Part shown: positions 1-64,000 of the stretch, piece by piece | Numbering within the stretch: the first letter of the stretch is position 1 | How the letters are laid out: every line of letters begins with the position of its first letter | DNA from: Bombilactobacillus apium | GTDB taxonomy: Bacteria; Bacillota; Bacilli; Lactobacillales; Lactobacillaceae | Length of the DNA stretch: 64,000 nt | Reading direction: 5' to 3' | Assembly: GCF_013385145.1 (NCBI RefSeq) | Contig: NZ_JABZEC010000001.1 | Span: forward strand, 248,001 to 312,000 | Notes under the pieces: model-generated | Database searches by the model: none | What the model was told of the DNA's origin: nothing | What the model saw: only the letters and a program-made list of their open reading frames with translations | Position numbers and translations under genes: made by a program

Positions 1-639
1 ATAAAAAGAACTGTTTGTTAATTCTTCCGTGGGTTGATAGCTTTGCGTTAATTGTTGAAGCCAATTTTGGGGATCTTGATTAGTGAGGGCAAAATTAGTC
101 AACTGAAAAATGACTGTTGCCATCTGTTCATCATCGCTCCCAGTTACAAAATTACTCTCTAGATCGTAAAAAGCCTCATCACTTTGTTGGTAGTAACGAT
201 GGCGGACTTTTTCCCAAGCTCGCTCCTGTAAAAGACTCCGCTCATTATCATCGCTCAAGAGGCGAAAGCCTGGATTTAGGGCAATTAAATAATAGAATTT
301 CTGGAGGATTTTGAGGCAAAAAGCATGCAGAGTACTAATTTGGGCTGCGGGAATTTGTTGTAATTGCCGGCTTAAATGGGCTTGGATTGCCGGATTAGTT
401 GCGGTGGCTAAAGTTTGGCGGAGTTTTTTGGTTAGACGTTGTTTCATTTCTTGGGCTGCCGCATCTGTAAAAGTAACAACCAGTAAATGAGATAATTCTT
501 GACCCGCAGTTAATTCGCGGATAATCCGGTCAACTAAGATAGTCGTTTTGCCGGACCCTGCTGAAGCCGAGACTAAGATGTCACTTCCCTGGGCAGTTAA
601 AGCCTTTTGTTGACTGGGAGTAGCTTTAAAGTGAGCCAT
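1..639 (-). CDS. rexA: RexA/AddA helicase-nuclease subunit A, N-terminal part (cut by window edge)
   Basis: ATP-dependent helicase/nuclease subunit A of the RexAB (AddAB) double-strand-break repair complex. Only the first 213 codons lie in the window; the reading frame is open to base 1. The N-terminus carries a UvrD-type Walker A (SASAGSGKT, about residues 23-31), followed by VVTFTDAAAQEMKQRL and STLHAFCLKIL, which are typical UvrD-family helicase motifs. The start ATG overlaps the rexB stop by one base (TAATG), so translation is probably coupled to rexB. The family is about 1,200 residues, so most of the gene is outside. Confidence 0.95.
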   Translation of the reverse strand, partial: MAHFKATPSQQKALTAQGSDILVSASAGSGKTTILVDRIIRELTAGQELSHLLVVTFTDAAAQEMKQRLTKKLRQTLATATNPAIQAHLSRQLQQIPAAQISTLHAFCLKILQKFYYLIALNPGFRLLSDDNERSLLQERAWEKVRHRYYQQSDEAFYDLESNFVTGSDDEQMATVIFQLTNFALTNQDPQNWLQQLTQSYQPTEELTNSSFY

Positions 640-3600
640 TATTGATCCTCCTTAGAGTCTAAATGTTGAAAGAATTCTTTTCTATTCATCTTGGGGATTA
701 AGCGATAGTTATTTTCTGGAAGCATGGCGTCAAAGCGCATGATTGGACGATAATCGCTATAAGTTAAGGCTGTAGTTTGTTGGTCAAGCCGGACGGGACT
801 AAGGGCTAAGTCCCCTTGTAAAATCCGCTGCGCAGCCTGGATGATTAATTCTTGATTATATTGCAGCATTTCTTGTAATTGCTGTGAGGTTACGACTTTT
901 TGCGAAGTCGGTTTATGATTTTTATTTAGTTGAAAAATAGCTGAATTTTGTCCAGACAAATCCGGCTCTAATAATTCTCCAGTAGTTCCATCATCAACTA
1001 ACAGACCTTTATAGCGATATTTTTTGAAGAGAAATTCTAAATAATTGGCTAGTTGTCCCTTTAAATCTTCAAAATTAACGGTGGGATCTTGGAGATAAAA
1101 GTAAAATCCACCTAGGGGTTGAGCTGGGGTCTCAAAGAGCGAATTATCATGAGCTAAACTTGCCAAATAAGTCAGCATTTGTAAATCTACTCCGGCATAA
1201 ACCCGATTAAATTGGAAATCGTGGGCGCTAGATTTGTAATCGACAACAAAATAATTTTCGGGATGTTGCGTCAAACGATCAATCCGATCGATTCTTCCGC
1301 GGACTACGACACTTTGTTTTTGATTAATGGGATATTCTAGCGGCTCCAAATTATGAATCGCCCCGACTTGACCAAAAGCAACTTCAGTTTTGAAAGGATA
1401 GAAATCGGCGGCTTGAGCTTGTTGGCGAATGGCTTCCAAGGCTCTTTGGACAGTTTGCGTGAGCCGCCGGCGGGCAAATTCCTCATCACTTGTAAACATG
1501 GAGAAAGCCCTTTGATCCAATAGTTGGTAAATTAATTGATTAGCCAATTGGCGGAGTTGCGGAGCAGTCAAATCGTGGAGAGAAAGTTTTTTTTCTTGTA
1601 AGGACTTGAAGGTCAGATCAAGAACGCTGTGAAAGAAGGTTCCCCGATTAGCCGGGGTGATTTTTAACTCGGTCCGGGGATGAAGATGTAAACCATAGCG
1701 TAGAAAATATTCGTAAGGATTTTGATAGAAAGTTTCCAGTTGAGAAATTGAAACGACTAACTGATCTCCGTAGAGCTGCCGTGCTAAAGCTGGCTGCAAT
1801 GATTCGGGAAGATTTTGATCAGTTAAGGAAGCCCAAATTTTTGTCAAATGAAATTTTTCTGGATCTTGCTGCCAAACTAGCTCGCGTAAAGCTTGCCAAG
1901 TCGCTGGCGGAGTCTGTTTTTGGTCTTGAGCTTGGCGGTAAATTTGAACTAGATGGTTAGTCGTAATGCTCGGACTAGCAACGGTTGCCAAAACCTCAGT
2001 TTCGGCATTGTTGGCCAAGCTAGAAGGAAATTGGGTTGGTAAATTAAAATGTTCTTGCAGAACTTGTACGTAAGGAGAAATTTGATTTTCACCTTGAGCG
2101 TCATTAGCTGCATAACTAAAAATTAGCCGCTGACTGCTACTTAAAAAAGCCAAATCGTGCAAGTAAGGCTCAGCTTGGTTCAATTCTTGTTGACTTGCGG
2201 GCAGTTGGAGGTCTGGTTCAAGGGCTTGTAAACTTTTTAAGTCATCGTCGGATAATAAACTGTTTTTTTCATTGAGATGGGGCATTTCTGTACTGTTAGC
2301 GCCGATAATGATCGTGATCTTATGGTTTTGGTTTTGTACCATTCCTAATTCAGATACTTGGATAGCATCTAAAACCGCCGGGATCGTTGAATATTGCGCA
2401 TTTTCAAAGCCGTTATCCAACATAATTTGAAATTCATTGGCCTGAAAGGGTTGATCCCCAACGATTTGAACATACTCCTCTAGTAAGCGAACAAAAGTAT
2501 TAACAATTTGTTCAGGTTGTTGACTTAGAGCTAAGTTCCCCACTTGGACGGCTTCTTGTTCCCATTCTTTGAGAATTTTAAAGACTTGTAAATCAGCCAG
2601 TAGTTGATATAACTTGCCACAAGCCTCCTCGCCCTTCAAATTATTCTGCATAATTTTAGTAATCGCTTGGTAAGTTTTTTGAATGAGCTGTTTGAGCTGA
2701 TTCAACTGCTGCCATTTTTGAACTTCTCTTGGGTGGGCTTTTTCACTGGCAAAGTCTTTTGGACTGAGCCAATCAGATTTTCGTAAGGCGTGCGCTAAGA
2801 TGTAGTTGTCTAGTTGATCTACAGTTTGGCGATAAGTGGTGCGATCCCAACCTTCTGGCCGCACAAGTTCTGTGCGTAAAAAGCGCATAATATCTTGGTA
2901 TTGTAATTGATTTTGCACGAGTAGAAATAGACTATCTAAGAGGTCCTTAAAGGCATGATCTTTCATGGAATGTTGCAAATCGATGAAGTAACTAATCTTC
3001 TGATTTTGTAAATAAGGATCCAAAAATTCTTGATAAGGACCTAGATTGCGGGCTAAAACCAAGAAATCACGATAGCGGTAATCTTGAGTGGCCACAAGTT
3101 GACGAATATAAGTTGTGACCGCGATAATTTCTTGCTGTGGCGTGGGACAAGTCCAAACTTGAATTGCACTAGGATCAGTTAAGCTTGTTGGAGAAAGTTC
3201 TTGAAACTGAGTTTGATGTTTAATCCAAAAATTTTCCAGTTCAACTAAGTCTTTTTGGACCCGAAAGTCCGGCGCATTAATGGTTCTATACGGAATTTGG
3301 GCTTGTTGGGCAAACTGACGTAAACGAGTGTAGGTTCTTAACGGCCGTTGCCAAAAGAAATCACTTTCGGCACTAGTCACTTGAGGATCTAATTGGAGGG
3401 CAATTTCTACGCCAGCACTATGCTGAATTAAAGTTTTAATTAAATTTTGTTCTTGCATTGTAAATTGGGAAAAACCACTGATGAAGTATTGAATTTGGGC
3501 CTGTTGTGGATCTTTTTTCAAAAAATCCTGTAAGTTTTGGTAAAGAGCTTGTTGATCACTAAATTGATGTTTAATTCTAGCGAGATAGGCTTGATAAATT

Positions 3601-4094
3601 ATCTGCAAGTCGACCAGTTTTAAAGGGAGATCTCCTCGGAGAGGAACTTCTTTTTGCCAGCCTGCCAAATCTTCCACATTAATTTCTTGGTTTTGCAAAT
3701 CATTAATCTGGGCCTGTAAAATCGTGATAAAACCGAATTGTTGTTCCTCACCAGCGTAAAGTTGTAAATCGGTCGCTTTTTCGCGCACAATCTGCGCTAA
3801 AATCATCGTTTGTAATGTCGGAGTTAATTGGGGACTCTGATAGATAGAATGAGTCCGTAAAAAATACCAAAGCAAACGTGAAAAAGAAAAGACTTGAACT
3901 TGATTGCTCGCAAAAACGCTGGTTTCGGTCTGCAAGCTTTGGAGAACCTTAACTTCCATTTCAAATTTCAGGTGATTAGGAACTAACCAAATAAATTTAG
4001 TGTCGGGCTGTTTTTCTTGTGCTTGTTTTAAATCGTGCAACATAATTTTTTGGTGGTCATTTTGAGCCTTGCCTAAAACAAATTTCAAGGTCAT
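639..4094 (-). CDS. rexB: RexB/AddB-type helicase-nuclease subunit B
   Basis: Partner subunit of RexA in recombinational repair; 1,151 residues, normal for the type 2 (RexB) subfamily. The C-terminal nuclease domain shows RGRIDRIDR and VVDYKSS around residue 950, the RecB-family acidic-lysine core. The cysteines that hold the Fe-S cluster in Bacillus AddB are not seen: the segment FYQNPYEYF has no Cys, and the only cysteines lie far upstream, as expected for RexB rather than AddB. A good Shine-Dalgarno (AGGAGG) precedes the ATG. It reads divergently from the mevalonate operon and is first in the rexBA operon. Confidence 0.95.
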   Translation of the reverse strand: MTLKFVLGKAQNDHQKIMLHDLKQAQEKQPDTKFIWLVPNHLKFEMEVKVLQSLQTETSVFASNQVQVFSFSRLLWYFLRTHSIYQSPQLTPTLQTMILAQIVREKATDLQLYAGEEQQFGFITILQAQINDLQNQEINVEDLAGWQKEVPLRGDLPLKLVDLQIIYQAYLARIKHQFSDQQALYQNLQDFLKKDPQQAQIQYFISGFSQFTMQEQNLIKTLIQHSAGVEIALQLDPQVTSAESDFFWQRPLRTYTRLRQFAQQAQIPYRTINAPDFRVQKDLVELENFWIKHQTQFQELSPTSLTDPSAIQVWTCPTPQQEIIAVTTYIRQLVATQDYRYRDFLVLARNLGPYQEFLDPYLQNQKISYFIDLQHSMKDHAFKDLLDSLFLLVQNQLQYQDIMRFLRTELVRPEGWDRTTYRQTVDQLDNYILAHALRKSDWLSPKDFASEKAHPREVQKWQQLNQLKQLIQKTYQAITKIMQNNLKGEEACGKLYQLLADLQVFKILKEWEQEAVQVGNLALSQQPEQIVNTFVRLLEEYVQIVGDQPFQANEFQIMLDNGFENAQYSTIPAVLDAIQVSELGMVQNQNHKITIIIGANSTEMPHLNEKNSLLSDDDLKSLQALEPDLQLPASQQELNQAEPYLHDLAFLSSSQRLIFSYAANDAQGENQISPYVQVLQEHFNLPTQFPSSLANNAETEVLATVASPSITTNHLVQIYRQAQDQKQTPPATWQALRELVWQQDPEKFHLTKIWASLTDQNLPESLQPALARQLYGDQLVVSISQLETFYQNPYEYFLRYGLHLHPRTELKITPANRGTFFHSVLDLTFKSLQEKKLSLHDLTAPQLRQLANQLIYQLLDQRAFSMFTSDEEFARRRLTQTVQRALEAIRQQAQAADFYPFKTEVAFGQVGAIHNLEPLEYPINQKQSVVVRGRIDRIDRLTQHPENYFVVDYKSSAHDFQFNRVYAGVDLQMLTYLASLAHDNSLFETPAQPLGGFYFYLQDPTVNFEDLKGQLANYLEFLFKKYRYKGLLVDDGTTGELLEPDLSGQNSAIFQLNKNHKPTSQKVVTSQQLQEMLQYNQELIIQAAQRILQGDLALSPVRLDQQTTALTYSDYRPIMRFDAMLPENNYRLIPKMNRKEFFQHLDSKEDQ

Positions 4095-4181
4095 AAGTAA
4101 TAAACCTCCTTGAGGTGGAATAAAAAGTGCTAAATCAGAATTAGTTGTGTAAAATAATAGAGGTTAGAAAGGTGATTGACA

Positions 4182-5111
4182 ATGATAGCGACAGGAAAGG
4201 CGCATGGAAAATTAATTCTGGTTGGGGAACATGCCGTAGTCTACGGACAACCAGCAATTACGATTCCTCTTCTTAACTTACAAGTTCAAGCGACAGTCAA
4301 GTCGGCACCAGCAGCATATTTGAGCTCGGATTATTACCAAGGCCTTTTAGCACAAGCTCCTCAAGATTTTGCAGGAATTAAAAGTCTTGTAAATCGTTTA
4401 GAGGAAGACTTGAAATTAGAGCCGACGACTTTAGCTCTGCAAATTAACAGTGCCCTCCCCTTAGAACGAGGATTAGGATCTTCCGCAGCTACAGGAGCGG
4501 CTATTTGTCGAGCTTTTTTTGCGCTGGCTCAAAAAGACCTTAGTTGCCAGACTTTGATTAATTATACCAACTTTTCAGAAGAGATTATTCACGGAACTCC
4601 CAGTGGTGTCGATGCAGCAACGGTCAATTCTAAGCAGCCACTATACTTTATTAAAAACCAAGAGACAAGCCCCTTTGCGATGAATTTTCACGGTTATTTA
4701 GTGATTATTGATTCTGGAATTAAAGGCAAGACAGGCGCCGCCGTTGCCGCTTTACGACTTTTAAAAAAAGAACAACCTGAATTTGTCAATCCACGCTTAG
4801 AAGAGTTAGGTAGCCTAGCTCAACAAGCTCGCAAGTTATTACAAACTGATGGCTTACTTGAATTAGGCCAAGTTTTTCGGGCTGCGCAAAAAATTTTAAG
4901 GGAATTACAAATAAGTAACCAGCAATTAGACCAGTTAGTTCAAGGGGCTAGTCAAGCTGGAGCCTTAGGGACAAAAATTACTGGCGGTGGTCGAGGAGGC
5001 TGTTTAGTGGCCTTGGCCAGTGATTTTGACCAAGCTCAAAAAATTGGTCAAGCAGTCTTAAGACAAGGTGCAGCTCAAGTATTCTTTCAAGATTTAAAAA
5101 TTTACTCATAA
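4182..5111 (+). CDS. mvaK1: Mevalonate kinase
   Basis: GHMP kinase that phosphorylates mevalonate to 5-phosphomevalonate, the first ATP step of the lower mevalonate pathway. The sequence shows GEHAVVYG near the N-terminus, the ATP loop LERGLGSSAATGAAI, and the C-terminal GHMP motif TGGGRGGC. The frame also opens with TTG at 4176, but AAAGG at 4168-4172 is nine bases from the ATG at 4182 and only three from the TTG, so I take 4182 (309 residues). It is first gene of mvaK1-mvaD-mvaK2-fni; the next gene starts 17 bases downstream. Confidence 0.95.
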   Translation: MIATGKAHGKLILVGEHAVVYGQPAITIPLLNLQVQATVKSAPAAYLSSDYYQGLLAQAPQDFAGIKSLVNRLEEDLKLEPTTLALQINSALPLERGLGSSAATGAAICRAFFALAQKDLSCQTLINYTNFSEEIIHGTPSGVDAATVNSKQPLYFIKNQETSPFAMNFHGYLVIIDSGIKGKTGAAVAALRLLKKEQPEFVNPRLEELGSLAQQARKLLQTDGLLELGQVFRAAQKILRELQISNQQLDQLVQGASQAGALGTKITGGGRGGCLVALASDFDQAQKIGQAVLRQGAAQVFFQDLKIYS

Positions 5112-5128
5112 AAACAAAGGATTTTAAA

Positions 5129-6088
5129 ATGACGACAACAACAACGGCGCATACAAATATTGCCTTAATTAAGTATTGGGGGAAAAAGGATCCTCAACTT
5201 CATCTTCCCTATACTGATAGCTTGTCTTTGACTTTGGATGGTTATTCTACAACAACGACAACCCAATTTTTACCGGGAAGACAGGACCAAGTCCAAGTTA
5301 ATGGTCACCCAGCTAGTCCCGCTTTTTTTCAAAGAGTGGTTAACTTTTTAGATCTTGTCCGCCAAGTGAACCATTCTCAAAAAGGGATTCTGGTTCAAAC
5401 TACTAACCAAGTTCCGACCGCAGCTGGACTGGCCTCCTCAGCGTCGGGCTTCGCTGCTTTAGCGGGATCTTTAAATCGTCTCTTCCAAATGAATTTAACC
5501 CCCACGCAATTATCTTGTTTAGCTCGGCGCGGGTCAGGGTCGGCGAGCCGTTCAATTTTTGGCGGTTTTGTCCGCTGGCAACACGGAACTGGTGATTTCG
5601 ATTCCTATGCCCTGCCGATTGATGAACATCCTCAGTTACCCTTAACTCTTTTAAGTGTGGTTTTTAATGGCCAAGCTAAGAAGGTTTCCTCGACTCAGGG
5701 GATGGAACAAGCTGTTCAAACTTCGCCTTTTTACCCGCAGTGGCCCCAAATCGTTGAACGGGATTTAGATGAGATGTTACTAGCAATTCAAAAACAAGAT
5801 ATTGCTGAAATTGGTCAATTGGCAGAAAGTAATTGTTTGGCAATGCACGCTTTGAATTGGACCGCGCGGCCCTTTTTCACCTACTTTACTGCCGAAACTT
5901 GGCAGTTGATTAATTTATTGCCGATTTGGCGCCAGCGAGGTGTTCTTGTTTATGCAACCGTTGATGCCGGACCGAACGTTAAGTTGATTACCAACCAAGA
6001 AACTCTTCCAGTGGTACGGAAATTGGTTCAAAGTAAATTTCCGCAAGCTCAGTTAACAACCCTCTATCCGGGACCAGGACTTACTTAG
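5129..6088 (+). CDS. mvaD: Diphosphomevalonate decarboxylase
   Basis: Converts 5-diphosphomevalonate to isopentenyl diphosphate with ATP hydrolysis and loss of CO2. The family signature near the start, ALIKYWGKKD followed by LPYTDSLSLTLDG, is present, as is the GHMP loop AAGLASSASGFAALA. The length of 319 residues is normal. AAAGGA sits just upstream of the ATG. The gene lies between mvaK1 and mvaK2; a promoter for mvaK2 lies in the 3' gap, so the operon may have two transcription units. Confidence 0.95.
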   Translation: MTTTTTAHTNIALIKYWGKKDPQLHLPYTDSLSLTLDGYSTTTTTQFLPGRQDQVQVNGHPASPAFFQRVVNFLDLVRQVNHSQKGILVQTTNQVPTAAGLASSASGFAALAGSLNRLFQMNLTPTQLSCLARRGSGSASRSIFGGFVRWQHGTGDFDSYALPIDEHPQLPLTLLSVVFNGQAKKVSSTQGMEQAVQTSPFYPQWPQIVERDLDEMLLAIQKQDIAEIGQLAESNCLAMHALNWTARPFFTYFTAETWQLINLLPIWRQRGVLVYATVDAGPNVKLITNQETLPVVRKLVQSKFPQAQLTTLYPGPGLT

Positions 6089-6098
6089 TTATTAATTA

Positions 6099-6107
6099 TG
6101 CTATAAT
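6099..6107 (+). promoter_or_regulatory. Extended -10 promoter inside the mevalonate operon, before mvaK2
   Basis: TGCTATAAT is a perfect extended -10 element (TG at 6099-6100, TATAAT at 6102-6107). No good -35 is visible, which extended -10 promoters tolerate. A transcript would start near 6114, giving a leader of about 33 bases to the GTG at 6147. Confidence 0.55.
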
Positions 6108-6146
6108 ACTAATTTAGTGATTTATTTGAGGAAAGGTTTTGATGAT

Positions 6147-7226
6147 GTGTTAACTGTGAAAGCTCCGGGAAAATTATACATTGCAGGTGAATATGCAGTG
6201 GTCGAACCCGGTTATCCTGCCATTTTGGTAGCCTTAGATCAATTTGTGACAGTTTCGATTGCCCAAGCCCAAAATTATGGAACCATTAATTCGAAACAAT
6301 ATGAAGAAGTCCCCGTTTTCTGGCGCCGGCAAGGAAATCAGTTAGTGATTGATAAGCGAGATAATCCTTTTGAATATATTTTGGCGGCGATTAAGTATAC
6401 TGAAGCTTATGCTGTCCAAAAGGGAGCAACTTTAACGCTCTTTAATTTAACTATTAATAGTCAACTAGATTCGGAGGATGGGCGAAAGTATGGACTGGGT
6501 TCTTCAGCTGCTGTAACTGTTGCAACGGTCAAAGCCTTGACACAGTTCTATCATCTGAACCTAACGCTTGAAGAAATTTTTAAATTAGCGGCAATTTCTC
6601 ATTTCACGGTCCAAAATAACGGATCTTTTGGTGATATTGCGGCCAGTGTTTATGGGGGCTGGATCCTTTATCAGTCACCTGATCGCCAGTGGCTAACGCA
6701 AATGTTAAAACATGAATCCTTACAGCAAGTTATTGAACTCCCTTGGCCCCAATTAAAGATTGAATCTCTGCCAGTACCTGCTGAACTACGTTTATTGATT
6801 GGTTGGAGTGGTAGTCCAGCCTCAACCCCCGTTTTAGTAGATGAAATTGCGGTTTCGAGAGCCCACAAGCAGCAACGTTACAGTGAATTCTTATCTGTCT
6901 CGCGTCAGTGTCTACAAAAATTGACTCAAGGTTTTAAAGAAGGCCAAATTGACCTAATTAAGGAACAATTAGCGGTCAATCGCCAATTACTCCAAAATTT
7001 AAGTGCTTTCAGTGGGGTGGTAATTGAAACCCCAAAATTAGCCCAGTTATGTCAACTGGCCTGCAACTTTGGTGCCGCGGCTAAGAGTTCTGGTGCTGGT
7101 GGTGGTGATTGCGGGATTGCTTTGTTACAAGCCAACACCCAAATTCAGACGCAGATTCAAGCCGCTTGGCAAAAAAATGGTATTCAGCCCTTAGCTTTTA
7201 ATGTTTACAATTTACCCCAAGAGTGA
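6147..7226 (+). CDS. mvaK2: Phosphomevalonate kinase
   Basis: GHMP kinase converting 5-phosphomevalonate to 5-diphosphomevalonate. The sequence begins with VKAPGKLYIAGEYAVVE, contains the ATP loop KYGLGSSAAVTVATV, and ends with SSGAGGGDCGIAL, all typical of bacterial MvaK2. The frame is open from a GTG at 6117, but the predicted transcription start lies about there. The strong ribosome site GAGGAAAGG (6128-6136) stands ten bases before the GTG at 6147, which I choose (359 residues). Its end abuts fni. Confidence 0.93.
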   Translation: MLTVKAPGKLYIAGEYAVVEPGYPAILVALDQFVTVSIAQAQNYGTINSKQYEEVPVFWRRQGNQLVIDKRDNPFEYILAAIKYTEAYAVQKGATLTLFNLTINSQLDSEDGRKYGLGSSAAVTVATVKALTQFYHLNLTLEEIFKLAAISHFTVQNNGSFGDIAASVYGGWILYQSPDRQWLTQMLKHESLQQVIELPWPQLKIESLPVPAELRLLIGWSGSPASTPVLVDEIAVSRAHKQQRYSEFLSVSRQCLQKLTQGFKEGQIDLIKEQLAVNRQLLQNLSAFSGVVIETPKLAQLCQLACNFGAAAKSSGAGGGDCGIALLQANTQIQTQIQAAWQKNGIQPLAFNVYNLPQE

Positions 7227-7236
7227 GGTTTTAAAA

Positions 7237-8250
7237 ATGCCCCAACAACCATTGGACTGGCAACGTAAATTAGAACATGTTTTTTTAGCAGAGAAATATT
7301 ATCAAGCCACTAATCCAGAATGGCAGAGAATGCGAATAGATCCGGTGACTCTTCCCAATTTAGCGATTAAAGAAGTTGACTTACGGACCTCATTTTTTAG
7401 TAATTTTACAGCCAATGCCCCAATTTATATTAATGCAATGACCGGTGGAGCTCCGCAAGTCAAAAATTTAAATGCGCAATTAGGCGCTTTAGCCGCCCAA
7501 TTAAACTTACCAATCGCCGTGGGCTCAATGAGCAATTATTTAAAGTATCCCCAAAATCAAGATGTAATCGATTCTTATACAGTGGTTCGAAAAGCCAATC
7601 CTCAAGGAATGGTTTGGGCTAATCTTTCGGCTAAAGCTTCATGGCAAGAGGCGCAGCGTTGTATCGATTTAATTCAGGCGGATGCTTTACAAGTCCATTT
7701 GAATCCAGCTCAAGAATTAGTTATGGCTGAAGGTCACCAAGATTTTCGTTGGCAGGAAAATTTACGCGTTCTTTGTCAAAAAATAGCGGTACCTATAATT
7801 ATCAAAGAAGTTGGTTTTGGGATGACTGGTAAAACAGTAACCCAATTAACTGAGCTTGGGGCCCAAGTAGTTGACGTTTCTGGAGTTGGGGGAACTAATT
7901 TTGCGCAGATTGAAAATGAACGAAATCCAGAGCATGATTATTCTTATTTACAAGATTGGGGTTGGACAACTTTAGAGTCGCTATTAGATCTACCAACTCT
8001 TCCCCTAACGAGTCAGATCTGGGCTTCTGGAGGGATTCGGACACCTTTAGATGCTCTCAAAAGCCTGATTTTAGGAGCCCAAGCGGTCGGTTTAGCCGCC
8101 CCCTTCTTGCATACTGTTCAACATCATGATTTAGCAACAGCTGTTACGATTTGGCAGACATGGTTGCAGCAATTACAGGAGTTAGTTGGTCTAGTCGGCT
8201 GTCGGCAAGTGTCAGAATTAACTCAAGTTACTTATCAGATCCGAGCATAG
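7237..8250 (+). CDS. fni: Isopentenyl-diphosphate delta-isomerase type 2 (FMN-dependent)
   Basis: Interconverts isopentenyl and dimethylallyl diphosphate with FMN and NAD(P)H, completing the pathway. It shows INAMTGG and VDVSGVGGTNFAQIE, plus the ASGGIRTPLDALKSLILGAQAVGLAAPFL phosphate-binding end of a TIM-barrel flavoprotein (about residues 260-290). The frame can be extended to 7201, but GAGTGAGG lies ten bases before the ATG at 7237, giving 337 residues. It is the last gene of the operon and is followed by a terminator. Confidence 0.94.
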   Translation: MPQQPLDWQRKLEHVFLAEKYYQATNPEWQRMRIDPVTLPNLAIKEVDLRTSFFSNFTANAPIYINAMTGGAPQVKNLNAQLGALAAQLNLPIAVGSMSNYLKYPQNQDVIDSYTVVRKANPQGMVWANLSAKASWQEAQRCIDLIQADALQVHLNPAQELVMAEGHQDFRWQENLRVLCQKIAVPIIIKEVGFGMTGKTVTQLTELGAQVVDVSGVGGTNFAQIENERNPEHDYSYLQDWGWTTLESLLDLPTLPLTSQIWASGGIRTPLDALKSLILGAQAVGLAAPFLHTVQHHDLATAVTIWQTWLQQLQELVGLVGCRQVSELTQVTYQIRA

Positions 8251-8269
8251 ATAAAGTACTTCTTTAACC

Positions 8270-8294
8270 AGCCAGTCGGCTGGCTATTTTTTTC
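8270..8294 (+). terminator. Rho-independent terminator of the mevalonate operon
   Basis: AGCCAG-TCGG-CTGGCT forms a perfect 6-bp stem with a tetraloop, followed by ATTTTTTTC, 20 bases after the fni stop. Confidence 0.9.
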
Positions 8295-8298
8295 AAAA

Positions 8299-8406
8299 TA
8301 AAAAAATCCCCTACTGTTAAGTATATTTCCAAATTCTCAATCTGATTATGATTGAAAACTGTTTGAGCTGAAAATAATTTTAAAAACTTCGGTAAAGGGA
8401 ATTTTT
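8299..8406. repeat. Imperfect long inverted repeat between fni and rsmF
   Basis: About 108 bases bounded by AAAAAATCCCC on the left and GGGAATTTTTAT on the right. The outer 21 bases match as inverted repeats at about 15 positions (AAAAAT-CCCT---AAGT). An inner hairpin is CAATC-TGATTAT-GATTG. Read on the minus strand it ends in GGGGATTTTTTT and could serve as the rsmF operon terminator. The terminal-repeat shape could also be a small non-autonomous element; no target duplication could be established. Confidence 0.4.
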
Positions 8407-8436
8407 ATTCTAAATTAGATTAGGACTCGTTTATTT

Positions 8437-9780
8437 CTAAGGTTGGCGGAGACCTTTAGGTAAAAAGTTCTTTAATTGGTTTTGAACCACTTTCCCCCAA
8501 GCAAAAATTTTATTCTGATAGCTAACAGCAATCCAACCTTTAGGAAGGTTTTGGGTCAGAATCAAAGCTTCACCGTGGACGAAGTGTTGAAACTGGCTCG
8601 AATTTAAATCAAAAACTTGTTGGAATTGGTCGGGCCGTAAGGCAAGGACTAGAGCGTGATCAGGTTCAAAACGTTTCTTTTTGAAAGTTCCCAGTTTCAG
8701 GCCATTTCGCAAAACTTTGCTAGAAGCCAAAGTTTCGGGATTTAACGCCGGACAATAAAGATTATCTTGTTGACGCAACAGTTGAGGCCAAGAGATATTT
8801 TGCAGAGTTTGTTGTTCAAAGTCCTGCCATAATTGCTGGTCGGGCCAATTAGAGCGGTGATAAGGTTCCTGGGAGGACTGATAAGAAGAAGCAGTCTCAG
8901 TGCACTGTAACGCACAAATAAAATGACCTTCCCCAGCATAGTGTTGCGGAAATAACCGCCAAGCCTTTTTCAATTCCATTTGCTGATTGCCCCACTCTGG
9001 TCGTCCGGAGTCGACCCCTGCTGGACGGGGTAGATCTTGGACAGTTAGGGGGTAATTGTCTAACAACCAGGCAATGATTTGTTCATCTTCTTCGGGGGCA
9101 AAGGTACAAGTTGAATAGATAATCCTTCCCTGCGGAGCTAACATTTGCATAGCGGAAATGAGAATTTCTTGTTGACGCTGAGCGCATTGTTGCACCAGGT
9201 CTAAGGACCAATATTGCATTGCGGTCGGATCTTTACGAAAGAGTCCCTCACCTGAGCAGGGAGCATCGACTACAATACAATCAAAGAAATGGGGAAAAAT
9301 AGCCGCTAGTTGAGCTGGACTATTGTTGGTAACTACTGTCTGGGTTAAGCCCCATCGTTCAACATTTGAAGAAAGAACGCGCGCTCGACTGTGATTAATC
9401 TCGTTAGCAATTAAAAGCCCTTGGTTATGCATTAAGGCAGCCAGCTGAGTCGTCTTCCCTCCCGGAGCTGCACAAAGATCCAAAACCCTTTCATGGGCTT
9501 GTGGTTGAGCTACTTGGGCGACATTCATGGCACTCGGATCTTGAGAATAGATCCACCCTGCGAGGTGATCAATACTATGCCCGTCGATTTTTCCGCGATA
9601 GCCATTGCTGACTTCGGTGATCGGCTGTGATAAATCTTCATTGACCTGCTCTAGTTGGGCCTTTTGGGGATTGAGACGAAAACCAGCCGTTGGAGCTTGT
9701 GCCAGGCTAGTCAAGAATTCTGGAGCTTGGCTAGCCAAAAGCCTTTGATATTTTTGAATGAAATCTGTTGGTAATGACAT
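8437..9780 (-). CDS. rsmF: RsmF/NSUN-type rRNA (cytosine-C5) methyltransferase
   Basis: SAM-dependent 5-methylcytosine RNA methyltransferase. The SAM site VLDLCAAPGGKTTQLAAL and both active cysteines are visible, one in VVDAPCSGEG and one in IIYSTCTFAPEE. The C-terminal third (after about residue 290) is the RsmF-specific RNA-binding extension, giving 447 residues, as in Firmicute homologues. It is the last gene of a three-gene minus operon (4-base gaps). The rRNA target is inferred from family, not from this sequence. Confidence 0.9.
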   Translation of the reverse strand: MSLPTDFIQKYQRLLASQAPEFLTSLAQAPTAGFRLNPQKAQLEQVNEDLSQPITEVSNGYRGKIDGHSIDHLAGWIYSQDPSAMNVAQVAQPQAHERVLDLCAAPGGKTTQLAALMHNQGLLIANEINHSRARVLSSNVERWGLTQTVVTNNSPAQLAAIFPHFFDCIVVDAPCSGEGLFRKDPTAMQYWSLDLVQQCAQRQQEILISAMQMLAPQGRIIYSTCTFAPEEDEQIIAWLLDNYPLTVQDLPRPAGVDSGRPEWGNQQMELKKAWRLFPQHYAGEGHFICALQCTETASSYQSSQEPYHRSNWPDQQLWQDFEQQTLQNISWPQLLRQQDNLYCPALNPETLASSKVLRNGLKLGTFKKKRFEPDHALVLALRPDQFQQVFDLNSSQFQHFVHGEALILTQNLPKGWIAVSYQNKIFAWGKVVQNQLKNFLPKGLRQP

Positions 9781-9784
9781 TAAC

Positions 9785-10756
9785 TTATCCTTTGCGTGGT
9801 TTTGTGAAATTAAGTTGGAGTAAGACTTGAAGATTAAGCAAAATGAAAACTACGCCAAAGTAGAGAAAAAGATAACGCCAACTAATGATTTGAACTTTAT
9901 TGAAAGCAATTAGTCCGGCAATGGCAAAGGTAATCACTTGTCCTAAGAAAAATTTAAACCAAGTCTCTAATTTGAAAGTTGATAGAAGACCGTTTTGTAA
10001 GGCGCTTGCTTTAACCGAATGAACCGCGGGAATTTGACTCAGCCAACCGAGAATTAAAATAACTAACGCCGTCACGCTTAAAGAACAAAGAGTGTCGCCC
10101 CAACGGGTCCACCAAGTTTGCTTAATATTATTAATTCGGTTGACCGATCGAGCCGGTTTGCGGGCGTGAAAAGCAGTTTGCAATTGTTTTAATTTCTGGG
10201 GATGATTCAAAATGGGACCGTCAACAACAATCTGATAATGGCGAATTTGGGTGCGGTTATTTTGTTGAGGTGATGCTGAAATAAAAATATGTTGGTTCAA
10301 TTTATTATGATCATTAATTCCCGTAGCACCAATGACTGAATAGTAACGTTGTCCAATTTGATAATACCTTTGAGCTTGCGGATGGTAAGCTTTTTGGTAT
10401 AAATCTTTTCCTAAGATAACAAAGGGAATTGGCGATTGGAAATCACTTTTGATGAAAAAGCGCCCTTTGGTTATTGGTGTAGAGCGTAAAACTTCAGGCA
10501 TGTAGACGTAACTTACATTGGGATTTTTTTTCTGAATGAAATAGATTTGGAGTTGATCTAAATGGCGCTTCTGTAATTTTTGCAGAGCTTGGGGAATAGA
10601 TTGCTGTGAACGAGATGGAAAAATAACCGCTCCTTCGCGGATATTCCCCCGTTCGAGGAGTCGTTGATAATTGCGGGTATCGCTATGAGATACTAAAACA
10701 GCACTCCAGACAAGAAAGATGATAATTAAGATATTATACAAGATAGTTTTTTTCAT
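9785..10756 (-). CDS. Membrane protein with an extracytoplasmic domain, MacB/FtsX-like shape, function unknown
   Basis: 323 residues. One N-terminal helix (about residues 6-23) is followed by a soluble segment of about 190 residues, then three hydrophobic helices (about 220-240, 265-285 and 292-312). This layout resembles half of a MacB-type ABC permease (periplasmic core plus permease helices), but I see no ABC ATPase next to it and would not assign transport. It sits four bases from both neighbours, a putative methyltransferase and rsmF, so it is co-transcribed. Confidence 0.75.
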   Translation of the reverse strand: MKKTILYNILIIIFLVWSAVLVSHSDTRNYQRLLERGNIREGAVIFPSRSQQSIPQALQKLQKRHLDQLQIYFIQKKNPNVSYVYMPEVLRSTPITKGRFFIKSDFQSPIPFVILGKDLYQKAYHPQAQRYYQIGQRYYSVIGATGINDHNKLNQHIFISASPQQNNRTQIRHYQIVVDGPILNHPQKLKQLQTAFHARKPARSVNRINNIKQTWWTRWGDTLCSLSVTALVILILGWLSQIPAVHSVKASALQNGLLSTFKLETWFKFFLGQVITFAIAGLIAFNKVQIISWRYLFLYFGVVFILLNLQVLLQLNFTKPRKG

Positions 10757-10760
10757 AAAG

Positions 10761-11534
10761 TCACCTAATTACAAATAAATGGTCTTTAATAAGATCTAAA
10801 CTGGGATAGTAACGATTAATCTGAGCAATTCGCCGATCATAATGGAGCTGAGCTTGATCCCAGAAGAGTTGACTATTAGTTACCCCCCGGTATTCTCCAA
10901 TTAACCAAAATTGGGGTCGAGGTTGAAGTTGGCGAATTGCTTGGAGCAGTTGCCAGTCAATTTCTTCTCGATCGGGACTCCAAGCTAGTAAAATCACATC
11001 AACTTGTTGCCCTTTCTCGAGAACGGCGGTCAGGGCATCTTGTTTTTGAACCGAAGTCCAAAGTTTACGGCCGGTCTTGCTAGTTTGGGCCCAAGAGAAA
11101 TTATCAGTGGCATAAACCGTCTGTTGCTTTTGGCGGAGAGCCCAAGAGAGCATTCCGTTGCCACTCATTAATTCTAAATAACGGTAATGAGGAAATTCTT
11201 GGGTCCAGCAAGTAAGCATTGGTTGATTTAACAAGGCCCAAATTCCTAGTTCTTCTTGTAAATAATTGCGAAAATCACCTAAAAAACGGGCTAGATCTTC
11301 AATTTGTTCTTCTTTTTGACTCCAGTTCTTCCCTACCGAGAATTTGGAATTAGTTAAAAGCCGAGTTAAATCATCCGGGGTAACGTCTAAATTTGGTAAA
11401 ATAAAAGTTGGTAACCGTTGTTGCCGGTAGGCAGCAATTGTTTGTGCTAATTGCTTTAAAAGAACTGAAAATTTAGGATCAGTTTGGAAAAGAGTTTGAT
11501 AAAGTTGTAGTTTAGTTTCATAATCTATCGACAT
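10761..11534 (-). CDS. Putative SAM-dependent methyltransferase
   Basis: 257 residues. The middle of the protein reads YLELMSGNGMLSWALRQK then VYATDNFSW, matching a Rossmann methyltransferase glycine loop (E/DxxxGxG) and the acidic residue after strand two. VDVILLAWSPDREEIDW fits strand four. An N-terminal helical region of about 115 residues precedes it. Substrate unknown. It is the first gene of a three-gene operon with a membrane protein and rsmF, and is transcribed divergently from lepB. Confidence 0.7.
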   Translation of the reverse strand: MSIDYETKLQLYQTLFQTDPKFSVLLKQLAQTIAAYRQQRLPTFILPNLDVTPDDLTRLLTNSKFSVGKNWSQKEEQIEDLARFLGDFRNYLQEELGIWALLNQPMLTCWTQEFPHYRYLELMSGNGMLSWALRQKQQTVYATDNFSWAQTSKTGRKLWTSVQKQDALTAVLEKGQQVDVILLAWSPDREEIDWQLLQAIRQLQPRPQFWLIGEYRGVTNSQLFWDQAQLHYDRRIAQINRYYPSLDLIKDHLFVIR

Positions 11535-11625
11535 GAATTTTCCTCGGGAATTTTTTGTTCTTAACCTAGCAAAAGTGTATCATATGCTTGTATTGATTAC
11601 CGCATAATAAAGTGAGGTGAAATGA

Positions 11626-12282
11626 ATGGGCGCTGAAAAAAGTAGTTCAGGGACGGTTCGCTCATGGTTGATTTGGTTGGCTCAGACGATCGGCCTGTTG
11701 ATTGTAATTTGGGGAGCTTTCTTTCTCTTAAATCGTTATTTGATTGACAATACCCGAGTTTCGGGAACATCGATGCAACCAACTTTTGAAGATAATGATC
11801 GGGCCATTGCTTGGCGTCATAGTAAAGTTAAAACCGGTGATGTGGTAGTCATCGATGCTCCAGATCAACCGGGAGCTTTTTATATCAAAAGAGTAATTGC
11901 TACTCCGCAGCAAACCGTAGTGGCGAAAGATAATCAGATTTATGTTAACGGTAAGAAACTTCAGCAAGATTATTTAAAGCCGGGATCTAAATTAGTTGAT
12001 GATGGCACCGCCGGAGTTTATGGAACCAAGTATACAGATACGGATGACTTTAGCCTGCGAACCTTAGCTAAAAGTAGTTATTATCGAAAATTGTATACCC
12101 CGCAACAGCTCCAACAACTTCAAGCTACTAACCAAGTTCCCAAAGGCAGCTATTTCGTCATGGGAGATCACCGGAGTGTTTCCAAGGATAGCCGCTATAT
12201 CGGTTTTATCCCTCGAGACAAGATTGAAGGTGTCGTTAAGGTGCGTTATTGGCCTTTAACGAGTTGGAAAATTTTTAATTAG
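11626..12282 (+). CDS. lepB: Signal peptidase I
   Basis: Membrane serine protease that removes signal peptides of secreted proteins. After an N-terminal cytoplasmic stretch there is one transmembrane helix (about residues 13-32). Box B contains the catalytic serine in SGTSMQPT, box D the catalytic lysine in FYIKRVIA, and box E is GDHRSVSKDSR. The histidine replaces the more common asparagine of GDNR. 218 residues is normal for Gram-positive enzymes. GAGGTGAA precedes the ATG. It is monocistronic with its own terminator. Confidence 0.93.
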   Translation: MGAEKSSSGTVRSWLIWLAQTIGLLIVIWGAFFLLNRYLIDNTRVSGTSMQPTFEDNDRAIAWRHSKVKTGDVVVIDAPDQPGAFYIKRVIATPQQTVVAKDNQIYVNGKKLQQDYLKPGSKLVDDGTAGVYGTKYTDTDDFSLRTLAKSSYYRKLYTPQQLQQLQATNQVPKGSYFVMGDHRSVSKDSRYIGFIPRDKIEGVVKVRYWPLTSWKIFN

Positions 12283-12289
12283 GAACTAG

Positions 12290-12322
12290 CAAAATTGCCA
12301 GCCTCAGGCTTGGCAATTTTTT
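12290..12322 (+). terminator. Terminator of lepB
   Basis: AAAATTGCCA and TTGGCAATTTTTT form a stem around GCCTCAGGC directly after the lepB stop; the T-run is on the plus strand. Confidence 0.88.
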
Positions 12323-12350
12323 GTTGTCTGCAAGAGATAAAGAAAACTAC

Positions 12351-12391
12351 TAAATAGGCGAATGAAAACTAAAATTTTCATTCACCTATTG
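12351..12391 (-). terminator. Hairpin downstream of the tautomerase gene
   Basis: AATAGGCGAATGAAAA pairs with TTTTCATTCACCTATT across a short loop, with one mismatch. It lies past the 3' end of the minus-strand pepT-tautomerase unit. There is no strong T-run, so termination is likely but not certain. Confidence 0.5.
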
Positions 12392-12447
12392 GTAAATTGA
12401 CGAGCGTTCCTAATTGTCAGGAGAATCTCTCTAAAGATCCTTAATGT

Positions 12448-12633
12448 TTATTCGTCAGACTTCAAAACTCCACCAACTGAATAGTGATCCGGTTGCATTT
12501 CATTGAGAACAATGTGGACATGTTCAGCCGGAGCTCCGGTATTTTTCATAATTGCTTGGGTGACATCAGCCACCATTTGTTTAAGTTGTTCCGGCTTACG
12601 ACCGGCAATTAATTCAATATGAACTAAAGGCAT
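12448..12633 (-). CDS. 4-oxalocrotonate tautomerase family protein
   Basis: 61-residue tautomerase-fold protein. After the initiator Met comes Pro-1 (MPLVHIELIAGR), the general base of the family, and the pattern GRKPEQLKQMV matches. Such small enzymes act as hexamers; the physiological substrate in lactobacilli is not known. It starts two bases after pepT, so it is co-transcribed. The length is typical. Confidence 0.85.
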   Translation of the reverse strand: MPLVHIELIAGRKPEQLKQMVADVTQAIMKNTGAPAEHVHIVLNEMQPDHYSVGGVLKSDE

Positions 12634-12635
12634 AA

Positions 12636-13874
12636 TTATTCTCCTTGCGTATTTAAACGACTGATTTCTAAAATGACATCGACCGCTTTATCCATGACCT
12701 GCTCGGACACATATTCAAAACGTCCGTGCATGTTTTCGGGACCCGCAAAGATATTGGGAGTCGGTAAACCCATGAAAGAAATGGTTGAACCGTCTGTGCC
12801 GCCCCGAACAGCAGTTTTATCCGGGACAATACCTAAATTGTGCATGGCTTTTTCGGCTAGTTGGACGACTTCCATATGGTCTTTAATCACTTCATACATA
12901 TTATAATACTGATCATAAATTTTAGCTTGAATTGTTTGAGATCCATACTTTTGCTTCAATTTAGCGATAATTTGTTGCAGGAATTCTTTTCGTCTTTCTA
13001 GGCCTCCACGATCGAAATCCCGGATAATATAAGAGAGATTAGCTTGATCGACACTCCCTGTAAATTCAGTTAAAAAGTAGAAACCTTCCCGACCACTAGT
13101 CTTTTCTGGGACTTCATTAGCAGGAAGTTGACTTTGCAGCTCCATGCCGATCAAGCTGGCATTAACTAAAATATCTTTAGCTTCACTAGGATGGACATCT
13201 TTTCCCGTAATTTGAATTTTAGCAGCAGCGGCATTAAAGGTTTCATATTCAAGTTGACCTTCGCTACCACCGTCTACAGTATAGGCAAAGTCCGCTGCAA
13301 AAGCTGGAGCATCGAAGTTTTTAGCGCCCTTTCCTGTTTCTTCATCGGGGCTAAAGCCCAGGCGAAGAGTGCCATGTTCAATTTCTGGATGTTCCAGGAG
13401 ATACTCTACTGCGGTGATAATTTCACTGACGCCAGCTTTGTCATCTCCTCCGAGTAAGGTTGTTCCATCAGTGGTAATTAAAGTTTGATCAGTATACTTC
13501 TTTAAGCTAGGAAAGACTTTAGGATCTAATTGATATTTACCTGCCGGATCAAGTTTGATAATTTGCTGGCCATCGTAGTCAGAAACAATCTGGGGGTTAA
13601 CGTGTTCAGAATTGAAGTCTGCCGTGTCGACATGGGCTAAAAATCCAATTACCGGAACTTGTTTGGCAGTATTGGCTGGCAAAGTGGCTGTTAAATAACC
13701 GTTTTGCGAATTATAAACTACTTCTTGGAGACCAAGATTGGTTAGTTCAGTTGCTAGTTTTTTCAAAAAAATCACTTGGCGTTGCGTAGTGGGAACGGTG
13801 GTTGATTGTTCATCAGACCGAGTATTTTGGCGAACATAGCGTAAAAAGCGTTCTTCTAGTTGAGGATATTTCAT
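12636..13874 (-). CDS. pepT: Peptidase T (tripeptide aminopeptidase)
   Basis: Cytosolic M20 zinc aminopeptidase that removes the N-terminal residue of tripeptides. The metal site is visible in FLAHVDTADF, LLGGDDKAG and SPDEETG, and the late HGRFEYV motif is present. The length of 412 residues matches PepT. ATG 12 bases after the Nif3-like gene stop region; the small tautomerase gene follows two bases later. Relevant to the peptide-based nitrogen nutrition of lactic acid bacteria. Confidence 0.95.
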   Translation of the reverse strand: MKYPQLEERFLRYVRQNTRSDEQSTTVPTTQRQVIFLKKLATELTNLGLQEVVYNSQNGYLTATLPANTAKQVPVIGFLAHVDTADFNSEHVNPQIVSDYDGQQIIKLDPAGKYQLDPKVFPSLKKYTDQTLITTDGTTLLGGDDKAGVSEIITAVEYLLEHPEIEHGTLRLGFSPDEETGKGAKNFDAPAFAADFAYTVDGGSEGQLEYETFNAAAAKIQITGKDVHPSEAKDILVNASLIGMELQSQLPANEVPEKTSGREGFYFLTEFTGSVDQANLSYIIRDFDRGGLERRKEFLQQIIAKLKQKYGSQTIQAKIYDQYYNMYEVIKDHMEVVQLAEKAMHNLGIVPDKTAVRGGTDGSTISFMGLPTPNIFAGPENMHGRFEYVSEQVMDKAVDVILEISRLNTQGE

Positions 13875-13885
13875 TTCTTAAACTC

Positions 13886-14686
13886 CTAAAAAATAAATTG
13901 GAATGGTTCGGTATTTGCCTGAGCGACTTGGACTTCAATTTGCCAGTCAGCCGCTTGCGCCCAGCTTTTAATTAAAGACTGCATCTGATCTTGGAAGATT
14001 ACTTCAATGTGGTGTCCTGGATCAATCACACTCAAGTTAGTTGTTAACATTTCATGAGCCGTATGGTAGTAAACATCACCCGTAATTAGAACTTCTAGAC
14101 CACGGGCCACGGCTTGGGGATAAAATTTACCACCATCACCACCCAAAAATCCGATCTTACGGACAATTTGTTCCGGCTGCTTACTAATCAAACGGAGCCC
14201 ACTTAGTTGGAATTTTTGGCGAACGAGGCGAGCTAACTCTTGAACTGATAAGGCGCTAGGAAGAAGTCCCCAGCGACCTAGAGGAATCCCATCTTGGTCA
14301 GTTCCCCAAGTTTGAATCTCTTGTAAGCCTAATTTTTGCGCCAACCAGTCGTTCATTCCGCCGGTGGCTTTATCCACATTAGTATGGGCTGCGTAAACCG
14401 TAATTTGGTGTTGGAGCAGTTGCGCGTACATTTGATTTTGGGGATCACGAGTATCTAGATTAGTCGCTGGATGAAACATTACCGGATGATGAGCCACGAT
14501 TAGGTCAACTTGCTGGTCAATCGCTTCTTGAACGACCTCCGGACGAACGTCTAAAGTTGTTAAGACCTTGTGAACCGGTAAATCAGGATTCCCTAATTGA
14601 AGCCCCGTAGGATCATGAGCTATTTTAATCGCTAAAGGAGCAAGTTTTTCGATTCGTTCGATAATCATGGTTGCCGTAGGAATCAT
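13886..14686 (-). CDS. Nif3-like dinuclear metal center protein
   Basis: 266 residues of the Nif3/YqfO family, which binds two metal ions. Characteristic elements are IAHDPTGLQLG, VDLIVAHHPVMFH, AHTNVDKATGGMN and ITGDVYYHTAHEM. This is the short form without the inserted PII-like domain of Bacillus YqfO. The biochemical role is unsettled; it has been proposed to act as a GTP cyclohydrolase-like enzyme. Its start overlaps the trmK stop by four bases (ATGA), a pairing conserved widely in Firmicutes. Confidence 0.9.
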   Translation of the reverse strand: MIPTATMIIERIEKLAPLAIKIAHDPTGLQLGNPDLPVHKVLTTLDVRPEVVQEAIDQQVDLIVAHHPVMFHPATNLDTRDPQNQMYAQLLQHQITVYAAHTNVDKATGGMNDWLAQKLGLQEIQTWGTDQDGIPLGRWGLLPSALSVQELARLVRQKFQLSGLRLISKQPEQIVRKIGFLGGDGGKFYPQAVARGLEVLITGDVYYHTAHEMLTTNLSVIDPGHHIEVIFQDQMQSLIKSWAQAADWQIEVQVAQANTEPFQFIF

Positions 14687-15372
14687 TTTAAAACCTCCTC
14701 AATTTCTTGAATTCGTTGCTGGGCCCAAGCAATCTTTGCGGGCTCTTGTTTTTGAGCATGCTGCAAATTTTGGTACATAAATTTCGTTCGTTGAAGTTTG
14801 TCACGCCATTTATTGAGAAAAACCGAACTTCTTTCAGCCAATAATTTGGGGCCAAATAAAAGTTCTTGAGAAGTCAAAAACACTGCTTGCTCAACTTTTT
14901 CAGCCCGGATAATTTCATAAATATGGCCATCTTCTTGAACCAAGCATTCAGCCGTAATTTGCCAATGATGTTGACTAAGCCACAAGCGAACTTGAGGTTC
15001 ATCGTTATTGGCTTCTAAAATCAAACAGGAAATTGAAGCTAGAGCGGCAATTCCTTGCGTCAAAATACGAGTAATCAATTGCCCGCCCATCCCCGCAATA
15101 ATCACGACTTCTACTTGGTCAGCCTCAGTTAAGCCCTGTAAGCCGTCGGCTTGTCGGGTCTGAATCACTTTTCCTAAGTTAGCATCCGCAATGTTTTGTT
15201 GGGAAATTGCTAAAGGTCCGGGAGCGATTTCACTGGCAATAGCCCGTTGAGTCTGGTGTTCTTGGACTAAGGTGATGGGAACAAAAGCATGATCTGATCC
15301 AATATCAGCGACACAAGTTGTTGAAGGAACCAATGAAATAATGGTTTGAAGACGGTGGGATAGTTTCGGCAT
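14683..15372 (-). CDS. trmK: tRNA (adenine-22 N1) methyltransferase
   Basis: SAM-dependent enzyme making m1A22 in tRNA. It shows CVADIGSDHAFVPI at the SAM site and VVIIAGMGGQLITRIL, both hallmarks of TrmK, with a C-terminal coiled helix (KWRDKLQRTKFMYQNLQ). 229 residues is normal. The gene lies between rpoD and the Nif3-like gene, the usual Firmicute order, and overlaps the latter by four bases. Confidence 0.92.
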   Translation of the reverse strand: MPKLSHRLQTIISLVPSTTCVADIGSDHAFVPITLVQEHQTQRAIASEIAPGPLAISQQNIADANLGKVIQTRQADGLQGLTEADQVEVVIIAGMGGQLITRILTQGIAALASISCLILEANNDEPQVRLWLSQHHWQITAECLVQEDGHIYEIIRAEKVEQAVFLTSQELLFGPKLLAERSSVFLNKWRDKLQRTKFMYQNLQHAQKQEPAKIAWAQQRIQEIEEVLK

Positions 15373-15396
15373 ACAAAACTCCTTTAATTATGTAAA

Positions 15397-15416
15397 CCTA
15401 ACTCAATTGAGTTAGG
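15397..15416. other. Perfect 20-base palindrome between rpoD and trmK
   Basis: CCTAACTCAATTGAGTTAGG is a perfect palindrome just after the rpoD stop, followed on the minus strand by TTTACATAATTAAAGGAG, which carries the trmK ribosome site. It may be a weak terminator or a processing hairpin, since it lacks a T-run. Confidence 0.6.
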
Positions 15417-15431
15417 GAGTAAACTTAACTT

Positions 15432-16556
15432 TTAATCTAAAAAGTCGCGTAATTGTTTGGAACGAGAAGGATGTCGGAGTTTTCTTAAAGCTTTCGCTTC
15501 AATTTGGCGAATCCGCTCACGGGTTACACCGAAAACTCGACCAACTTCCTCTAAGGTTCTAGTTCGACCATCATCCAACCCAAAGCGCAAGCGTAAAACA
15601 TTTTCTTCTCGATCGGTCAAAGTGTCGAGGACATTTTCCAATTGTTCTTTGAGTAATTCATAAGAAGCATGATCTTCGGGACTAGTAGCTTCATTATCTT
15701 CAATAAAGTCACCCAAATGAGAATCGTCTTCTTCCCCAATTGGAGTTTCCAAGGAAACTGGTTCTTGAGCAATTTTGAGAATATCGCGGACCTTGGAAGT
15801 CAAAATTTCCATTTCGGCGCCAATTTCCTCTGGCGTCGGTTCCCGACCTAAATCTTGCAGTAGTTGCCGCTGAATCCGAATCAGTTTATTGATGGTTTCG
15901 ACCATATGCACTGGAATTCGGATGGTCCGCGCTTGGTCAGCAATGGCACGGGTGATGGCCTGACGAATCCACCAAGTAGCATAAGTTGAAAACTTGAATC
16001 CCTTCCGGTAATCAAATTTCTCAACCGCCTTCATCAAGCCCATATTTCCTTCCTGAATTAAATCCAAGAAGTGCATTCCCCGACCAACATAACGTTTAGC
16101 AATTGAAACCACTAACCGCAAGTTAGCTTCCGCCAATTGTTGCTTGGCTTCTTCGTCACCGTCTTCAATTCTTTGGGCTAAGTCAACTTCTTGTTGGGCA
16201 TTTAATAAAGGAACCCGACCAATCTCTTTCAAATACATTCGGACAGGATCGTTAATCTTAATACCCGTCGGAGCTGACATGTCAGTTAATTCGTGATTGT
16301 TGACCTCTTTTTGGCTTTTTAGGGCTAATTGACTAGGATCACCGTTTTGGTCGACAACGCTAATGCCGCGATCTTGTAAATGTTCAATTAACTCTTCAAT
16401 TGAGTCTCCCTTCAAGGCAAAAGGTTTCACGAGGCGCTCTTCTAAGACACTATCAGCAACCTTCTTATCGGCCTTATATTCTTTAATTAAGCTATTGGTT
16501 GCTTTTTCAAGTTCTTTGCTTGATTTGACGACACTCTTTTTTTTCTTATTCTCCAT
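15432..16556 (-). CDS. rpoD: Primary sigma factor RpoD (sigma-A)
   Basis: Housekeeping sigma factor. Region 1.2 begins at [16 protein letters not shown], region 2 has [34 protein letters not shown] and [16 protein letters not shown], and region 4 has [30 protein letters not shown]. Upstream in-frame codons exist to 16586, but AAAGGAG precedes the ATG at 16556, giving 374 residues. It overlaps the dnaG 3' end by 11 bases, the classic dnaG-rpoD macromolecular-synthesis operon. Confidence 0.96.
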
Positions 16557-18402
16557 CCAAAAGCTCCTTTTTTTCTGCGTGATCAATTTGCTGGCGCAAA
16601 GTAATCAGTTTCAGGGTAAATTCCAGTTCTTGTTGCGAGTCACCAATTTGGGCGGCTTGCTGGATCTTTTGTTGATATATCCGTAATTGTTGCTCCTCCG
16701 AATTTGCCTGTAAATTATTGATATAATCTTGGACTTCAGCTTCAGAGTAACTGGCCGGACGAGGCATCATTTCAATCGTGGTTACCAAGTTGCGCAGATT
16801 TTCAGGAATTAGATCTATAAATTGAGCAACAGTTAATTGATCTTGAGTCAGACTAGCCCGCAACCAAACATCAAAAATTTCTTGATATTGCTCGTGCACA
16901 AAATGAAAATTATTTTGCCGGTCCAAGATGTTAATTACCTCGGGAAAGTGAAAAACAATCTGTAATAAATTTCTCTCTGACTTTTCTATCCGGTCCAAAT
17001 GACTATACTCTAAATCTCGATTCGGAGCAGCTTCTTGGGCTTGTTTAGTTAGACCTTCTTGGGCTAAAGGTTGCAGCAGCTTTTGACTTTTGATTTGATC
17101 AGCCAATTCTTGTTGCACTGCCGTTACTGAAAGTTGCAGACGTTCAGCTAGTTGACGGACGTATAGTTCTTGTTCAACAGGTGACTGCACCGGAGCTAAA
17201 TATTTTAAAGCCGAATTGAGAAAGTCAACTTTTTGTAAATCATTACTGAGGTCATATTGTTGACTGAGAAACTCAATCATAAAGGCTACCGGGCTCAAAG
17301 ACTTATGCTGAACTAATTTGACAAAAGCATCTCCACCCTGTTTTTTAATAAATTCATCTGGATCTTGTCCACCGGGAAGAACTACAACTCCAACTTCCAA
17401 GTTAGTTTCTTGCAGTAATTTTAAAGCTCGCTGGGCGGCTTTAATTCCTGGAGCATCTCCATCATAACAGATAATCAAACGATGGGTTAGACGTTGGAGT
17501 AGATAGATCTGTTCACTAGTTAAACTAGTCCCCATGGAAGCCACGCCATTTTTAAGACCGGCTTGATAAGCACTAATCACATCCATGAAACCTTCGAATA
17601 AAACAACTTCCCCTTGTTTGCGAATCGCGGTTTTGGCGGCAGCAAGATTGAAGAGGGTTTTACTCTTATGAAAGATTTCTGTTTCCGGGCTATTTAAATA
17701 TTTTCCCACTGGTCGATCAGGCGGTGGTGGTTGCAATAGCCGTCCTGAGAAGGCGATCGTCTTTCCACTTTGATCGGTCACGGGAAAAACGACCCGATCT
17801 TGAAAACGATCGTAAAACTGACCTTGATCACTTTCTGTAAAAAGTCCAGAACGTTGTAGTTCTGGGGTTGATTTAGACTTCTCCTGGAAAAAACTCCAAA
17901 GAATCTGAGATTGATCTGGAGCATAGCCAATTTGAAAGTGTTCAATCGTCTCATCAGTCAACTGTCGTTGATGCAGATATTCCAGAGCAGAAACTCCAGC
18001 TTGAGTTCGTAGGAGAATATGATGGTAAAAATCCTGGGCGGCTTGATAGTCCTGTTTTAGAATGGCATGCGGCTCTGAACTATGATCAGAGGGAGCCTGA
18101 TAATTCGCTGGCAAGGAAATCCCACTAAAGTCTGCGACTTTTAAAACGGCTTCCGGGAAATTCAGATCTTCCATATCCATTAGAAACTTATAGACGTTAC
18201 CCCCCCGTCCACAACTGAAACAATGGAAAATTTGTTTACTTTCAGAGACCGAAAAACTAGGAGTTTTTTCTTCGTGAAAAGGACATAAGCCAAACAGATT
18301 CTGACCAGATTTCTTCAGCTGTACGTAAGGCTCAATTACATCCGCGATATTGGTTTGTTGGCGAACTTCTTCAATGAAGTCTTCCGGAATTTTAGTAACC
18401 AG
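16546..18402 (-). CDS. dnaG: DNA primase, apparently starting at CTG
   Basis: Makes RNA primers for replication. The N-terminal zinc ribbon (CPFH then CFSCGRGG) lies upstream of the first in-frame ATG at 18180, so that ATG cannot be the true start. The Toprim core has [10 protein letters not shown] and ICYDGDAPG. Reading back from [11 protein letters not shown], an in-frame TGA lies two codons before a CTG at 18402-18400. GGAGG (18415-18411) is eight bases before that CTG, and no ATG, GTG or TTG fits. That gives 618 residues, normal for the family. It is followed by rpoD with an 11-base overlap. Confidence 0.9.
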
Positions 18403-18426
18403 TAGTCACACCTCCCGCCCTAAGCG

Positions 18427-18459
18427 AAAAGAGAGCCGCATTAAAAATGCGACTATCTC
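18427..18459 (-). terminator. Terminator or attenuator between glyS and dnaG
   Basis: On the minus strand GAGAG and CGCATT pair with AATGCG and CTCTC around a T-rich loop, followed by TTTTCGC. It lies 70 bases after glyS and 24 bases before the dnaG start. It could end glyQS transcripts or attenuate a promoter in the AT-rich stretch just upstream (TATAGT/TATATT at about 18470-18490). Confidence 0.75.
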
Positions 18460-18528
18460 TCCTTATAAATATAATACTATAACTATACACCTAATCACCA
18501 GTTATGGTAAAGCAATTTAACCGGTGAT

Positions 18529-20607
18529 TTATTTAATAACCAGCTGATTCAAGTCACCTAAGCTGTTAATCAATTGGGCTAATAATTGGAGCTGTTTAAG
18601 GCGATTAGCCCGAATTTTTAAGTCGGAATCGAGAATCATATTGGCGTCGAAATAAGCAGTAATCGTTGGTTGTAAGGCAATTAAAGCGGCGAAACGATCC
18701 GGAGCTTCCAACTGGGAAAATTGTTCTTGTAATTTTTGAACAGCTTGGTAAAGATCTGTTTCTGTAGAATCAACGAAGAGCCCAGAATCAACCGCTTGCG
18801 GCAGATCAGCAGTCTGATTTTGTTGGGTTAGATGTAAAACTCGCGTCAAAGCTTCCATGCTTGGCTTATAAACAGCAGTCTCTTGAGCGGCTTGAATACT
18901 TTGAGCTAAAGTAAGCATCGTTACGGGGTCAACTTTTGAATTAGCAACTACGGCTTCAATGACACCATGATTAATGTTTCGGGGAGCTAAGAATTGTCGG
19001 ACCCGATCTTGGAAGAAGGTCGTCAGTTCTGCTTGGTGCTTTTGATAATCAAAGTTTCCTGGAAGTTGAGCAGCTTGATAAGCGGCACTAATCTCAGTTT
19101 GTAACTCTTGTAAGTCGAGATGCCAATTTTGCGCTTGGAGAATCCTGATTAAACCGTAAGCCTGACGCCGTAAACCATAAGGATCATTAGAACCAGTGGG
19201 GAGTAAATCAACGGCGAAGAAACTCATTAGACTTTCTAACTTGTCAGCTAAAGAAAGAATCTCTCCGGTTCGCGATTGCGGTAAGTCTCCTTCGGCAGCG
19301 GTTGGCAGATAGTGTTCACGAATGGCTTGAGCAACGGTTGGTTTCTCACCAAAAATCAGAGCATATTTTTCGCCCATGACGCCTTGGAGTTCAGAAAATT
19401 CTCCAACCATATCGGTAACTAAATCAAACTTGTAAATTTCAGCAGCCCGTAAAACATCAGCAGTAGTCGAACCATCAAGCTTGAGCTTTTGCGCTAAAAG
19501 TTGAGCAATTACTTTGGTCCGCGCCATCTTGGCGCTCATCGAACCAATTTTATCGTGGAAAGTAACATTTTCCAATTGAGATACGTAATCTTGCAAGCTT
19601 CGCTTTTGATCTTCCGCAAAGAAGAAGGCGGCATCTTCTAAACGAGCAACGAGAACTTTCTCGTTACCGGCAATAACATTGTTTAAATCGTTTTGATTGC
19701 CATTACGCACGCCGATGAAGTAAGGAGCAAGTTTTCCTTCTTGATCACGGACGTAGAAGTAACGTTGATTATCTTTCATTGAGGTAATCAGGACCTCTTC
19801 CGGGATTTGGAGATACTTGGGGTCGAATTGACCTGCAAAAGCGGTCGGAAATTCCACTAAATTAGTTACTTCTTCTAATAGATCTGGATCTAAATTGATT
19901 TGCCATTGGTGTTGGCTAGCCAGTTGTTGAATTTGCTTTTTAATTTCCGCTTTACGTTGGTGAGCATCAGCAATTACAAATTCTTGTTCCAAAGCGGTCG
20001 GATAGTCACTAGCCTGAGCTAAGGTAATTGGTCCCCCTAAGAAGCGATGTCCCCGGGTTTGATTCCCCGCCTGGAGATTTAGAAATTTAAAGTCCAGAAT
20101 TTGATTATCCAGAAGAGCGACAATCCAATGTAAGGGACGAATAAATTCAAAATTAAATTTATTCCATTTCATCCGCGTTGGGAAAGTCAGATCAGAAATT
20201 ACCGTGGTTAGTCCAGGAAGAACACTGGCAGCACTTTGGCCAGCGATATGCTTCTTTACATAAGCGTATGGTGTTCCCTTAAAATCTTGGAAAAAGATAC
20301 TCTCAACGCTAGCACCCTGTCCCCGAGCAAAACCTTGCGCTGCTTTACTCCAATTTCCGGCAGCATCTTGGGCAATCTTTTGGGCGGGGCCTTTCATTTC
20401 TAGATCTTGATCAGCTTGTTTGTCAGCCAAGTCATGAATTAAAAGGGATAGCCGACGCGGAGTTGAAAATTGTTCAATCTTACCATGAGTTAACTTTTGG
20501 TCATCTAAAAAGGCAGCAACTTTTTGAGCAAATTGCTTTTCAGCCGCCGTTACAACGTGAGCTGGCATTTCTTCAAGACCTAATTCAAATAAGAAAGTTT
20601 TAGTCAT
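18529..20607 (-). CDS. glyS: Glycyl-tRNA synthetase beta subunit
   Basis: Beta chain of the alpha2-beta2 glycyl-tRNA synthetase, holding the tRNA-binding part. The protein begins [18 protein letters not shown], the conserved family N-terminus, contains [10 protein letters not shown] and LHWIVALLD, and ends with an anticodon-binding-like helical region. The open frame runs to 20772, but the upstream codons lie inside glyQ and the homologous start is the ATG at 20607 after AAGGAGGAG. It overlaps glyQ by eight bases. 692 residues. Confidence 0.95.
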
Positions 20608-21523
20608 TTGCTTGCTCCTCCTTGAAAAGTTTTTCTCGGCTGGCCTCATCCAATAAAGGAAAACCACGTTTCTTACGTTCGGCGACGAAGGCCTGAGCAA
20701 TTTGATGGGCCATGGTCCGAATTCGATGCATGTAGCCGGCTCTTTCGGTAACGGAAACCGCTTTTCGTGCATCTAATAGATTAAAGGTATGACTACATTT
20801 AAGAATATAATCATAAGCTGGATGAACTAAACCAGCTTTAATTAACCGCTTAGCTTCGGTTTCGTAAGCATTGAAAAAGTTCAGTAACATTTCTTGATCG
20901 CTAGCTTCAAAAGCATACTTCGAATGTTCATATTCGGGTTCTTGGAAGATATCGCCGTAACGAACGCCATTGCCCCACTCTAAATCGAAAACAGAATCTA
21001 CATTTTGGATATATGAAGCTAGTCTTTCAACACCATAGGTAATTTCACTAGTTACCGGAGAGGCGGTTAATCCACCAACTTGTTGGAAATAGGTAAACTG
21101 GCTGACTTCCATTCCATCTAGCCAAACTTCCCAACCGACCCCAGCACAGCCCATAGAAGGATTTTCCCAGTTATCTTCTACAAAACGAATATCATGTTCT
21201 AATGGATTAATTCCTAGAGCCTTAAGACTATCAAGATAGTAATCTTGAATTTCTAAGGGTGAAGGTTTCATCACTACTTGGAATTGATGATGTTGATACA
21301 AACGATTGGGATTATCCCCGTAGCGACCATCATCTGGTCGTCTTGAAGGTTCTACGTAAGCTGCATTCCAAGGTTCTGGTCCAATAGCCCGTAAAAAAGT
21401 ATATGGACTCATGGTTCCAGCTCCCTTTTCTGTATCGTAAGCCTGCATTAACATGCAGCCTTTACTGCTCCAGAATTTTTGGAGCGTAAGGATCATTTCC
21501 TGAACATTCAGTGCTTTTTCCAC
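20600..21523 (-). CDS. glyQ: Glycyl-tRNA synthetase alpha subunit
   Basis: Catalytic alpha chain, class II synthetase. It shows [22 protein letters not shown] near the start, then [15 protein letters not shown], and [21 protein letters not shown]. The start is GTG at 21523 with GAGGT six bases upstream; 307 residues is normal. Expression is controlled by the T-box leader directly upstream, with glyS overlapping downstream. Confidence 0.95.
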
Positions 21524-21548
21524 CTGTCTACCTCATTTCTGATTGCAT

Positions 21549-21713
21549 AAAAAAAGTCCCTTATGCAATCAATAATTGCATAGGGACGAGAGTTCTCGCG
21601 GTTCCACCCTACTTCAGGTCTGAGACCTGCACTTCATTAGAATGTTAAATTTAAGAAATAAAACGACCATTTTTAAAACGTGCTCGCACTATCCACGCTC
21701 GCTGAAACTTCCA
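21549..21713 (-). promoter_or_regulatory. Glycine T-box leader of glyQS
   Basis: The minus strand carries the T-box core AGGGTGGAACCGCGAGAAC (21609-21591), including the TGGAACC tRNA-binding bulge. A terminator follows in which GTCCCTATGCAAT pairs with ATTGCATAAGGGAC, then a seven-T run. Upstream, AGCGAGCGTGG...GCGAGCACG forms a compact stem I. GGT at 21668-21666 could be the glycine specifier, but I could not fold the specifier loop with confidence. Uncharged tRNA-Gly would favour antitermination and glyQS expression. Confidence 0.92.
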
Positions 21714-21719
21714 TTGTGC

Positions 21720-21747
21720 ATTTTATCATTCCGCACCAACTTGTCAA
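21720..21747 (-). promoter_or_regulatory. Promoter of the glyQS T-box transcript
   Basis: TTGACA (21747-21742), a 16-base spacer and TAAAAT (21725-21720) make a near-consensus sigma-A promoter. It overlaps the last codons of recO and would start the leader at about 21713. Confidence 0.85.
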
Positions 21748-22511
21748 GAATCCAATTGCCACTTATACATGGAGTCAAGAAACTTCTTACTACGGGGATA
21801 GATTCCCACGTGATCACGATAAATTAAATCTAGGATCTGGCGTAATTGGACTTTAGTTGCAGAGGTTACTTTGATACTATGCACTCGGTCAAGAGCTAAA
21901 CGCGAGAATAAACGCAAGTAAGTAACCGTTTTGGGATCCAAGTGTAAACGATGCTCATCTTGTGACCAATGCTTTTGGCATAAAATTCCACTATAAACTA
22001 GTGAAAAATCAAACTTCCCCGTGGTCTCTGGTCCCAAAACACAATGTTGCCACTGGGGTGCAACTCCTAAGGGCTGGAGTAACTGGACAGCAATAATATC
22101 AGTAATGATTTCTGGATCTAAACCTTGGTCAATTAACTGAGTCGCTGTTAAAATTTGGTGAAACCAACGAGGATAAGCCCGCTTGGCGGTTAAAGACCGC
22201 AAAACCAAATCGTTAAGATAGGTAACGTAGGCGTTCTTGGTAATATCTTGACTAATTTTTGCAAATTGATGCAAGTTTTGAGCAGATTCTAGATAAGAAA
22301 AACCACGATCATTGAGGGTTCCTTGATAAGTTCCCGTAGTAAAGATCAGACCTAAAGCCCTTTTTTTAGAAGTTAATTTCTTAGTTCCTCTTAGTAAAAA
22401 AGTTAAAATACCAAAACGGTCAGTAAATAAATAAACCAACTGATCGTTCTCGTGATAATCTTGCGTACGTAAAACTAGACCCTGGAATTCTTGGTGACGC
22501 TGTAAAGTCAT
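21744..22511 (-). CDS. recO: DNA repair protein RecO
   Basis: Recombination mediator that loads RecA with RecR. It begins with an OB-fold (FQGLVLRTQDYHENDQLVYLFTDRFGILTFLLRG), followed by the helical RecO domain. 255 residues is normal. The C-terminal zinc-finger cysteines of some RecO proteins are reduced here to two (HCVL and ILCQKHW). It begins the base after the era stop, so the two are coupled, and its 3' end carries the glyQS promoter. Confidence 0.92.
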   Translation of the reverse strand: MTLQRHQEFQGLVLRTQDYHENDQLVYLFTDRFGILTFLLRGTKKLTSKKRALGLIFTTGTYQGTLNDRGFSYLESAQNLHQFAKISQDITKNAYVTYLNDLVLRSLTAKRAYPRWFHQILTATQLIDQGLDPEIITDIIAVQLLQPLGVAPQWQHCVLGPETTGKFDFSLVYSGILCQKHWSQDEHRLHLDPKTVTYLRLFSRLALDRVHSIKVTSATKVQLRQILDLIYRDHVGIYPRSKKFLDSMYKWQLDS

Positions 22512-23420
22512 CTATTTTAAATCCTTTGAAGAATAACCGATGCGGGCTAAGAAAAGTGGATCATTGCGCCAATTTTTTTGGACCTTAATCCAGAGTTTCA
22601 GATTGATCTTTTCCGCCAAGAGATTTTCAATTTTTCGACGCGACCGAATGCCGATCTGTTTCAGCATTTGCCCCTGATTACCAATCAGAATTTTCTTTTG
22701 GCTAGCTCGTTCGACATAAATTGTCACTTCTACTTGGCGTTTATTGTTTTCATATTGATTCATTTGTTCAACAACTACAGCCACAGCATGCGGAACCTCC
22801 TGGCGCGCCAATTCCAAAATCTTTTCACGGATAATTTCGGCGACAATGAAGTATTCTGGATGGTCGCTAAGTTGGTCTTGGGGGTAATAGGCCGGACCAG
22901 CCGGTAAATGTTCCCCTAGAGTTTGTAAAAGCTCAGGAACATTGTTTCCTTGCGTTGCCGAAATCGGAAAAATATCAGTCCAATCAACTAGTTGCCGGTA
23001 CTGATCCAATAACGGCAAAAGCCGGTCTGGATGAATGAGGTCGATTTTATTAATGACCAAAATAATTGGTTGAGAACGCCCCTGTAATTGAGCGACTAGC
23101 TTGCTGTCGGGAGCCGGAATGGAATCCTTGGCACTAACCATCCATAAAATTAAATCAACATCTTTTAGCGTTGAAAAGGCTGCTAAATCCATATATTGAT
23201 CAAGTTCGTTTTTAGGATCGTGGACCCCAGGAGTATCTAAAAAAATAATTTGTTGCTGATCATCAGTATAGATACCTTGAATCTTATTGCGTGTTGTCTG
23301 TGCTTTAGGTGAAGTAATCGCGATTTCAGTCCCTAGAATTCGATTCATAAAGGTTGATTTTCCGACATTAGGAGCACCAATAATGCTGACAAAGCCCGAG
23401 CGAAAAGAATCTTTAGTCAT
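22512..23420 (-). CDS. era: GTPase Era
   Basis: Essential Ras-like GTPase that binds 16S rRNA during 30S assembly. The G1 loop [11 protein letters not shown]3 DTPGVHD and G4 NKID are present, with a C-terminal KH domain containing [27 protein letters not shown] is nine bases before the ATG at 23420, which I choose over the upstream in-frame codon at 23441. It overlaps cdd by eight bases and is followed at once by recO. 302 residues. Confidence 0.95.
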
Positions 23421-23814
23421 GATCGAGATCCTCCGCGTCAAAGGCTCCGGGTAATAATTCTTGAACTGTCATTTTAGCCACCTGCTGATTTTGATTAGTT
23501 AAGTAAACTGGCATTTCTGGAGTACAGAATTCACTGATTACTTGTCGACAAGCACCACAAGGTGAAATAACTTCATCGGTTACACCGGTTACTAAAAGGG
23601 CCTTAAAATCGCGGTGACCTTGAGCCACGGCTTGAAAAATCGCGGTCCGTTCGGCACAATTAGTTAAACCGTAAGAAGCATTTTCGATATTGCAGCCGGT
23701 AATAATTTGATCATCGGTCGTTAATAAGGCTGCCCCAACGGGAAAATGGGAATAAGGAACATAGGCTTGGTCAAGCAATTTGGTCGCCGCAGACAATAGT
23801 TGAGCAACTGACAT
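23413..23814 (-). CDS. cdd: Cytidine deaminase
   Basis: Zinc enzyme converting cytidine and deoxycytidine to uridine forms in pyrimidine salvage. The zinc ligands and catalytic glutamate are visible in [10 protein letters not shown] (C-A-E) and [13 protein letters not shown] (P-C-x-x-C). 133 residues is normal for the tetrameric class. It lies between ybeY and era and overlaps era by eight bases. No diacylglycerol kinase gene is found between ybeY and cdd, where many Firmicutes carry one. Confidence 0.94.
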
Positions 23815-23825
23815 AAAAATTCCTC

Positions 23826-24302
23826 CTAACGCTGTAATTGAGCTTCCTGCAAAATTTTTTCTTGTAAGGCAAACATTTCCTGAGCTGCCTGGGATTCAAT
23901 ATGGTCAAATCCTGACAGATGTAAGAGACCATGGACGACTGTATAGCCGAATTCTCTCTCGACAGAATGACCGTACTCTTGAGCATGAGCTTGGACGACT
24001 TCAGGACAGATAAAAAGGTCCCCTAGATTACGTGGTAGACCAAACTCTTCTTCCAAAGCACGCGTCTTAATCCCCGCGTCGTCACCATCCTCTAAGGCAA
24101 AGCTAATTACATCTGTCGGTTTGTCGGTTGCTCGATAGCGGCGATTGAGCTGTTGAATTCCAGTTGCCGTACAAAAGGTTAAAGACATTTCTGTATCGGC
24201 AGCTAAATTAATCTCTTGCGCTCCCAAGCGAATTAAATCTTGGGCTAATTTTAAATGAGAAGCAGATACTAATTCGTGTTCATCATAAATCTCTAAATCC
24301 AT
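23826..24302 (-). CDS. ybeY: Endoribonuclease YbeY
   Basis: Single-strand endoribonuclease for 16S rRNA 3'-end maturation and ribosome quality control. The zinc motif HGLLHLSGFDH fits the family pattern HGxLHLxGyDH, and DVISFAL is conserved upstream. 158 residues. The ATG overlaps the phoH stop (TAATG), and cdd follows 11 bases later. Confidence 0.94.
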   Translation of the reverse strand: MDLEIYDEHELVSASHLKLAQDLIRLGAQEINLAADTEMSLTFCTATGIQQLNRRYRATDKPTDVISFALEDGDDAGIKTRALEEEFGLPRNLGDLFICPEVVQAHAQEYGHSVEREFGYTVVHGLLHLSGFDHIESQAAQEMFALQEKILQEAQLQR

Positions 24303-25285
24303 TATTTATTCCTCATATCTTGTTGAGCATAAGCGGTAATAATTTCCGCAACGACCGGGTGACGAACAACATCGTTAGCCTGAAATTCAACCAAGCCAAT
24401 TCGGGGTAAATTTCGTAAGATTTTCGTTGCCGTTAACAGACCACTTTGGGTGTGGCGGGGCAAGTCAATTTGGGTTAAGTCCCCATTGACAACCATTTTG
24501 GAACCAAATCCTAGACGAGTCAAAAACATCTTCATTTGCGCCCCGGTTGTATTTTGAGCTTCGTCTAAAATTACGAAAGCTTCATCCAGCGTTCTCCCGC
24601 GCATATAAGCCAAAGGAGCAACTTCAATTATTTGCCGGTCGAGTAAGCGTTGAGTATGTTCTCGACCTAAAATATCGTATAAAGCATCATAGATTGGCCG
24701 AAGGTAGGGATCGACTTTTTCCTTTAAGTCCCCTGGTAAAAAACCTAAACTTTCGCCGGCTTCGACTGCTGGTCGAGTGAGAATCAGGCGTTTAACCTGC
24801 CCCTTTTTCAAGGCGGCAACAGCCATGACTACAGCCAGATAGGTTTTCCCAGTTCCAGCAGGGCCTAAGCCTAAGGTTAAGTCACATTTTTTAATGGTTT
24901 GTAAATATTTACGCTGTCCTAAATTACGGACTCGAATAGCTCGTCCATGGGCATTACGGAGAATTACCTCATTATATAAATCTGAAAAATATTCTAATTC
25001 ACCAGCTTGGGCCATTTGAATAGCACTGATGAAATCAACTTCTCCAATTTGAATTCCTGTATGTTGGAGTTTGATTAAAGTTTGTAAAACTTGGATTGCT
25101 AAATGGACGCTGGGTTGATCCCCCGAAAAATCGATCCGTTCGCCAAAGCCATGAACTTGCAGCTGAAATTTAGTGGCCAATAATTGGAGGTTACTATCGT
25201 TAACTCCCAAAACGATTTGATCATCGCGAGTTGGTAAAGTAAATGACTGTGTTATTTGTTCTCCCAAGACTCTAACCCCTATCAT
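24302..25285 (-). CDS. phoH: PhoH-like ATPase
   Basis: P-loop ATPase related to the helicase core of superfamily 1; often linked to RNA metabolism together with YbeY, exact role unclear. The Walker A is GPAGTGKTYLAVVMA and the Walker B region VILDEAQN; TRPAVEAGESLGFLPGD is a family signature. The ATG at 25285 has no clear ribosome site. A TTG at 25267, nine bases after GGGG, is an alternative start. Length 327 or 321 residues, both normal. Confidence 0.92.
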   Translation of the reverse strand: MIGVRVLGEQITQSFTLPTRDDQIVLGVNDSNLQLLATKFQLQVHGFGERIDFSGDQPSVHLAIQVLQTLIKLQHTGIQIGEVDFISAIQMAQAGELEYFSDLYNEVILRNAHGRAIRVRNLGQRKYLQTIKKCDLTLGLGPAGTGKTYLAVVMAVAALKKGQVKRLILTRPAVEAGESLGFLPGDLKEKVDPYLRPIYDALYDILGREHTQRLLDRQIIEVAPLAYMRGRTLDEAFVILDEAQNTTGAQMKMFLTRLGFGSKMVVNGDLTQIDLPRHTQSGLLTATKILRNLPRIGLVEFQANDVVRHPVVAEIITAYAQQDMRNK

Positions 25286-25325
25286 GAATAATAGTAATCA
25301 TTAGTTCCATTATAAACGAAGATAA

Positions 25326-25361
25326 AAGAAAAAGGTTAAAGTGTTTCACCACTTCAACCTT
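25326..25361 (-). terminator. Terminator after yqeY
   Basis: On the minus strand AAGGTTGAAGTG pairs with CACTTTAACCTT (one mismatch) around GTGAAA, followed by TTTTCTTTT. It overlaps the yqeY stop codon, so phoH and the genes beyond need their own promoter. Confidence 0.88.
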
Positions 25362-25803
25362 ACTTGAGTAATTCTTTTACAATCTTATTTACGAGCTGAC
25401 CATCCGCTTTACCTTTTAATTCAGGCATTACGGCTTTCATTAACCGACCAAAATCAGCTTTAGTCGTTGCTTGTAGTTCTTGAGCCTTCTGGTTCACAAA
25501 CTGCTGCACTTCATCTGCTGATAATTGCTGCGGCATATACTTCTCAAGTACTGCCATCTGCGCTTTGGTTTGATCAACTAAGTCTTGTCTTTGCCCTTGG
25601 ATAAATTGTGCCAAAGAATCTTTCTGCTGCTTCATTTGTGAAGCCACTACTTGGGCTTCTTCTGCGGCAGTCAACTCATGTCCCAGTTCGATTTTTTTAT
25701 TCATCAAACCTGATTTAAGCATTCTGATAACCGATAATGAAGTCTTATCATGACCCTTCATTGCAAGCTTCATATCAATCATTAACTGATTAGTAAGGGA
25801 CAT
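25360..25803 (-). CDS. yqeY: GatB/YqeY domain protein
   Basis: 147-residue protein of the YqeY family, related to the tRNA-binding tail of the GatB amidotransferase subunit. It shows SVIRMLKSGLMNKKIELG and ends DFGRLMKAVMPELKGKADGQLVNKIVKELL, typical of the family. The frame opens with GTG at 25812, but GAGGTG is best spaced for the ATG at 25803. It follows rpsU, the usual rpsU-yqeY operon, and ends in a terminator. The function is not established. Confidence 0.9.
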   Translation of the reverse strand: MSLTNQLMIDMKLAMKGHDKTSLSVIRMLKSGLMNKKIELGHELTAAEEAQVVASQMKQQKDSLAQFIQGQRQDLVDQTKAQMAVLEKYMPQQLSADEVQQFVNQKAQELQATTKADFGRLMKAVMPELKGKADGQLVNKIVKELLK

Positions 25804-25821
25804 TAACATCACACCTCAATC

Positions 25822-26010
25822 TTAACGTCGTTTCCTCTTCTTATTACGCTTGCGAGCGGCTTCAGATTTTAATTTACGTTTCACACTAGGCTTCTCGTAA
25901 AACTCACGTTTGCGATATTCTTGAAGAGTACCACTCTTAGAAACAGAACGTTTAAACCGACGAAGAGCATCATCAAGAGACTCGTTCTCACGAACAACTG
26001 TCCTAGCCAT
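25822..26010 (-). CDS. rpsU: Ribosomal protein bS21
   Basis: Small basic protein of the 30S subunit. The sequence [21 protein letters not shown] is the family N-terminus and the tail is rich in Lys and Arg. The ATG at 26010 follows AAGGAGGG with eight bases of spacing; the longer open frame to 26076 is leader. 62 residues. It is first gene of rpsU-yqeY with its own promoter. Confidence 0.96.
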
Positions 26011-26066
26011 ATGATATCCCTCCTTCCGATTATTAACGTAACTATTATTTGAAACAGTTCCTACAC

Positions 26067-26095
26067 AGTATAACAAAAAATGAGCAAAGTTGGAA
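26067..26095 (-). promoter_or_regulatory. Promoter of rpsU-yqeY
   Basis: Extended -10 TGTTATACT (TATACT at 26072-26067) with TTCCAA at 26095-26090 as a weak -35, spacer 17 bases. The leader to the rpsU ATG would be about 50 bases. Confidence 0.65.
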
Positions 26096-26170
26096 TAATA
26101 AATTCTATAGTTCAGCTAGCTTTTTTTTTTAGAACATGCTACTTTTAGAAAAGAATGGATGGTGAAGACA

Positions 26171-26974
26171 ATGAAACAAGCAGTTTATGCAATTTCAGAT
26201 TCCTCTGGGGAAACATCTGCCGGTTTTTCGCGCTCCATGATGGCCCAGTTTCCCGAAATAGAAATCAAGCAACGGCGCTTTGGCTTTGTCCAAACGACGG
26301 CTGAGCTAAATCATATCTTGCAACAAGCAGTGGTAGAAGATGCAATTTTATTTTATACCTTGAGTCACCGAGAACTTGATGAGATCGTTAAAGATTTTAC
26401 TCATCGAAATAATTTATTAGCTTTTGATATTTTAAATCCTTATCTTGATCGGATTGGTCAACGATTCCAACAGCATCCAAGTCACGAAATTGGCGCCGCT
26501 CGGAAATTAAATGCTCAATATTTTGATCGTATTGCCGCCATTGATTTTGCTGCTGAAAATGATGATGGTAAGAATCCCCGGAGTATGCTTCATGCCGACG
26601 TAGTTTTATTAGGAATTTCGCGAACTTCTAAAACCCCTCTCTCCTTTTTCTTAGCTAATCAACATATTAAAGTTACTAATTTACCCTTAGTTCCCCAAGC
26701 GCAATTGCCACCAGAATTATGGCAAGTAGATCCCAAAAAGATTGTCGGTTTAACTAATGATGAAGAAGTCCTGCAAAAGATTCGTCAAGAAAGAATGCTA
26801 GCTTATGGACTACAGGCAACGACAGCCTATTCAGACACCGCAAAAATTCAGGCGGAACTTGATTATGCCGACCAACTTTATCAGAAGTTAAATTGTTTGG
26901 TAATTAATGTCGCCAACAAATCAATTGAAGAAGTGGCTTCAATTATTACCAGTGAATTAAAACTGCCAATTTAA
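26171..26974 (+). CDS. ppsR: Pyruvate, phosphate dikinase regulatory protein (DUF299 family)
   Basis: Bifunctional serine/threonine kinase-phosphorylase family that switches PEP-forming dikinases on and off with ADP and Pi. It begins MKQAVYAISDSSGETS and shows the ADP-binding loop GISRTSKTPLS and the late segment NKSIEEVAS. 267 residues. An ATG at 26159 in the same frame is an alternative start. No dikinase gene lies in the window, so the target is not shown here. It stands alone on the plus strand with its own terminator. Confidence 0.88.
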   Translation: MKQAVYAISDSSGETSAGFSRSMMAQFPEIEIKQRRFGFVQTTAELNHILQQAVVEDAILFYTLSHRELDEIVKDFTHRNNLLAFDILNPYLDRIGQRFQQHPSHEIGAARKLNAQYFDRIAAIDFAAENDDGKNPRSMLHADVVLLGISRTSKTPLSFFLANQHIKVTNLPLVPQAQLPPELWQVDPKKIVGLTNDEEVLQKIRQERMLAYGLQATTAYSDTAKIQAELDYADQLYQKLNCLVINVANKSIEEVASIITSELKLPI

Positions 26975-27008
26975 AGTAAATATCCAAATAAAAACAAGGT
27001 CAGATCTT

Positions 27009-27040
27009 GTGCTGTTAGAAAAATTCTATCGGCACTTTTT
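27009..27040 (+). terminator. Terminator of ppsR
   Basis: GTGC...TTAGAA pairs with TTCTA...GCAC, then TTTTTATTTT on the plus strand, about 35 bases after the ppsR stop. Confidence 0.8.
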
Positions 27041-27044
27041 ATTT

Positions 27045-27110
27045 TGATTTTTGAGAATCAAAAATCAGTGCTCAACAAATACCCCTAGAGTCGTTTCCAA
27101 CTCTGGGGGT
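27045..27110. other. Two further strong hairpins between ppsR and nfo
   Basis: TGATTTTTGA-GAA-TCAAAAATCA is a perfect 10-bp stem (27045-27067). ACCCCTAGAGT (27081-27091) pairs with ACTCTGGGGGT (27100-27110) with one mismatch. The second is probably the end of the minus-strand YitT/nfo unit. The role of the first is unclear; it lacks a T-run on either side. Confidence 0.55.
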
Positions 27111-27158
27111 AAATGTCATTTTTGTAAGGTTCACTTTGAAAAAAATAGTAATTTGCAA

Positions 27159-28064
27159 CTAAGAGTTAGCGATAATTAATTTTTCTTGCATCTCAGGATC
27201 AAACCTTTGTTCAGTCAACATTTTAATTTCAGCAGCATACGGAGCCGCTGACTTTTTTCGATCTTGATCAACTAAGACATAAGGTGTTTCCATAATCTTG
27301 GGGACTTTTTCTAATTGAGGATGATGACAAATATAATTTAAACTCTGAAAACCGATGGTTCCAAAGCCGATGTTGGTATGGCGATCCTTATGTGACCCTT
27401 GCGGATTTTTCGAGTCATTTAAGTGAATCATCTGTAAGCGATCCAAGCCAATAATTCGATCAAATTCCTCTAAAACTTCATCGAAATTATCTTTAATTGG
27501 ATAACCAGCATCACTCGCATGACAGGTATCTAGGGTAATCGCTAGTTGTTCGTTATGAGGCGTTAAGTCAATAATTTGCGCTAATTGTTCAAAATTAGTT
27601 CCGACTTCGGTCCCCTTTCCCGCCATGGTTTCTAGAGCAATTTTAACTTGGTTTTTTGTCGCTGCTAGAACTTCATCAAGACCATGAGCGATTGAATGAA
27701 TGGCCTTGTCGGCTCCCAAACCAACGTGGGCTCCAGGATGAAAGCTCAAAGTCGTAATTCCTAAGGCCTCACAACGTTGAATTTCATCTTTCATAAATTC
27801 AATTCCAAATTCGTACTGTTCACTTCTTTTGGTATTTCCTAAATTAATAATATAAGGCGCATGACCCATAATAAATTGGGGGCCATGTTCTTTGATATAA
27901 GTTTGACCAGCAGAGATATTCATCTGATCAACTGTTTTCCGCCGAGTATTTTGCGGAGCCCCTGTGAAAATCATCATGGCATTAGCTCCATAACTGACGG
28001 CTTCTTGGGCGGCTCCTAAAAGCATCTTTTTTCCGCTCAGACTAACGTGTGAACCTAAAATCAT
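27159..28064 (-). CDS. nfo: Endonuclease IV (AP endonuclease)
   Basis: Base-excision-repair enzyme that cuts 5' of abasic sites using three zinc ions. Conserved metal-site segments are GSHVSLSGKK, MGHAPYIINLG, LSFHPGAHVG, ALETMAGKGTEVG, TLDTCHASDAGY, IHLNDSKNPQGSHKDRHTNIGFG and PKIMETPYV. 301 residues. It lies 18 bases downstream of a YitT-family membrane gene. Confidence 0.95.
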   Translation of the reverse strand: MILGSHVSLSGKKMLLGAAQEAVSYGANAMMIFTGAPQNTRRKTVDQMNISAGQTYIKEHGPQFIMGHAPYIINLGNTKRSEQYEFGIEFMKDEIQRCEALGITTLSFHPGAHVGLGADKAIHSIAHGLDEVLAATKNQVKIALETMAGKGTEVGTNFEQLAQIIDLTPHNEQLAITLDTCHASDAGYPIKDNFDEVLEEFDRIIGLDRLQMIHLNDSKNPQGSHKDRHTNIGFGTIGFQSLNYICHHPQLEKVPKIMETPYVLVDQDRKKSAAPYAAEIKMLTEQRFDPEMQEKLIIANS

Positions 28065-28082
28065 TGTTGACCTCGATATTTT

Positions 28083-28961
28083 TTAATAGATATGTTCTTG
28101 ATAAAAACGTCCGAGAATCATCTCGGCTTTGGTAATGCTGACAAAGGCATTCGGGTCGGCAATTTGGAGAGCCATTTGAAAATCACGGAGTTCATAACGG
28201 GAAATAACTGTAAAAAGCATCGTCTTGGGACGATGACGGTAAGCCCCTTCTACATTGTGAACGATGGTAATTCCCCGACGCATCTCATCTTGAATCTGAT
28301 GAATAACTTGTTCTGGATTGGAGGTAATGATAATTACCTGAAGTTTGCGATCGCGGGTATATAAAGCATCAATCACGCGACCGTTAACAAAAATTCCCAA
28401 AATAGTATAAAAAGCATAGACCCAGCCAAAAAGAAAACCAGCACCAGCAACAACGATGGTATTAAAAGCGATGTTAATCGAACCTACGCTTTTTCCCCAA
28501 CGTTTGCGGAGAACGATACCAATAATATCTAGTCCCCCCGTCGACATTTCATTTTTAAGCGCCAGTCCGGTTCCAAAGCCATTGAATAATCCCCCAAAAA
28601 TAGCACAAATAATGGGATCAAATTGAACTTTAACCGGCGGTAAAGTACGCATTAAAATGGTCGAGAAACAAACTGCAATTACGGTAAAAACGGTAAAATT
28701 ATGACCGATCTTTCGCCACGATAAAATCAAAAGCGGAAAATTAAGGGCCGCATAAAGCAAAGGGATTCCGATGTGAAATGGAAGCCAGCGTTGACTGACA
28801 GATGATAGTAACTGAGCCACTCCCATGATTCCCGAACCATAGATATGCCCCGGTGTCCAAAAGATATTGACAGCTAAGGCCACACAAAGGGAGTAAACTA
28901 CGGCCACGGAAAGGCGAGTAACATTACGGTAGCGTTTGACGATTTGTTCTAATTCGTTCAT
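28083..28961 (-). CDS. YitT family membrane protein (DUF161/DUF2179)
   Basis: 292 residues with about five to six hydrophobic helices in the first 190, containing the family segment NEMSTGGLDIIGIVLRKRWGKSVG. A soluble C-terminal domain (about residues 205-290) matches the DUF2179 pattern (VIIITSNPEQVIHQIQDEMRRGITI). Function unknown; YitT-like proteins occur in several copies per Firmicute genome. It is co-directional with nfo. Confidence 0.88.
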   Translation of the reverse strand: MNELEQIVKRYRNVTRLSVAVVYSLCVALAVNIFWTPGHIYGSGIMGVAQLLSSVSQRWLPFHIGIPLLYAALNFPLLILSWRKIGHNFTVFTVIAVCFSTILMRTLPPVKVQFDPIICAIFGGLFNGFGTGLALKNEMSTGGLDIIGIVLRKRWGKSVGSINIAFNTIVVAGAGFLFGWVYAFYTILGIFVNGRVIDALYTRDRKLQVIIITSNPEQVIHQIQDEMRRGITIVHNVEGAYRHRPKTMLFTVISRYELRDFQMALQIADPNAFVSITKAEMILGRFYQEHIY

Positions 28962-29032
28962 TAATATATAAATCCTTTACGATTGATTACTGTTACACTT
29001 TAACACATTCTGTACGTAATCACGGCGGGAAT

Positions 29033-29455
29033 TTATTTTTCAATTTCGGCGAGATAATCGCCATAGCCTGCGGAAACCATTTGGTCAAGGGGAATAAATT
29101 TTAAGGCTGCAGAATTAATACAGTAGCGTAAGCCTCCTTGATCTTGGGGTCCATCGGTAAAGACATGACCGAGATGCGAATCGGCTTGCGGACTGCGGAC
29201 CTCGATTCTTTCCAAACCATGAGATTGATCGCGTTTTTGTTGTAATTTAGTAATCGGTCGAGAAAAAGCAGGCCAACCACAGCCTGAATTGTATTTAGCA
29301 GTGGAAGCAAACAAGGGCTCTCCACTGACAACATCAACATAAATTCCGGGTTCAAAGTTTTGATCGTACTCATTGTGAAATGCTGGTTCGGTTCCGTTTT
29401 CTTGAGTCACCGCGTATTGTTCTGGTGTTAACGCCTTTTTTTCTGATTCATACAT
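29033..29455 (-). CDS. msrB: Peptide methionine-(R)-S-oxide reductase MsrB
   Basis: Repairs methionine-R-sulfoxide in oxidised proteins. The sequence has [22 protein letters not shown] and the active-site cysteine in [12 protein letters not shown]. The CxxC zinc pairs of some MsrB proteins are not present. 140 residues. AGGAGGTG precedes the ATG. A 21-base palindrome overlaps the likely -10 region. Confidence 0.95.
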
Positions 29456-29470
29456 TAAAAAACACCTCCT

Positions 29471-29491
29471 AGTTAGTTATTATAACTAACT
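29471..29491. promoter_or_regulatory. Palindrome over the msrB promoter region
   Basis: AGTTAGTTA-TTA-TAACTAACT, perfect arms of nine bases. The centre reads TATAAT on the minus strand and lies just before the msrB ribosome site. This is where an operator would sit, although it could also be a leader hairpin. The -35 region is weak. Confidence 0.5.
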
Positions 29492-29516
29492 TGGCGGTGT
29501 TCGAAAAGAAAGTGCT

Positions 29517-31274
29517 TTAATCGGTAATCTTTAGATGGAGATCATTTAATTGAGCTTGAGCAACAATTGACGGAGCCTTGGTCATCGCTTCAGTAGCCTT
29601 GGAATTCTTAGGAAAGGCAATCACATCCCGAATATTTTGCCGATGGGCCAGTAACATTGCGAAACGATCTAAGCCAATTGCTAATCCTCCATGAGGTGGG
29701 AAACCATACTCTAAAGCATCAAGGAGAAAGCCAAACTGCGCTTGGGCTTGTTCTGGTGTAAAGCCAAGTGCCTTGAGCATCTTTTCTTGAATTGAGCGTT
29801 GATGGATCCGGATTGATCCCCCACCTAACTCGTAGCCATTTAAGACAATATCATAACTTTGGGCATGAGCTCGATGCGGATCAGTATCAAGTAAAGCTAC
29901 ATCTTCTTCATTAGGCATCGTGAAGGGATGGTGGGCACTGATCCAACGTTGATCGCCTTCATCATATTCAAATAAAGGCCAATCTACTACCCAGAGGAAA
30001 TTATATTGATCTTCTTGATATAAGTTTAATTCCTGAGCAAAGTGGGTCCGTAAATAACCTAAAGCCGCGGCACAGACCTTCTTGCTGGCAGCAACAAAGA
30101 GGACCAAGTCATTGTCAGCGAGACCTAATCTTTGAATTAATTGTTCAGTTTGTGGTTTTAAGAATTTAGCGGCGGGACCAGTAAGTTGATCTTCAGCCAC
30201 TTTTACCCAAGCTAGTCCTTGTGCATGGAAACGTTTGATATACTCTTGTTGTTCTTCAATCTTCTTACGGGAGTATTGATTAGCTGCGTTCTTGATTACA
30301 ATGGCTTTAACTTGTCCGCCTTGGGCAAGAGCCTGCTGGAAAACCTTAAAGTCACTGTCTTGGAATAAGGGACTCAGATCTTGTAATTCCATCCCATAAC
30401 GGGTATCGGGCTTATCGGAACCAAAGCGATCCATGGCCTCATTCCAAGTAATTCTTGGGAATGGCAACGAAACTTTAATTCCTTTGGTGTCTTCCATGAC
30501 TTGGGCAATTAAACCTTCAGTATAATCTTGAATTTGTTCAGCACTTAAAAAGCTAGTTTCTAAGTCAATTTGGGTAAATTCTGGTTGCCGGTCACCCCGC
30601 AAGTCTTCATCACGGAAACACCGCGCAATTTGGTAATATTTATCAAATCCTGCTCCCATCAGCAGTTGTTTAAATAACTGTGGTGATTGGGGTAAAGCAT
30701 AAAAGCTTCCCGGATAAACCCGCGAAGGAACTAGATAATCTCGAGCTCCTTCTGGAGTTGACTTGGCTAAATCTGGAGTTTCAATATTAATGAAGCCCTG
30801 TTGATTTAAATAATTATGCGTCGTCGCCATAATCTGGGAGCGAAGGCGTAAACCCTGCTGCATTTCGGGACGACGTAAATCTAAATAACGATATTTTAAT
30901 TTAGTATCTTCTGTAGCTTCGACTTGATCTTCGATTTGAAAAGGAATTACTTTGGATTCATTCAAAACCGTTAGTTGTTGAACTTCAACTTCAATTTTTC
31001 CCGTTTTCATATCAGGATTGATATTCTGTTCTTGACGAGCAACGACTTGACCGGTAATTTGAATTACATATTCAGCATGGAGCTGGCTGGCAGTCGTAAA
31101 AATAGCTTCGTCCGTTTTTTGATTGAAAACTAACTGAACCAAACCTTCTCGATCACGTAAATCCACAAAAATTAAATTACCTAAGTTTCGTTGAGTTTGC
31201 ACCCAACCAGCTAAAGTAACCTCTTGTTCTAAATATTTCTCGGTAATTAAACCACAATAATTGGTTCGCTTCAT
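29517..31274 (-). CDS. aspS: Aspartyl-tRNA synthetase
   Basis: Class IIb synthetase. The N-terminal OB-fold anticodon domain includes [26 protein letters not shown]. The core has [39 protein letters not shown]-type motif 2 elements and [13 protein letters not shown] motif 3, with the bacterial GAD insertion between. 585 residues is the bacterial length. It starts six bases after hisS, the standard hisS-aspS operon. Confidence 0.96.
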
Positions 31275-31280
31275 TCTTTC

Positions 31281-32561
31281 CTACCCCGCCTTTATGGTCT
31301 TCAAGATGTTTACAATTTTGGTTAAATCAATTTGAGTTTCTCGACCATCACTCATCCTTTTTAATTGTGCCGTTTGTGATTCTAACTCACTGGCTCCAAT
31401 AGCTAAAGTAAAGCGGGCCTGCAAACGATTAGCTTGCTTAAATTGCCCCTTAACTTTCTTAGAAGCATAATCCCGTTCAGCAGAAATTCCAGCTTGGCGA
31501 AGTTGATTTAATAACTGGGAAACCGCCGTTGAACTAGCAGGGTCAACGGTTACTAAGTAAATATCTGGACCAGCTAAGCTAGGCAAGGGAACATTTTCGT
31601 TTTCTAGTAATAATAAGAGACGTTCTAAACCAATTCCGAAACCAACACCAGAAACATCCGGACCGCCTAGTTGTTGAACTAAACCGTTGTAACGTCCTCC
31701 AGCAACGATGGTCATTTCACGATTATCAAAGGCGGGACTCTGAACCATAATTTCAAAAATAGTGTGATTATAGTAATCTAGTCCACGGACCATTTGTGAA
31801 TCGACTTGATAATTAATCTTTAAGGCTTGTAAGGTTTTTTCAACTTGATTAAAGTGTTCTTTAGCTTCAGGAGTTAAATAATCTAAAATTTTGGGAGCTT
31901 GGGTAACTAACTCTTGATCTTTCGAATCTTTACTATCTAAAATCCGGAGCGGATTCTTCTCCAAACGAACCTGAGAATCAGCACTCAGTTGCTCTTTAAG
32001 AGGGTTCAAATAGGCTAAAAGAGCCTGATGATAATCTTTTCGGGTTTGGGGATCACCTAAAGTATTAATAACCACTCGATAATTGTGGAGTCCCAATTTT
32101 TGGAGATAAGTTAAGGCTACAGCAATAACTTCAACATCTAGATCGGGACTATCACTACCGAAAGCTTCAATTCCAATTTGATTAAATTGCCGTTGCCGAC
32201 CGGCTTGGGGCCGTTCATAACGAAACATCGGGCCCTGATACCAGACCTTGTAGGGACTGAGATGGTCTGGACCAAAAAGTTTATTCTCTACGTAAGCGCG
32301 CACAACTCCCGCCGTGCCTTCCGGCCGCAAAGCTAAATGCCGGCCACCTTTATCCGCAAAATCATACATTTCTTTGGAAACAATATCGGAGCTATCTCCC
32401 GAAGAACGAGCAAAGACCTCATATTGTTCAAACAATGGTGTTCGGATTTCATGATATTGATAATTATTGAAGACCTCTTGGGCCACAGTCGTAATATACT
32501 GCCAGTGACGAACTTCTTCAGGTAATAAGTCCGCGGTACCCTTGGGTTTTTGATAACGCAC
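31281..32561 (-). CDS. hisS: Histidyl-tRNA synthetase
   Basis: Class II synthetase. It begins MRYQKPKGTADLLPEE, has RPEGTAGVVRA, MFRYERPQAGRQRQFNQ (motif 2), GGRYNGLV and GFGIGLERLLLLL (motif 3), and a C-terminal anticodon-binding domain. 426 residues. The start is GTG with GGAGG just upstream. A structured leader of about 150 bases precedes it; aspS follows. Confidence 0.96.
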   Translation of the reverse strand: MRYQKPKGTADLLPEEVRHWQYITTVAQEVFNNYQYHEIRTPLFEQYEVFARSSGDSSDIVSKEMYDFADKGGRHLALRPEGTAGVVRAYVENKLFGPDHLSPYKVWYQGPMFRYERPQAGRQRQFNQIGIEAFGSDSPDLDVEVIAVALTYLQKLGLHNYRVVINTLGDPQTRKDYHQALLAYLNPLKEQLSADSQVRLEKNPLRILDSKDSKDQELVTQAPKILDYLTPEAKEHFNQVEKTLQALKINYQVDSQMVRGLDYYNHTIFEIMVQSPAFDNREMTIVAGGRYNGLVQQLGGPDVSGVGFGIGLERLLLLLENENVPLPSLAGPDIYLVTVDPASSTAVSQLLNQLRQAGISAERDYASKKVKGQFKQANRLQARFTLAIGASELESQTAQLKRMSDGRETQIDLTKIVNILKTIKAG

Positions 32562-32602
32562 GGGAATTCCTCCTTAATATTCAGGGGTTTTCGACAATAA
32601 AA

Positions 32603-32725
32603 AACACCCTTATAGCAAATAATGGTGTTAAAATAAAGGTATTTTTGAAGTTCGAAACAATACCGCTCCAGTGGGACTAACTTGTTAGTCCCACTAGCCA
32701 TTTAATTTACTTAATTCATATTATA
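32603..32725 (-). promoter_or_regulatory. Structured attenuator-like leader of hisS-aspS
   Basis: A -10 (TATAAT, 32725-32720) starts a leader with three hairpins in order. The first is a perfect 12-bp inverted repeat (AGTGGGACTAAC/GTTAGTCCCACT, 32695-32670). The second is GGTATT...AATACC. The third is a terminator AACACC...GGTGTT followed by a T-run (32629-32597). The T-box core TGGNACC is not seen. This looks like transcription attenuation, but the ligand is unknown. Confidence 0.65.
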
Positions 32726-32830
32726 AGTTAACCATCCTCTTAAACAAAGTCAAGCCGCAAATCTAGGTTAAATCGTGTGCTTTAATATTTTTTATATTAT
32801 AATGTTTTTGAAAGATAATCAGGGGAGTTT

Positions 32831-34165
32831 ATGTTTATGAAAAGATCAAAGCGTTCTCCAATTCCTAATCCCCGTGTTTTTTGGACCTACTTAGTTGTTT
32901 TGGGTTTAATTCTTCTATCTGGAGTTTCAACTCTCTCTCTGGCCCAGGATAATCAAGTAGTTGTTAAAGCAAAGTTTTTAAATGTGCGGATGGGACCCAG
33001 CCTCGCCTATTCTACTATTATGCAGGTTAAGCGTGGTGAGACTTTAACTATTTTAAGTAAAAAGAATCAATGGTATCAGGTTCGCCTAGCTGGCGATCGA
33101 ATTGGTTGGGTTGCTAGTTGGTTGATTGAAAATGGCGACGTGAATACTTCCCATAATACTGTTGGCGTTATTAAAGCTGTAAATACCGAAGTTTATAAGT
33201 ATGCCGAAAAAAATTCCGAAGTCTTGGGAACTCTAAATCAAGGTCAACATGTTAATGTTGTTTATACGCAAAAAGACTGGAACCAAATTCTCTATCAAAA
33301 TACCGTTGCTTGGGTCCCTGATTCCGCAATTTTGATGACCGATCAAGTTGCGCAAAAGATTAAAGACCCGACCCCCAATTCCCAGCAAGCGACGGTTAAT
33401 ATTCAGTCAGTAACAACTTTACAAAATAACACTAAAATTTATAAGCAAGCTAATGAACGTTCTGAAGTTGTGGCCCATGTTCCCGATCAAACGACACTGC
33501 CCTACTTAGGAACAGAGCATGATTTTTATAAAGTCAAACTAAATTCGGGAGATACGGGTTATCTATATAGTCGTTTAGTTTCTATTTCTGATAATAAGCA
33601 TCAGATTAAGTCTGCCGCAACTAACTTATCAGAAGCAACGATTGTGATTGATCCAGGTCATGGTGGGCGCGACACGGGAGCTCTTTCGGAAAGTCAAAAG
33701 GGCTTTGAAAAAAACTATACCTTGGATGTCGCTTCACGCTTACAACAGCATCTGAAAAAATCGGGTGCAAATGTGATTTTAACGCGGAGCAAGGATCAAT
33801 TTGTTGATTTAGCCGAGCGAGCTCGCTTGTCCAATAAGTTGAATGCCGATGCCTTTATCAGTATCCATTTTGATTCAACACCCAAAGGAGGACAAGCAAC
33901 GGGGCTAACTACCTACTATTATTCGGCTAAGAAAGATCAACGTTTAGCGAATCAAGTTAACCAACAATTGCGTGGTCTTCCAATTTCTAATCGAGGAATT
34001 CGGACGGCCGATTTTGAAGTTACACGAGAAAATGAACAACCGGCGATCTTAGTTGAAGGAGGTTATATCAATAATCCTCACGACTTTAAGCAGATTAAGT
34101 CGGAACATTATCGCGACCAATTGGCCGCTAAAATTGCCACTGGTCTCGCTAATTATTTTAAATAA
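32831..34165 (+). CDS. SH3-domain N-acetylmuramoyl-L-alanine amidase
   Basis: Secreted or membrane-anchored cell-wall hydrolase. One N-terminal hydrophobic segment (about residues 18-38) is followed by three bacterial SH3-like repeats (about 45-105, 112-165 and 190-250). A C-terminal Amidase_3 domain then spans about 270-443. Zinc and catalytic residues are visible in VIDPGHGGRDTGA, GFEKNYTLDVA, FISIHFDS and ILVEGGYINN. 444 residues; ribosome site GGGGAG. It is the only plus-strand gene in this part and ends in a bidirectional terminator shared with dtd. Confidence 0.93.
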   Translation: MFMKRSKRSPIPNPRVFWTYLVVLGLILLSGVSTLSLAQDNQVVVKAKFLNVRMGPSLAYSTIMQVKRGETLTILSKKNQWYQVRLAGDRIGWVASWLIENGDVNTSHNTVGVIKAVNTEVYKYAEKNSEVLGTLNQGQHVNVVYTQKDWNQILYQNTVAWVPDSAILMTDQVAQKIKDPTPNSQQATVNIQSVTTLQNNTKIYKQANERSEVVAHVPDQTTLPYLGTEHDFYKVKLNSGDTGYLYSRLVSISDNKHQIKSAATNLSEATIVIDPGHGGRDTGALSESQKGFEKNYTLDVASRLQQHLKKSGANVILTRSKDQFVDLAERARLSNKLNADAFISIHFDSTPKGGQATGLTTYYYSAKKDQRLANQVNQQLRGLPISNRGIRTADFEVTRENEQPAILVEGGYINNPHDFKQIKSEHYRDQLAAKIATGLANYFK

Positions 34166-34170
34166 AATTA

Positions 34171-34208
34171 AAAACGGAGCTCAAAATTAAAATCTTGAGC
34201 CCCGTTTT
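34171..34208. terminator. Bidirectional terminator between amidase and dtd
   Basis: AAAACGGAGCTCAA pairs with TTGAGCCCCGTTTTT, with A-run and T-run on the two sides, between convergent stops. Confidence 0.9.
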
Positions 34209-34216
34209 TAATTTGT

Positions 34217-34660
34217 CTAAGCTTCGTAAATAATCGTCAAAGGACCATCGTTAACTAATTTAATTTGCATATCAGCCCCAAAGACTCCCGTTTGAACCAG
34301 AATTTGCGGATTATAAATTTGTAACTGCTGATTGAAACGTTGATATAATCTTTCGGCCGCTTGCGGGGCTAAAGCCTCCTGAAAGCTAGGACGATTCCCC
34401 TTTTTCGTATTAGCATAAAGGGTAAATTGGGAAATTGAGAGAAATTCCCCCTGAATATCTTGAATACTACAATTAATTTTCCCGGCTGGATCAGCGAAAA
34501 CGCGACTTTTAGCAATTTTTCCGGCCAAATAATCGACTTGTTCCACCGTATCTTCTTGACCCAGACCAACTAATAAAAGAGCTCCCAGACCAATCTTGGC
34601 GTGTAGACTTCCAGCAATTTCAACTTGAGCTTCTTGAACACGTTGTAAAACAACTTTCAT
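34217..34660 (-). CDS. dtd: D-aminoacyl-tRNA deacylase
   Basis: Proofreading enzyme that removes D-amino acids, and glycine from tRNA-Ala. The Gly-cisPro motif region NDGPLTIIYEA is at the C-terminus and FTLYANTKKGNRPSFQEA contains the family SQFTLYA..KGNRPSF motif. 147 residues. It lies 13 bases downstream of rsh, the common relA-dtd order. Confidence 0.95.
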   Translation of the reverse strand: MKVVLQRVQEAQVEIAGSLHAKIGLGALLLVGLGQEDTVEQVDYLAGKIAKSRVFADPAGKINCSIQDIQGEFLSISQFTLYANTKKGNRPSFQEALAPQAAERLYQRFNQQLQIYNPQILVQTGVFGADMQIKLVNDGPLTIIYEA

Positions 34661-34673
34661 TTTTTTACCTCAG

Positions 34674-36887
34674 TTAATTAATGATTCGTTTAATATCGTA
34701 GACATCAGGGACGTTATTGATTCGCTGCATGATGTCTTTTAGGTGGGATAAGTTTCGAACGCCTACGGAAAGTGAAATATTGGCCATTTCATTATGGTCC
34801 ATCCGGCCATTAATTCCCGCTAAGAGATTAGTTTGTTTATTAACCACTTGTAAAATGTCGTTGAGCAAACCGTTGCGATTATAACCAAAGACTTCTAATT
34901 TAACTACATAATTATGATTTTGGACATTTCCCCAGTTAGCTTCAATTAAGCGAGATTGCTGCTGATCATCTTGAATGTTAGGACAATTTTGCCGGTGAAT
35001 TGTGACTCCCCGGCCTTTAGTAATATAGCCCACGATAGGATCCCCGGGAATCGGAGTACAACATTTTGCCATATGAATTAAGAGATTTTCAATTCCTTGG
35101 ATCTCCACTTCCCTTTCTTCGGTCTCCGGAGCTGGGGTAGAAGTTTCTGGAATTGGAGTTTCAGTGTCAGCAGTTAAAATCTTATTTTCCCGTTCATTTT
35201 TTGTCTGTTGAGCATTTTTTTTGAGATTGACTTCGGTTAAACGATTAATAACCCCAATAGCTGAAACTTCTCCATAACCAACCGCGGCTAATAATTCTGA
35301 TTCGGTTGTGAAGTTATAGTGTTCCAAAATCGGTTGCAGCTCTTTTTTATTTAAATAATGCTTCGGGGCTAGATTTCGATCAGTCAATTCTTGTTCAAGT
35401 TTACTGCGTCCCAGATCAATATTATCTTGGCGATCCATAATCTTGAAATAACGCTTGATTTTATTTCGGGCTCGCGCTGTATGCACTAAATTTTCCCAAT
35501 CACGACTTGGAGAAGCATTAGATTGCGTCAAGAGTTCAACTAAATCACCATTGCGTAATTTATAGTCAAGGGGAACAATCTTGCCGTTAACTTTAGCGCC
35601 AATTGTGTGATTCCCAACTTCAGTGTGAACTTGGTAAGCGAAATCAAGGGGAATCGAATTTTGCGGCAACTCCATAACTTCACCCTTAGGAGTAAAGACA
35701 TAAACTCGATCGGTGAAGATGTCTCCTTGGACATTGCGCATAAAATCAGTATCAGTCGATGATTCTTCTTGGATTTCCATAATTTCTCGAAAAACATCGA
35801 TTTGGTGATCATTACTATCTAAAGTTAGTTTATTTTTTTTGCCTTCTTTGTAGGCCCAGTGAGCAGCAACCCCAAATTCAGCGATTTCGTGCATTTGATA
35901 AGTTCGAATTTGAACTTCCAAAGGACGTCCTTGAGGTCCGATAACTGTAGTATGCAGCGATTGATAACCATTAACTTTAGGAACCGCGATATAGTCCTTA
36001 AAACGTCCAGGAACAGGCTTCCATTGGGCATGAATGTTTCCTAACACTCCATAACAATCGCGAACCGACTTGACCATGATCCGAATCGCCAGCAGGTCAT
36101 ATAACTCACTAAATTGTTTATGTTTTTCGACCATCTTTTTATAAATAGAATAGATATGCTTAGCCCGACCGCTAATATCGTAATCAATTTTTAATTGGTC
36201 AATATTTGCTTTAACGCCCGCAATTGCTTCTTGAATATAGGCTTCCCGTTGATTTCGTTTGGAATTCATCAAATGAACGATGCGATAATACTGTTGGGGA
36301 TTCAAATAACGAAGCGATAGGTCCTCTAGTTCCCATTTAATCGTACTAATTCCTAAGCGATCGGCTAAAGGAGCATAGATCCCTAAAGTCTCGTTGGCAA
36401 TCCGCCTTTGTTTATCAGGACGTAAATGTTGCAAAGTTCGCATATTATGCAGACGATCCGCTAATTTGACCATGATAACCCGCATATCTTTAGCTGTCGC
36501 TAAGAGCATCTTGCGGTGATTAGCCGCCAGAAGTTCTTGGTGTGACTGATATTTATAGCGGGAAATCTTCGTGACTCCCTCCACGATGTTAGCGACATCA
36601 TTCCCAAATAATTCCCGAATATCTTCCGAAATAATTGGAGTATCTTCGACAACATCGTGCAAAAATCCAGCCGAAACGGTATCAGGATCCATCCGCAAGT
36701 TGGCCAAGATTGCTGCTACTTGAATTGGATGAATAATGTAAGGTTCCCCTGAAGCACGCTTTTGATCACGATGAACATATTTTGCCATTTGGTAAGCTTT
36801 TTTAATATAGGTAATATGGCGTTCATTCATGTATTCTTGACAAATTGAAAAGACTTCAGTTGCAGTATAGATTTTTTCCTTCGACAT
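34674..36887 (-). CDS. rsh: Bifunctional (p)ppGpp synthetase/hydrolase
   Basis: RelA/SpoT homologue controlling the stringent response. The HD hydrolase domain is intact (HPIQVAAIL, FLHDVVEDTP, KLADRLHNMRTL), so hydrolysis is expected. The synthetase domain has YDLLAIRIMV and GYQSLHTTV. A TGS domain (about residues 390-450, VYVFTPKGEVMELPQ) and a C-terminal ACT domain follow. 737 residues. Promoter and start lie after a terminator that closes the prmA-rsmE operon. Confidence 0.95.
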   Translation of the reverse strand: MSKEKIYTATEVFSICQEYMNERHITYIKKAYQMAKYVHRDQKRASGEPYIIHPIQVAAILANLRMDPDTVSAGFLHDVVEDTPIISEDIRELFGNDVANIVEGVTKISRYKYQSHQELLAANHRKMLLATAKDMRVIMVKLADRLHNMRTLQHLRPDKQRRIANETLGIYAPLADRLGISTIKWELEDLSLRYLNPQQYYRIVHLMNSKRNQREAYIQEAIAGVKANIDQLKIDYDISGRAKHIYSIYKKMVEKHKQFSELYDLLAIRIMVKSVRDCYGVLGNIHAQWKPVPGRFKDYIAVPKVNGYQSLHTTVIGPQGRPLEVQIRTYQMHEIAEFGVAAHWAYKEGKKNKLTLDSNDHQIDVFREIMEIQEESSTDTDFMRNVQGDIFTDRVYVFTPKGEVMELPQNSIPLDFAYQVHTEVGNHTIGAKVNGKIVPLDYKLRNGDLVELLTQSNASPSRDWENLVHTARARNKIKRYFKIMDRQDNIDLGRSKLEQELTDRNLAPKHYLNKKELQPILEHYNFTTESELLAAVGYGEVSAIGVINRLTEVNLKKNAQQTKNERENKILTADTETPIPETSTPAPETEEREVEIQGIENLLIHMAKCCTPIPGDPIVGYITKGRGVTIHRQNCPNIQDDQQQSRLIEANWGNVQNHNYVVKLEVFGYNRNGLLNDILQVVNKQTNLLAGINGRMDHNEMANISLSVGVRNLSHLKDIMQRINNVPDVYDIKRIIN

Positions 36888-36919
36888 GAAGTGTACTCAC
36901 CACCAATTTTAAAATATAA

Positions 36920-36942
36920 GAAAAGCACACCCTAAGTGTGCT
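36920..36942 (-). terminator. Terminator of the prmA-rsmE operon
   Basis: On the minus strand AGCACAC-TTAGG-GTGTGCT followed by TTTTCTTATATTTT, about 55 bases after the small membrane gene and before rsh. Confidence 0.82.
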
Positions 36943-36996
36943 ACTAATCTTAGTTAATGTAATTATGGAGAAAAAAACTGCTAATTACAATCTTTC

Positions 36997-37338
36997 TTAT
37001 TTATTTTTTTCTAAAATAAAAGCTAAATATTCAATCAAAAAATAGAGGACTACTAGAAGATAAGCGTAGATACTTAGGGGATAACGCAATAAGACCAGCA
37101 TCAAAAAGCATCCCGGAACAATTAAAAAAGTCCACTTGGCTTGTTCGTTTCTTTGAATCCAGCGACCGAAATACCATGCGTAGAGAGAATTAATGATCAA
37201 AAATAAGCCACCCACGCGTCCCGGTTTGCCAATTCCGAGAGAGCCAGTTAGTAAAGGTAAGGTAATGATAATGACAATTGTTAATAGTAGAATTGGACAA
37301 TATCTTGAATTCCAAAAATTTCTAATTTGTATTTTCAC
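36997..37338 (-). CDS. Small membrane protein, unknown function
   Basis: 113 residues with three to four hydrophobic segments (about 13-32, 42-56, 66-82 and 86-105) and a Lys-rich end. I do not recognise the family. It starts three bases after rsmE and is the last gene of prmA-rsmE-orf, followed by a terminator, so it is probably expressed with them. Confidence 0.7.
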   Translation of the reverse strand: MKIQIRNFWNSRYCPILLLTIVIIITLPLLTGSLGIGKPGRVGGLFLIINSLYAWYFGRWIQRNEQAKWTFLIVPGCFLMLVLLRYPLSIYAYLLVVLYFLIEYLAFILEKNK

Positions 37339-37341
37339 TCG

Positions 37342-38094
37342 TTATTCCCACTTACTTAATTCAGTTTGATAGGAAACAGCACTCAAAAAATAGAGAGGTG
37401 CTGTTTCAGCACGCAAAATTCGCGGTCCTAAACCGCAAACTTTATAATTATTTTGCCTCAATTGAGTAATTTCTTCAACTGTAAATCCCCCCTCGGGGCC
37501 AAAAACTCCAATTAGCGATTGTTGGGGCTTTAAACTGGTTAAACTAGTCGTTAATTGTGCACCCTCCCCTTTTTTAGCCGCTTCTTCATAGGCTACTAGC
37601 TGACAAGAATAGCTGGTCGCGGCTATTTTTGCCAGCTGATCGTAATAGTGAACTTGCGGAACTAACAGCCGCTTCGATTGTTGAGCAGCATTTAGAGCAA
37701 TTTGTTGAAGTCGAGCGAGCTTTTTTTCTTGAACGTTGGCTTTCCACTTCATAATCGAATAATGGGCTGGGAAAAAGATTAAATTGGTCACACCCAGTTC
37801 AGTAGCTTTTTGCGTAATCCATTCCAATTTATCCTTTTTGGATAAGGCACAAGCCAAAGTTACTTGTAGAGGCAATTCAGAGCTAACCCGCTTTTGTGGG
37901 ACTAAATTCACCTGAAAAGTAGTCTGAGAAATATTTTTAATCGTAGCTTGATAAGTAGCATGGCCAGAATCGACAATCCAAAATTGATCCTTGACCCCTA
38001 GACGGAGGACCTTGATTAAATGTTGAAAATCAGCTTCGCCCAAGGTTAATTGCGTTTGATTTTGTAAGTCGAGGGCACTAAAGATTTGTTGCAT
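37342..38094 (-). CDS. rsmE: 16S rRNA m3U1498 methyltransferase
   Basis: SPOUT-family methyltransferase. An N-terminal PUA-like part is followed by the knot region with KDKLEWITQKATELGV, IGVFGPEGGFTVEEI and LGPRILRAETAPLYFLSAVSY, all family signatures. 250 residues. Its start lies inside the end of prmA (17-base overlap), a common pair. Confidence 0.94.
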   Translation of the reverse strand: MQQIFSALDLQNQTQLTLGEADFQHLIKVLRLGVKDQFWIVDSGHATYQATIKNISQTTFQVNLVPQKRVSSELPLQVTLACALSKKDKLEWITQKATELGVTNLIFFPAHYSIMKWKANVQEKKLARLQQIALNAAQQSKRLLVPQVHYYDQLAKIAATSYSCQLVAYEEAAKKGEGAQLTTSLTSLKPQQSLIGVFGPEGGFTVEEITQLRQNNYKVCGLGPRILRAETAPLYFLSAVSYQTELSKWE

Positions 38095-38959
38095 GAACGT
38101 CTTCTCCCTGTTTTTGAAGTACTAAACAGCCCCAAGTGGGAGTTTGCATTAATTGAATCATCTTTAAGCCTTCAGCTTGTAAACTAACTTGAAGTTCAGC
38201 AGTCTTTTCGGTTAAAAAACCTGATAAGATAACTTGACCTTGGGCTTTTAAATGCGGCGCTAGTTGAGGAATCAACTGGCGCAAAGGTTCTTCTAACATA
38301 TTTGCGGTAATTAAGTCGACTTGGCGGTCAATCCCATCTAATAAGGAATTAGTTCGAACCTTAATTTGGTCTTGGCAATGATTAAGATGGAAATTAGTTT
38401 CTGCAACCGAAATAGCTACCGGATCTAAATCATAAGCCCAAATTTTTTGAACACCCAATTTAGCCGCGGCAATCGCCAAAATTCCGGTACCTGTACCAAC
38501 ATCGATTAAAGAAGCTAGCTGAGGGGGACAAAACTGTTCTAAAGCTTGTAAACATAACTTAGTTGTCTCATGTTCTCCGGTCCCAAAAGATTCCTGAGGA
38601 TCAATAAGGAGATCATAAGGTGATGTCGCTAATTCTTTTTGCCAAGGCGGAACAATCTGCATAAAATGACTGATTCGAGAAGCGTGGTAATAAGGTTGCC
38701 ATTGTTGTCCCCAATTCCAAGTAACATTTTTAATGATCTCAATTTGGTATTGGCTAGGCTGAACTTGAAATTTCTGCAGTCGTTCTTGGAGCTCTTCTTG
38801 CCAAGAATGGGTTAGTTGATCCGCTGGCAAATAAATAGTCAAACCCTGATCTTGGGGAAGCAGCTCAATTCCGGTAATTCCTTGCAGAAGTAAAGTACTA
38901 CTGATTGCTTCAAAATTTTGCGGAAGCGTAAAAATTTTTAATTGATTCCAGACTTTCAT
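38078..38959 (-). CDS. prmA: Ribosomal protein L11 methyltransferase
   Basis: SAM-dependent trimethylation of L11. The SAM site is LIDVGTGTGILAIAAAKLG, preceded by DPQESFGTGEHETTKLCL, and the NPPY-like position reads ITANMLEEPL (here NML rather than NIL). 293 residues. First gene of the operon with rsmE. Confidence 0.94.
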   Translation of the reverse strand: MKVWNQLKIFTLPQNFEAISSTLLLQGITGIELLPQDQGLTIYLPADQLTHSWQEELQERLQKFQVQPSQYQIEIIKNVTWNWGQQWQPYYHASRISHFMQIVPPWQKELATSPYDLLIDPQESFGTGEHETTKLCLQALEQFCPPQLASLIDVGTGTGILAIAAAKLGVQKIWAYDLDPVAISVAETNFHLNHCQDQIKVRTNSLLDGIDRQVDLITANMLEEPLRQLIPQLAPHLKAQGQVILSGFLTEKTAELQVSLQAEGLKMIQLMQTPTWGCLVLQKQGEDVHATNL

Positions 38960-39051
38960 AAGAGATCCTTTGTAAATTCATTTTTTATCATTAGTGTACT
39001 ATTATAAAATGTTAAACTTAGGAAAACAATATCCCGTAAGGAAGGTTCAAG

Positions 39052-39558
39052 ATGTCCAAAAAACAAAAACACTTATCTAAAACCTTAGTTGAAAAAATCT
39101 TAGACAAAGAGAAAATCCCCTATCAAGCTTTAGAATTTCCAACTGAATTGCAAGGAGACGTTTATCAAATCACAACTGCTTCAACCCCAGCTCCGATCTA
39201 TAAAACTTTAGTTTTAACCGGGACCCAAACGGGACCGTTAGTCGGTGTTTTACCTCTCCAGGCGCATCTAAGTTACAAGTTGTTAGCTCAATTATCCGGA
39301 AATAAAAAGGTCACCATGGTTCCCCTCAAGAAGTTGCAAGCAACTTCTGGTTTTATCCATGGAGCTAATAGTCCAATTGGAATTCGGGAACAACATAACT
39401 ACCCGATCTTCTTTGACAATCAGGCCCTTAAGGATCAAAAAATTGCCATTTCTGCAGGAAAAGTTGGTCGATCTGTCTTAGTAGCTGCTAGCGATATCGC
39501 TAGTCTAGTTCAAGGTAAATTCGGTGACTTTGCGGTCTATAATAATGAAAATAAATAA
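39052..39558 (+). CDS. ybaK: Cys-tRNA(Pro) deacylase, YbaK/EbsC type
   Basis: Trans-editing protein that hydrolyses mischarged Cys-tRNA(Pro). The core reads VYQITTASTPAPIYKTLVL and GYIHG-like SGFIHGANSPIGIRE, with the conserved lysine in the YKTLV segment. 168 residues. AAGGAAGG precedes the ATG. It is a single gene followed by a strong hairpin. A second, broken YbaK-fold gene lies at 54564. Confidence 0.9.
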   Translation: MSKKQKHLSKTLVEKILDKEKIPYQALEFPTELQGDVYQITTASTPAPIYKTLVLTGTQTGPLVGVLPLQAHLSYKLLAQLSGNKKVTMVPLKKLQATSGFIHGANSPIGIREQHNYPIFFDNQALKDQKIAISAGKVGRSVLVAASDIASLVQGKFGDFAVYNNENK

Positions 39559-39598
39559 GACGTAAGTTTCACCGAAAGGTGAATCCTATGTCTTATTA
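39555..39598 (+). terminator. Hairpin terminator region after ybaK
   Basis: AATAAGAC...TTCACC-GAAA-GGTGAA...GTCTTATT forms a long interrupted stem over the ybaK stop. A second perfect 12-bp hairpin, AGCGTATATCTC/GAGATATACGCT, lies at 39651-39679 and is followed by ACTTTTAG. Confidence 0.75.
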
Positions 39599-39778
39599 AG
39601 TGCCCCTGCCAAGGAGGTAAATTATAACATAGAGTTAAATTTATTTCTTTAAGCGTATATCTCTATTCGAGATATACGCTACTTTTAGCCTTAATCATCA
39701 TAGAATAAGTAATTAATCCCCTGTATTAATCGAATTGTCCTTTTTTGCATGATATGTTTATCTCGAAGGGGGATTTTT

Positions 39779-40423
39779 ATATCTAAAAATCTATTTGGAA
39801 ATATTATTAAAAAAGTTCAGCAGCAAAAACATCTCAAACAAGCTCAGTTGGGACAATTGACTGGTTTTAAGTAAAATACCATTTCCAATTACGAGAACGG
39901 TAAAAGATCACTTACTGAACAAGATTTTGGAGTTTATGCTCAAGCTCTCAAAATGGCCGTTTCCGAATTACTAACAGCGGATCTTTAAATTCGGCCTCAG
40001 AATTATAATTATTTTGATTTAGAGTTGTTAGCCGGAATGCCCAAAGAATTTGATCTATTTACGACTTCGGGGATTCCCAAAGTTAATTTTTCCGAATTAG
40101 TTTTAGGAAAACAAAGTGACCCAGAAAGCTTTTTCATCACTCGAGCTAACGGAAACGCAATGGATCGAAGTATTCCTAATGGAGCCTTATTAATTGTAAA
40201 GAGGGTTAGCGACTGGCAGGAGTTGCAAGATGGCGTGATTGTAGTTTTTCAAAATTGTGAAAAAATGACAATTAAGCGTTACTACTATGACGATCAAACT
40301 AAGATTCGTTGTTTCAGTCCTGATTCGGCTGATGCCAATTTTAAACCGCACTGCTATCGTCAAGAAGATTTGAAGTATGTCAGAATCATTGGTCAGAGGG
40401 TCTCATATATTCAAAATTCTTAA
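39779..40423 (+). pseudogene. Broken phage-type repressor (XRE helix-turn-helix plus S24-like domain)
   Basis: One reading frame of 215 codons. The N-terminal helix-turn-helix reads KQAQLGQLTGFK-stop-NTISNYENGKRSL, and the C-terminal half reads ITRANGNAMDRSIPNGALLIVKR, a LexA/CI-like S24 fold. In-frame TAA codons stand at 39872 and 39986, and ATA replaces a start codon at 39779 after AAGGGGGA. The catalytic serine position of the S24 motif (normally GDSM) is GNAM, so self-cleavage was probably already lost. The C-terminal half alone could start at TTG 40025. Likely a remnant of an integrated element. Confidence 0.8.
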
Positions 40424-40456
40424 ACTGCAAATCACTTATTTTTTAAGATAGAAAAA

Positions 40457-40696
40457 ATGATAATAGAGTTATTCGAAGTTTATATAATAGTGTTGATAAT
40501 TGTGATCCAAAATAAGAATAATAACTCTAATAGTAAATCTAGAAAACAAGTGGCAGCAACTTTATTTTGTGATATTGAATCTTTGGATAAGTTAAATCAA
40601 ACTGAGACTGCCCTGCGAAAAACATCAAAAATTGGCTTTTCTTGGAAACACTGTTTTCAAAAAACAAGTTGGCAACAATTATTGTCTAAGAACTAA
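40457..40696 (+). CDS. Small ORF of unknown function, doubtful
   Basis: 79 codons: an N-terminal hydrophobic stretch (about residues 2-18), an Asn/Ser/Lys-rich linker and a basic tail. There is only a weak ribosome site (AAGATAG). It lies in AT-rich sequence behind the repressor remnant. I do not recognise it, and it may be non-coding or a fragment. Confidence 0.25.
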   Translation: MIIELFEVYIIVLIIVIQNKNNNSNSKSRKQVAATLFCDIESLDKLNQTETALRKTSKIGFSWKHCFQKTSWQQLLSKN

Positions 40697-40798
40697 AAAC
40701 CTATTACTTTAAATAATTAGTGGATAATTTTAACCATTTTAGAGTTTAAAATAATTTAATTAATTTGAATTCTCTATAAAAGTAACCTTTATAACTAT

Positions 40799-40845
40799 AA
40801 AAAATACACTTAGTTAAATAAATTAGCTGAGTGTATTTTTGTATG
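40799..40845. terminator. Bidirectional terminator before adenine deaminase 3' end
   Basis: AAAAAATACACT pairs with AGTGTATTTTT, with inner pairing AGTTAA/TTAGCT. It closes the minus-strand ade operon from the right and any plus-strand transcript from the left. Confidence 0.75.
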
Positions 40846-40930
40846 CTTTTAGTTTTTAGGAATCTACTAAGCAAAACCATAATTCCTACTATTAGTTATC
40901 GCTCTAACTAGATTAGCTTAACAAAGAGGG

Positions 40931-42631
40931 TTAGTCCGATTCAAAGAGAGGAACCGGTGTTTGACTAGGGACATCGAAGAGCCCGCGATCAGAAATTTTT
41001 AGAGCCGGAGAAACCAGTAACGATAACGTAGAAAAAGACATGATTTCATTAGGATTTCGGTAACCTAATTCGCGCATCTTTTGCCGTACCTGTTGGATTT
41101 GTCGACTTAAAACAGGCATCGGAGCTGGGCTAATAATTCCCCCTAAAGGAAGCGGGGCGTTAGCTGTAATTTTCCCCTGTTGCGCCACCAAATACCCCCC
41201 TTGTTGAGCAATTAGTTGATGTTGAATCGCCAAAATAGATTGGGAATCGGTCCCTAAAATCATTATATTATGATGATCGTGGGCCCAAGTAGCCCCCACG
41301 GCCCCGGGTTGAGTTAAGGAATTAGCAACTAAGCCATAAGCTAGACGTTGACTTTTTCCATAGCGCTCTTGCACTAGCAGTAAGGCTAGACCAGATTCTT
41401 TCCACTGAACTTGATGGTTGATGACCTTTAATGATCGTTGGCTGCGCTCCGTAAAAGTTCCCTGCTCGTTAATTGCAATTACATTGGTCTTAACAGTTCC
41501 CCCTTCTTGCGGAACTTGTAATTCTAAATCTGTTGTCGTCAATTTACGAGCATGGACGCTTTGTTCAAGTTCAGGCAAAAAATTAGTTTGGGATTTTTCC
41601 CAAGCGGTTTCATCTGGAACCAACTGGCCATTTTTATAAACAGCCGCAATTTGAAACTTTTGATAGTCATCTAAGACAATAAAGTCGGCTTGTCGTCCCG
41701 GAGTAATCGAGCCGCGATCCCATAAGCCCATGCGTCGGGCCGGAGTATAAGTGGCCAAATAAATTGCCATTTTGGGGTCTAAACCGCACTGAATTGCTAG
41801 TTGAACTAAAGCATTCAAGTGTCCGTGAGTTAAGTCATCCGGCAAAACATCATCAGTAACTAAGGCAATATGTTCTTCTAACTGATGTTTTTGGACAGCT
41901 TGAATGACTTCTGGAGTAATTGATTTTCGCTGAAGTTGGACAAACATCCCATTGAGAACTTTTTCAACAACTGAAGCTGCAGTTTGTTGAGTATGATCAG
42001 AAGTAATGCCACTGAAAATAAAACGGGCTAAATCTAAACCTTGATATCGGGGACAATGCCCTTCCAAAGGCATGGTTGGGCGAATTTTTCGACAACTAGC
42101 AATAATTTGACGAATCAGTGATTGAGTTTCAGAGGTGATTCCTTGAAAATTCATCGCCTCTCCTAAACAAATCACTTGGGGGTTTTGGAGGAGAGCTTGA
42201 ACTTCTGGAACCCCAATCGTCCCTCCCGTAGTTTCCAAATCAGGATTGGTTGCTGGGACGGAGGACGGAATTGCGTAAAAAATATCAATTGGTGCTGGTT
42301 GCTTCATGAAAGCTTCTAACCCAGCTAAGCCAGCAACATTGGCAACTTCATGGGCATCAGCAACTACGGTTGTGGTCCCCCAAGGAGCTACAGCACGACC
42401 AAAGTTTTCGGGAGTCGTCATGGAACTTTCAATATGCATATGAGAATCGACTAGTCCCGGAACGAGATATTTTCCCGCTAAATCTAAAGTTTCTTGAGCT
42501 TGCACTTCTGAATAATCCGAAGTCAACCAGTAAAACTTACCGTCTAAAACGGTCACTGCCTGGGGAATAAAATCACGTAAAACGCTGTTGTAAACTAGGG
42601 CGTTTTTAATTAATAAATCAACTTGAGCCAT
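40931..42631 (-). CDS. ade: Adenine deaminase
   Basis: Amidohydrolase converting adenine to hypoxanthine for purine salvage. Metal-binding elements are GLVDSHMHIESSMTTPENF near residue 60, EGHCPR and SDHTQQTAAS, with VTDDVLPDDL downstream. 566 residues matches the Ade family. It is the last gene of a five-gene operon behind a PotABCD-like transporter with a PurR-type control site, so uptake of a purine compound and its deamination may be linked. Confidence 0.93.
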   Translation of the reverse strand: MAQVDLLIKNALVYNSVLRDFIPQAVTVLDGKFYWLTSDYSEVQAQETLDLAGKYLVPGLVDSHMHIESSMTTPENFGRAVAPWGTTTVVADAHEVANVAGLAGLEAFMKQPAPIDIFYAIPSSVPATNPDLETTGGTIGVPEVQALLQNPQVICLGEAMNFQGITSETQSLIRQIIASCRKIRPTMPLEGHCPRYQGLDLARFIFSGITSDHTQQTAASVVEKVLNGMFVQLQRKSITPEVIQAVQKHQLEEHIALVTDDVLPDDLTHGHLNALVQLAIQCGLDPKMAIYLATYTPARRMGLWDRGSITPGRQADFIVLDDYQKFQIAAVYKNGQLVPDETAWEKSQTNFLPELEQSVHARKLTTTDLELQVPQEGGTVKTNVIAINEQGTFTERSQRSLKVINHQVQWKESGLALLLVQERYGKSQRLAYGLVANSLTQPGAVGATWAHDHHNIMILGTDSQSILAIQHQLIAQQGGYLVAQQGKITANAPLPLGGIISPAPMPVLSRQIQQVRQKMRELGYRNPNEIMSFSTLSLLVSPALKISDRGLFDVPSQTPVPLFESD

Positions 42632-42646
42632 TGTGTCCCTCCCTTA

Positions 42647-43696
42647 CTATTGATTTAAAATCCGATTCCATTGTTTAACCCAGCTAGCTAGATGGCGATT
42701 AATATAAGTGAAATCAAGCATTCGGGCTCTTTGAGCGACATCACCGTAAGTTTTATTCTTAGCAGCTGCCCCTTGAAGTTGGACCTGTTGATTAACTGGT
42801 GCATTGTTTAGTGACGTTGGGGCGGCTACTTTCTTTTGAACCGATTTACTTAAGCGTTGGTTGAGATATTGATAGGCTAATTTTTGTTGTTTACTGTGGC
42901 GCACGATGGCCAGAGTATTGTAGTTGGCATAAGTTCCTTGTTGGGGAACGAGGTAGGTCGTTTGCGGGGCGGCCTTTTCAATTATCCCAACCGCAAAATC
43001 TCCCACTACTGCCGCTTCAATCTCACCACTCTTAAACATATTTGCTAGATCAGAAGCTTGGGAGTAGGTCTTCACAATATTCGGCCGGAGTTGACGTAAA
43101 GCTTGAAAAGCTGCTGCTCCTTGATCTTGAGTTACCGGAATCTGCGCGTGATCGCCGGCTAAGTAAACCATTGCGGGTCCAAAAGTGGTTGTGATATCAG
43201 GAATTGCAAGTTTATTTTGCAGTTTTTTCGACCAGAGTTGATCCCAAGAAGTAATTTGACCTAATTTTTTCGGGTTATAGATGATCCCTAAAGAATTAAC
43301 AGTATAGGGAAGACTATTTGTTTGGCGCGCTAACTTTTGTTGTGTCGGAGTCAAGGTCGAGAAGTTTTTAATCTTTTTAAAATCTAGCTTCTGGAAAAGT
43401 TGTTTCTGATTACCCGTCAAAGCATTATTTTGCGAAAGTTCAATCACATCAATTCCACTACGAGAATTATGTTCAATTTGGGTATAGCGAGCTGAACTAG
43501 CCCCTGATTGAACGTGAACTTGGGCCTGATGTTGTCGCGCAAAAGGTTGAGTAACATCACGGGCCATTTGGCGGGTAGAAATTCCAAAAGTAGATAAATT
43601 CAAGGTGGTTGAGGCGGATTTAGAAGCACATCCTCCCAAACTAAAAGCAGTTAAAGTGACGCCTACTGTCAATAGCAATTTTTTGGTAATTTTCAA
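42647..43696 (-). CDS. ABC transporter substrate-binding lipoprotein (PotD-like)
   Basis: Extracellular solute receptor of the polyamine/opine/iron-type ABC family. The signal peptide ends in a lipobox LGGC (residues 20-23, lipidated Cys23). The mature part has the two-lobe pattern, with LPYTVNSLGIIYNPKKL and AAVVGDFAVGIIEKA. 349 residues. It follows the ATPase gene by 12 bases and precedes ade by 15. Its ligand is not shown by sequence; the ade linkage and CGAAC boxes favour a purine-related compound over spermidine. Confidence 0.88.
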   Translation of the reverse strand: MKITKKLLLTVGVTLTAFSLGGCASKSASTTLNLSTFGISTRQMARDVTQPFARQHQAQVHVQSGASSARYTQIEHNSRSGIDVIELSQNNALTGNQKQLFQKLDFKKIKNFSTLTPTQQKLARQTNSLPYTVNSLGIIYNPKKLGQITSWDQLWSKKLQNKLAIPDITTTFGPAMVYLAGDHAQIPVTQDQGAAAFQALRQLRPNIVKTYSQASDLANMFKSGEIEAAVVGDFAVGIIEKAAPQTTYLVPQQGTYANYNTLAIVRHSKQQKLAYQYLNQRLSKSVQKKVAAPTSLNNAPVNQQVQLQGAAAKNKTYGDVAQRARMLDFTYINRHLASWVKQWNRILNQ

Positions 43697-43708
43697 AATA
43701 AAGACCTC

Positions 43709-44734
43709 CTAATCGGTTAACGGTAACAAAGCAGTTACAGGAAGATTAATAGTAACAGCCGTATTTAAAGGATAAGTTTGCTCTTCCGCAATGACTTGCA
43801 GAGTTCCTAAGTCGGTTTGTATTTGGTAATTGTAACGCCCACCTAGATAGGTGCAATCAATAATCTTCCCCTTGATTTCGTTAGGGCCCGAGCCAAAACG
43901 GATGGCTTCAGGACGAATTGTCAACCATTGGGCCTTTTGACCAGTCGCTTGGGTGGTTAATTTTTGACCAGTAACTTGATAATGGTAGGCATCTTCTTGC
44001 TGAAGAACATTAATAAAATTAGCGTAACCGAGGAAACGGGCTACAAATTTGGTTTGGGGCTGTTGATATAACACTTCCGGGGTCCCAATCTGTTCAACGC
44101 GACCTTGGTTTAAAATGGCAATTCGATCAGAAATAGCGAAACATTCGGTTTGATCGTGAGTCACCATAATAGTTGTGAGCTGAAACTTTTGTTGGAGACG
44201 GCGAATTTCTAAGCGCATCTCGAGCCGGAGTTTAGAATCCAAATTGCTTAGAGGTTCATCCATCAATAATAACTGTGGTTTAACAACTAGCGCCCGGGCT
44301 AAAGCAACTCTTTGTTGTTGGCCCCCAGATAATTCACGAGGATAGCGGGCAGCTAAAGGTGTGAGTCCAGTACTAGTGAGCATTGCTTGAACAGCTGCTT
44401 CAATTTCAGATTTCGGGCGATGCGCTTGCCGCAGACCAAAAGCGACGTTTTCAAAAACAGTTAAATGCGGAAAAAGGGCATAGCTTTGAAAAACCATCCC
44501 AAACTGTCTTTGATAAACCGGAACGGTCTTTAAATCAGTTCCATTAAGTAAGATTTGGCCACTGGTCGGAGTTAAGAATCCGGCAATTAGCCGTAAAGTC
44601 GTAGTCTTTCCTCCCCCACTAGGTCCTAAAAGTGAAAGTAGTTCTCCTTGATGAACAGTTAAATTCAGATCTTTGATTACTGCCGGAGTTCCCGGATAAT
44701 TCATATTTAAATTTCGTAAGACTAATTCGGTCAC
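43709..44734 (-). CDS. ABC transporter ATP-binding protein (PotA-like)
   Basis: ATPase of the same importer. Walker A GPSGGGKT (residues 37-44), signature LSGGQQQRVALARAL, Walker B LLLMDEPLSNLD and switch VTHDQTE are all intact. A C-terminal TOBE-like domain (about 230-341) is typical of PotA/FbpC. 341 residues. It lies between the permease genes and the binding-protein gene. Confidence 0.93.
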   Translation of the reverse strand: MTELVLRNLNMNYPGTPAVIKDLNLTVHQGELLSLLGPSGGGKTTTLRLIAGFLTPTSGQILLNGTDLKTVPVYQRQFGMVFQSYALFPHLTVFENVAFGLRQAHRPKSEIEAAVQAMLTSTGLTPLAARYPRELSGGQQQRVALARALVVKPQLLLMDEPLSNLDSKLRLEMRLEIRRLQQKFQLTTIMVTHDQTECFAISDRIAILNQGRVEQIGTPEVLYQQPQTKFVARFLGYANFINVLQQEDAYHYQVTGQKLTTQATGQKAQWLTIRPEAIRFGSGPNEIKGKIIDCTYLGGRYNYQIQTDLGTLQVIAEEQTYPLNTAVTINLPVTALLPLTD

Positions 44735-44744
44735 TTTACTTCTC

Positions 44745-45533
44745 CTAATTTAAAATTGATTTTAAACCGAGGATCCGTTCTATTAAGACCATCAGGAGTG
44801 CCGTAATCAACATTAAGATTACCGAAATCGCCGAAACAGTGGGATCGTAGTTATTTTGTAAATAATTTAAGATTGCGGTCGGCAGAAGATTCAAGTCAGG
44901 ACCATTTAAGAATAAAGTAATTGGAATGTTGTTAAAGGAAGTAATAAAGGAAAGGCTTAAAGCTCCCAAAATACTAGGATAAATATTGGGTAAAACAACT
45001 TTAATAAAGGTTGTCTTCCAAGGGCAGCCGTAAATTGCTGCCGCCTCCTCTAGATGAGGATCTAAAAGTAATAAACTCGCAGTTAATAAACGAATTGTAT
45101 AAGGTAGACAAAGTAAGATATGTCCTAATAACAAGGCCAGAATTAATGGAAAATGACAGGTAATTACTAAGCCCTGATAGAGAGCAAATCCAACTACGAT
45201 TTCCGGAACAAAAGCCGGACTAAGAAAAATAGTTTGAAACCAAGTTTGATATTGCAAGTGGCAGCGGGTCAGTGCGTAAACCGCTGGAATCCCAATTAGT
45301 AAGGCTCCTAAGCTGGCAACAAGGGCAATTTCCAAACTGGTTTGAAAACCTTGGAGAAAATCTGGTTGTTTCCCAATGTTTTGGAACCAACGTCCAGTTA
45401 CTCCATGGATTGGAAAAGTAATTGTTGTCTCAGAGCCGAAGGCCGTGATGAACACGACAATTAAAGGGCCAATTAAGAAAGCTAGTGTTAAAACACTAAG
45501 CAAGGTTGTTCCTCGATACTTAGGTCTAAACAT
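44745..45533 (-). CDS. ABC transporter permease (PotC-like)
   Basis: Inner-membrane subunit with six predicted helices. The EAA loop that docks the ATPase reads LEEAAAIYGCPWKTTFIKVVLPNIYPSI. 262 residues. It overlaps the first permease gene by eight bases and precedes the ATPase by ten. Confidence 0.9.
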   Translation of the reverse strand: MFRPKYRGTTLLSVLTLAFLIGPLIVVFITAFGSETTITFPIHGVTGRWFQNIGKQPDFLQGFQTSLEIALVASLGALLIGIPAVYALTRCHLQYQTWFQTIFLSPAFVPEIVVGFALYQGLVITCHFPLILALLLGHILLCLPYTIRLLTASLLLLDPHLEEAAAIYGCPWKTTFIKVVLPNIYPSILGALSLSFITSFNNIPITLFLNGPDLNLLPTAILNYLQNNYDPTVSAISVILMLITALLMVLIERILGLKSILN

Positions 45534-46362
45534 GTTTCAATCCTTTCCGGCGACGCATCAAATAATGCATTCCCCCTGTCCAACAAAGGGTAATTACAAT
45601 TAAAATCAGGGCAATTCGACTAGCTTGCGTCCAATCGCCTAAAGTCATCGCCTGTTGGTAAATTAACGTTGAAAGAACCAAACTACGATTCCCTCCCAAA
45701 ATCTGTGGCGTCGTGTAAGCCGTCATTGCCCCCGCAAAAACTAAGGTTAATCCTGTTAAAATACCAACTCGTAATTGGGGTAAAATGATTTTTCGCAAAA
45801 TAACGGCCGGTTTTGCGCCGCAAATACTAGCAGCGGCTTCTAAATTGGGATCTAATTCTTCTAAGCTACTTAATAAAGTCGTAATCATAATCGGTAAAAA
45901 TAAGTAAACAGAACCAATAACAATCGAAAAACTGGTATAGAGTAATGGCAATGGCGTAACAATTAAATGAGATTTTATTAAAATATTATTTAAAATTCCG
46001 TTTTTTCCCAGAATAATAATCCAAGTAAAATTACGAACAATAGCGTTAGTTAAAATCGGAAACAAAATTAATATTGTCCAAAATCTTTTCTTTTTTTGAG
46101 CTTTATTATTGATCCAAAAAGCAACCGTAAATCCCAAAATAAGAGTTACAAAAGTAGTAATTATTGCTATAAAAAACGTTCGTCCAATAATCTTTAGGTT
46201 ACTATAATTGCTAATTAACCCCCAATAACTATTGTTCGTATTTTCCCCAGATAAAGTCGGTCCCAAGATCAGTAATAATGGTCCAATTAAAAAAAGCAAG
46301 ACAATGATTAGTCCTGGAAGCAACAAGAGTTTGCCTTTCTTATTTGAAAGCATTGATTTCAT
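45526..46362 (-). CDS. ABC transporter permease (PotB-like)
   Basis: First gene of the transporter-ade operon. Six predicted helices; EAA loop LEAAASICGAKPAVILRKIILPQLRVGI. 278 residues from ATG 46362, but AGGGG is better spaced for the ATG at 46353, so the first three residues may not be real. The start lies about 40 bases from the inverted CGAAC boxes upstream. Confidence 0.9.
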   Translation of the reverse strand: MKSMLSNKKGKLLLLPGLIIVLLFLIGPLLLILGPTLSGENTNNSYWGLISNYSNLKIIGRTFFIAIITTFVTLILGFTVAFWINNKAQKKKRFWTILILFPILTNAIVRNFTWIIILGKNGILNNILIKSHLIVTPLPLLYTSFSIVIGSVYLFLPIMITTLLSSLEELDPNLEAAASICGAKPAVILRKIILPQLRVGILTGLTLVFAGAMTAYTTPQILGGNRSLVLSTLIYQQAMTLGDWTQASRIALILIVITLCWTGGMHYLMRRRKGLKHV

Positions 46363-46398
46363 CCCCTTTCTTTTATTTTATGAAGCTACTATACCACA

Positions 46399-46443
46399 AA
46401 AAGCGAACTAAATAAAATAAATACTCATATATAGTTCGCTATA
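46399..46443. promoter_or_regulatory. Inverted PurBox pair: predicted PurR operator of the transporter-ade operon
   Basis: AAGCGAACTAAAT and, inverted, ATAGCGAACTATA share AGCGAACTA. The two cores, CGAA at 46404-46407 and TTCG at 46435-46438, are 27 bases apart. Two Gram-positive PurBoxes of about 14 bases with a 16-17 base gap give a core distance of 26-27, so both sequence and geometry fit. The site lies 37-80 bases upstream of the first permease gene. Confidence 0.65.
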
Positions 46444-46893
46444 TTATATAAATAATATTCCTCAAATTATTAGATCAGTCTTTAAATGGCCACTTTTTAA
46501 ATTTATATTTTTAAATAATAATTTACAGAATATAAATATCTATCAGACAGATAAGCCCTGATAGTTGTCGTTAAAAATAGTATTTATTAATATAAGAAAA
46601 TTATATTAATAAACATATATTTAAGATATTAAATTAATTTAATTACGTATTTTTATTTTATGAAGTGTTTTTTATAAAGACATCTTTTTTAAAAAATTGG
46701 CAAATGATTAGTTATATACAATTTAGATTAAAATATTATTATTAATAATTAGTAGATACTATTTTAGTAACGGAGACTATCTAAAGCGGTTATGATTCCT
46801 TATAAATTCATTTATATCAATGAATAAACATGGTTTTTATTTTTGTGGTAACATATGTGGTAACAAAAATCGTATTTAAAAGGAAATTTAAAA
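46444..46893. other. AT-rich intergenic region before the integrase
   Basis: About 450 bases of strongly AT-rich DNA with no convincing ORF, tRNA or terminator. Just before the integrase start GTGGTAAC occurs twice in direct repeat (46845-46852 and 46857-46864). These could be recombinase or regulator binding sites. Confidence 0.6.
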
Positions 46894-48057
46894 ATGGGAC
46901 CAACAAATTCAGCAATTCGAAAATATCAGCTTAAATCCGGGCGAGAAAAATATGAGTTCTCAATTCGGGTTAATAGTCAGAAGATAATCCATCGCCGCGG
47001 ATTTTTAACTTTTAAAGAAGCTAACTTGGCTTATCTTGATTTAAAGCAACAAATCATTCGCGGCTCTTATCTCACTTTAAAGGCTAAAATTAAGTATCAA
47101 GACCTCTATCAAACTTGGATTAAACGTTATGCAAATGAGGTCAAAGAAAGCACGCTCAACAAGACGATTCGGACTTTTGAACTCCATATTTTGCCTTATT
47201 TTGGCTCAAAATACTTAGATCAAATTACAGTCGCTGAATGTCAAAAGGCTGTCGATCAGTGGTCTTTAAACCTGGTTAAGTACAAATTCATTAGTAACTA
47301 CGCTGAAAAGATTTTTGCGGAAGCTCTCCGCTTGAGTTATTTAGAGAAGAATCCCTTTAATCAGGTTATTGTTCCTAAGATAACTAATCATGTTAAAGAA
47401 GTTCAGCAAGGAAGAAATAACCATAACTTTTATAATAAGGAGGAATTGGCCCGTTTTTTAAAGACGACTAAGGAACGCATGCCCTGGCAGATCTACACTT
47501 TCTTTCGTTTATTAGCCTACTCGGGCCTGCGACGAGGGGAAATTTTGGCTCTAACTTGGGGAGATTTAAACTTTAAAGCGGCCACGTTGACCGTTCAGCG
47601 AACCATTTCGGTGGGTTTAAATTATCAAGAGTTTATTGCGGCGCCTAAAAGTATCGCTTCTCAACGGACTTTAGTTTTAGACGCACAAACCTTACGGATT
47701 TTACGCCAATGGCAAAAAAAGCAGGAACAAGAATTAGCTTGGGATATTGTTCCCGTAACGCAATTTATTTTTCAAGACCCACAAAACCAACACTATCCTT
47801 TAGCGCGTCCACGACAGTGGTTGCAAAAGATTATTCGTTGGGGACAGTTACCGCCAATTACTATTCACGGCTTTCGGCATACGCATGCTACCTTGTTGTA
47901 CGATGAAAATCCCTATATTACCCCCAAGGATGTCCAACGGCGATTAGGTCATGCCAAGGTTGATGTGACGATGAATATTTATGAACATACGACAAGTAAT
48001 TCGGATTCGAAGATTCTCCAAGCCATGAATCAGCTCAGTCAAGAAAGCCAAGCATAA
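46894..48057 (+). CDS. Tyrosine recombinase/phage-type integrase
   Basis: 387 residues. The N-terminal part is an AP2-like arm-binding domain (about 1-60) and a SAM-like core-binding domain (about 65-160). The catalytic domain has SGLRRGEILALTW (Arg), HGFRHTHATLL (His-x-x-Arg) and RRLGHAKVDVTMNIYEH (His and the Tyr nucleophile). It resembles integrases of lactobacillus phages and integrative elements. No excisionase, repressor pair or att site was found beside it. It is intact and has its own terminator. Confidence 0.92.
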   Translation: MGPTNSAIRKYQLKSGREKYEFSIRVNSQKIIHRRGFLTFKEANLAYLDLKQQIIRGSYLTLKAKIKYQDLYQTWIKRYANEVKESTLNKTIRTFELHILPYFGSKYLDQITVAECQKAVDQWSLNLVKYKFISNYAEKIFAEALRLSYLEKNPFNQVIVPKITNHVKEVQQGRNNHNFYNKEELARFLKTTKERMPWQIYTFFRLLAYSGLRRGEILALTWGDLNFKAATLTVQRTISVGLNYQEFIAAPKSIASQRTLVLDAQTLRILRQWQKKQEQELAWDIVPVTQFIFQDPQNQHYPLARPRQWLQKIIRWGQLPPITIHGFRHTHATLLYDENPYITPKDVQRRLGHAKVDVTMNIYEHTTSNSDSKILQAMNQLSQESQA

Positions 48058-48062
48058 AAAAA

Positions 48063-48098
48063 CCTCGATGAAAATTATTTTTTCATCAAGGCTTTTTG
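48063..48098 (+). terminator. Terminator of the integrase
   Basis: CCTCGATGAA pairs with TTCATCAAGG (one mismatch), then CTTTTTGT, six bases after the stop. Confidence 0.85.
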
Positions 48099-48155
48099 TA
48101 CTTTAGGTGGAACTATTCAGCTTATGAAGTTGCCATACTAGTTTAGAAGATAATA

Positions 48156-48605
48156 CTATTGATAGACACATTTGAAGAGCTCACAGACACATAAACTCTC
48201 CGGAGTAAATTCTAAACCAGCAGTTTGATATTCTTTTTGGAAAAAATCCCAATGGACTCGACGCCAGTAGTCTAAGGAACGATCCCCTTCTCCTTCTAAA
48301 TAAGCATGTTCAGCAGTAACTTGCTGGAAAGGAACTTTTTCGACAACTAAGGTTTGCGTAATACAAACCGGCTGATTTTGCGAATCTAAAATAATATTGT
48401 AATCACCTACAAGTGGGAGCGCATCTCCATCATGCTCATACAAGGTAAAACCCGAGGTCGTTGCTGTCTTTTGCCCCTGTAAAACTAATTGCGCTAATTC
48501 ATCAATGGTTTGGGGGTAATAGCCAAAGGACCAGGCTTCGTAATTGTCACTTTGTAACTGCTCTTGCAGCTTAAATTGTTGCCAATAGTCGGTAATTGCG
48601 GTCAT
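48156..48605 (-). CDS. ASCH domain protein
   Basis: 149 residues of the ASCH/DUF437 type, a PUA-like fold proposed to bind RNA. It shows WSFGYYPQTIDELAQLVLQGQKTATTS, VGDYNIILDSQNQPVCI and EGEGDRSLDYWRRVHWDFF, all standard for this family. The ATG has no strong ribosome site. It is the last intact core-like gene before the decayed region and is followed upstream by a hairpin. Confidence 0.88.
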   Translation of the reverse strand: MTAITDYWQQFKLQEQLQSDNYEAWSFGYYPQTIDELAQLVLQGQKTATTSGFTLYEHDGDALPLVGDYNIILDSQNQPVCITQTLVVEKVPFQQVTAEHAYLEGEGDRSLDYWRRVHWDFFQKEYQTAGLEFTPESLCVCELFKCVYQ

Positions 48606-48662
48606 ATTTGTCCCCCAAGAAGTTTATTTCTTAGTTTAACAGTTTCTCTGAATAAACAAAAG

Positions 48663-48684
48663 CAACCACTTAGCTAAGTGGTTG
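48663..48684 (-). terminator. Terminator at the 3' end of the decayed minus-strand block
   Basis: CAACCACTTAG-CTAAGTGGTTG is a perfect palindrome. On the minus strand it is followed by CTTTTGTTTATT. Confidence 0.75.
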
Positions 48685-48702
48685 TTAATTACTCAATGAA
48701 TT

Positions 48703-49124
48703 AATCGTTAAATTGATGCCAAATTTCTTGGTCAAAATGTCCCAAACCATTTAAAGCCAAAGTCCGCAAGTAAGCCAGCAATTGAACAAAACCTCACGAC
48801 TGACTTGGGCCACGACGTTCAACCCCGTCCAATTGGAACCACGTTACTCATGGCGGTGATTCTTTGTCCTGGAGCAATGGTCACTTGAGAACAAGTAATT
48901 GTCCATTGGTCAGGAAGAATAGGAGCAAAAATCAAAAATAAATTAAAGTCCGCTGACAAGTATGCCGGTAGGGCCCAAGCCAAGTCATCCATTGCTTCTG
49001 GAAGTAAATTTTCTTGAAAGGCAAAGCGGGTGATATTATTTTTTTGAGGCGCAACATCTAATAGGAACATCGTTTGTTCAAAATGAGGATCTGCTAAATC
49101 TAAGTCTGAAAATTGTTGATCCAT
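48703..49124 (-). pseudogene. Decayed ORF of unknown function
   Basis: It starts MDQQFSDLDLADPHFEQ after a ribosome site (GGAG, 9 bases) and runs 101 codons to a TGA at 48819. A readable tail in another frame (LLAYLRTLALNGLGHFDQEIW) continues to about 48703, suggesting a frameshift. I do not recognise the family. It lies next to plasmid-type debris and was probably acquired with it. Confidence 0.5.
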
Positions 49125-49135
49125 TACTTTGGCTC

Positions 49136-50008
49136 CTACACAAAATTTGTTCGATAGAAATTATATTTTTGCCGAATTGATTGTAAAACGGGATCCATAA
49201 TATGTTCCATCCCAGCTTTGTCAAGTTGAAAATGTTGTTGAATAATCAGCTGAATTTTTTCTTGTAACTGAGGTGCCGCTGCCAAAATAGGCTGTAATTT
49301 GGTCGTCATAATTTCATAATGCTGCGTATATTGGGGCACGAGCAATCGACAAAAATCCTGATAGGTATCTCTGCTAAAACATCGGCATAGATATGATCAG
49401 CATACTTGAGTTCCACTTCTTCTAACAGATCATAGTATTGCCGGTTACTGAGACCACGTTGATCTTTCAACAAATGTTCTTCATCATATTTGTGAACTAA
49501 ATAAGAATCTTACTCCCGAAAAGCATAGCTAACTAAGCGTTGGCGAAACTTTTGTCCTTCAAAACTCAGATTCGATATTTCAAAGGAAGCAGTAGAGTCC
49601 AAACGGTAGGGCTGTAATAATTGTTGAAAGACTAACGCATAAAAAGTATCCTCTAACAATTCCGGCTCTTTTTGCCCCTGATAAAGCGGGCCAGTTCCCT
49701 TCAAGGAGGGAGGATGGCGTAAACCATGCCGCGTTTGTTGTAAGGCAAAAATTAAATTCTCGCTAACTTCATCAATTTCCGCTTGGGAACTTAGAATTTG
49801 TAAAATTCGTGTCAAAAGTTGAACTAAATGATCTCTTTCCAAAATCTTATTGGAAAAGATTCCCCCCTGATGTTCATACTTGCGCATTTGGCGTTCTAAT
49901 ATGTTCTTCATAAGCATTAATTTGATGTTCAACTTCGACCGGAAGAACTCTTTACATGAAAGACTCACGGGCTAAAGTTCGGACAGCTAAACGTAAACGT
50001 TGCCGCAT
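49136..50008 (-). pseudogene. Decayed gene of unknown function, about 290 codons
   Basis: Pieces that join into one protein: MRQRLRLAVRTLARESFM then stop (49954-49952), VEVEHQINAYEEHI, ERDHLVQLLTRILQIL up to a TAA at 49510. In the same frame DSYLVHKYDEEHLLKDQRGLSNRQYYDLL follows, then after a frameshift YQDFCRLLVPQYTQHYEIMTT to 49136. At least two stops and two frameshifts. Mostly helical and not recognised; adjacency to topB suggests plasmid or conjugative-element origin. Confidence 0.55.
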
Positions 50009-50998
50009 TTTTGGTAAGATGCTTTTTTCGGATTTCTCGATGAGTTAGGAGCCGGGGATCTACTCCCACTACTTGAACAATTGCTTTAGTCTAAGGCAAT
50101 AAGTCATTAAATTGTTCGGTGGTGTTAATTTAGCAGCCAAACTGAATAAATCAAGCAACGGTTCAGGAGCCCGAGTCTTAATAGTTGAGCTAACTTGGGT
50201 CTCATGATATTTGGTTAATTCTGCTTTACAGATATTCTTTTGGATAAAAGTCGGTTGATCATCATCACTACTAGTAAATATATGGCCATTTTGGTCTTTA
50301 AATTTAACTTGGTAAAAAGGCTGTTTAACATATCTCTTAATTGCTTCCATTTGATCATAAATCCGACGAACGATTACGCTTTTAAGACGGCCTTGGCGGA
50401 TACTTTTAACGTCATAACCTGCACTACGTGCAACAGTTGTTGAAGCTCGAGTTAACTGCATTGAGGTAAAATCCCATTTTGAACGTTCTTGGGCCTTTAA
50501 ATAGTCTCCATCTTGAGCTTGACTAGAAATAGTAATAATTTTTTCAAAGGCTACTTGAAGACTCTTAGCTGACTCATCTGCAAAGTACATTCGGCCCTCA
50601 GCCCACTTAAGTGCTTCAATGATTTCCCAGCCAATTAATTCTCCTTTTCCTCAAGGATCATCATCAGTTGCAATTATCAGGGCTTCAATTCCGGAAGTTG
50701 CCGCTTTAATCTGATCTAAGACTTTTCTAGAGCCAGTAATCAATTGTTGTTTCCAAGTAAAATCATGCGGATCCCAAGGTAAATCCTCAAGGTTCCACGA
50801 AGAATATCTCGTCATTAACTGCAACTGCGGATCTTTTAACATGTTGTGGTCATTAGGCTCACAAAAGGTTATGAGTTGGCCATGACTGGCTACAATTCGA
50901 AAATTTTTGTGAGCGTACGTCCCCTGGTAACTGCCAAAAGCAACAGCCATCTTCTTGGCGGCACTGGGCTTTTCCGCTAAAATTAAATAATCAATCAT
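50009..50998 (-). pseudogene. topB: Broken DNA topoisomerase III of the plasmid TopB type
   Basis: Type IA topoisomerase remnant. The Toprim start MIDYLILAEKPSAAKKMA is clear, with the acidic ATDDDP followed by an in-frame TGA (50653-50651) where GKGELIGWEII continues. RSKWDFTSMQLTRA, GRLKSVIVRRIYDQM and PLLDLFSLAAKL follow. The next part jumps to QFNDLLP-stop-TKAIVQVVGVDPRLLTHRE, so the segment that should hold the catalytic tyrosine is deleted. A TAG lies at 50093-50091. The frame fades out near 50010. Confidence 0.8.
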
Positions 50999-51000
50999 TT

Positions 51001-52119
51001 TTAACACTCCATTTCTTGATGTCGTTGCTTAGTTTGCCGAATTCGATTAATTATTTGATCCATTTGAATATCAATCTTTTTTAATAAAAGCTTTGAAGTT
51101 CTATTGGCGCGATCTAAGCTTTTGAATTTATCAAAGTGCTGTAAGCCTTCCTTTTGGATAAACGTGGCTAAATAATTGAGCGAATCAGTTTTCGTATTAA
51201 TAACGTAATTTTTAGCTACTGTATATGCCGTCACTTCTGCCTCAAATTCGGCGGTATTTTTATCTACTGGCTGTTTGTCAACTATTTGATCCAGCAGCGT
51301 TGCAATAGCATCAAGATTATCAGGAACGTTCCACAAAGACATGCCAGTTAACGTAATATCTTTGCTGATAATTAGTCGAGGATTGAAGTCAAGAGAACCA
51401 CGATGGCCAATAATAACAATTCGGCAAAACTTTTTTAATATCCCAATATCGTTAATCAAATTAACATTTGCTAACATCTCAATCACGAGATCAACATTTT
51501 GAATGTTATCTAAATACGATGGATCATGGTGATTTAAAATCAAATCGGTGCCGGCTTGTTCAACCTGATTGATCCCGTTCAGTGAACTAGCGGTCCCAAT
51601 AACTTTAGCGCCAGCACGCTTAGCTAGTTGAACAGCCAATAGTTCAATGCTGCCTGAAGCGCCATGAATTAAAATGGTTTCCCCGGCATTCAATTTAGCT
51701 TTGTCAAATAGTGAATGATAAGCTGTTGAAGCTGGTGATCCTAAAGTGGCCCCTTCTGAAAAGCTGACAAATTGCGGTAAGAGACGAACAAACTTAACAT
51801 GACGAACCGTCTTTTCAGCATACGTGCCATTTTGAGCATTAGCTAGAGACGAAGTAACAAAGACCCGATCACCTTTGTTGAATGCAGTGACTCCTGGGCC
51901 AAGTTTATCGATTACCCCAGCGCCATCTAAGCCTAGAATATACAGCAAGTTAGGTTTAAAAGCAGTACAGTTTCCCGAACGAATATAGGTATCGACGGGA
52001 TTAACTCCGGCTGCGTATAATTTAATTCGAACTTCATTTGTCTGTGGCTCAGGTTCCTGAACATCAGTTAATTTCAATAGGTCAGGTGACCCAAATTTTG
52101 ATAAGCGGATAGCTTTCGT
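51001..52119 (-). pseudogene. Chimeric ORF: quinone oxidoreductase N-terminus fused to an LtrC/ArdC C-terminus, start codon lost
   Basis: The first about 270 residues are a zinc-free medium-chain reductase (QOR-like: AAGVNPVDTYIRSG, ILGLDGAGVID, ILIHGASGSIELLAVQLAK). After LDQIV the sequence turns into NTAEFEAEVTAYTVAKNYVI...LNYLATFI and a basic coiled tail, the C-terminus of LtrC-like (ArdC family) plasmid proteins. These normally sit just before topB, as here. The QOR start codon is ACG (52119-52117) with AAAGGAG seven to eight bases before it, so ATG has probably mutated. A TTG at 52077 could start a shortened product. Confidence 0.7.
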
Positions 52120-52177
52120 TTTAAGTCTCCTTTAAACATGATTCTTAAAAAAATAATGCCATTTGTAATGAATGCTT

Positions 52178-52561
52178 CTATTGTGCTTCTGTATCTACAC
52201 TAATTTCTACAACTTCAATTTCACATAATATATTGGCTGGTAGTTGACAGCCACACAAGTACGAGTCGGTTTTAAAATAAAATACCGTGCATAGATTTGG
52301 TTAAAAGCATCAAAGTCAGCCACATCTTGTAGAAAACAAGTTGTTTTTAACACCGCTTTGAAATCACTTTTGCTAGCTTTGAGTACAGCTACAATATTCT
52401 GATAAGCTAATTCTGTTTGGGCGGTGATCCCTACGGGAACGTCACCACTTTGGGGATCTAATGGTCCCTGACCAGAGCTGTAAAGTACCCCCCTTAGAAA
52501 CCATACCCTGAGAATATGGTCCAATCGGCTGTGGAGCTTGACTGGTTTTTATGGTTTTCAT
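52178..52561 (-). pseudogene. RidA family gene with two compensating frameshifts
   Basis: The parts read MKTIKTSQAPQPIGPYSQG, LYSSGQGPLDPQSGDVPVG and ANILCEIEVVEISVD, a normal RidA/YjgF enamine deaminase of about 127 residues. The first break is at a run of six G (52495-52490), the second near 52240 after CVAVNY. Total length is a multiple of three, so the indels are +1 and -1. The active arginine in PTRTCVAV lies between the breaks. It is part of the LysR-phzF-ridA-qor cluster. Confidence 0.8.
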
Positions 52562-52632
52562 AATAAACGCCCTCCTGTTAACATCGTGTATAATTTCTTA
52601 GCTAGTGAACTATTTTAAAATTGGTCACAGCT

Positions 52633-53415
52633 TTATTTTAGATTAAGGTTACCTGTTGAATATAGCGTAGCATGTCCAGCTAATTTGGTAATTTCCCCTT
52701 GATAATCGCAGTAAAGAGTACCGGTACGTTCAGAAGCTTGAAATGCAGCAATTTGATTTTTGCCCAGCTTCTTTGCCCAGTAGGGAATGACGTGACAATG
52801 ACCACTTCCACAAACCGGATCTTCATCAACATTTAATTTAGGTGCAAACGAGCGGGACACACAATCATAGGCCTTACCAGGAGCAGTAACATTTTGCAAA
52901 AGGCCATCAAGATGCTTTAACTTTTCCAAATTCGGTTGCATTTTTTTAACTTGATCCTCATTAGTAAATACTGCTAATAAGTCACGTCCAAGATAGGCTT
53001 CAATCGGCCGCACGCCAAAAGCCGCTTCCATTTCATCAGTAACTGGTACTGACTTAAGTTCGTAAGATGGGAAGGTCATTTCATATAAGTCGCCTTTCTT
53101 AGTCACTTTTAAAGCACCGCTTTGAGTATTAAAGGTGACCGTGTCGGTATCCTTGGGGGTGGCATTTTGAAAGACTAAGTAACCCGTAGCTAAAGTTGCG
53201 TGTCCACAAAGGTCGATTTCTCCGCCTGGAGTAAACCACCGTAAATCATAATTAGCATCTGATTTTTTGATAGCAAACGCTGTTTCTGAAAAACGATTTT
53301 CCATAGCAATATTTTGCATTAATTTGTCAGTGAGCCATTGATCAACAAAACAAACCGCGGCTGGGTTGCCCTTAAACAACTCATTGGTAAATGCATCTAC
53401 AACAGACATCTTCAT
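52633..53415 (-). CDS. PhzF family isomerase/epimerase-like protein
   Basis: 260 residues, intact. It begins MKMSVVDAFTNELFKGNPAAVC, has the catalytic glutamate in RFSETAFA, and GGEIDLCGHATLATGYLVF and DPVCGSGHCHVIPYW, the two phosphate-loop-like signatures of PhzF-fold proteins. AAGGAG precedes the ATG. The substrate in lactobacilli is unknown. It is the only undamaged gene of a small cluster with a broken LysR regulator, ridA and qor. Confidence 0.9.
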   Translation of the reverse strand: MKMSVVDAFTNELFKGNPAAVCFVDQWLTDKLMQNIAMENRFSETAFAIKKSDANYDLRWFTPGGEIDLCGHATLATGYLVFQNATPKDTDTVTFNTQSGALKVTKKGDLYEMTFPSYELKSVPVTDEMEAAFGVRPIEAYLGRDLLAVFTNEDQVKKMQPNLEKLKHLDGLLQNVTAPGKAYDCVSRSFAPKLNVDEDPVCGSGHCHVIPYWAKKLGKNQIAAFQASERTGTLYCDYQGEITKLAGHATLYSTGNLNLK

Positions 53416-53585
53416 TGAATACCACTCCTTTGATAGTTCGATATAACCTAATCATACTTGTACTTATAGGATAGTTAAAACAAATATAATTAATGATTTC
53501 ATTAGATAAAATGATTTGTAATGTATAACTGCTATTACCCATACTAGTTCAAGCAAAATTTTGGTCTTTAGTTACAAAAAATTTA

Positions 53586-54460
53586 CTAGCGCAATTGACC
53601 CTTATTTTTTAACAATTCCTGAATAAAGTACTGACTAGCAATTGGCAAACGTTGTTTGTCTTGATAAGCAACTGCAATTTCACGCTGAATAGCGGGAACT
53701 AGCGGTCGAGTAACAATGTTAAATGGCATGCGTTGCAATACCAATTTAGCCAAAATACTGACTCCCAGTCCTGCCTCTACCATCGTCATGATGGCATAGT
53801 CATCGTGAATACGATATTTTATGTTGGGCTTAACCCCTGCAGTGGAAAAGGCGTTTAGTGGCTCACTATAATTGCCTTCTTCCAACAGAATCAAGGGATC
53901 GTTCTTAAGTTCCTCTAGTTTCAAAGGAACTTCTGGTTTGCGAGCTAATAGGTGATTTTTAGGCAAAACTGCTAGCATTTCACCTTGTTTAATGGGAATA
54001 GTTTTAAATTTGGTAGCCATCGGTGGTGTAGTAAAACCAAAATCAACTGTATTAGTTCTAATCCATTCAGCAATGGAATTGTAATCACCTTGATAAAGTA
54101 AAAATTCAACATTGGGATATTTAATTTTGAACTGTTTAATTAACTTGGGTAACCAGTGAACAGTAATACTGGAGATCGTCCCAATTCGGATAACAGCGGT
54201 TTTTAAGCCCTTAATCTCGGTCGCCCGCTCTTGAACAGCTTGATACTGACGAATAGCTTGTTGAATTAAAGGATAGAGTCTTGTCCCTCTAAGGTTAATG
54301 AAACCCCAGAACGGGACCGATTTAACAACTTAATGGACAATTCATCTTCCAGTGATGCAAGCATCTGACTGATTGAAGATTGGGTATAGCCTAAAACCCC
54401 GGCAGTCTTAGTAAAGCTACCAAGTTCAATGATTTTTTGCAGTATTAGGAAACGATTCAT
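53586..54460 (-). pseudogene. LysR-type regulator with a frameshift
   Basis: The N-terminal helix-turn-helix FTKTAGVLGYTQSSISQMLASLEDEL ends at GVSLTLEG. One lost base near 54275 shifts the frame, and the rest (RLYPLIQQAIRQYQAV to ELLKNKGQLR) continues to 53586 as a complete LysR substrate-binding domain. Restored length is about 291 residues. It probably regulated the adjacent phzF-ridA-qor genes and the divergent YbaK-like gene. Confidence 0.85.
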
Positions 54461-54563
54461 GACACATCACTCTTTCTAATGTTTGAATTATAATTATTTG
54501 TTTTTATTATTTTACTAGCCAATATATACTAAGCGTAACTTATTCTTCAAGTAATGAATTGAT

Positions 54564-55027
54564 ATGTCGATTGAAAATGTCTGTCAGTACTTTAAACAAT
54601 TTGGCTTAGCCGATCGCGTAGTGGAACACTATCATATTGGTGACACATTAGCGCATGCGGCACAAGTGCTAAATTGTGAAGAAAGGCAAATCGTTAAAGC
54701 TGTGACTTTTATGGTTGATGATCAGCTCGTTTTGATTGCATGGCAGGAGACGCTAAAGTTGATAATCATAAGTTTAAAGCAACGTTGGATAGTCGGGCTA
54801 AGATGATTCCTTTTGACTAAGTAGAGAGTTTGATTGGTCATATTCCTGGCGCGGTAACTTCATTTGCCGTTAATCCAGGTATAAAGACTTATTTAGATGC
54901 TTCACTTAAACGTTTCAAAACTGTGTATACGGCTGGTGGAAGTTTAAATAGTACCATTAAACTATCACTTGGGGAGTTAGAGAAGTATACTAAACTTACA
55001 GATTGGGTAGACGTTGGCAAAGGTTGA
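54564..55027 (+). pseudogene. YbaK/ProX-like tRNA deacylase, broken
   Basis: The first part, MSIENVCQYFKQFGLADRVVE to QLVLIAW, is followed after one frameshift by GDAKVDNHKFKATLDSRAKMIPFD, then a TAA (54818-54820), then VESLIGHIPGAVTSFAVNPGIKTYLD to the end. This is the YbaK/aminoacyl-tRNA deacylase fold. It is distinct from the intact ybaK at 39052 and is transcribed divergently from the LysR remnant. Confidence 0.8.
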
Positions 55028-55093
55028 TTCATCAACGAATAATAGTTAACGTCAACTATCAACATTGGAAAAACAAAATAAAAGGGTGTAACG

Positions 55094-55690
55094 ATGAATT
55101 TAGATGAAAAGTTTCAATATATGGCAACAGAAAAGCCTTACAATGATTTAGATCCACTTCTATCAGATACTCGTCATCTTTCTACAAAGATGACAAATAG
55201 AATTAATCGGGAAGAAGACCCTGAGAAAAGAGAGCAACTGATTCGTGAGTTATTTGGCAGCGCCGGAGTTAGCCCTGAAGTTAGTCCTAACTTCAGGTGT
55301 GAGTTTGGTCGTAATATTCATGTTGGTGATCATTTTTATGCGAACTATGATTGTGTTATCTTAGATGGTGCCAAGGTTACGATTGGTGATCGAGTTCTCT
55401 TTGGCCCTAAAGTAGGCCTTTATACGGCCAATCACTTATTTGATGCCAAGGAACGTGAAATTGGGGGTTGTATTGCTAAACCAATTACCATTGGTGATCG
55501 TTGCTGGTTAGCTGCTAACGTGTCTGTTTTGCCCGGTGTCACCATTGGTAGTGATACTATTATTGGTGCCGGTAGTGTGGTCACCCATGATATTCCCAGT
55601 AATGTTATTGCTGCAGGGAATCCATGTAAAGTGATTCGGCCAATTACTAATGATGACAAAACCAGTTTTACCGGCCATGACAATTTGTAA
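55094..55690 (+). CDS. maa: Sugar O-acetyltransferase (Maa/LacA type)
   Basis: 198 residues with a left-handed beta-helix of hexapeptide repeats. The N-terminal DEKFQYMATEKPYNDLDPLL is the Mac domain of maltose/galactoside acetyltransferases. Repeats include GRNIHVGDHFYANYDCVILD and ITIGDRCWLAANVSVLPGVTIG, with the catalytic histidine probably in TANHLFDA. Intact, with a ribosome site AAGGGTG. It transfers acetyl from acetyl-CoA to sugars; its physiological role is unclear. Followed by a strong terminator. Confidence 0.9.
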   Translation: MNLDEKFQYMATEKPYNDLDPLLSDTRHLSTKMTNRINREEDPEKREQLIRELFGSAGVSPEVSPNFRCEFGRNIHVGDHFYANYDCVILDGAKVTIGDRVLFGPKVGLYTANHLFDAKEREIGGCIAKPITIGDRCWLAANVSVLPGVTIGSDTIIGAGSVVTHDIPSNVIAAGNPCKVIRPITNDDKTSFTGHDNL

Positions 55691-55732
55691 GGGATTACTA
55701 TTTTTTAATGTCAGCAAAATAATATTAATAAA

Positions 55733-55786
55733 AAAGTCATGAATCATGGTTCTCAGGAAATTTCTACAACCATGATTCATGACTTT
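55733..55786. terminator. Strong hairpin terminator after maa
   Basis: AAAGTCATGAATCATGGTT pairs perfectly over 19 bases with its inverted copy at 55768-55786. A-run before and T-run after, so it can act in both directions. Confidence 0.88.
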
Positions 55787-55877
55787 TACATATAGTAAGA
55801 CTATAGAAACTAGGCCAACTGTTACAGATTTTGTACTGGTCAAACTAATATATTTTCATAACCCCTTTATTCATAAC

Positions 55878-55907
55878 TTGGCTTGCGGTATAGATTCCCT
55901 GTATAAT
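55878..55907 (+). promoter_or_regulatory. Promoter of the type I toxin mRNA
   Basis: TTGGCT (55878-55883), 18 bases, TATAAT (55902-55907). The transcript would begin near 55914, leaving about 90 bases of leader before the toxin ATG, a long leader typical of type I toxin mRNAs. Confidence 0.6.
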
Positions 55908-56005
55908 GGATAAAGCAAGAAGTTTTAAGGGCGGTGGCTGTCTCTTCCCTTGCGAGGTGAGGCTCATGGGAACATGGAATAATCTTCAGGAAGGTTTCAC
56001 AGTCA

Positions 56006-56095
56006 ATGAGTGTCTTCCAGACACTCTCGTTGATGTTGCTGTTTGGCACGTTTTTAATTGCGCTACTCAGCTATATCGACAAGCACCGCAAATAA
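56006..56095 (+). CDS. Putative holin-like type I toxin peptide
   Basis: 29 residues beginning MSVFQTLSLMLLFGTF and ending YIDKHRK: a short polar start, one hydrophobic helix (about residues 7-24) and a basic tail. This matches the putative holin-like toxin family of Firmicutes. CAGGAAGG lies 11 bases upstream. Its 3' end is overlapped by a predicted antisense transcript sharing a hairpin. The sequence is too short for a similarity argument alone, but peptide and context agree. Confidence 0.7.
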   Translation: MSVFQTLSLMLLFGTFLIALLSYIDKHRK

Positions 56096-56217
56096 AAAAG
56101 CCGCCCTGCGTAACTTTGGCCAGTTACAGGGTAGCTTAATGCTGTCTTATTAACTTCGTCACCGACTTTGAAGCGGCTTGCACGGGAAATCCTGTTCCAG
56201 CGGGACTTCCTTTTTCT
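56091..56217 (-). ncRNA. Predicted antisense RNA (antitoxin) of the type I module
   Basis: Extended -10 TGCTATAAT on the minus strand (TATAAT 56229-56224) gives a start near 56217. The RNA would end at a terminator in which GCTACCCTGTAAC pairs with GTTACGCAGGGCGGC, followed by TTTTTTATTT over the toxin 3' end. It could pair with the toxin mRNA 3' region. Confidence 0.55.
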
Positions 56218-56249
56218 ATTTCTATTATAGCATGTCCTTTAAAAACTGA

Positions 56250-56784
56250 CTAACGTTTCAGACTTTGATCAGATTCAGAATCAGGTTGCTTGATTTCCGT
56301 ATTTTGTTCAGCAATGTCTTTCAGTTGCTTTTGTGTTCGCTCACTTATTTCTTGGTGAACATCATTTAACTTGTTTTTCAGTTAAGATGACGGTTGTCAT
56401 AGTCATGCACTCCTTTTGTTAAGAGGATTTTCAAGTTCCATATACCCCTTTTATTAACCTCACTAAACCATTCTTGATGACGTTGAATTTGTTGTTGTTC
56501 AGTCTGCTTTTGTTCTAAATACAGACGATATCTTTTGATCGCTTTAATATCACTACAGGTTGACCAGTTAAACAGGACAGCAGCAAGTCCAGTGCCATTA
56601 AAGCTGTTGATATGAAGTCTATTTTTATAGACAACGCAAATTCGTATAAGCTCTTCACCAACATATAAATTCCTAGTAAATAGAAGGAGCGATCGAAGTA
56701 ATAGGACAACTTGGTACACTTATAGGGAGTTACAAAGGGATCTGTGTGCAAGCTGACGACGATTTTCTTAAAATTAATCTCCAT
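56250..56784 (-). pseudogene. Decayed membrane protein gene of unknown function
   Basis: Two overlapping frames join. MEINFKKIVVSLHTDPF through YFDRSFYLLGIYMLVKSLYEFAL to LLSCLTG has two hydrophobic helices. After a frameshift RYRLYLEQKQTEQQQIQRHQEWF follows, then after another LKNKLNDVHQEISERTQKQLKD to a TAG at 56250. The tail is a charged coiled-coil-like helix. The restored protein is about 178 residues. Not recognised; plasmid origin is likely from the neighbours. Confidence 0.45.
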
Positions 56785-57031
56785 TTTTTCACGGAAAATT
56801 TGTTACATTAAAAGTAAAAAACTCTTTTCCATTTGCAACGTACAGATTTGAAAGAAGTAAATTAAAAAATTTGAATATAAAACAACTAAGTAATACTAGT
56901 GAATAATAGTAGTTCAAATATATCAAGTTCCCCTTTCAAATTAAACCTTCTAACCGTAAAATAGAGAGCTATATTGTTTTAACTGGATTTCTGGGTTATG
57001 ACTATAGAATTAATCATTTGGCTTAAACTAA

Positions 57032-57070
57032 AAAAGATCATTCTCAATTTACGCTTGAAAATGATCTTTT
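57032..57070. terminator. Hairpin in an otherwise empty AT-rich gap
   Basis: AAAAGATCATT pairs with AATGATCTTTT, able to act either way. The surrounding 56785-57091 is AT-rich and shows no gene I can support. Confidence 0.6.
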
Positions 57071-57091
57071 CGTTGGTGAGATGAACATATC

Positions 57092-57229
57092 CAAAACTCT
57101 ACCAATCCTAGAATATGGGGTAAAGCTCTAGAAGGAAATTATAGATTAATTGTCGATATCTTAGATGATAAATTTTTAGTTCTTATTTTAAAATCTGGAA
57201 AAAGAACCGATATTTATAAAAACAAATAA
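57092..57229 (+). pseudogene. RelE/ParE-type toxin, C-terminal fragment
   Basis: In frame to a TAA at 57229: NPRIWGKALEGN, then YRLIVDILDDKFLVLILKSGKRTDIYKNK. This matches the last third of RelE-family toxins (G-x-L-x-G, YR-x-I-x-DI, GHR-x-x-IY), with a small internal deletion around the RYR region. There is no start. It could have been the partner of the YefM fragment at 59140, although the order is reversed. Confidence 0.65.
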
Positions 57230-57232
57230 TTC

Positions 57233-57290
57233 AAAAATAAACTGACCTTCCAAACTTACGCGAAATTTTGCCGAGGCAGTTTATTTTTAG
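57233..57290 (+). terminator. Terminator after the RelE fragment
   Basis: AAAATAAACTG pairs with CAGTTTATTTTT (57277-57288) around a 32-base loop. Confidence 0.6.
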
Positions 57291-57295
57291 ATTAC

Positions 57296-57413
57296 TTTCC
57301 TTTTGATCCGATAAACGGTACTTCAACCAATATCATATTTTTTTGAAATCTTTAATATAGGAAAATTTTTTTAGGTCTCGGACAATAACACGATAGATTG
57401 CTCTCTTTTGAGG
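57296..57413 (-). pseudogene. Partial diverged copy of the serine recombinase 3' end
   Basis: About 118 bases closely match 58249-58366 by eye (shared ACCAATA, CATATTTTTTTGAAATCT, AATATAGGA, TCTCGGACAATA, GATAGAT, GCTCTCTTTTG). It corresponds to the last 40 codons of the recombinase at 58244, in the same orientation, with stops and small indels. Together the two copies flank the HigBA module. Confidence 0.75.
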
Positions 57414-57538
57414 TTGAGAACTTGGTCTTAACCAAAAGAGCTTGGCAGCATCAGAGATATTCAGATAGTTGCTATTATATAATTTCTATTCTATATTACG
57501 TTTATAGAATATATATTGTACCGAAAGACATAAATAAC

Positions 57539-57886
57539 ATTTATAGAATAGAAGTCTACGAAGATCGTCATGGTTATAGTGAGATTAAAAGTTGGCTAGA
57601 TAGCCTAAATCAAAGCAATCAGAAAGATGATCAAAAAATTTTAAAAAAAGTTCGTTATCAATTAAAAATTTTAGAAGCACTGGGGACTGATATTAGACCG
57701 CCACATTCAAAAGTTCTTAAGGGTTACAAATATACAATTATGGAATTAAGACCACAACCAGAAAGAGTCTTTTATGCAAGTTATGATGGCAATAGTTTTA
57801 TACTACTAAGCCATTACACGAAAAAAAGAATAAAACTGATAAAAAACAAGTTGAGCACGCAATTACCTTATTCGAAGATTGGTTAA
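57539..57886 (+). CDS. higB: HigB/RelE-type toxin, possibly with an ATT start
   Basis: 115 residues: YRIEVYEDRHGYSEIKSWLDSL, then VRYQLKILEALGTDIRPPHSKVLKGYKYTIMELRP and RVFYASYDGNSFILLSHYTKK, a RelE-superfamily mRNA interferase of the HigB/Gp49 type. No ATG, GTG or TTG fits at the family N-terminus. ATT at 57539 is where Met is expected (I-YRIEVYED). The frame is open upstream to 57398, inside the recombinase remnant. An AT-rich inverted repeat (TATTCTATA/TATAGAATA, about 57487-57510) lies upstream as a possible operator. Confidence 0.75.
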   Translation: MYRIEVYEDRHGYSEIKSWLDSLNQSNQKDDQKILKKVRYQLKILEALGTDIRPPHSKVLKGYKYTIMELRPQPERVFYASYDGNSFILLSHYTKKRIKLIKNKLSTQLPYSKIG

Positions 57887-57905
57887 AAAGAAAGGAAGGA
57901 TAGTC

Positions 57906-58163
57906 ATGCTATTAACAAATTTAGAAACAAGTTTTTCTTCAATTCCAGTAGATGAAAAGTTTATCATTGATACTATGGCTAAATTATATGCAGAACGGAT
58001 CAAAAAGAATATCTCACAGCAAGAATTAGCCGAAAGAATTGGAATGAAACAGCCACAGCTAGCTAAGCTTGAACTATTAGAGTCTATTCCAACTCTAAAA
58101 ACCTTAAACCGATATGCTAAAGGAGTCGGAATGAAATTAAACATAGGTCTAGTCCCAGTTTAA
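57906..58163 (+). CDS. higA: HigA-type XRE antitoxin
   Basis: 85 residues with a helix-turn-helix: ISQQELAERIGMKQPQLAKLELLESIPTLKTLNRYAKGVG. It starts MLLTNLETSF at 57906 after GGAAGG; the longer frame to 57879 overlaps the toxin. The toxin-first order is typical of HigBA. It would bind the toxin and repress the operon through the upstream repeat. Terminator follows. Confidence 0.85.
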   Translation: MLLTNLETSFSSIPVDEKFIIDTMAKLYAERIKKNISQQELAERIGMKQPQLAKLELLESIPTLKTLNRYAKGVGMKLNIGLVPV

Positions 58164-58196
58164 AACCGTTGCTGTTTTAAAAATCGCCCAGTTTTT

Positions 58197-58233
58197 ACTC
58201 TTAGTGTTAGAAATAGCACTGAGAGTTTTTTTA
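58197..58233 (+). terminator. Terminator of higBA
   Basis: ACTCTTAGTG pairs with GCACTGAGAGT around TTAGAAATA, then seven T. Confidence 0.88.
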
Positions 58234-58243
58234 TTCAATCGTT

Positions 58244-58861
58244 TTATGGTAGTTCCCTTTTAATTCGGTAAACGGTGCTTCGACCAATACCATATTTTTT
58301 TGAAATCTCTAATATAGGAACATTCTTTTCCAGATCTCGGACAATAGCATGATAGATCGCTCTCTTTTGTGGATTAGCAGCATGAGCACTATACTCTTTT
58401 GCTTTACCTTTATAAATTCCCCTCTTTTTGGCAATTTCAATCCCTTCACGTTGTCTAGTTCTAATATGTTCTCTTTCTGATTGAGCAATATAACCCATCA
58501 GATCTAAAACTAAGTTAGTCAATAAGTTACGTAAGTTAGTATCTTCAATTCCCTCGAAGGATGGGAGATTTAAAATATCAATTGTAGCTCCTTTATTTTT
58601 GATCTGATTTAAAATATCTCTGATATCATCAGAGTTTCTACCTAAACGATCCAAGCTGTTGACAATAACTACATCATCATCGCGAATATAACCTAAAAGC
58701 TCTTTTAGTTGCGGGCGTTCCATATTCTTGCCAGATAGCTTTTCAGCGAATATCTTTTTACATTCGGCTTTTTGTAGCATCTCTATTTGTCGAGCTAAAT
58801 TTTGACTTTTAGAAGATACTCGGGCATAACCAACTTTCAATGTCCTTCTCACGCCTTTCAT
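58244..58861 (-). CDS. Serine recombinase (resolvase/invertase family)
   Basis: 205 residues. The catalytic domain begins KVGYARVSSKSQNLARQIEML, with the serine nucleophile in ARVSS, and contains VVNSLDRLGRNSDDI. A C-terminal helix-turn-helix follows (ISKKYGIGRSTVYRIKR). The ATG at 58861 is chosen over one at 58882. Such genes are common on lactobacillus plasmids and transposons. A diverged partial copy lies 950 bases downstream, on the other side of higBA. Confidence 0.9.
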   Translation of the reverse strand: MKGVRRTLKVGYARVSSKSQNLARQIEMLQKAECKKIFAEKLSGKNMERPQLKELLGYIRDDDVVIVNSLDRLGRNSDDIRDILNQIKNKGATIDILNLPSFEGIEDTNLRNLLTNLVLDLMGYIAQSEREHIRTRQREGIEIAKKRGIYKGKAKEYSAHAANPQKRAIYHAIVRDLEKNVPILEISKKYGIGRSTVYRIKRELP

Positions 58862-59074
58862 TGATACACCCTTATGATACACATAATTTCAATAAAAATA
58901 TAGCTTTTTCTACTGGATCATAAGAGTACACCCAGAAATAACAAAACCATTACTGTTAAGTTATGACTTACATTTAATTGAGTAAGACATTTTGCACCTA
59001 CTTGAGAACATTTGAATCTTTGATTGGTAAGGCAATTTGTTGCATAAGTCATAACCTCCTTTGATGATATAATA

Positions 59075-59103
59075 GTGCATAATTGACGTACGTTATCATG
59101 CAC
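59075..59103. promoter_or_regulatory. Palindromic operator before the YefM fragment
   Basis: GTGCAT...ACGTACGT...ATGCAC, an imperfect palindrome just after a TATAAT-like box (59067-59073) and 36 bases before the ATG. This is where YefM-type antitoxins bind to repress their own operon. Confidence 0.5.
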
Positions 59104-59139
59104 ACCTATAATATTAGATAATTGAGGAGGGGAAATCAT

Positions 59140-59202
59140 ATGGTAAAAATTATTAATCCCACCACAGCACGAACAAATCTATTTTCACTTATGGCGTTTT
59201 AG
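59140..59202 (+). pseudogene. YefM/Phd antitoxin N-terminal fragment
   Basis: After GAGGAGG the ORF reads MVKIINPTTARTNLFSLM then AF-stop (20 codons). The first 16 residues match the conserved N-terminus of YefM/Phd antitoxins. It breaks where IS3-type sequence begins on the opposite strand, so an insertion truncated it. No toxin gene follows. Confidence 0.7.
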
Positions 59203-59389
59203 ATTTTTTATGTGCCAAGGCCTCGAGTTTTTCAAAGTATGCTACCCGGATTCGTAAAAGCTCGTTTTCTTCTTGAAGTTGTTTCAATGTCTTAGATTGT
59301 TTAGATTTATCTGTCATTTTTAAAGACCGTCCTTTAGATGGCTTAAGACGTCCCTCAATCAGTCTTCGTTCCCAGTCCCAAACCACCAT
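59189..59389 (-). mobile_element. IS3-family (IS150-like) OrfA fragment
   Basis: 66 codons: MVVWDWERRLIEGRLKPSKGRSLKM, then LKQLQEENELLRIRVAYFEKLEAL, the leucine-zipper tail of IS3-group OrfA proteins. The helix-turn-helix half and OrfB are missing and no terminal repeats are evident. It abuts the YefM fragment. Confidence 0.7.
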
Positions 59390-59414
59390 TTACCTGTAAG
59401 ATACAGATTTTATC

Positions 59415-60356
59415 TTAAGACTCAGTCATCATCGGTAAAACTGTGGGTATGACTTTACTCAACAGATACGTTTCATTAGACAAATCATTTATAAAAGATT
59501 TTCCAGGCAAGTCTTTCAAATACTCCTGAAGTACAAACTCTACATTATCTGGCCATCCGTGGATATAGTCCATTAATTGTTGATCTCCATTATACATTCT
59601 TTTTATGAATGCTATATCTGAAATATCAGACGTTTTTAATTCCATCGGTTCGATTTTTCTAACATGTCGCTGGACTCCAGCATAACTTTCATTTCCTCCA
59701 GTTTGGACATATGATCTTACGTATGGCAACCCAAATATGTCATTACTAGAAATATAGATAATTTCATCTGCTAAAATGTGCCCTTGAGAAAAGTAGCTGG
59801 TTTTACCAGCATTTGATATGCCTAGTAAAAGCTTTTTCTTACCATTAAATTCTCCAATTACTCCATGAATTGGGTAAACTCCTCTTTTTAGCATTGTTTC
59901 AGTTATTCTAGCTTCAATAATTTTTTGGAGTAATAAAAAGTCCTTGAGTAACTTTTTTAGATCAACATATTGAATCAACACAACGCTGCTCATATATTCA
60001 ACATTACAAAATGAGGTTCTAGTAAACAGCGTTCCATTTGTTGACTGCCCCTTAATGAACTCACCTTCATCTAAACTAACGTAGTCAACCTCATCATAAC
60101 TTTCCACTTTTGAAAACTTGAATATTTCAACTGGCATTAGCACATTATGATTCATAATAGAGGCTGTTAAAAAATAGTATTTATTCAATTCGTTTAAAAT
60201 ACTTTTCTCATCTGAGGAAAACAACATCTTTATATCTGAAATAGCTGCCACCAAGTTAAACCGTTCCAAGATATCACTTATTGGAACATTTGCATCTACC
60301 AGATTATCGCAGATAGACAATTTTCCCTTTTGAAGCACCGCTTTGTACTTATTCAT
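59415..60356 (-). CDS. HPr-kinase-like P-loop protein (second copy), peptide-locus gene
   Basis: 313 residues. The C-terminal half has the HprK-like phosphate loop LLLGISNAGKTSYF (GISNAGKT, about residues 179-186) followed by ILADEIIYISSNDIFGLPYV, the acidic position of HprK-like kinases. The N-terminal 150 residues are unassigned. HPr itself is not the likely target; related stand-alone kinases modify peptides in lasso-peptide clusters. ATG at 60356 after GAGGTG; overlaps the nucleotidyltransferase gene by eight bases. Last gene of the operon. Confidence 0.7.
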   Translation of the reverse strand: MNKYKAVLQKGKLSICDNLVDANVPISDILERFNLVAAISDIKMLFSSDEKSILNELNKYYFLTASIMNHNVLMPVEIFKFSKVESYDEVDYVSLDEGEFIKGQSTNGTLFTRTSFCNVEYMSSVVLIQYVDLKKLLKDFLLLQKIIEARITETMLKRGVYPIHGVIGEFNGKKKLLLGISNAGKTSYFSQGHILADEIIYISSNDIFGLPYVRSYVQTGGNESYAGVQRHVRKIEPMELKTSDISDIAFIKRMYNGDQQLMDYIHGWPDNVEFVLQEYLKDLPGKSFINDLSNETYLLSKVIPTVLPMMTES

Positions 60357-61041
60357 TAGTATCACCTCTGACTTTTTTTCTCGCGAGCCACACTGCTAAA
60401 CGTTTTAAGCGTGTATTAATCTCATTTTCACCGATATTAATTGAAGAAAAACGCAAACTTATATATTCTTGAAATTCATCATCCGTTAGCAGATCCTTTA
60501 ACAATAATGGTAGCCACTTTTGATTTAAGGTTGTAATTCGATTTTCCACCAAAACCATGGTTCCCAATGAATCAACTGCATTACCAACCACCATAGCCCT
60601 GACATACTTGTCCGCGACCTTTGTATCCGTAAGGTCATTCAAAAACTGATAATAAAACTTTTTTTCTAAGGTATTAAAATCAAGTTTATTTTTTGCTGTA
60701 GCTAAAATGCGCTTTAATGTGTCATCTCTATCCTGCAGAACTTTACCGGAAATTACCCGACCACTCATTAAATTTAAATCATGCTTAGCATCTAATACTT
60801 GTTGGACGAATGTATTAACGAATTTTTCAAATTCATGTACGTTAATGATTTGTAAATGAATTTTCTGATGTTGAAATATATCCACAACTAGCTCTTTAGC
60901 ATGATAACCATCAACTACAACAAATATATCTAAATCACTTAAATCATTGGACACTCCCATAACTGTTGATCCATGCTGAATCATTCCAATAATATCAAGT
61001 TTCTTCAATTTTTTATTCTGTTCTATATACTCCGCTATCAA
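60349..61041 (-). CDS. Minimal nucleotidyltransferase-like protein
   Basis: 230 residues. The N-terminus has the polymerase-beta superfamily pattern GS(x)nDxD: HGSTVMGVSNDLSDLDIFVVV (G24-S25, D36, D38), with a third acidic position not obvious in HLQIINV. The rest is helical (about 90-225). It could nucleotidylate or bind a nucleotide, target unknown. The start is TTG (61041) behind a run of six G. It is translationally coupled to the downstream kinase-like gene (ATGAATAA overlap). Confidence 0.7.
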   Translation of the reverse strand: MIAEYIEQNKKLKKLDIIGMIQHGSTVMGVSNDLSDLDIFVVVDGYHAKELVVDIFQHQKIHLQIINVHEFEKFVNTFVQQVLDAKHDLNLMSGRVISGKVLQDRDDTLKRILATAKNKLDFNTLEKKFYYQFLNDLTDTKVADKYVRAMVVGNAVDSLGTMVLVENRITTLNQKWLPLLLKDLLTDDEFQEYISLRFSSINIGENEINTRLKRLAVWLARKKVRGDTNE

Positions 61042-61053
61042 TATAATCCCCCC

Positions 61054-61377
61054 CTATACCCAGACCAGAAATATTATGACAAGAAAAACTAGGACTCGAA
61101 CAATGTGATGCTTTAAATGGAAATTATTAATTGCAATTCCATGCATAATTGCGGCCGCAGCAATTATACATGTTGCAACAGTGACTGTGATTTTAATTAG
61201 CAAATTAGTACCTACAATGAAGACCAGCAATACTAAAACCATACTTAATATATTGAGACTCCCTGAGATTTGCAATAACCGCGAACCCGTACGAAACTCT
61301 TTAAAATTGATAAGTGTCGTAATACTCATTAATACCGTGATTAACAAAAGCGTATATTCTGCAACTATATTAAGCAT
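61054..61377 (-). CDS. Small four-helix membrane protein
   Basis: 107 residues with four hydrophobic segments (about 3-22, 33-55, 60-80 and 88-106) and few charged residues. AGGGAG lies five bases from the ATG. Not recognised. In a peptide locus it could be an immunity or export accessory protein, but nothing in the sequence proves that. It lies between the M50-like and nucleotidyltransferase genes. Confidence 0.65.
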   Translation of the reverse strand: MLNIVAEYTLLLITVLMSITTLINFKEFRTGSRLLQISGSLNILSMVLVLLVFIVGTNLLIKITVTVATCIIAAAAIMHGIAINNFHLKHHIVRVLVFLVIIFLVWV

Positions 61378-61389
61378 ATGATCGCTCCC

Positions 61390-61557
61390 TTAAGGTATAA
61401 TTCGAATTCCTTTAAATGCCGCAAAAACAACCGCTAACGCGGACAAAATAAATAACACGCCCCACACTGTAGATACCAATTTTTGCTTAACCGATTCTTT
61501 CCGTTGATGATTTCTTAAAAATCTTCGAAAAAAAACGTTTCCTAACACCGTAAACAC
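61390..61557 (-). CDS. Possible small one-helix membrane peptide, overlapping the M50-like gene
   Basis: 55 codons in a different frame from the M50-like gene, from GTG 61557 (or 61548) to TAA 61390. It begins VFTVLGNVFF, has a basic stretch (RRFLRNHQRKE), then the helix VWGVLFILSALAVVFAAF and ends KGIRIIP. It fills the gap between two membrane genes and has a good charge pattern. No strong ribosome site is seen; translational coupling is possible. Confidence 0.4.
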   Translation of the reverse strand: MFTVLGNVFFRRFLRNHQRKESVKQKLVSTVWGVLFILSALAVVFAAFKGIRIIP

Positions 61558-62413
61558 CAGTTATTTCTTGAAAAAGACTGTATCCATCACTTCTAAAAAG
61601 AAATGGATATATGGAAATTCCGACCATAATCAGGGCTGCGTACGCGTATTTTTTTAGAAAAACACCCATCATATCATTGCCCATTTGAAATTCTAATGCT
61701 GCTAAACTAAAAACGATTCCGACAAATCCTAACATAGAAATAATTACTCTTGAAAATACGTAGATACGATCACTTTTATCTTTCTCATATAGATATACCT
61801 TATTTGTTGTAAATGATAAAAACATAAACCAGGTTATTCTAATTGCAGCTTCGCGAACTCGACTCCCTACAGATAGCGTATACAACGTTTCAAATATCTC
61901 ATGAAGAATCGCTGTCAAAACAACTGAGAAATAGATAACCAGCAAATCATTACGATTTAATTCTTCAAATATCAGTAGTTGCCTATTTAAATAGACAGAC
62001 GTAAGTCCCATGACAATAAATGTCACACTCAAACCTGTTAGAATTGATATATGTTTGGGTCGAACCACTATATTCTCCAAATTAATAGGAATTCGGATTC
62101 GAACAATTCTATAAATCATCGACCAAAACCTTCCAAAAGTAAATCCAGAACCTGCTCGTACTGGAACAATTACATGTCTATCTAAAAAAAAGGCGATTAA
62201 GTCAAGATCAGCTTTGGAATATTTCTCATCTAATTCTGTTTCTTGATTGAAGCTTAGCAATACTTTGGCATAATATTTTTTTACCTTAAAACTCGTTTTC
62301 CTCGTTATAACCATGTATTGGGTTGTATCGTCGATTTGTTCAATCACTGTACCCGGAGCCAAAATATACTTAGGATTCCATGGTTGCTTCGCTGATCTCA
62401 ATACCTGATTCAT
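61487..62413 (-). CDS. PqqD-like/M50-like membrane protein with degenerate HEIFE motif
   Basis: 308 residues. Residues about 18-85 look like a PqqD-type winged-helix domain (LAPGTVIEQIDDTTQYMVITRK). Several membrane helices follow, with HEIFE at 171-175 inside a helix and a late DGY motif (RSDGYSLFQEITG, 275-287). These match the HExxH and DG signatures of peptide-locus M50 metalloproteases (YydH-like), except that the second histidine is Glu. Catalysis is therefore uncertain. ATG at 62413; overlaps the M16 gene by 44 bases. Confidence 0.65.
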   Translation of the reverse strand: MNQVLRSAKQPWNPKYILAPGTVIEQIDDTTQYMVITRKTSFKVKKYYAKVLLSFNQETELDEKYSKADLDLIAFFLDRHVIVPVRAGSGFTFGRFWSMIYRIVRIRIPINLENIVVRPKHISILTGLSVTFIVMGLTSVYLNRQLLIFEELNRNDLLVIYFSVVLTAILHEIFETLYTLSVGSRVREAAIRITWFMFLSFTTNKVYLYEKDKSDRIYVFSRVIISMLGFVGIVFSLAALEFQMGNDMMGVFLKKYAYAALIMVGISIYPFLFRSDGYSLFQEITGVYGVRKRFFSKIFKKSSTERIG

Positions 62414-63389
62414 TAAAATCACTCTCTTTTTTGCCGTGCCCTACATTCTGAAGGCTTTCGTAAAATAACGTTTTTACTCTTCCAATCGGGTTATCTTTCA
62501 TTAAAATCTGTTTCTTTTGAACAACATTGGCCATTTCAAAGTTCTTACTAGCGAAATCCTTGAACGTATTCAAATATTGCAATACTAGTTCTCTAGTCCG
62601 TTTGAATTCCTTTTTGGCAATCGATACACAGAAGTATATATCCATACCGTCCTTGTTCTTTGTTTGAACAGTTTGTGAACGATAGATTAGGCCCTTACTA
62701 CGCAAGACTCCTGTCAATGTAGTCAAAAATTCCTGTAGTAAGATGCTAATATTTTCACTTCCTAATACGTGTATCTTCACTGTGTAACAAGTCTCTTCAG
62801 TGGGAACTGTTTTTGAGTAGAATGACTGAATACCTTTTGATTGAATTACTTTGGCATTATTAAGACTATTAACACGAATAATGGTATTTTTGGCATCCGT
62901 ATCTGATGAAATTAAATTGCTAAATTTTTTAAGCTCCTCAACCTTAGAATAAATATCTGCTAATTTAATACGCTCTAAAGACTCAATACTTCCTAAAATA
63001 GGAATTTCGTCCGGATTAGCGGATAATTTTGCAATTAGTAATTCAAAATTATCCAAAAAATAATGTTTTATTTCTCTTATAACTAATTTCTTTTCACTCA
63101 ACATTTTTTCTTCAGAAACGTCAAAATTGCAAAAAATATTTTCCATAAATGTTTTGGTCAAATCATCATCCTCGTTTAAGCTCTGAACATAAAACAAAGT
63201 AAAATCAAATGATGTCGCACCATTAAATGCAATACCTGCTTTATTCATAGAATCCATCATTTTTTTATTAGAACTTGTTTCAAATATCAGATGTTCTGTT
63301 AAATGTGCTAATCCTGATTTGCCAGCCGGATCAGAAATCGATCCAAATGGTGCACCTGCACCATATGCTATCGTTTGAAACCCACTCAT
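62370..63389 (-). CDS. M16-family (insulinase-like) zinc peptidase
   Basis: 339 residues. The inverted zinc motif HxxEH is intact as HLTEH (H29, E32, H33), in the context KSGLAHLTEHLIFE. The third ligand is probably E106 in EKKLVIREIKHY, 73 residues later, as the family expects. The C-terminal half is a second, non-catalytic M16-like domain. Single M16 peptidases act as maturation proteases in peptide clusters such as subtilosin (AlbE/AlbF). GGAGGTGAG precedes the ATG, which overlaps the upstream stop (ATGA). Confidence 0.85.
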   Translation of the reverse strand: MSGFQTIAYGAGAPFGSISDPAGKSGLAHLTEHLIFETSSNKKMMDSMNKAGIAFNGATSFDFTLFYVQSLNEDDDLTKTFMENIFCNFDVSEEKMLSEKKLVIREIKHYFLDNFELLIAKLSANPDEIPILGSIESLERIKLADIYSKVEELKKFSNLISSDTDAKNTIIRVNSLNNAKVIQSKGIQSFYSKTVPTEETCYTVKIHVLGSENISILLQEFLTTLTGVLRSKGLIYRSQTVQTKNKDGMDIYFCVSIAKKEFKRTRELVLQYLNTFKDFASKNFEMANVVQKKQILMKDNPIGRVKTLFYESLQNVGHGKKESDFNESGIEISEATMES

Positions 63390-64000
63390 AGTCTCACCTC
63401 CACTAACTTATGAAAATCGTCTGAAGCTTTATAACCCACACTATCATTTAAAATCTCTTTGAAAATTGACATGCCCAATTTATATTTGAAACACTTACCC
63501 TTTACAAATTGTGACTTGAGATAAACCGGGTTAAGGGTTGACGTTACCTGTTCCCTAGATAATAAGCAAAAGCACTTAACCTGTGAAATTGAAAGAGTTG
63601 AAAATTTTGGTGTTTGTAAATTCAACAGAACTTTTGCCTCACTATTGATTACACTTTTGGATTTTATCCAACTTTTCTTTAAAAATTCAGGATGAAATTT
63701 TTTTAGATCTCGCATATATATACCTGGGCACCTGCTCAATGCTTGAATCGTACCGTCTTCACTAATAGCAACAAATTCGTCCGTTAGTAACTCCCATCCA
63801 TTTGCTACCAGGTTCAGGGCACTTGACGTTTTTCCACTACCTTTCGGCCCTATAAACAGAACTGCCCTATTTGTTTGTGGATTTCTTACTAAAGAAGCAT
63901 GTATGCCCCAAACTGCATTTTCTAAAATCTTTTGTCTTACAAGTTCCGTGACTCCTCCCCTGAGCAGTCCATACATAACATCTACTTGATCATTCAAGGT
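63386..64000 (-). CDS. HPr-kinase-like P-loop protein (first copy), runs off the window edge
   Basis: At least 203 residues; the frame is open to the right edge, and TTG at 63997 is the outermost start candidate inside. It has the loop VLFIGPKGSGKTSSALNLV (GPKGSGKT) and GWELLTDEFVAISEDGTIQALSRCPGIYMRD, the acidic motif after the P-loop in HprK-like kinases. Its fold family is shared with the gene at 59415. It overlaps the M16 gene by four bases. The N-terminus may be outside. Confidence 0.75.
   Translation of the reverse strand, partial: TLNDQVDVMYGLLRGGVTELVRQKILENAVWGIHASLVRNPQTNRAVLFIGPKGSGKTSSALNLVANGWELLTDEFVAISEDGTIQALSRCPGIYMRDLKKFHPEFLKKSWIKSKSVINSEAKVLLNLQTPKFSTLSISQVKCFCLLSREQVTSTLNPVYLKSQFVKGKCFKYKLGMSIFKEILNDSVGYKASDDFHKLVEVRL

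Follow-up and report, generated by a model that had tools for sequence, protein, structure and literature searches.

A rare operon that may encode a phosphate-tailored ribosomal peptide, with two HprK-like proteins, an M16 peptidase and an M50-like membrane protein

Our analysis suggests that a compact minus-strand operon at the right end of the window directs the synthesis of a small ribosomal peptide that carries a phosphate-type modification, a reading to which we give a probability of about 0.58. From its upstream end, the operon consists of a 35-codon ORF, a hairpin, HprK-like protein A, an M16 peptidase, an M50-like protein with a displaced helix, a small membrane protein, a nucleotidyltransferase (NTase) and HprK-like protein B. 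A RiPP locus, as the original prediction proposed, is the best reading of these genes. It gains support because a precursor candidate is present and because a kinase and an NTP-transferase form a published RiPP tailoring pair outside the lasso peptides (PMC13381572), although no radical SAM enzyme, cyclase or exporter is encoded in the operon.

Organization and genomic setting

The window comprises the 64,000 bases from 248001 to 312000 of contig C1 (369,913 bases), in a genome of 1.71 Mb. The sequence to the right of position 64000 was read as locus L002 (C1:305001-325000), where the window position equals the L002 position plus 57000. The operon starts at 59415 and continues past the window edge to about 64440 (Table 1). 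Its gene content, strand and packing are as previously described, with genes that overlap or nearly abut.

Table 1. Features of the operon, in window coordinates.
Feature	Position	Strand	Evidence
Candidate precursor ORF, outside the window	64330-64437	-	35 codons, directly upstream of kinase A
Hairpin, outside the window	~64260-64326		between precursor ORF and kinase A; z -6.3
HprK-like kinase A, 283 aa	63386..64000 in the window, on to ATG at 64237 outside	-	HprK_rel_A, PF07475, hhalign
M16 metallopeptidase, 339 aa, AlbF-like size	62370..63389	-	PF00675, HLTEH...E106
M50-like membrane protein, 311 aa to frameshift	61487..62422	-	hhalign to daptide-type M50; HEIFE, DGY
Displaced C-terminal helix of M50-like gene (55-aa ORF)	61390..61557	-	in frame in relative G852
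Small hydrophobic membrane protein, 107 aa, conserved FHxxHHxVR	61054..61377	-	relative at same place in G852
Minimal nucleotidyltransferase, ~230 aa, GS..SDLD	60349..61041	-	PF01909; 45% identical relative in G852
HprK-like protein B, 316 aa, probable ATG at 60356	59415..60365	-	PIHG, GISNAGKTS, ADE; 29% identical relative in G852

The 35-codon ORF is preceded by an integrase-core (IS) remnant and a Tn3-family transposase, and downstream of the operon a short fragment is followed by a resolvase-like gene. A radical SAM enzyme or an exporter had been expected beyond 64000. This was not upheld: no radical SAM gene was found in the operon or beside it, and no gene for an ABC exporter in the operon or just right of 64000, where the transposases lie instead. 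The right side does not consist of unrelated housekeeping genes either, and the gene order of the operon is kept in a second genome (G852, below). The operon contains no separate RRE gene, no receptor or regulator gene and, among its ORFs, no SipW-like signal peptidase.

To the right (L025:2035-6200), the region is flanked by a plasmid backbone of lactobacillus type with RepA, ParA and Fic, which matches a Ligilactobacillus salivarius plasmid at 86%. The operon lies in a plasmid-derived stretch of the chromosome, and the region looks like an integrated plasmid. The backbone itself (L025:2035-6098), with up to 86% identity to lactobacillus plasmids, sits inside a 370-kb contig, either as an integrated plasmid or through a contig join.

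The candidate precursor

A precursor had been predicted beyond 64000, and a good candidate, MMTQNKSDQTIDLAEIEEFDGGETGFLAKKQFLLH, is encoded just right of this position, on the same strand as kinase A. A strong ribosome site, GAGGTGA, ends 3 bases before its first ATG. The peptide has an acidic amphipathic stretch, IDLAEIEEFD, followed by GG and then by a basic and hydrophobic tail. Acidic amphipathic stretches are common in RiPP leaders. Just past the stop codon there is a hairpin of -38.7 kcal/mol, compared with a shuffle mean of -20.5 (z -6.3), and none of 200 shuffles was as stable. Hairpins are frequently found behind a precursor gene when the precursor is needed in large and the enzymes in small amounts.

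We regard MMTQNKSDQTIDLAEIEEFDGGETGFLAKKQFLLH as the candidate precursor of the locus. Its core has few modifiable residues, Thr24 being the only hydroxyl residue after the GG. Neither a YxxP nor a YxxPxVLxHQ leader motif is present in the 35-aa ORF. No relatives of MMTQNKSDQTIDLAEIEEFDGGETGFLAKKQFLLH were found elsewhere in its own genome, in G852 or in the plasmids searched, and this is the main weakness of the precursor reading.

HprK-like proteins, M16 peptidase and nucleotidyltransferase

Three of the predicted families were confirmed upon profile searches. Kinase A matched the NCBIfam model HprK_rel_A (E 2e-6, but far below the model's cut-off) and PF07475 (E 4e-4). Against 30 true (housekeeping) HPr kinases, hhalign gave 90.7% over the P-loop core, and the P-loop and the DD/DE motif are in register with theirs. 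The housekeeping HPr kinase of this genome is encoded by a different gene, on contig C12. The M16 protein matched PF00675 (E 1e-12) and carries HLTEH at residues 29-33 (H29, H33) with a Glu at 106. Its nearest solved structures are M16 processing proteases, and its matches on plasmids and within the order are general M16 proteins. The minimal nucleotidyltransferase matched PF01909 above the cut-off (E 4e-6) and has the motif GS..DLD.

The second predicted HprK-like protein, protein B, was recovered in part. It had no family hit. Its PIHG and P-loop motifs stand in HPr kinase register, but hhalign gave a low probability (30%, E 6e-4). Its Foldseek hits were headed by HPr kinases, none of them significant, with a very poor AlphaFold model (mean pLDDT 38) as the query. 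A two-sequence profile of protein B reached a protein with a PEPCK/HprK-type P-loop, PVHG...GDSGAGKS...LADE. Protein B may be HprK-like, and its placement is weak. A PEPCK/HprK-type P-loop core was noted in a 600-aa protein without a named full-length family at L023:910-2712 (genome G1460).

M50-like protein and small membrane protein

The M50-like protein first came to notice through weak similarity to a daptide-cluster M50 protein, which itself matches the daptide M50 model at 1.6e-110. Residues 21-309 aligned with the daptide-type M50 set (hhalign 93.3%, E 2.6e-7), with HEIFE opposite HExxH and DGY opposite DGY. HExxH as such is not present. The alignment indicates an M50 relative in which the second metal-binding His is replaced by Glu; the match to NCBIfam YydH/LiaK was weak. 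The protein had been described as PqqD-like/M50-like. The M50 homology and the DGY motif stood, whereas the N-terminus had no HMM or PDB match and, taken alone, gave a weak alignment (E 0.08). The N-terminal domain is possibly RRE-like. The AlphaFold model (mean pLDDT 40) was too poor to interpret.

The 55-aa one-helix ORF, previously listed as a possible gene, is off by one base from the M50-like frame at an 8-T run (61528-61535). In the G852 counterpart the frame stays open through a last helix that ends in LGIQIIP; the corresponding helix of our operon, with KGIRIIP, is in another frame (45% identity, E 1e-6). By this alignment the ORF is the C-terminal end of the M50-like gene, displaced possibly by a true frameshift, slippage, phase variation or an assembly error. 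The small membrane protein (107 aa) had no family match and is a possible immunity protein.

Conservation

Whole-genome searches covered samples of the order, the class, the family, the phylum and two genera. One relative was found, in genome G852 (L016), which belongs to another genus of the same family. It retains, with order and orientation unchanged, the C-terminal half of the M50-like gene (helix included), the small membrane protein, an NTase that is 45% identical (E 7e-51) and an HprK-B that is 29% identical (E 4e-29). Since this order is shared with another genus, the neighbourhood is inherited and more than chance, and on these comparisons we take the module to be real and rare.

The copy in G852 is decayed. 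It is cut off by an IS transposase, its NTase has one internal stop, and the precursor, kinase A and M16 have been lost, so that these three rest on one genome.

Scans with short exact peptide patterns, which may miss diverged copies, found no relative in 84,980 species genomes or in viral contigs. Searches of plasmids gave nothing related to the DNA of the operon, nor to its M50-like, NTase, HprK-B or precursor proteins, and HprK-A matched only Streptomyces P-loop proteins in unrelated clusters. A weak HprK match in genome G759 was rejected, as it was the P-loop of a LevR-type regulator with no related genes.

Comparison with known systems

We found no paper on this gene combination among open-licence papers and, in line with the earlier statement, met the combination in no described system. 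Among published systems, the Linear Polyphosphorylated Peptides (LPP), lppAKBSDN, of Popov et al. 2026 (PMC13381572) come closest. There, LppK puts several phosphates on core Ser3, and the action of the NTP-transferase LppN is unresolved. The leader peptidase is a SipW-like relative of signal peptidases, and the system has a discrete RRE, an MsbA-like exporter and a YxxPxVLxHQ leader but no cyclase (PMC13381572). Our operon is similar in having an HprK-like kinase and an NTP-transferase together, a leader peptidase, a short precursor and no cyclase. It differs in having two kinase-like proteins and, where LPP has a signal peptidase, an M16 and an M50-like protein. It also lacks a discrete RRE, an exporter gene and YxxP.

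The paeninodin/pseudomycoidin lasso peptides (PMC8498205) also have an HprK-like kinase and an NTase that act on the peptide. However, the domain of the lasso B2 leader protease (PF13471) was found neither in the genome studied (G000) nor in G852, and there is no cyclase gene nearby and no lasso leader motif.

Epipeptides (YydF/EpeX, with the M50 protease YydH/EpeP) share with our operon an M50-type membrane protein and the lack of a classical exporter step, but no radical SAM epimerase is present here, HEIFE replaces HExxH and the family score is weak. The absence of a radical SAM gene also sets the operon apart from sactipeptide clusters. The daptide M50 protease (family NF041824) is related to our M50-like protein along its length, and daptide precursor leaders have an acidic LxxxEE stretch as well; none of the daptide modification genes is present, and the peptide is different. 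The AlbE/AlbF pair of subtilosin A (PMC12731061) is comparable in its short M16 protein, in HxxEH with a Glu about 73 residues on and in its place in a peptide cluster, AlbF having 366 aa, HFLEH and a Glu 72 residues on (PMC12731061). Here there is only one M16 protein and no radical SAM AlbA. M16 proteases (paenithopeptins, subtilosin) and M50 proteases (epipeptides, pearlins) are thus known from other RiPP pathways, and EpeP is thought to cleave and export (PMC10885120, PMC12731061). The best reading of the locus is a phosphate-tailored RiPP type that is not a member of the LPP, lasso or epipeptide groups, as defining features of each of these were looked for and found to be missing.

Proposed pathway

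In the pathway we propose, the 35-aa precursor would have a leader of about MMTQNKSDQTIDLAEIEEFDGG and a core of about ETGFLAKKQFLLH. Because a strong hairpin follows its ORF, the precursor would be produced in excess over the enzymes. Kinase A, kinase B or both would phosphorylate the precursor, with Thr24 as the first candidate site. LppK did not take Thr in place of Ser3 (PMC13381572), so phosphorylation of Thr24 would need another specificity. The NTase would then add to that phosphate or to a different group, a step also put forward for LPPs and for lasso peptides of the pseudomycoidin type. The leader would be taken off by the AlbF-like M16 peptidase, and the M50-like protein may hold, cleave or release the peptide at the membrane, similar to the role thought for EpeP in epipeptides. 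Such release could account for the missing exporter. The small membrane protein would probably confer immunity.

More tentatively, the locus may represent a separate RiPP class, in which two HprK-like enzymes and a minimal NTase build a nucleotide- or sugar-phosphate on a peptide of 13-14 residues, an AlbF-like M16 peptidase removes the leader and a non-canonical (HExxE) M50-like protein releases the product.

Several points speak against the phosphate-tailored RiPP: only two loci are known, a frameshift lies near the end of the M50-like gene, whose product also lacks the second His of HExxH, there is no exporter, no RRE domain was confirmed, and HprK-B is weakly placed. Phosphate-modified RiPPs are known among the paeninodin-type lasso peptides and, since 2026, among the LPPs. 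Our operon would combine M16 and M50-like proteins in one peptide pathway. As the locus is compact, has a named 35-residue candidate substrate and has no glycan genes around it, the addition made by the NTase and the reason for two kinase-like proteins are directly testable.

Alternative explanations

The same features of the M50-like gene raise the question of decay. The operon could be a relic, a plasmid-borne peptide cluster that once worked and is now non-functional, although we consider this unlikely. The frameshift and HEIFE would fit decay, as would the flanking IS and Tn3 pieces, the plasmid RepA/ParA backbone and the broken state of the sole relative in G852. However, the reading frames of the precursor, of kinases A and B, of M16 and of the NTase are all open, and their motifs are intact. 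The frameshift removes no more than the final helix and, as it falls within an 8-T run, might stem from slippage or an assembly error.

It is improbable that the operon serves a short pheromone, maturing it and sensing or exporting it, with kinase-like proteins that regulate and do not modify the peptide. No receptor or regulator gene accompanies it, and the kinase and NTase are a known RiPP tailoring pair (PMC13381572), even though the short precursor, the membrane protease and the small membrane protein would suit pheromone processing and the core has few modifiable residues.

A function apart from peptides, as a defence or toxin-antitoxin operon of an MntA-like NTase and P-loop proteins, is highly improbable. 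The NTase has a weak similarity to the MntA antitoxin and the region is mobile, but PADLOC gave nothing convincing, there is no HepT partner, and the M16 and M50-like genes and the small upstream ORF do not fit.

There is very little chance that the operon is a remnant of a paeninodin-type lasso cluster that retained its kinase and NTase, which do co-occur in such clusters (PMC8498205). A lasso origin is largely refuted: the B2 domain is absent from the genome, no cyclase gene lies nearby, the candidate precursor has no YxxP leader, and M16 and M50-like proteins do not belong to clusters of this type.

Other peptide clusters

A second cluster resembling a peptide-maturation locus was seen on the same contig outside the window (L002:13070-19698 and L025:676-1036, about window positions 70070-77036). 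It encodes a QhpE-like subtilase (E 1e-29), a TIGR04066 peptide-maturation protein (E 4e-13), an ABC ATPase and permease, two acyl carrier proteins, a split AMP-ligase and a 38-aa ORF, MKIMKSKLMMLKDVFFNLVLRDKQQVAVAGPVVVSKHT, which may be its precursor. No plasmid relative of this cluster was found by DNA. Within the same class, a 6.4 Mb genome carries a daptide cluster (L014:1234-3394, G452:C10) with at least five precursor-like ORFs, three of which are identical (MSIMQKNLSLQFEEMEAVTAPDWKDIAIGIGIGVGIGVALT).
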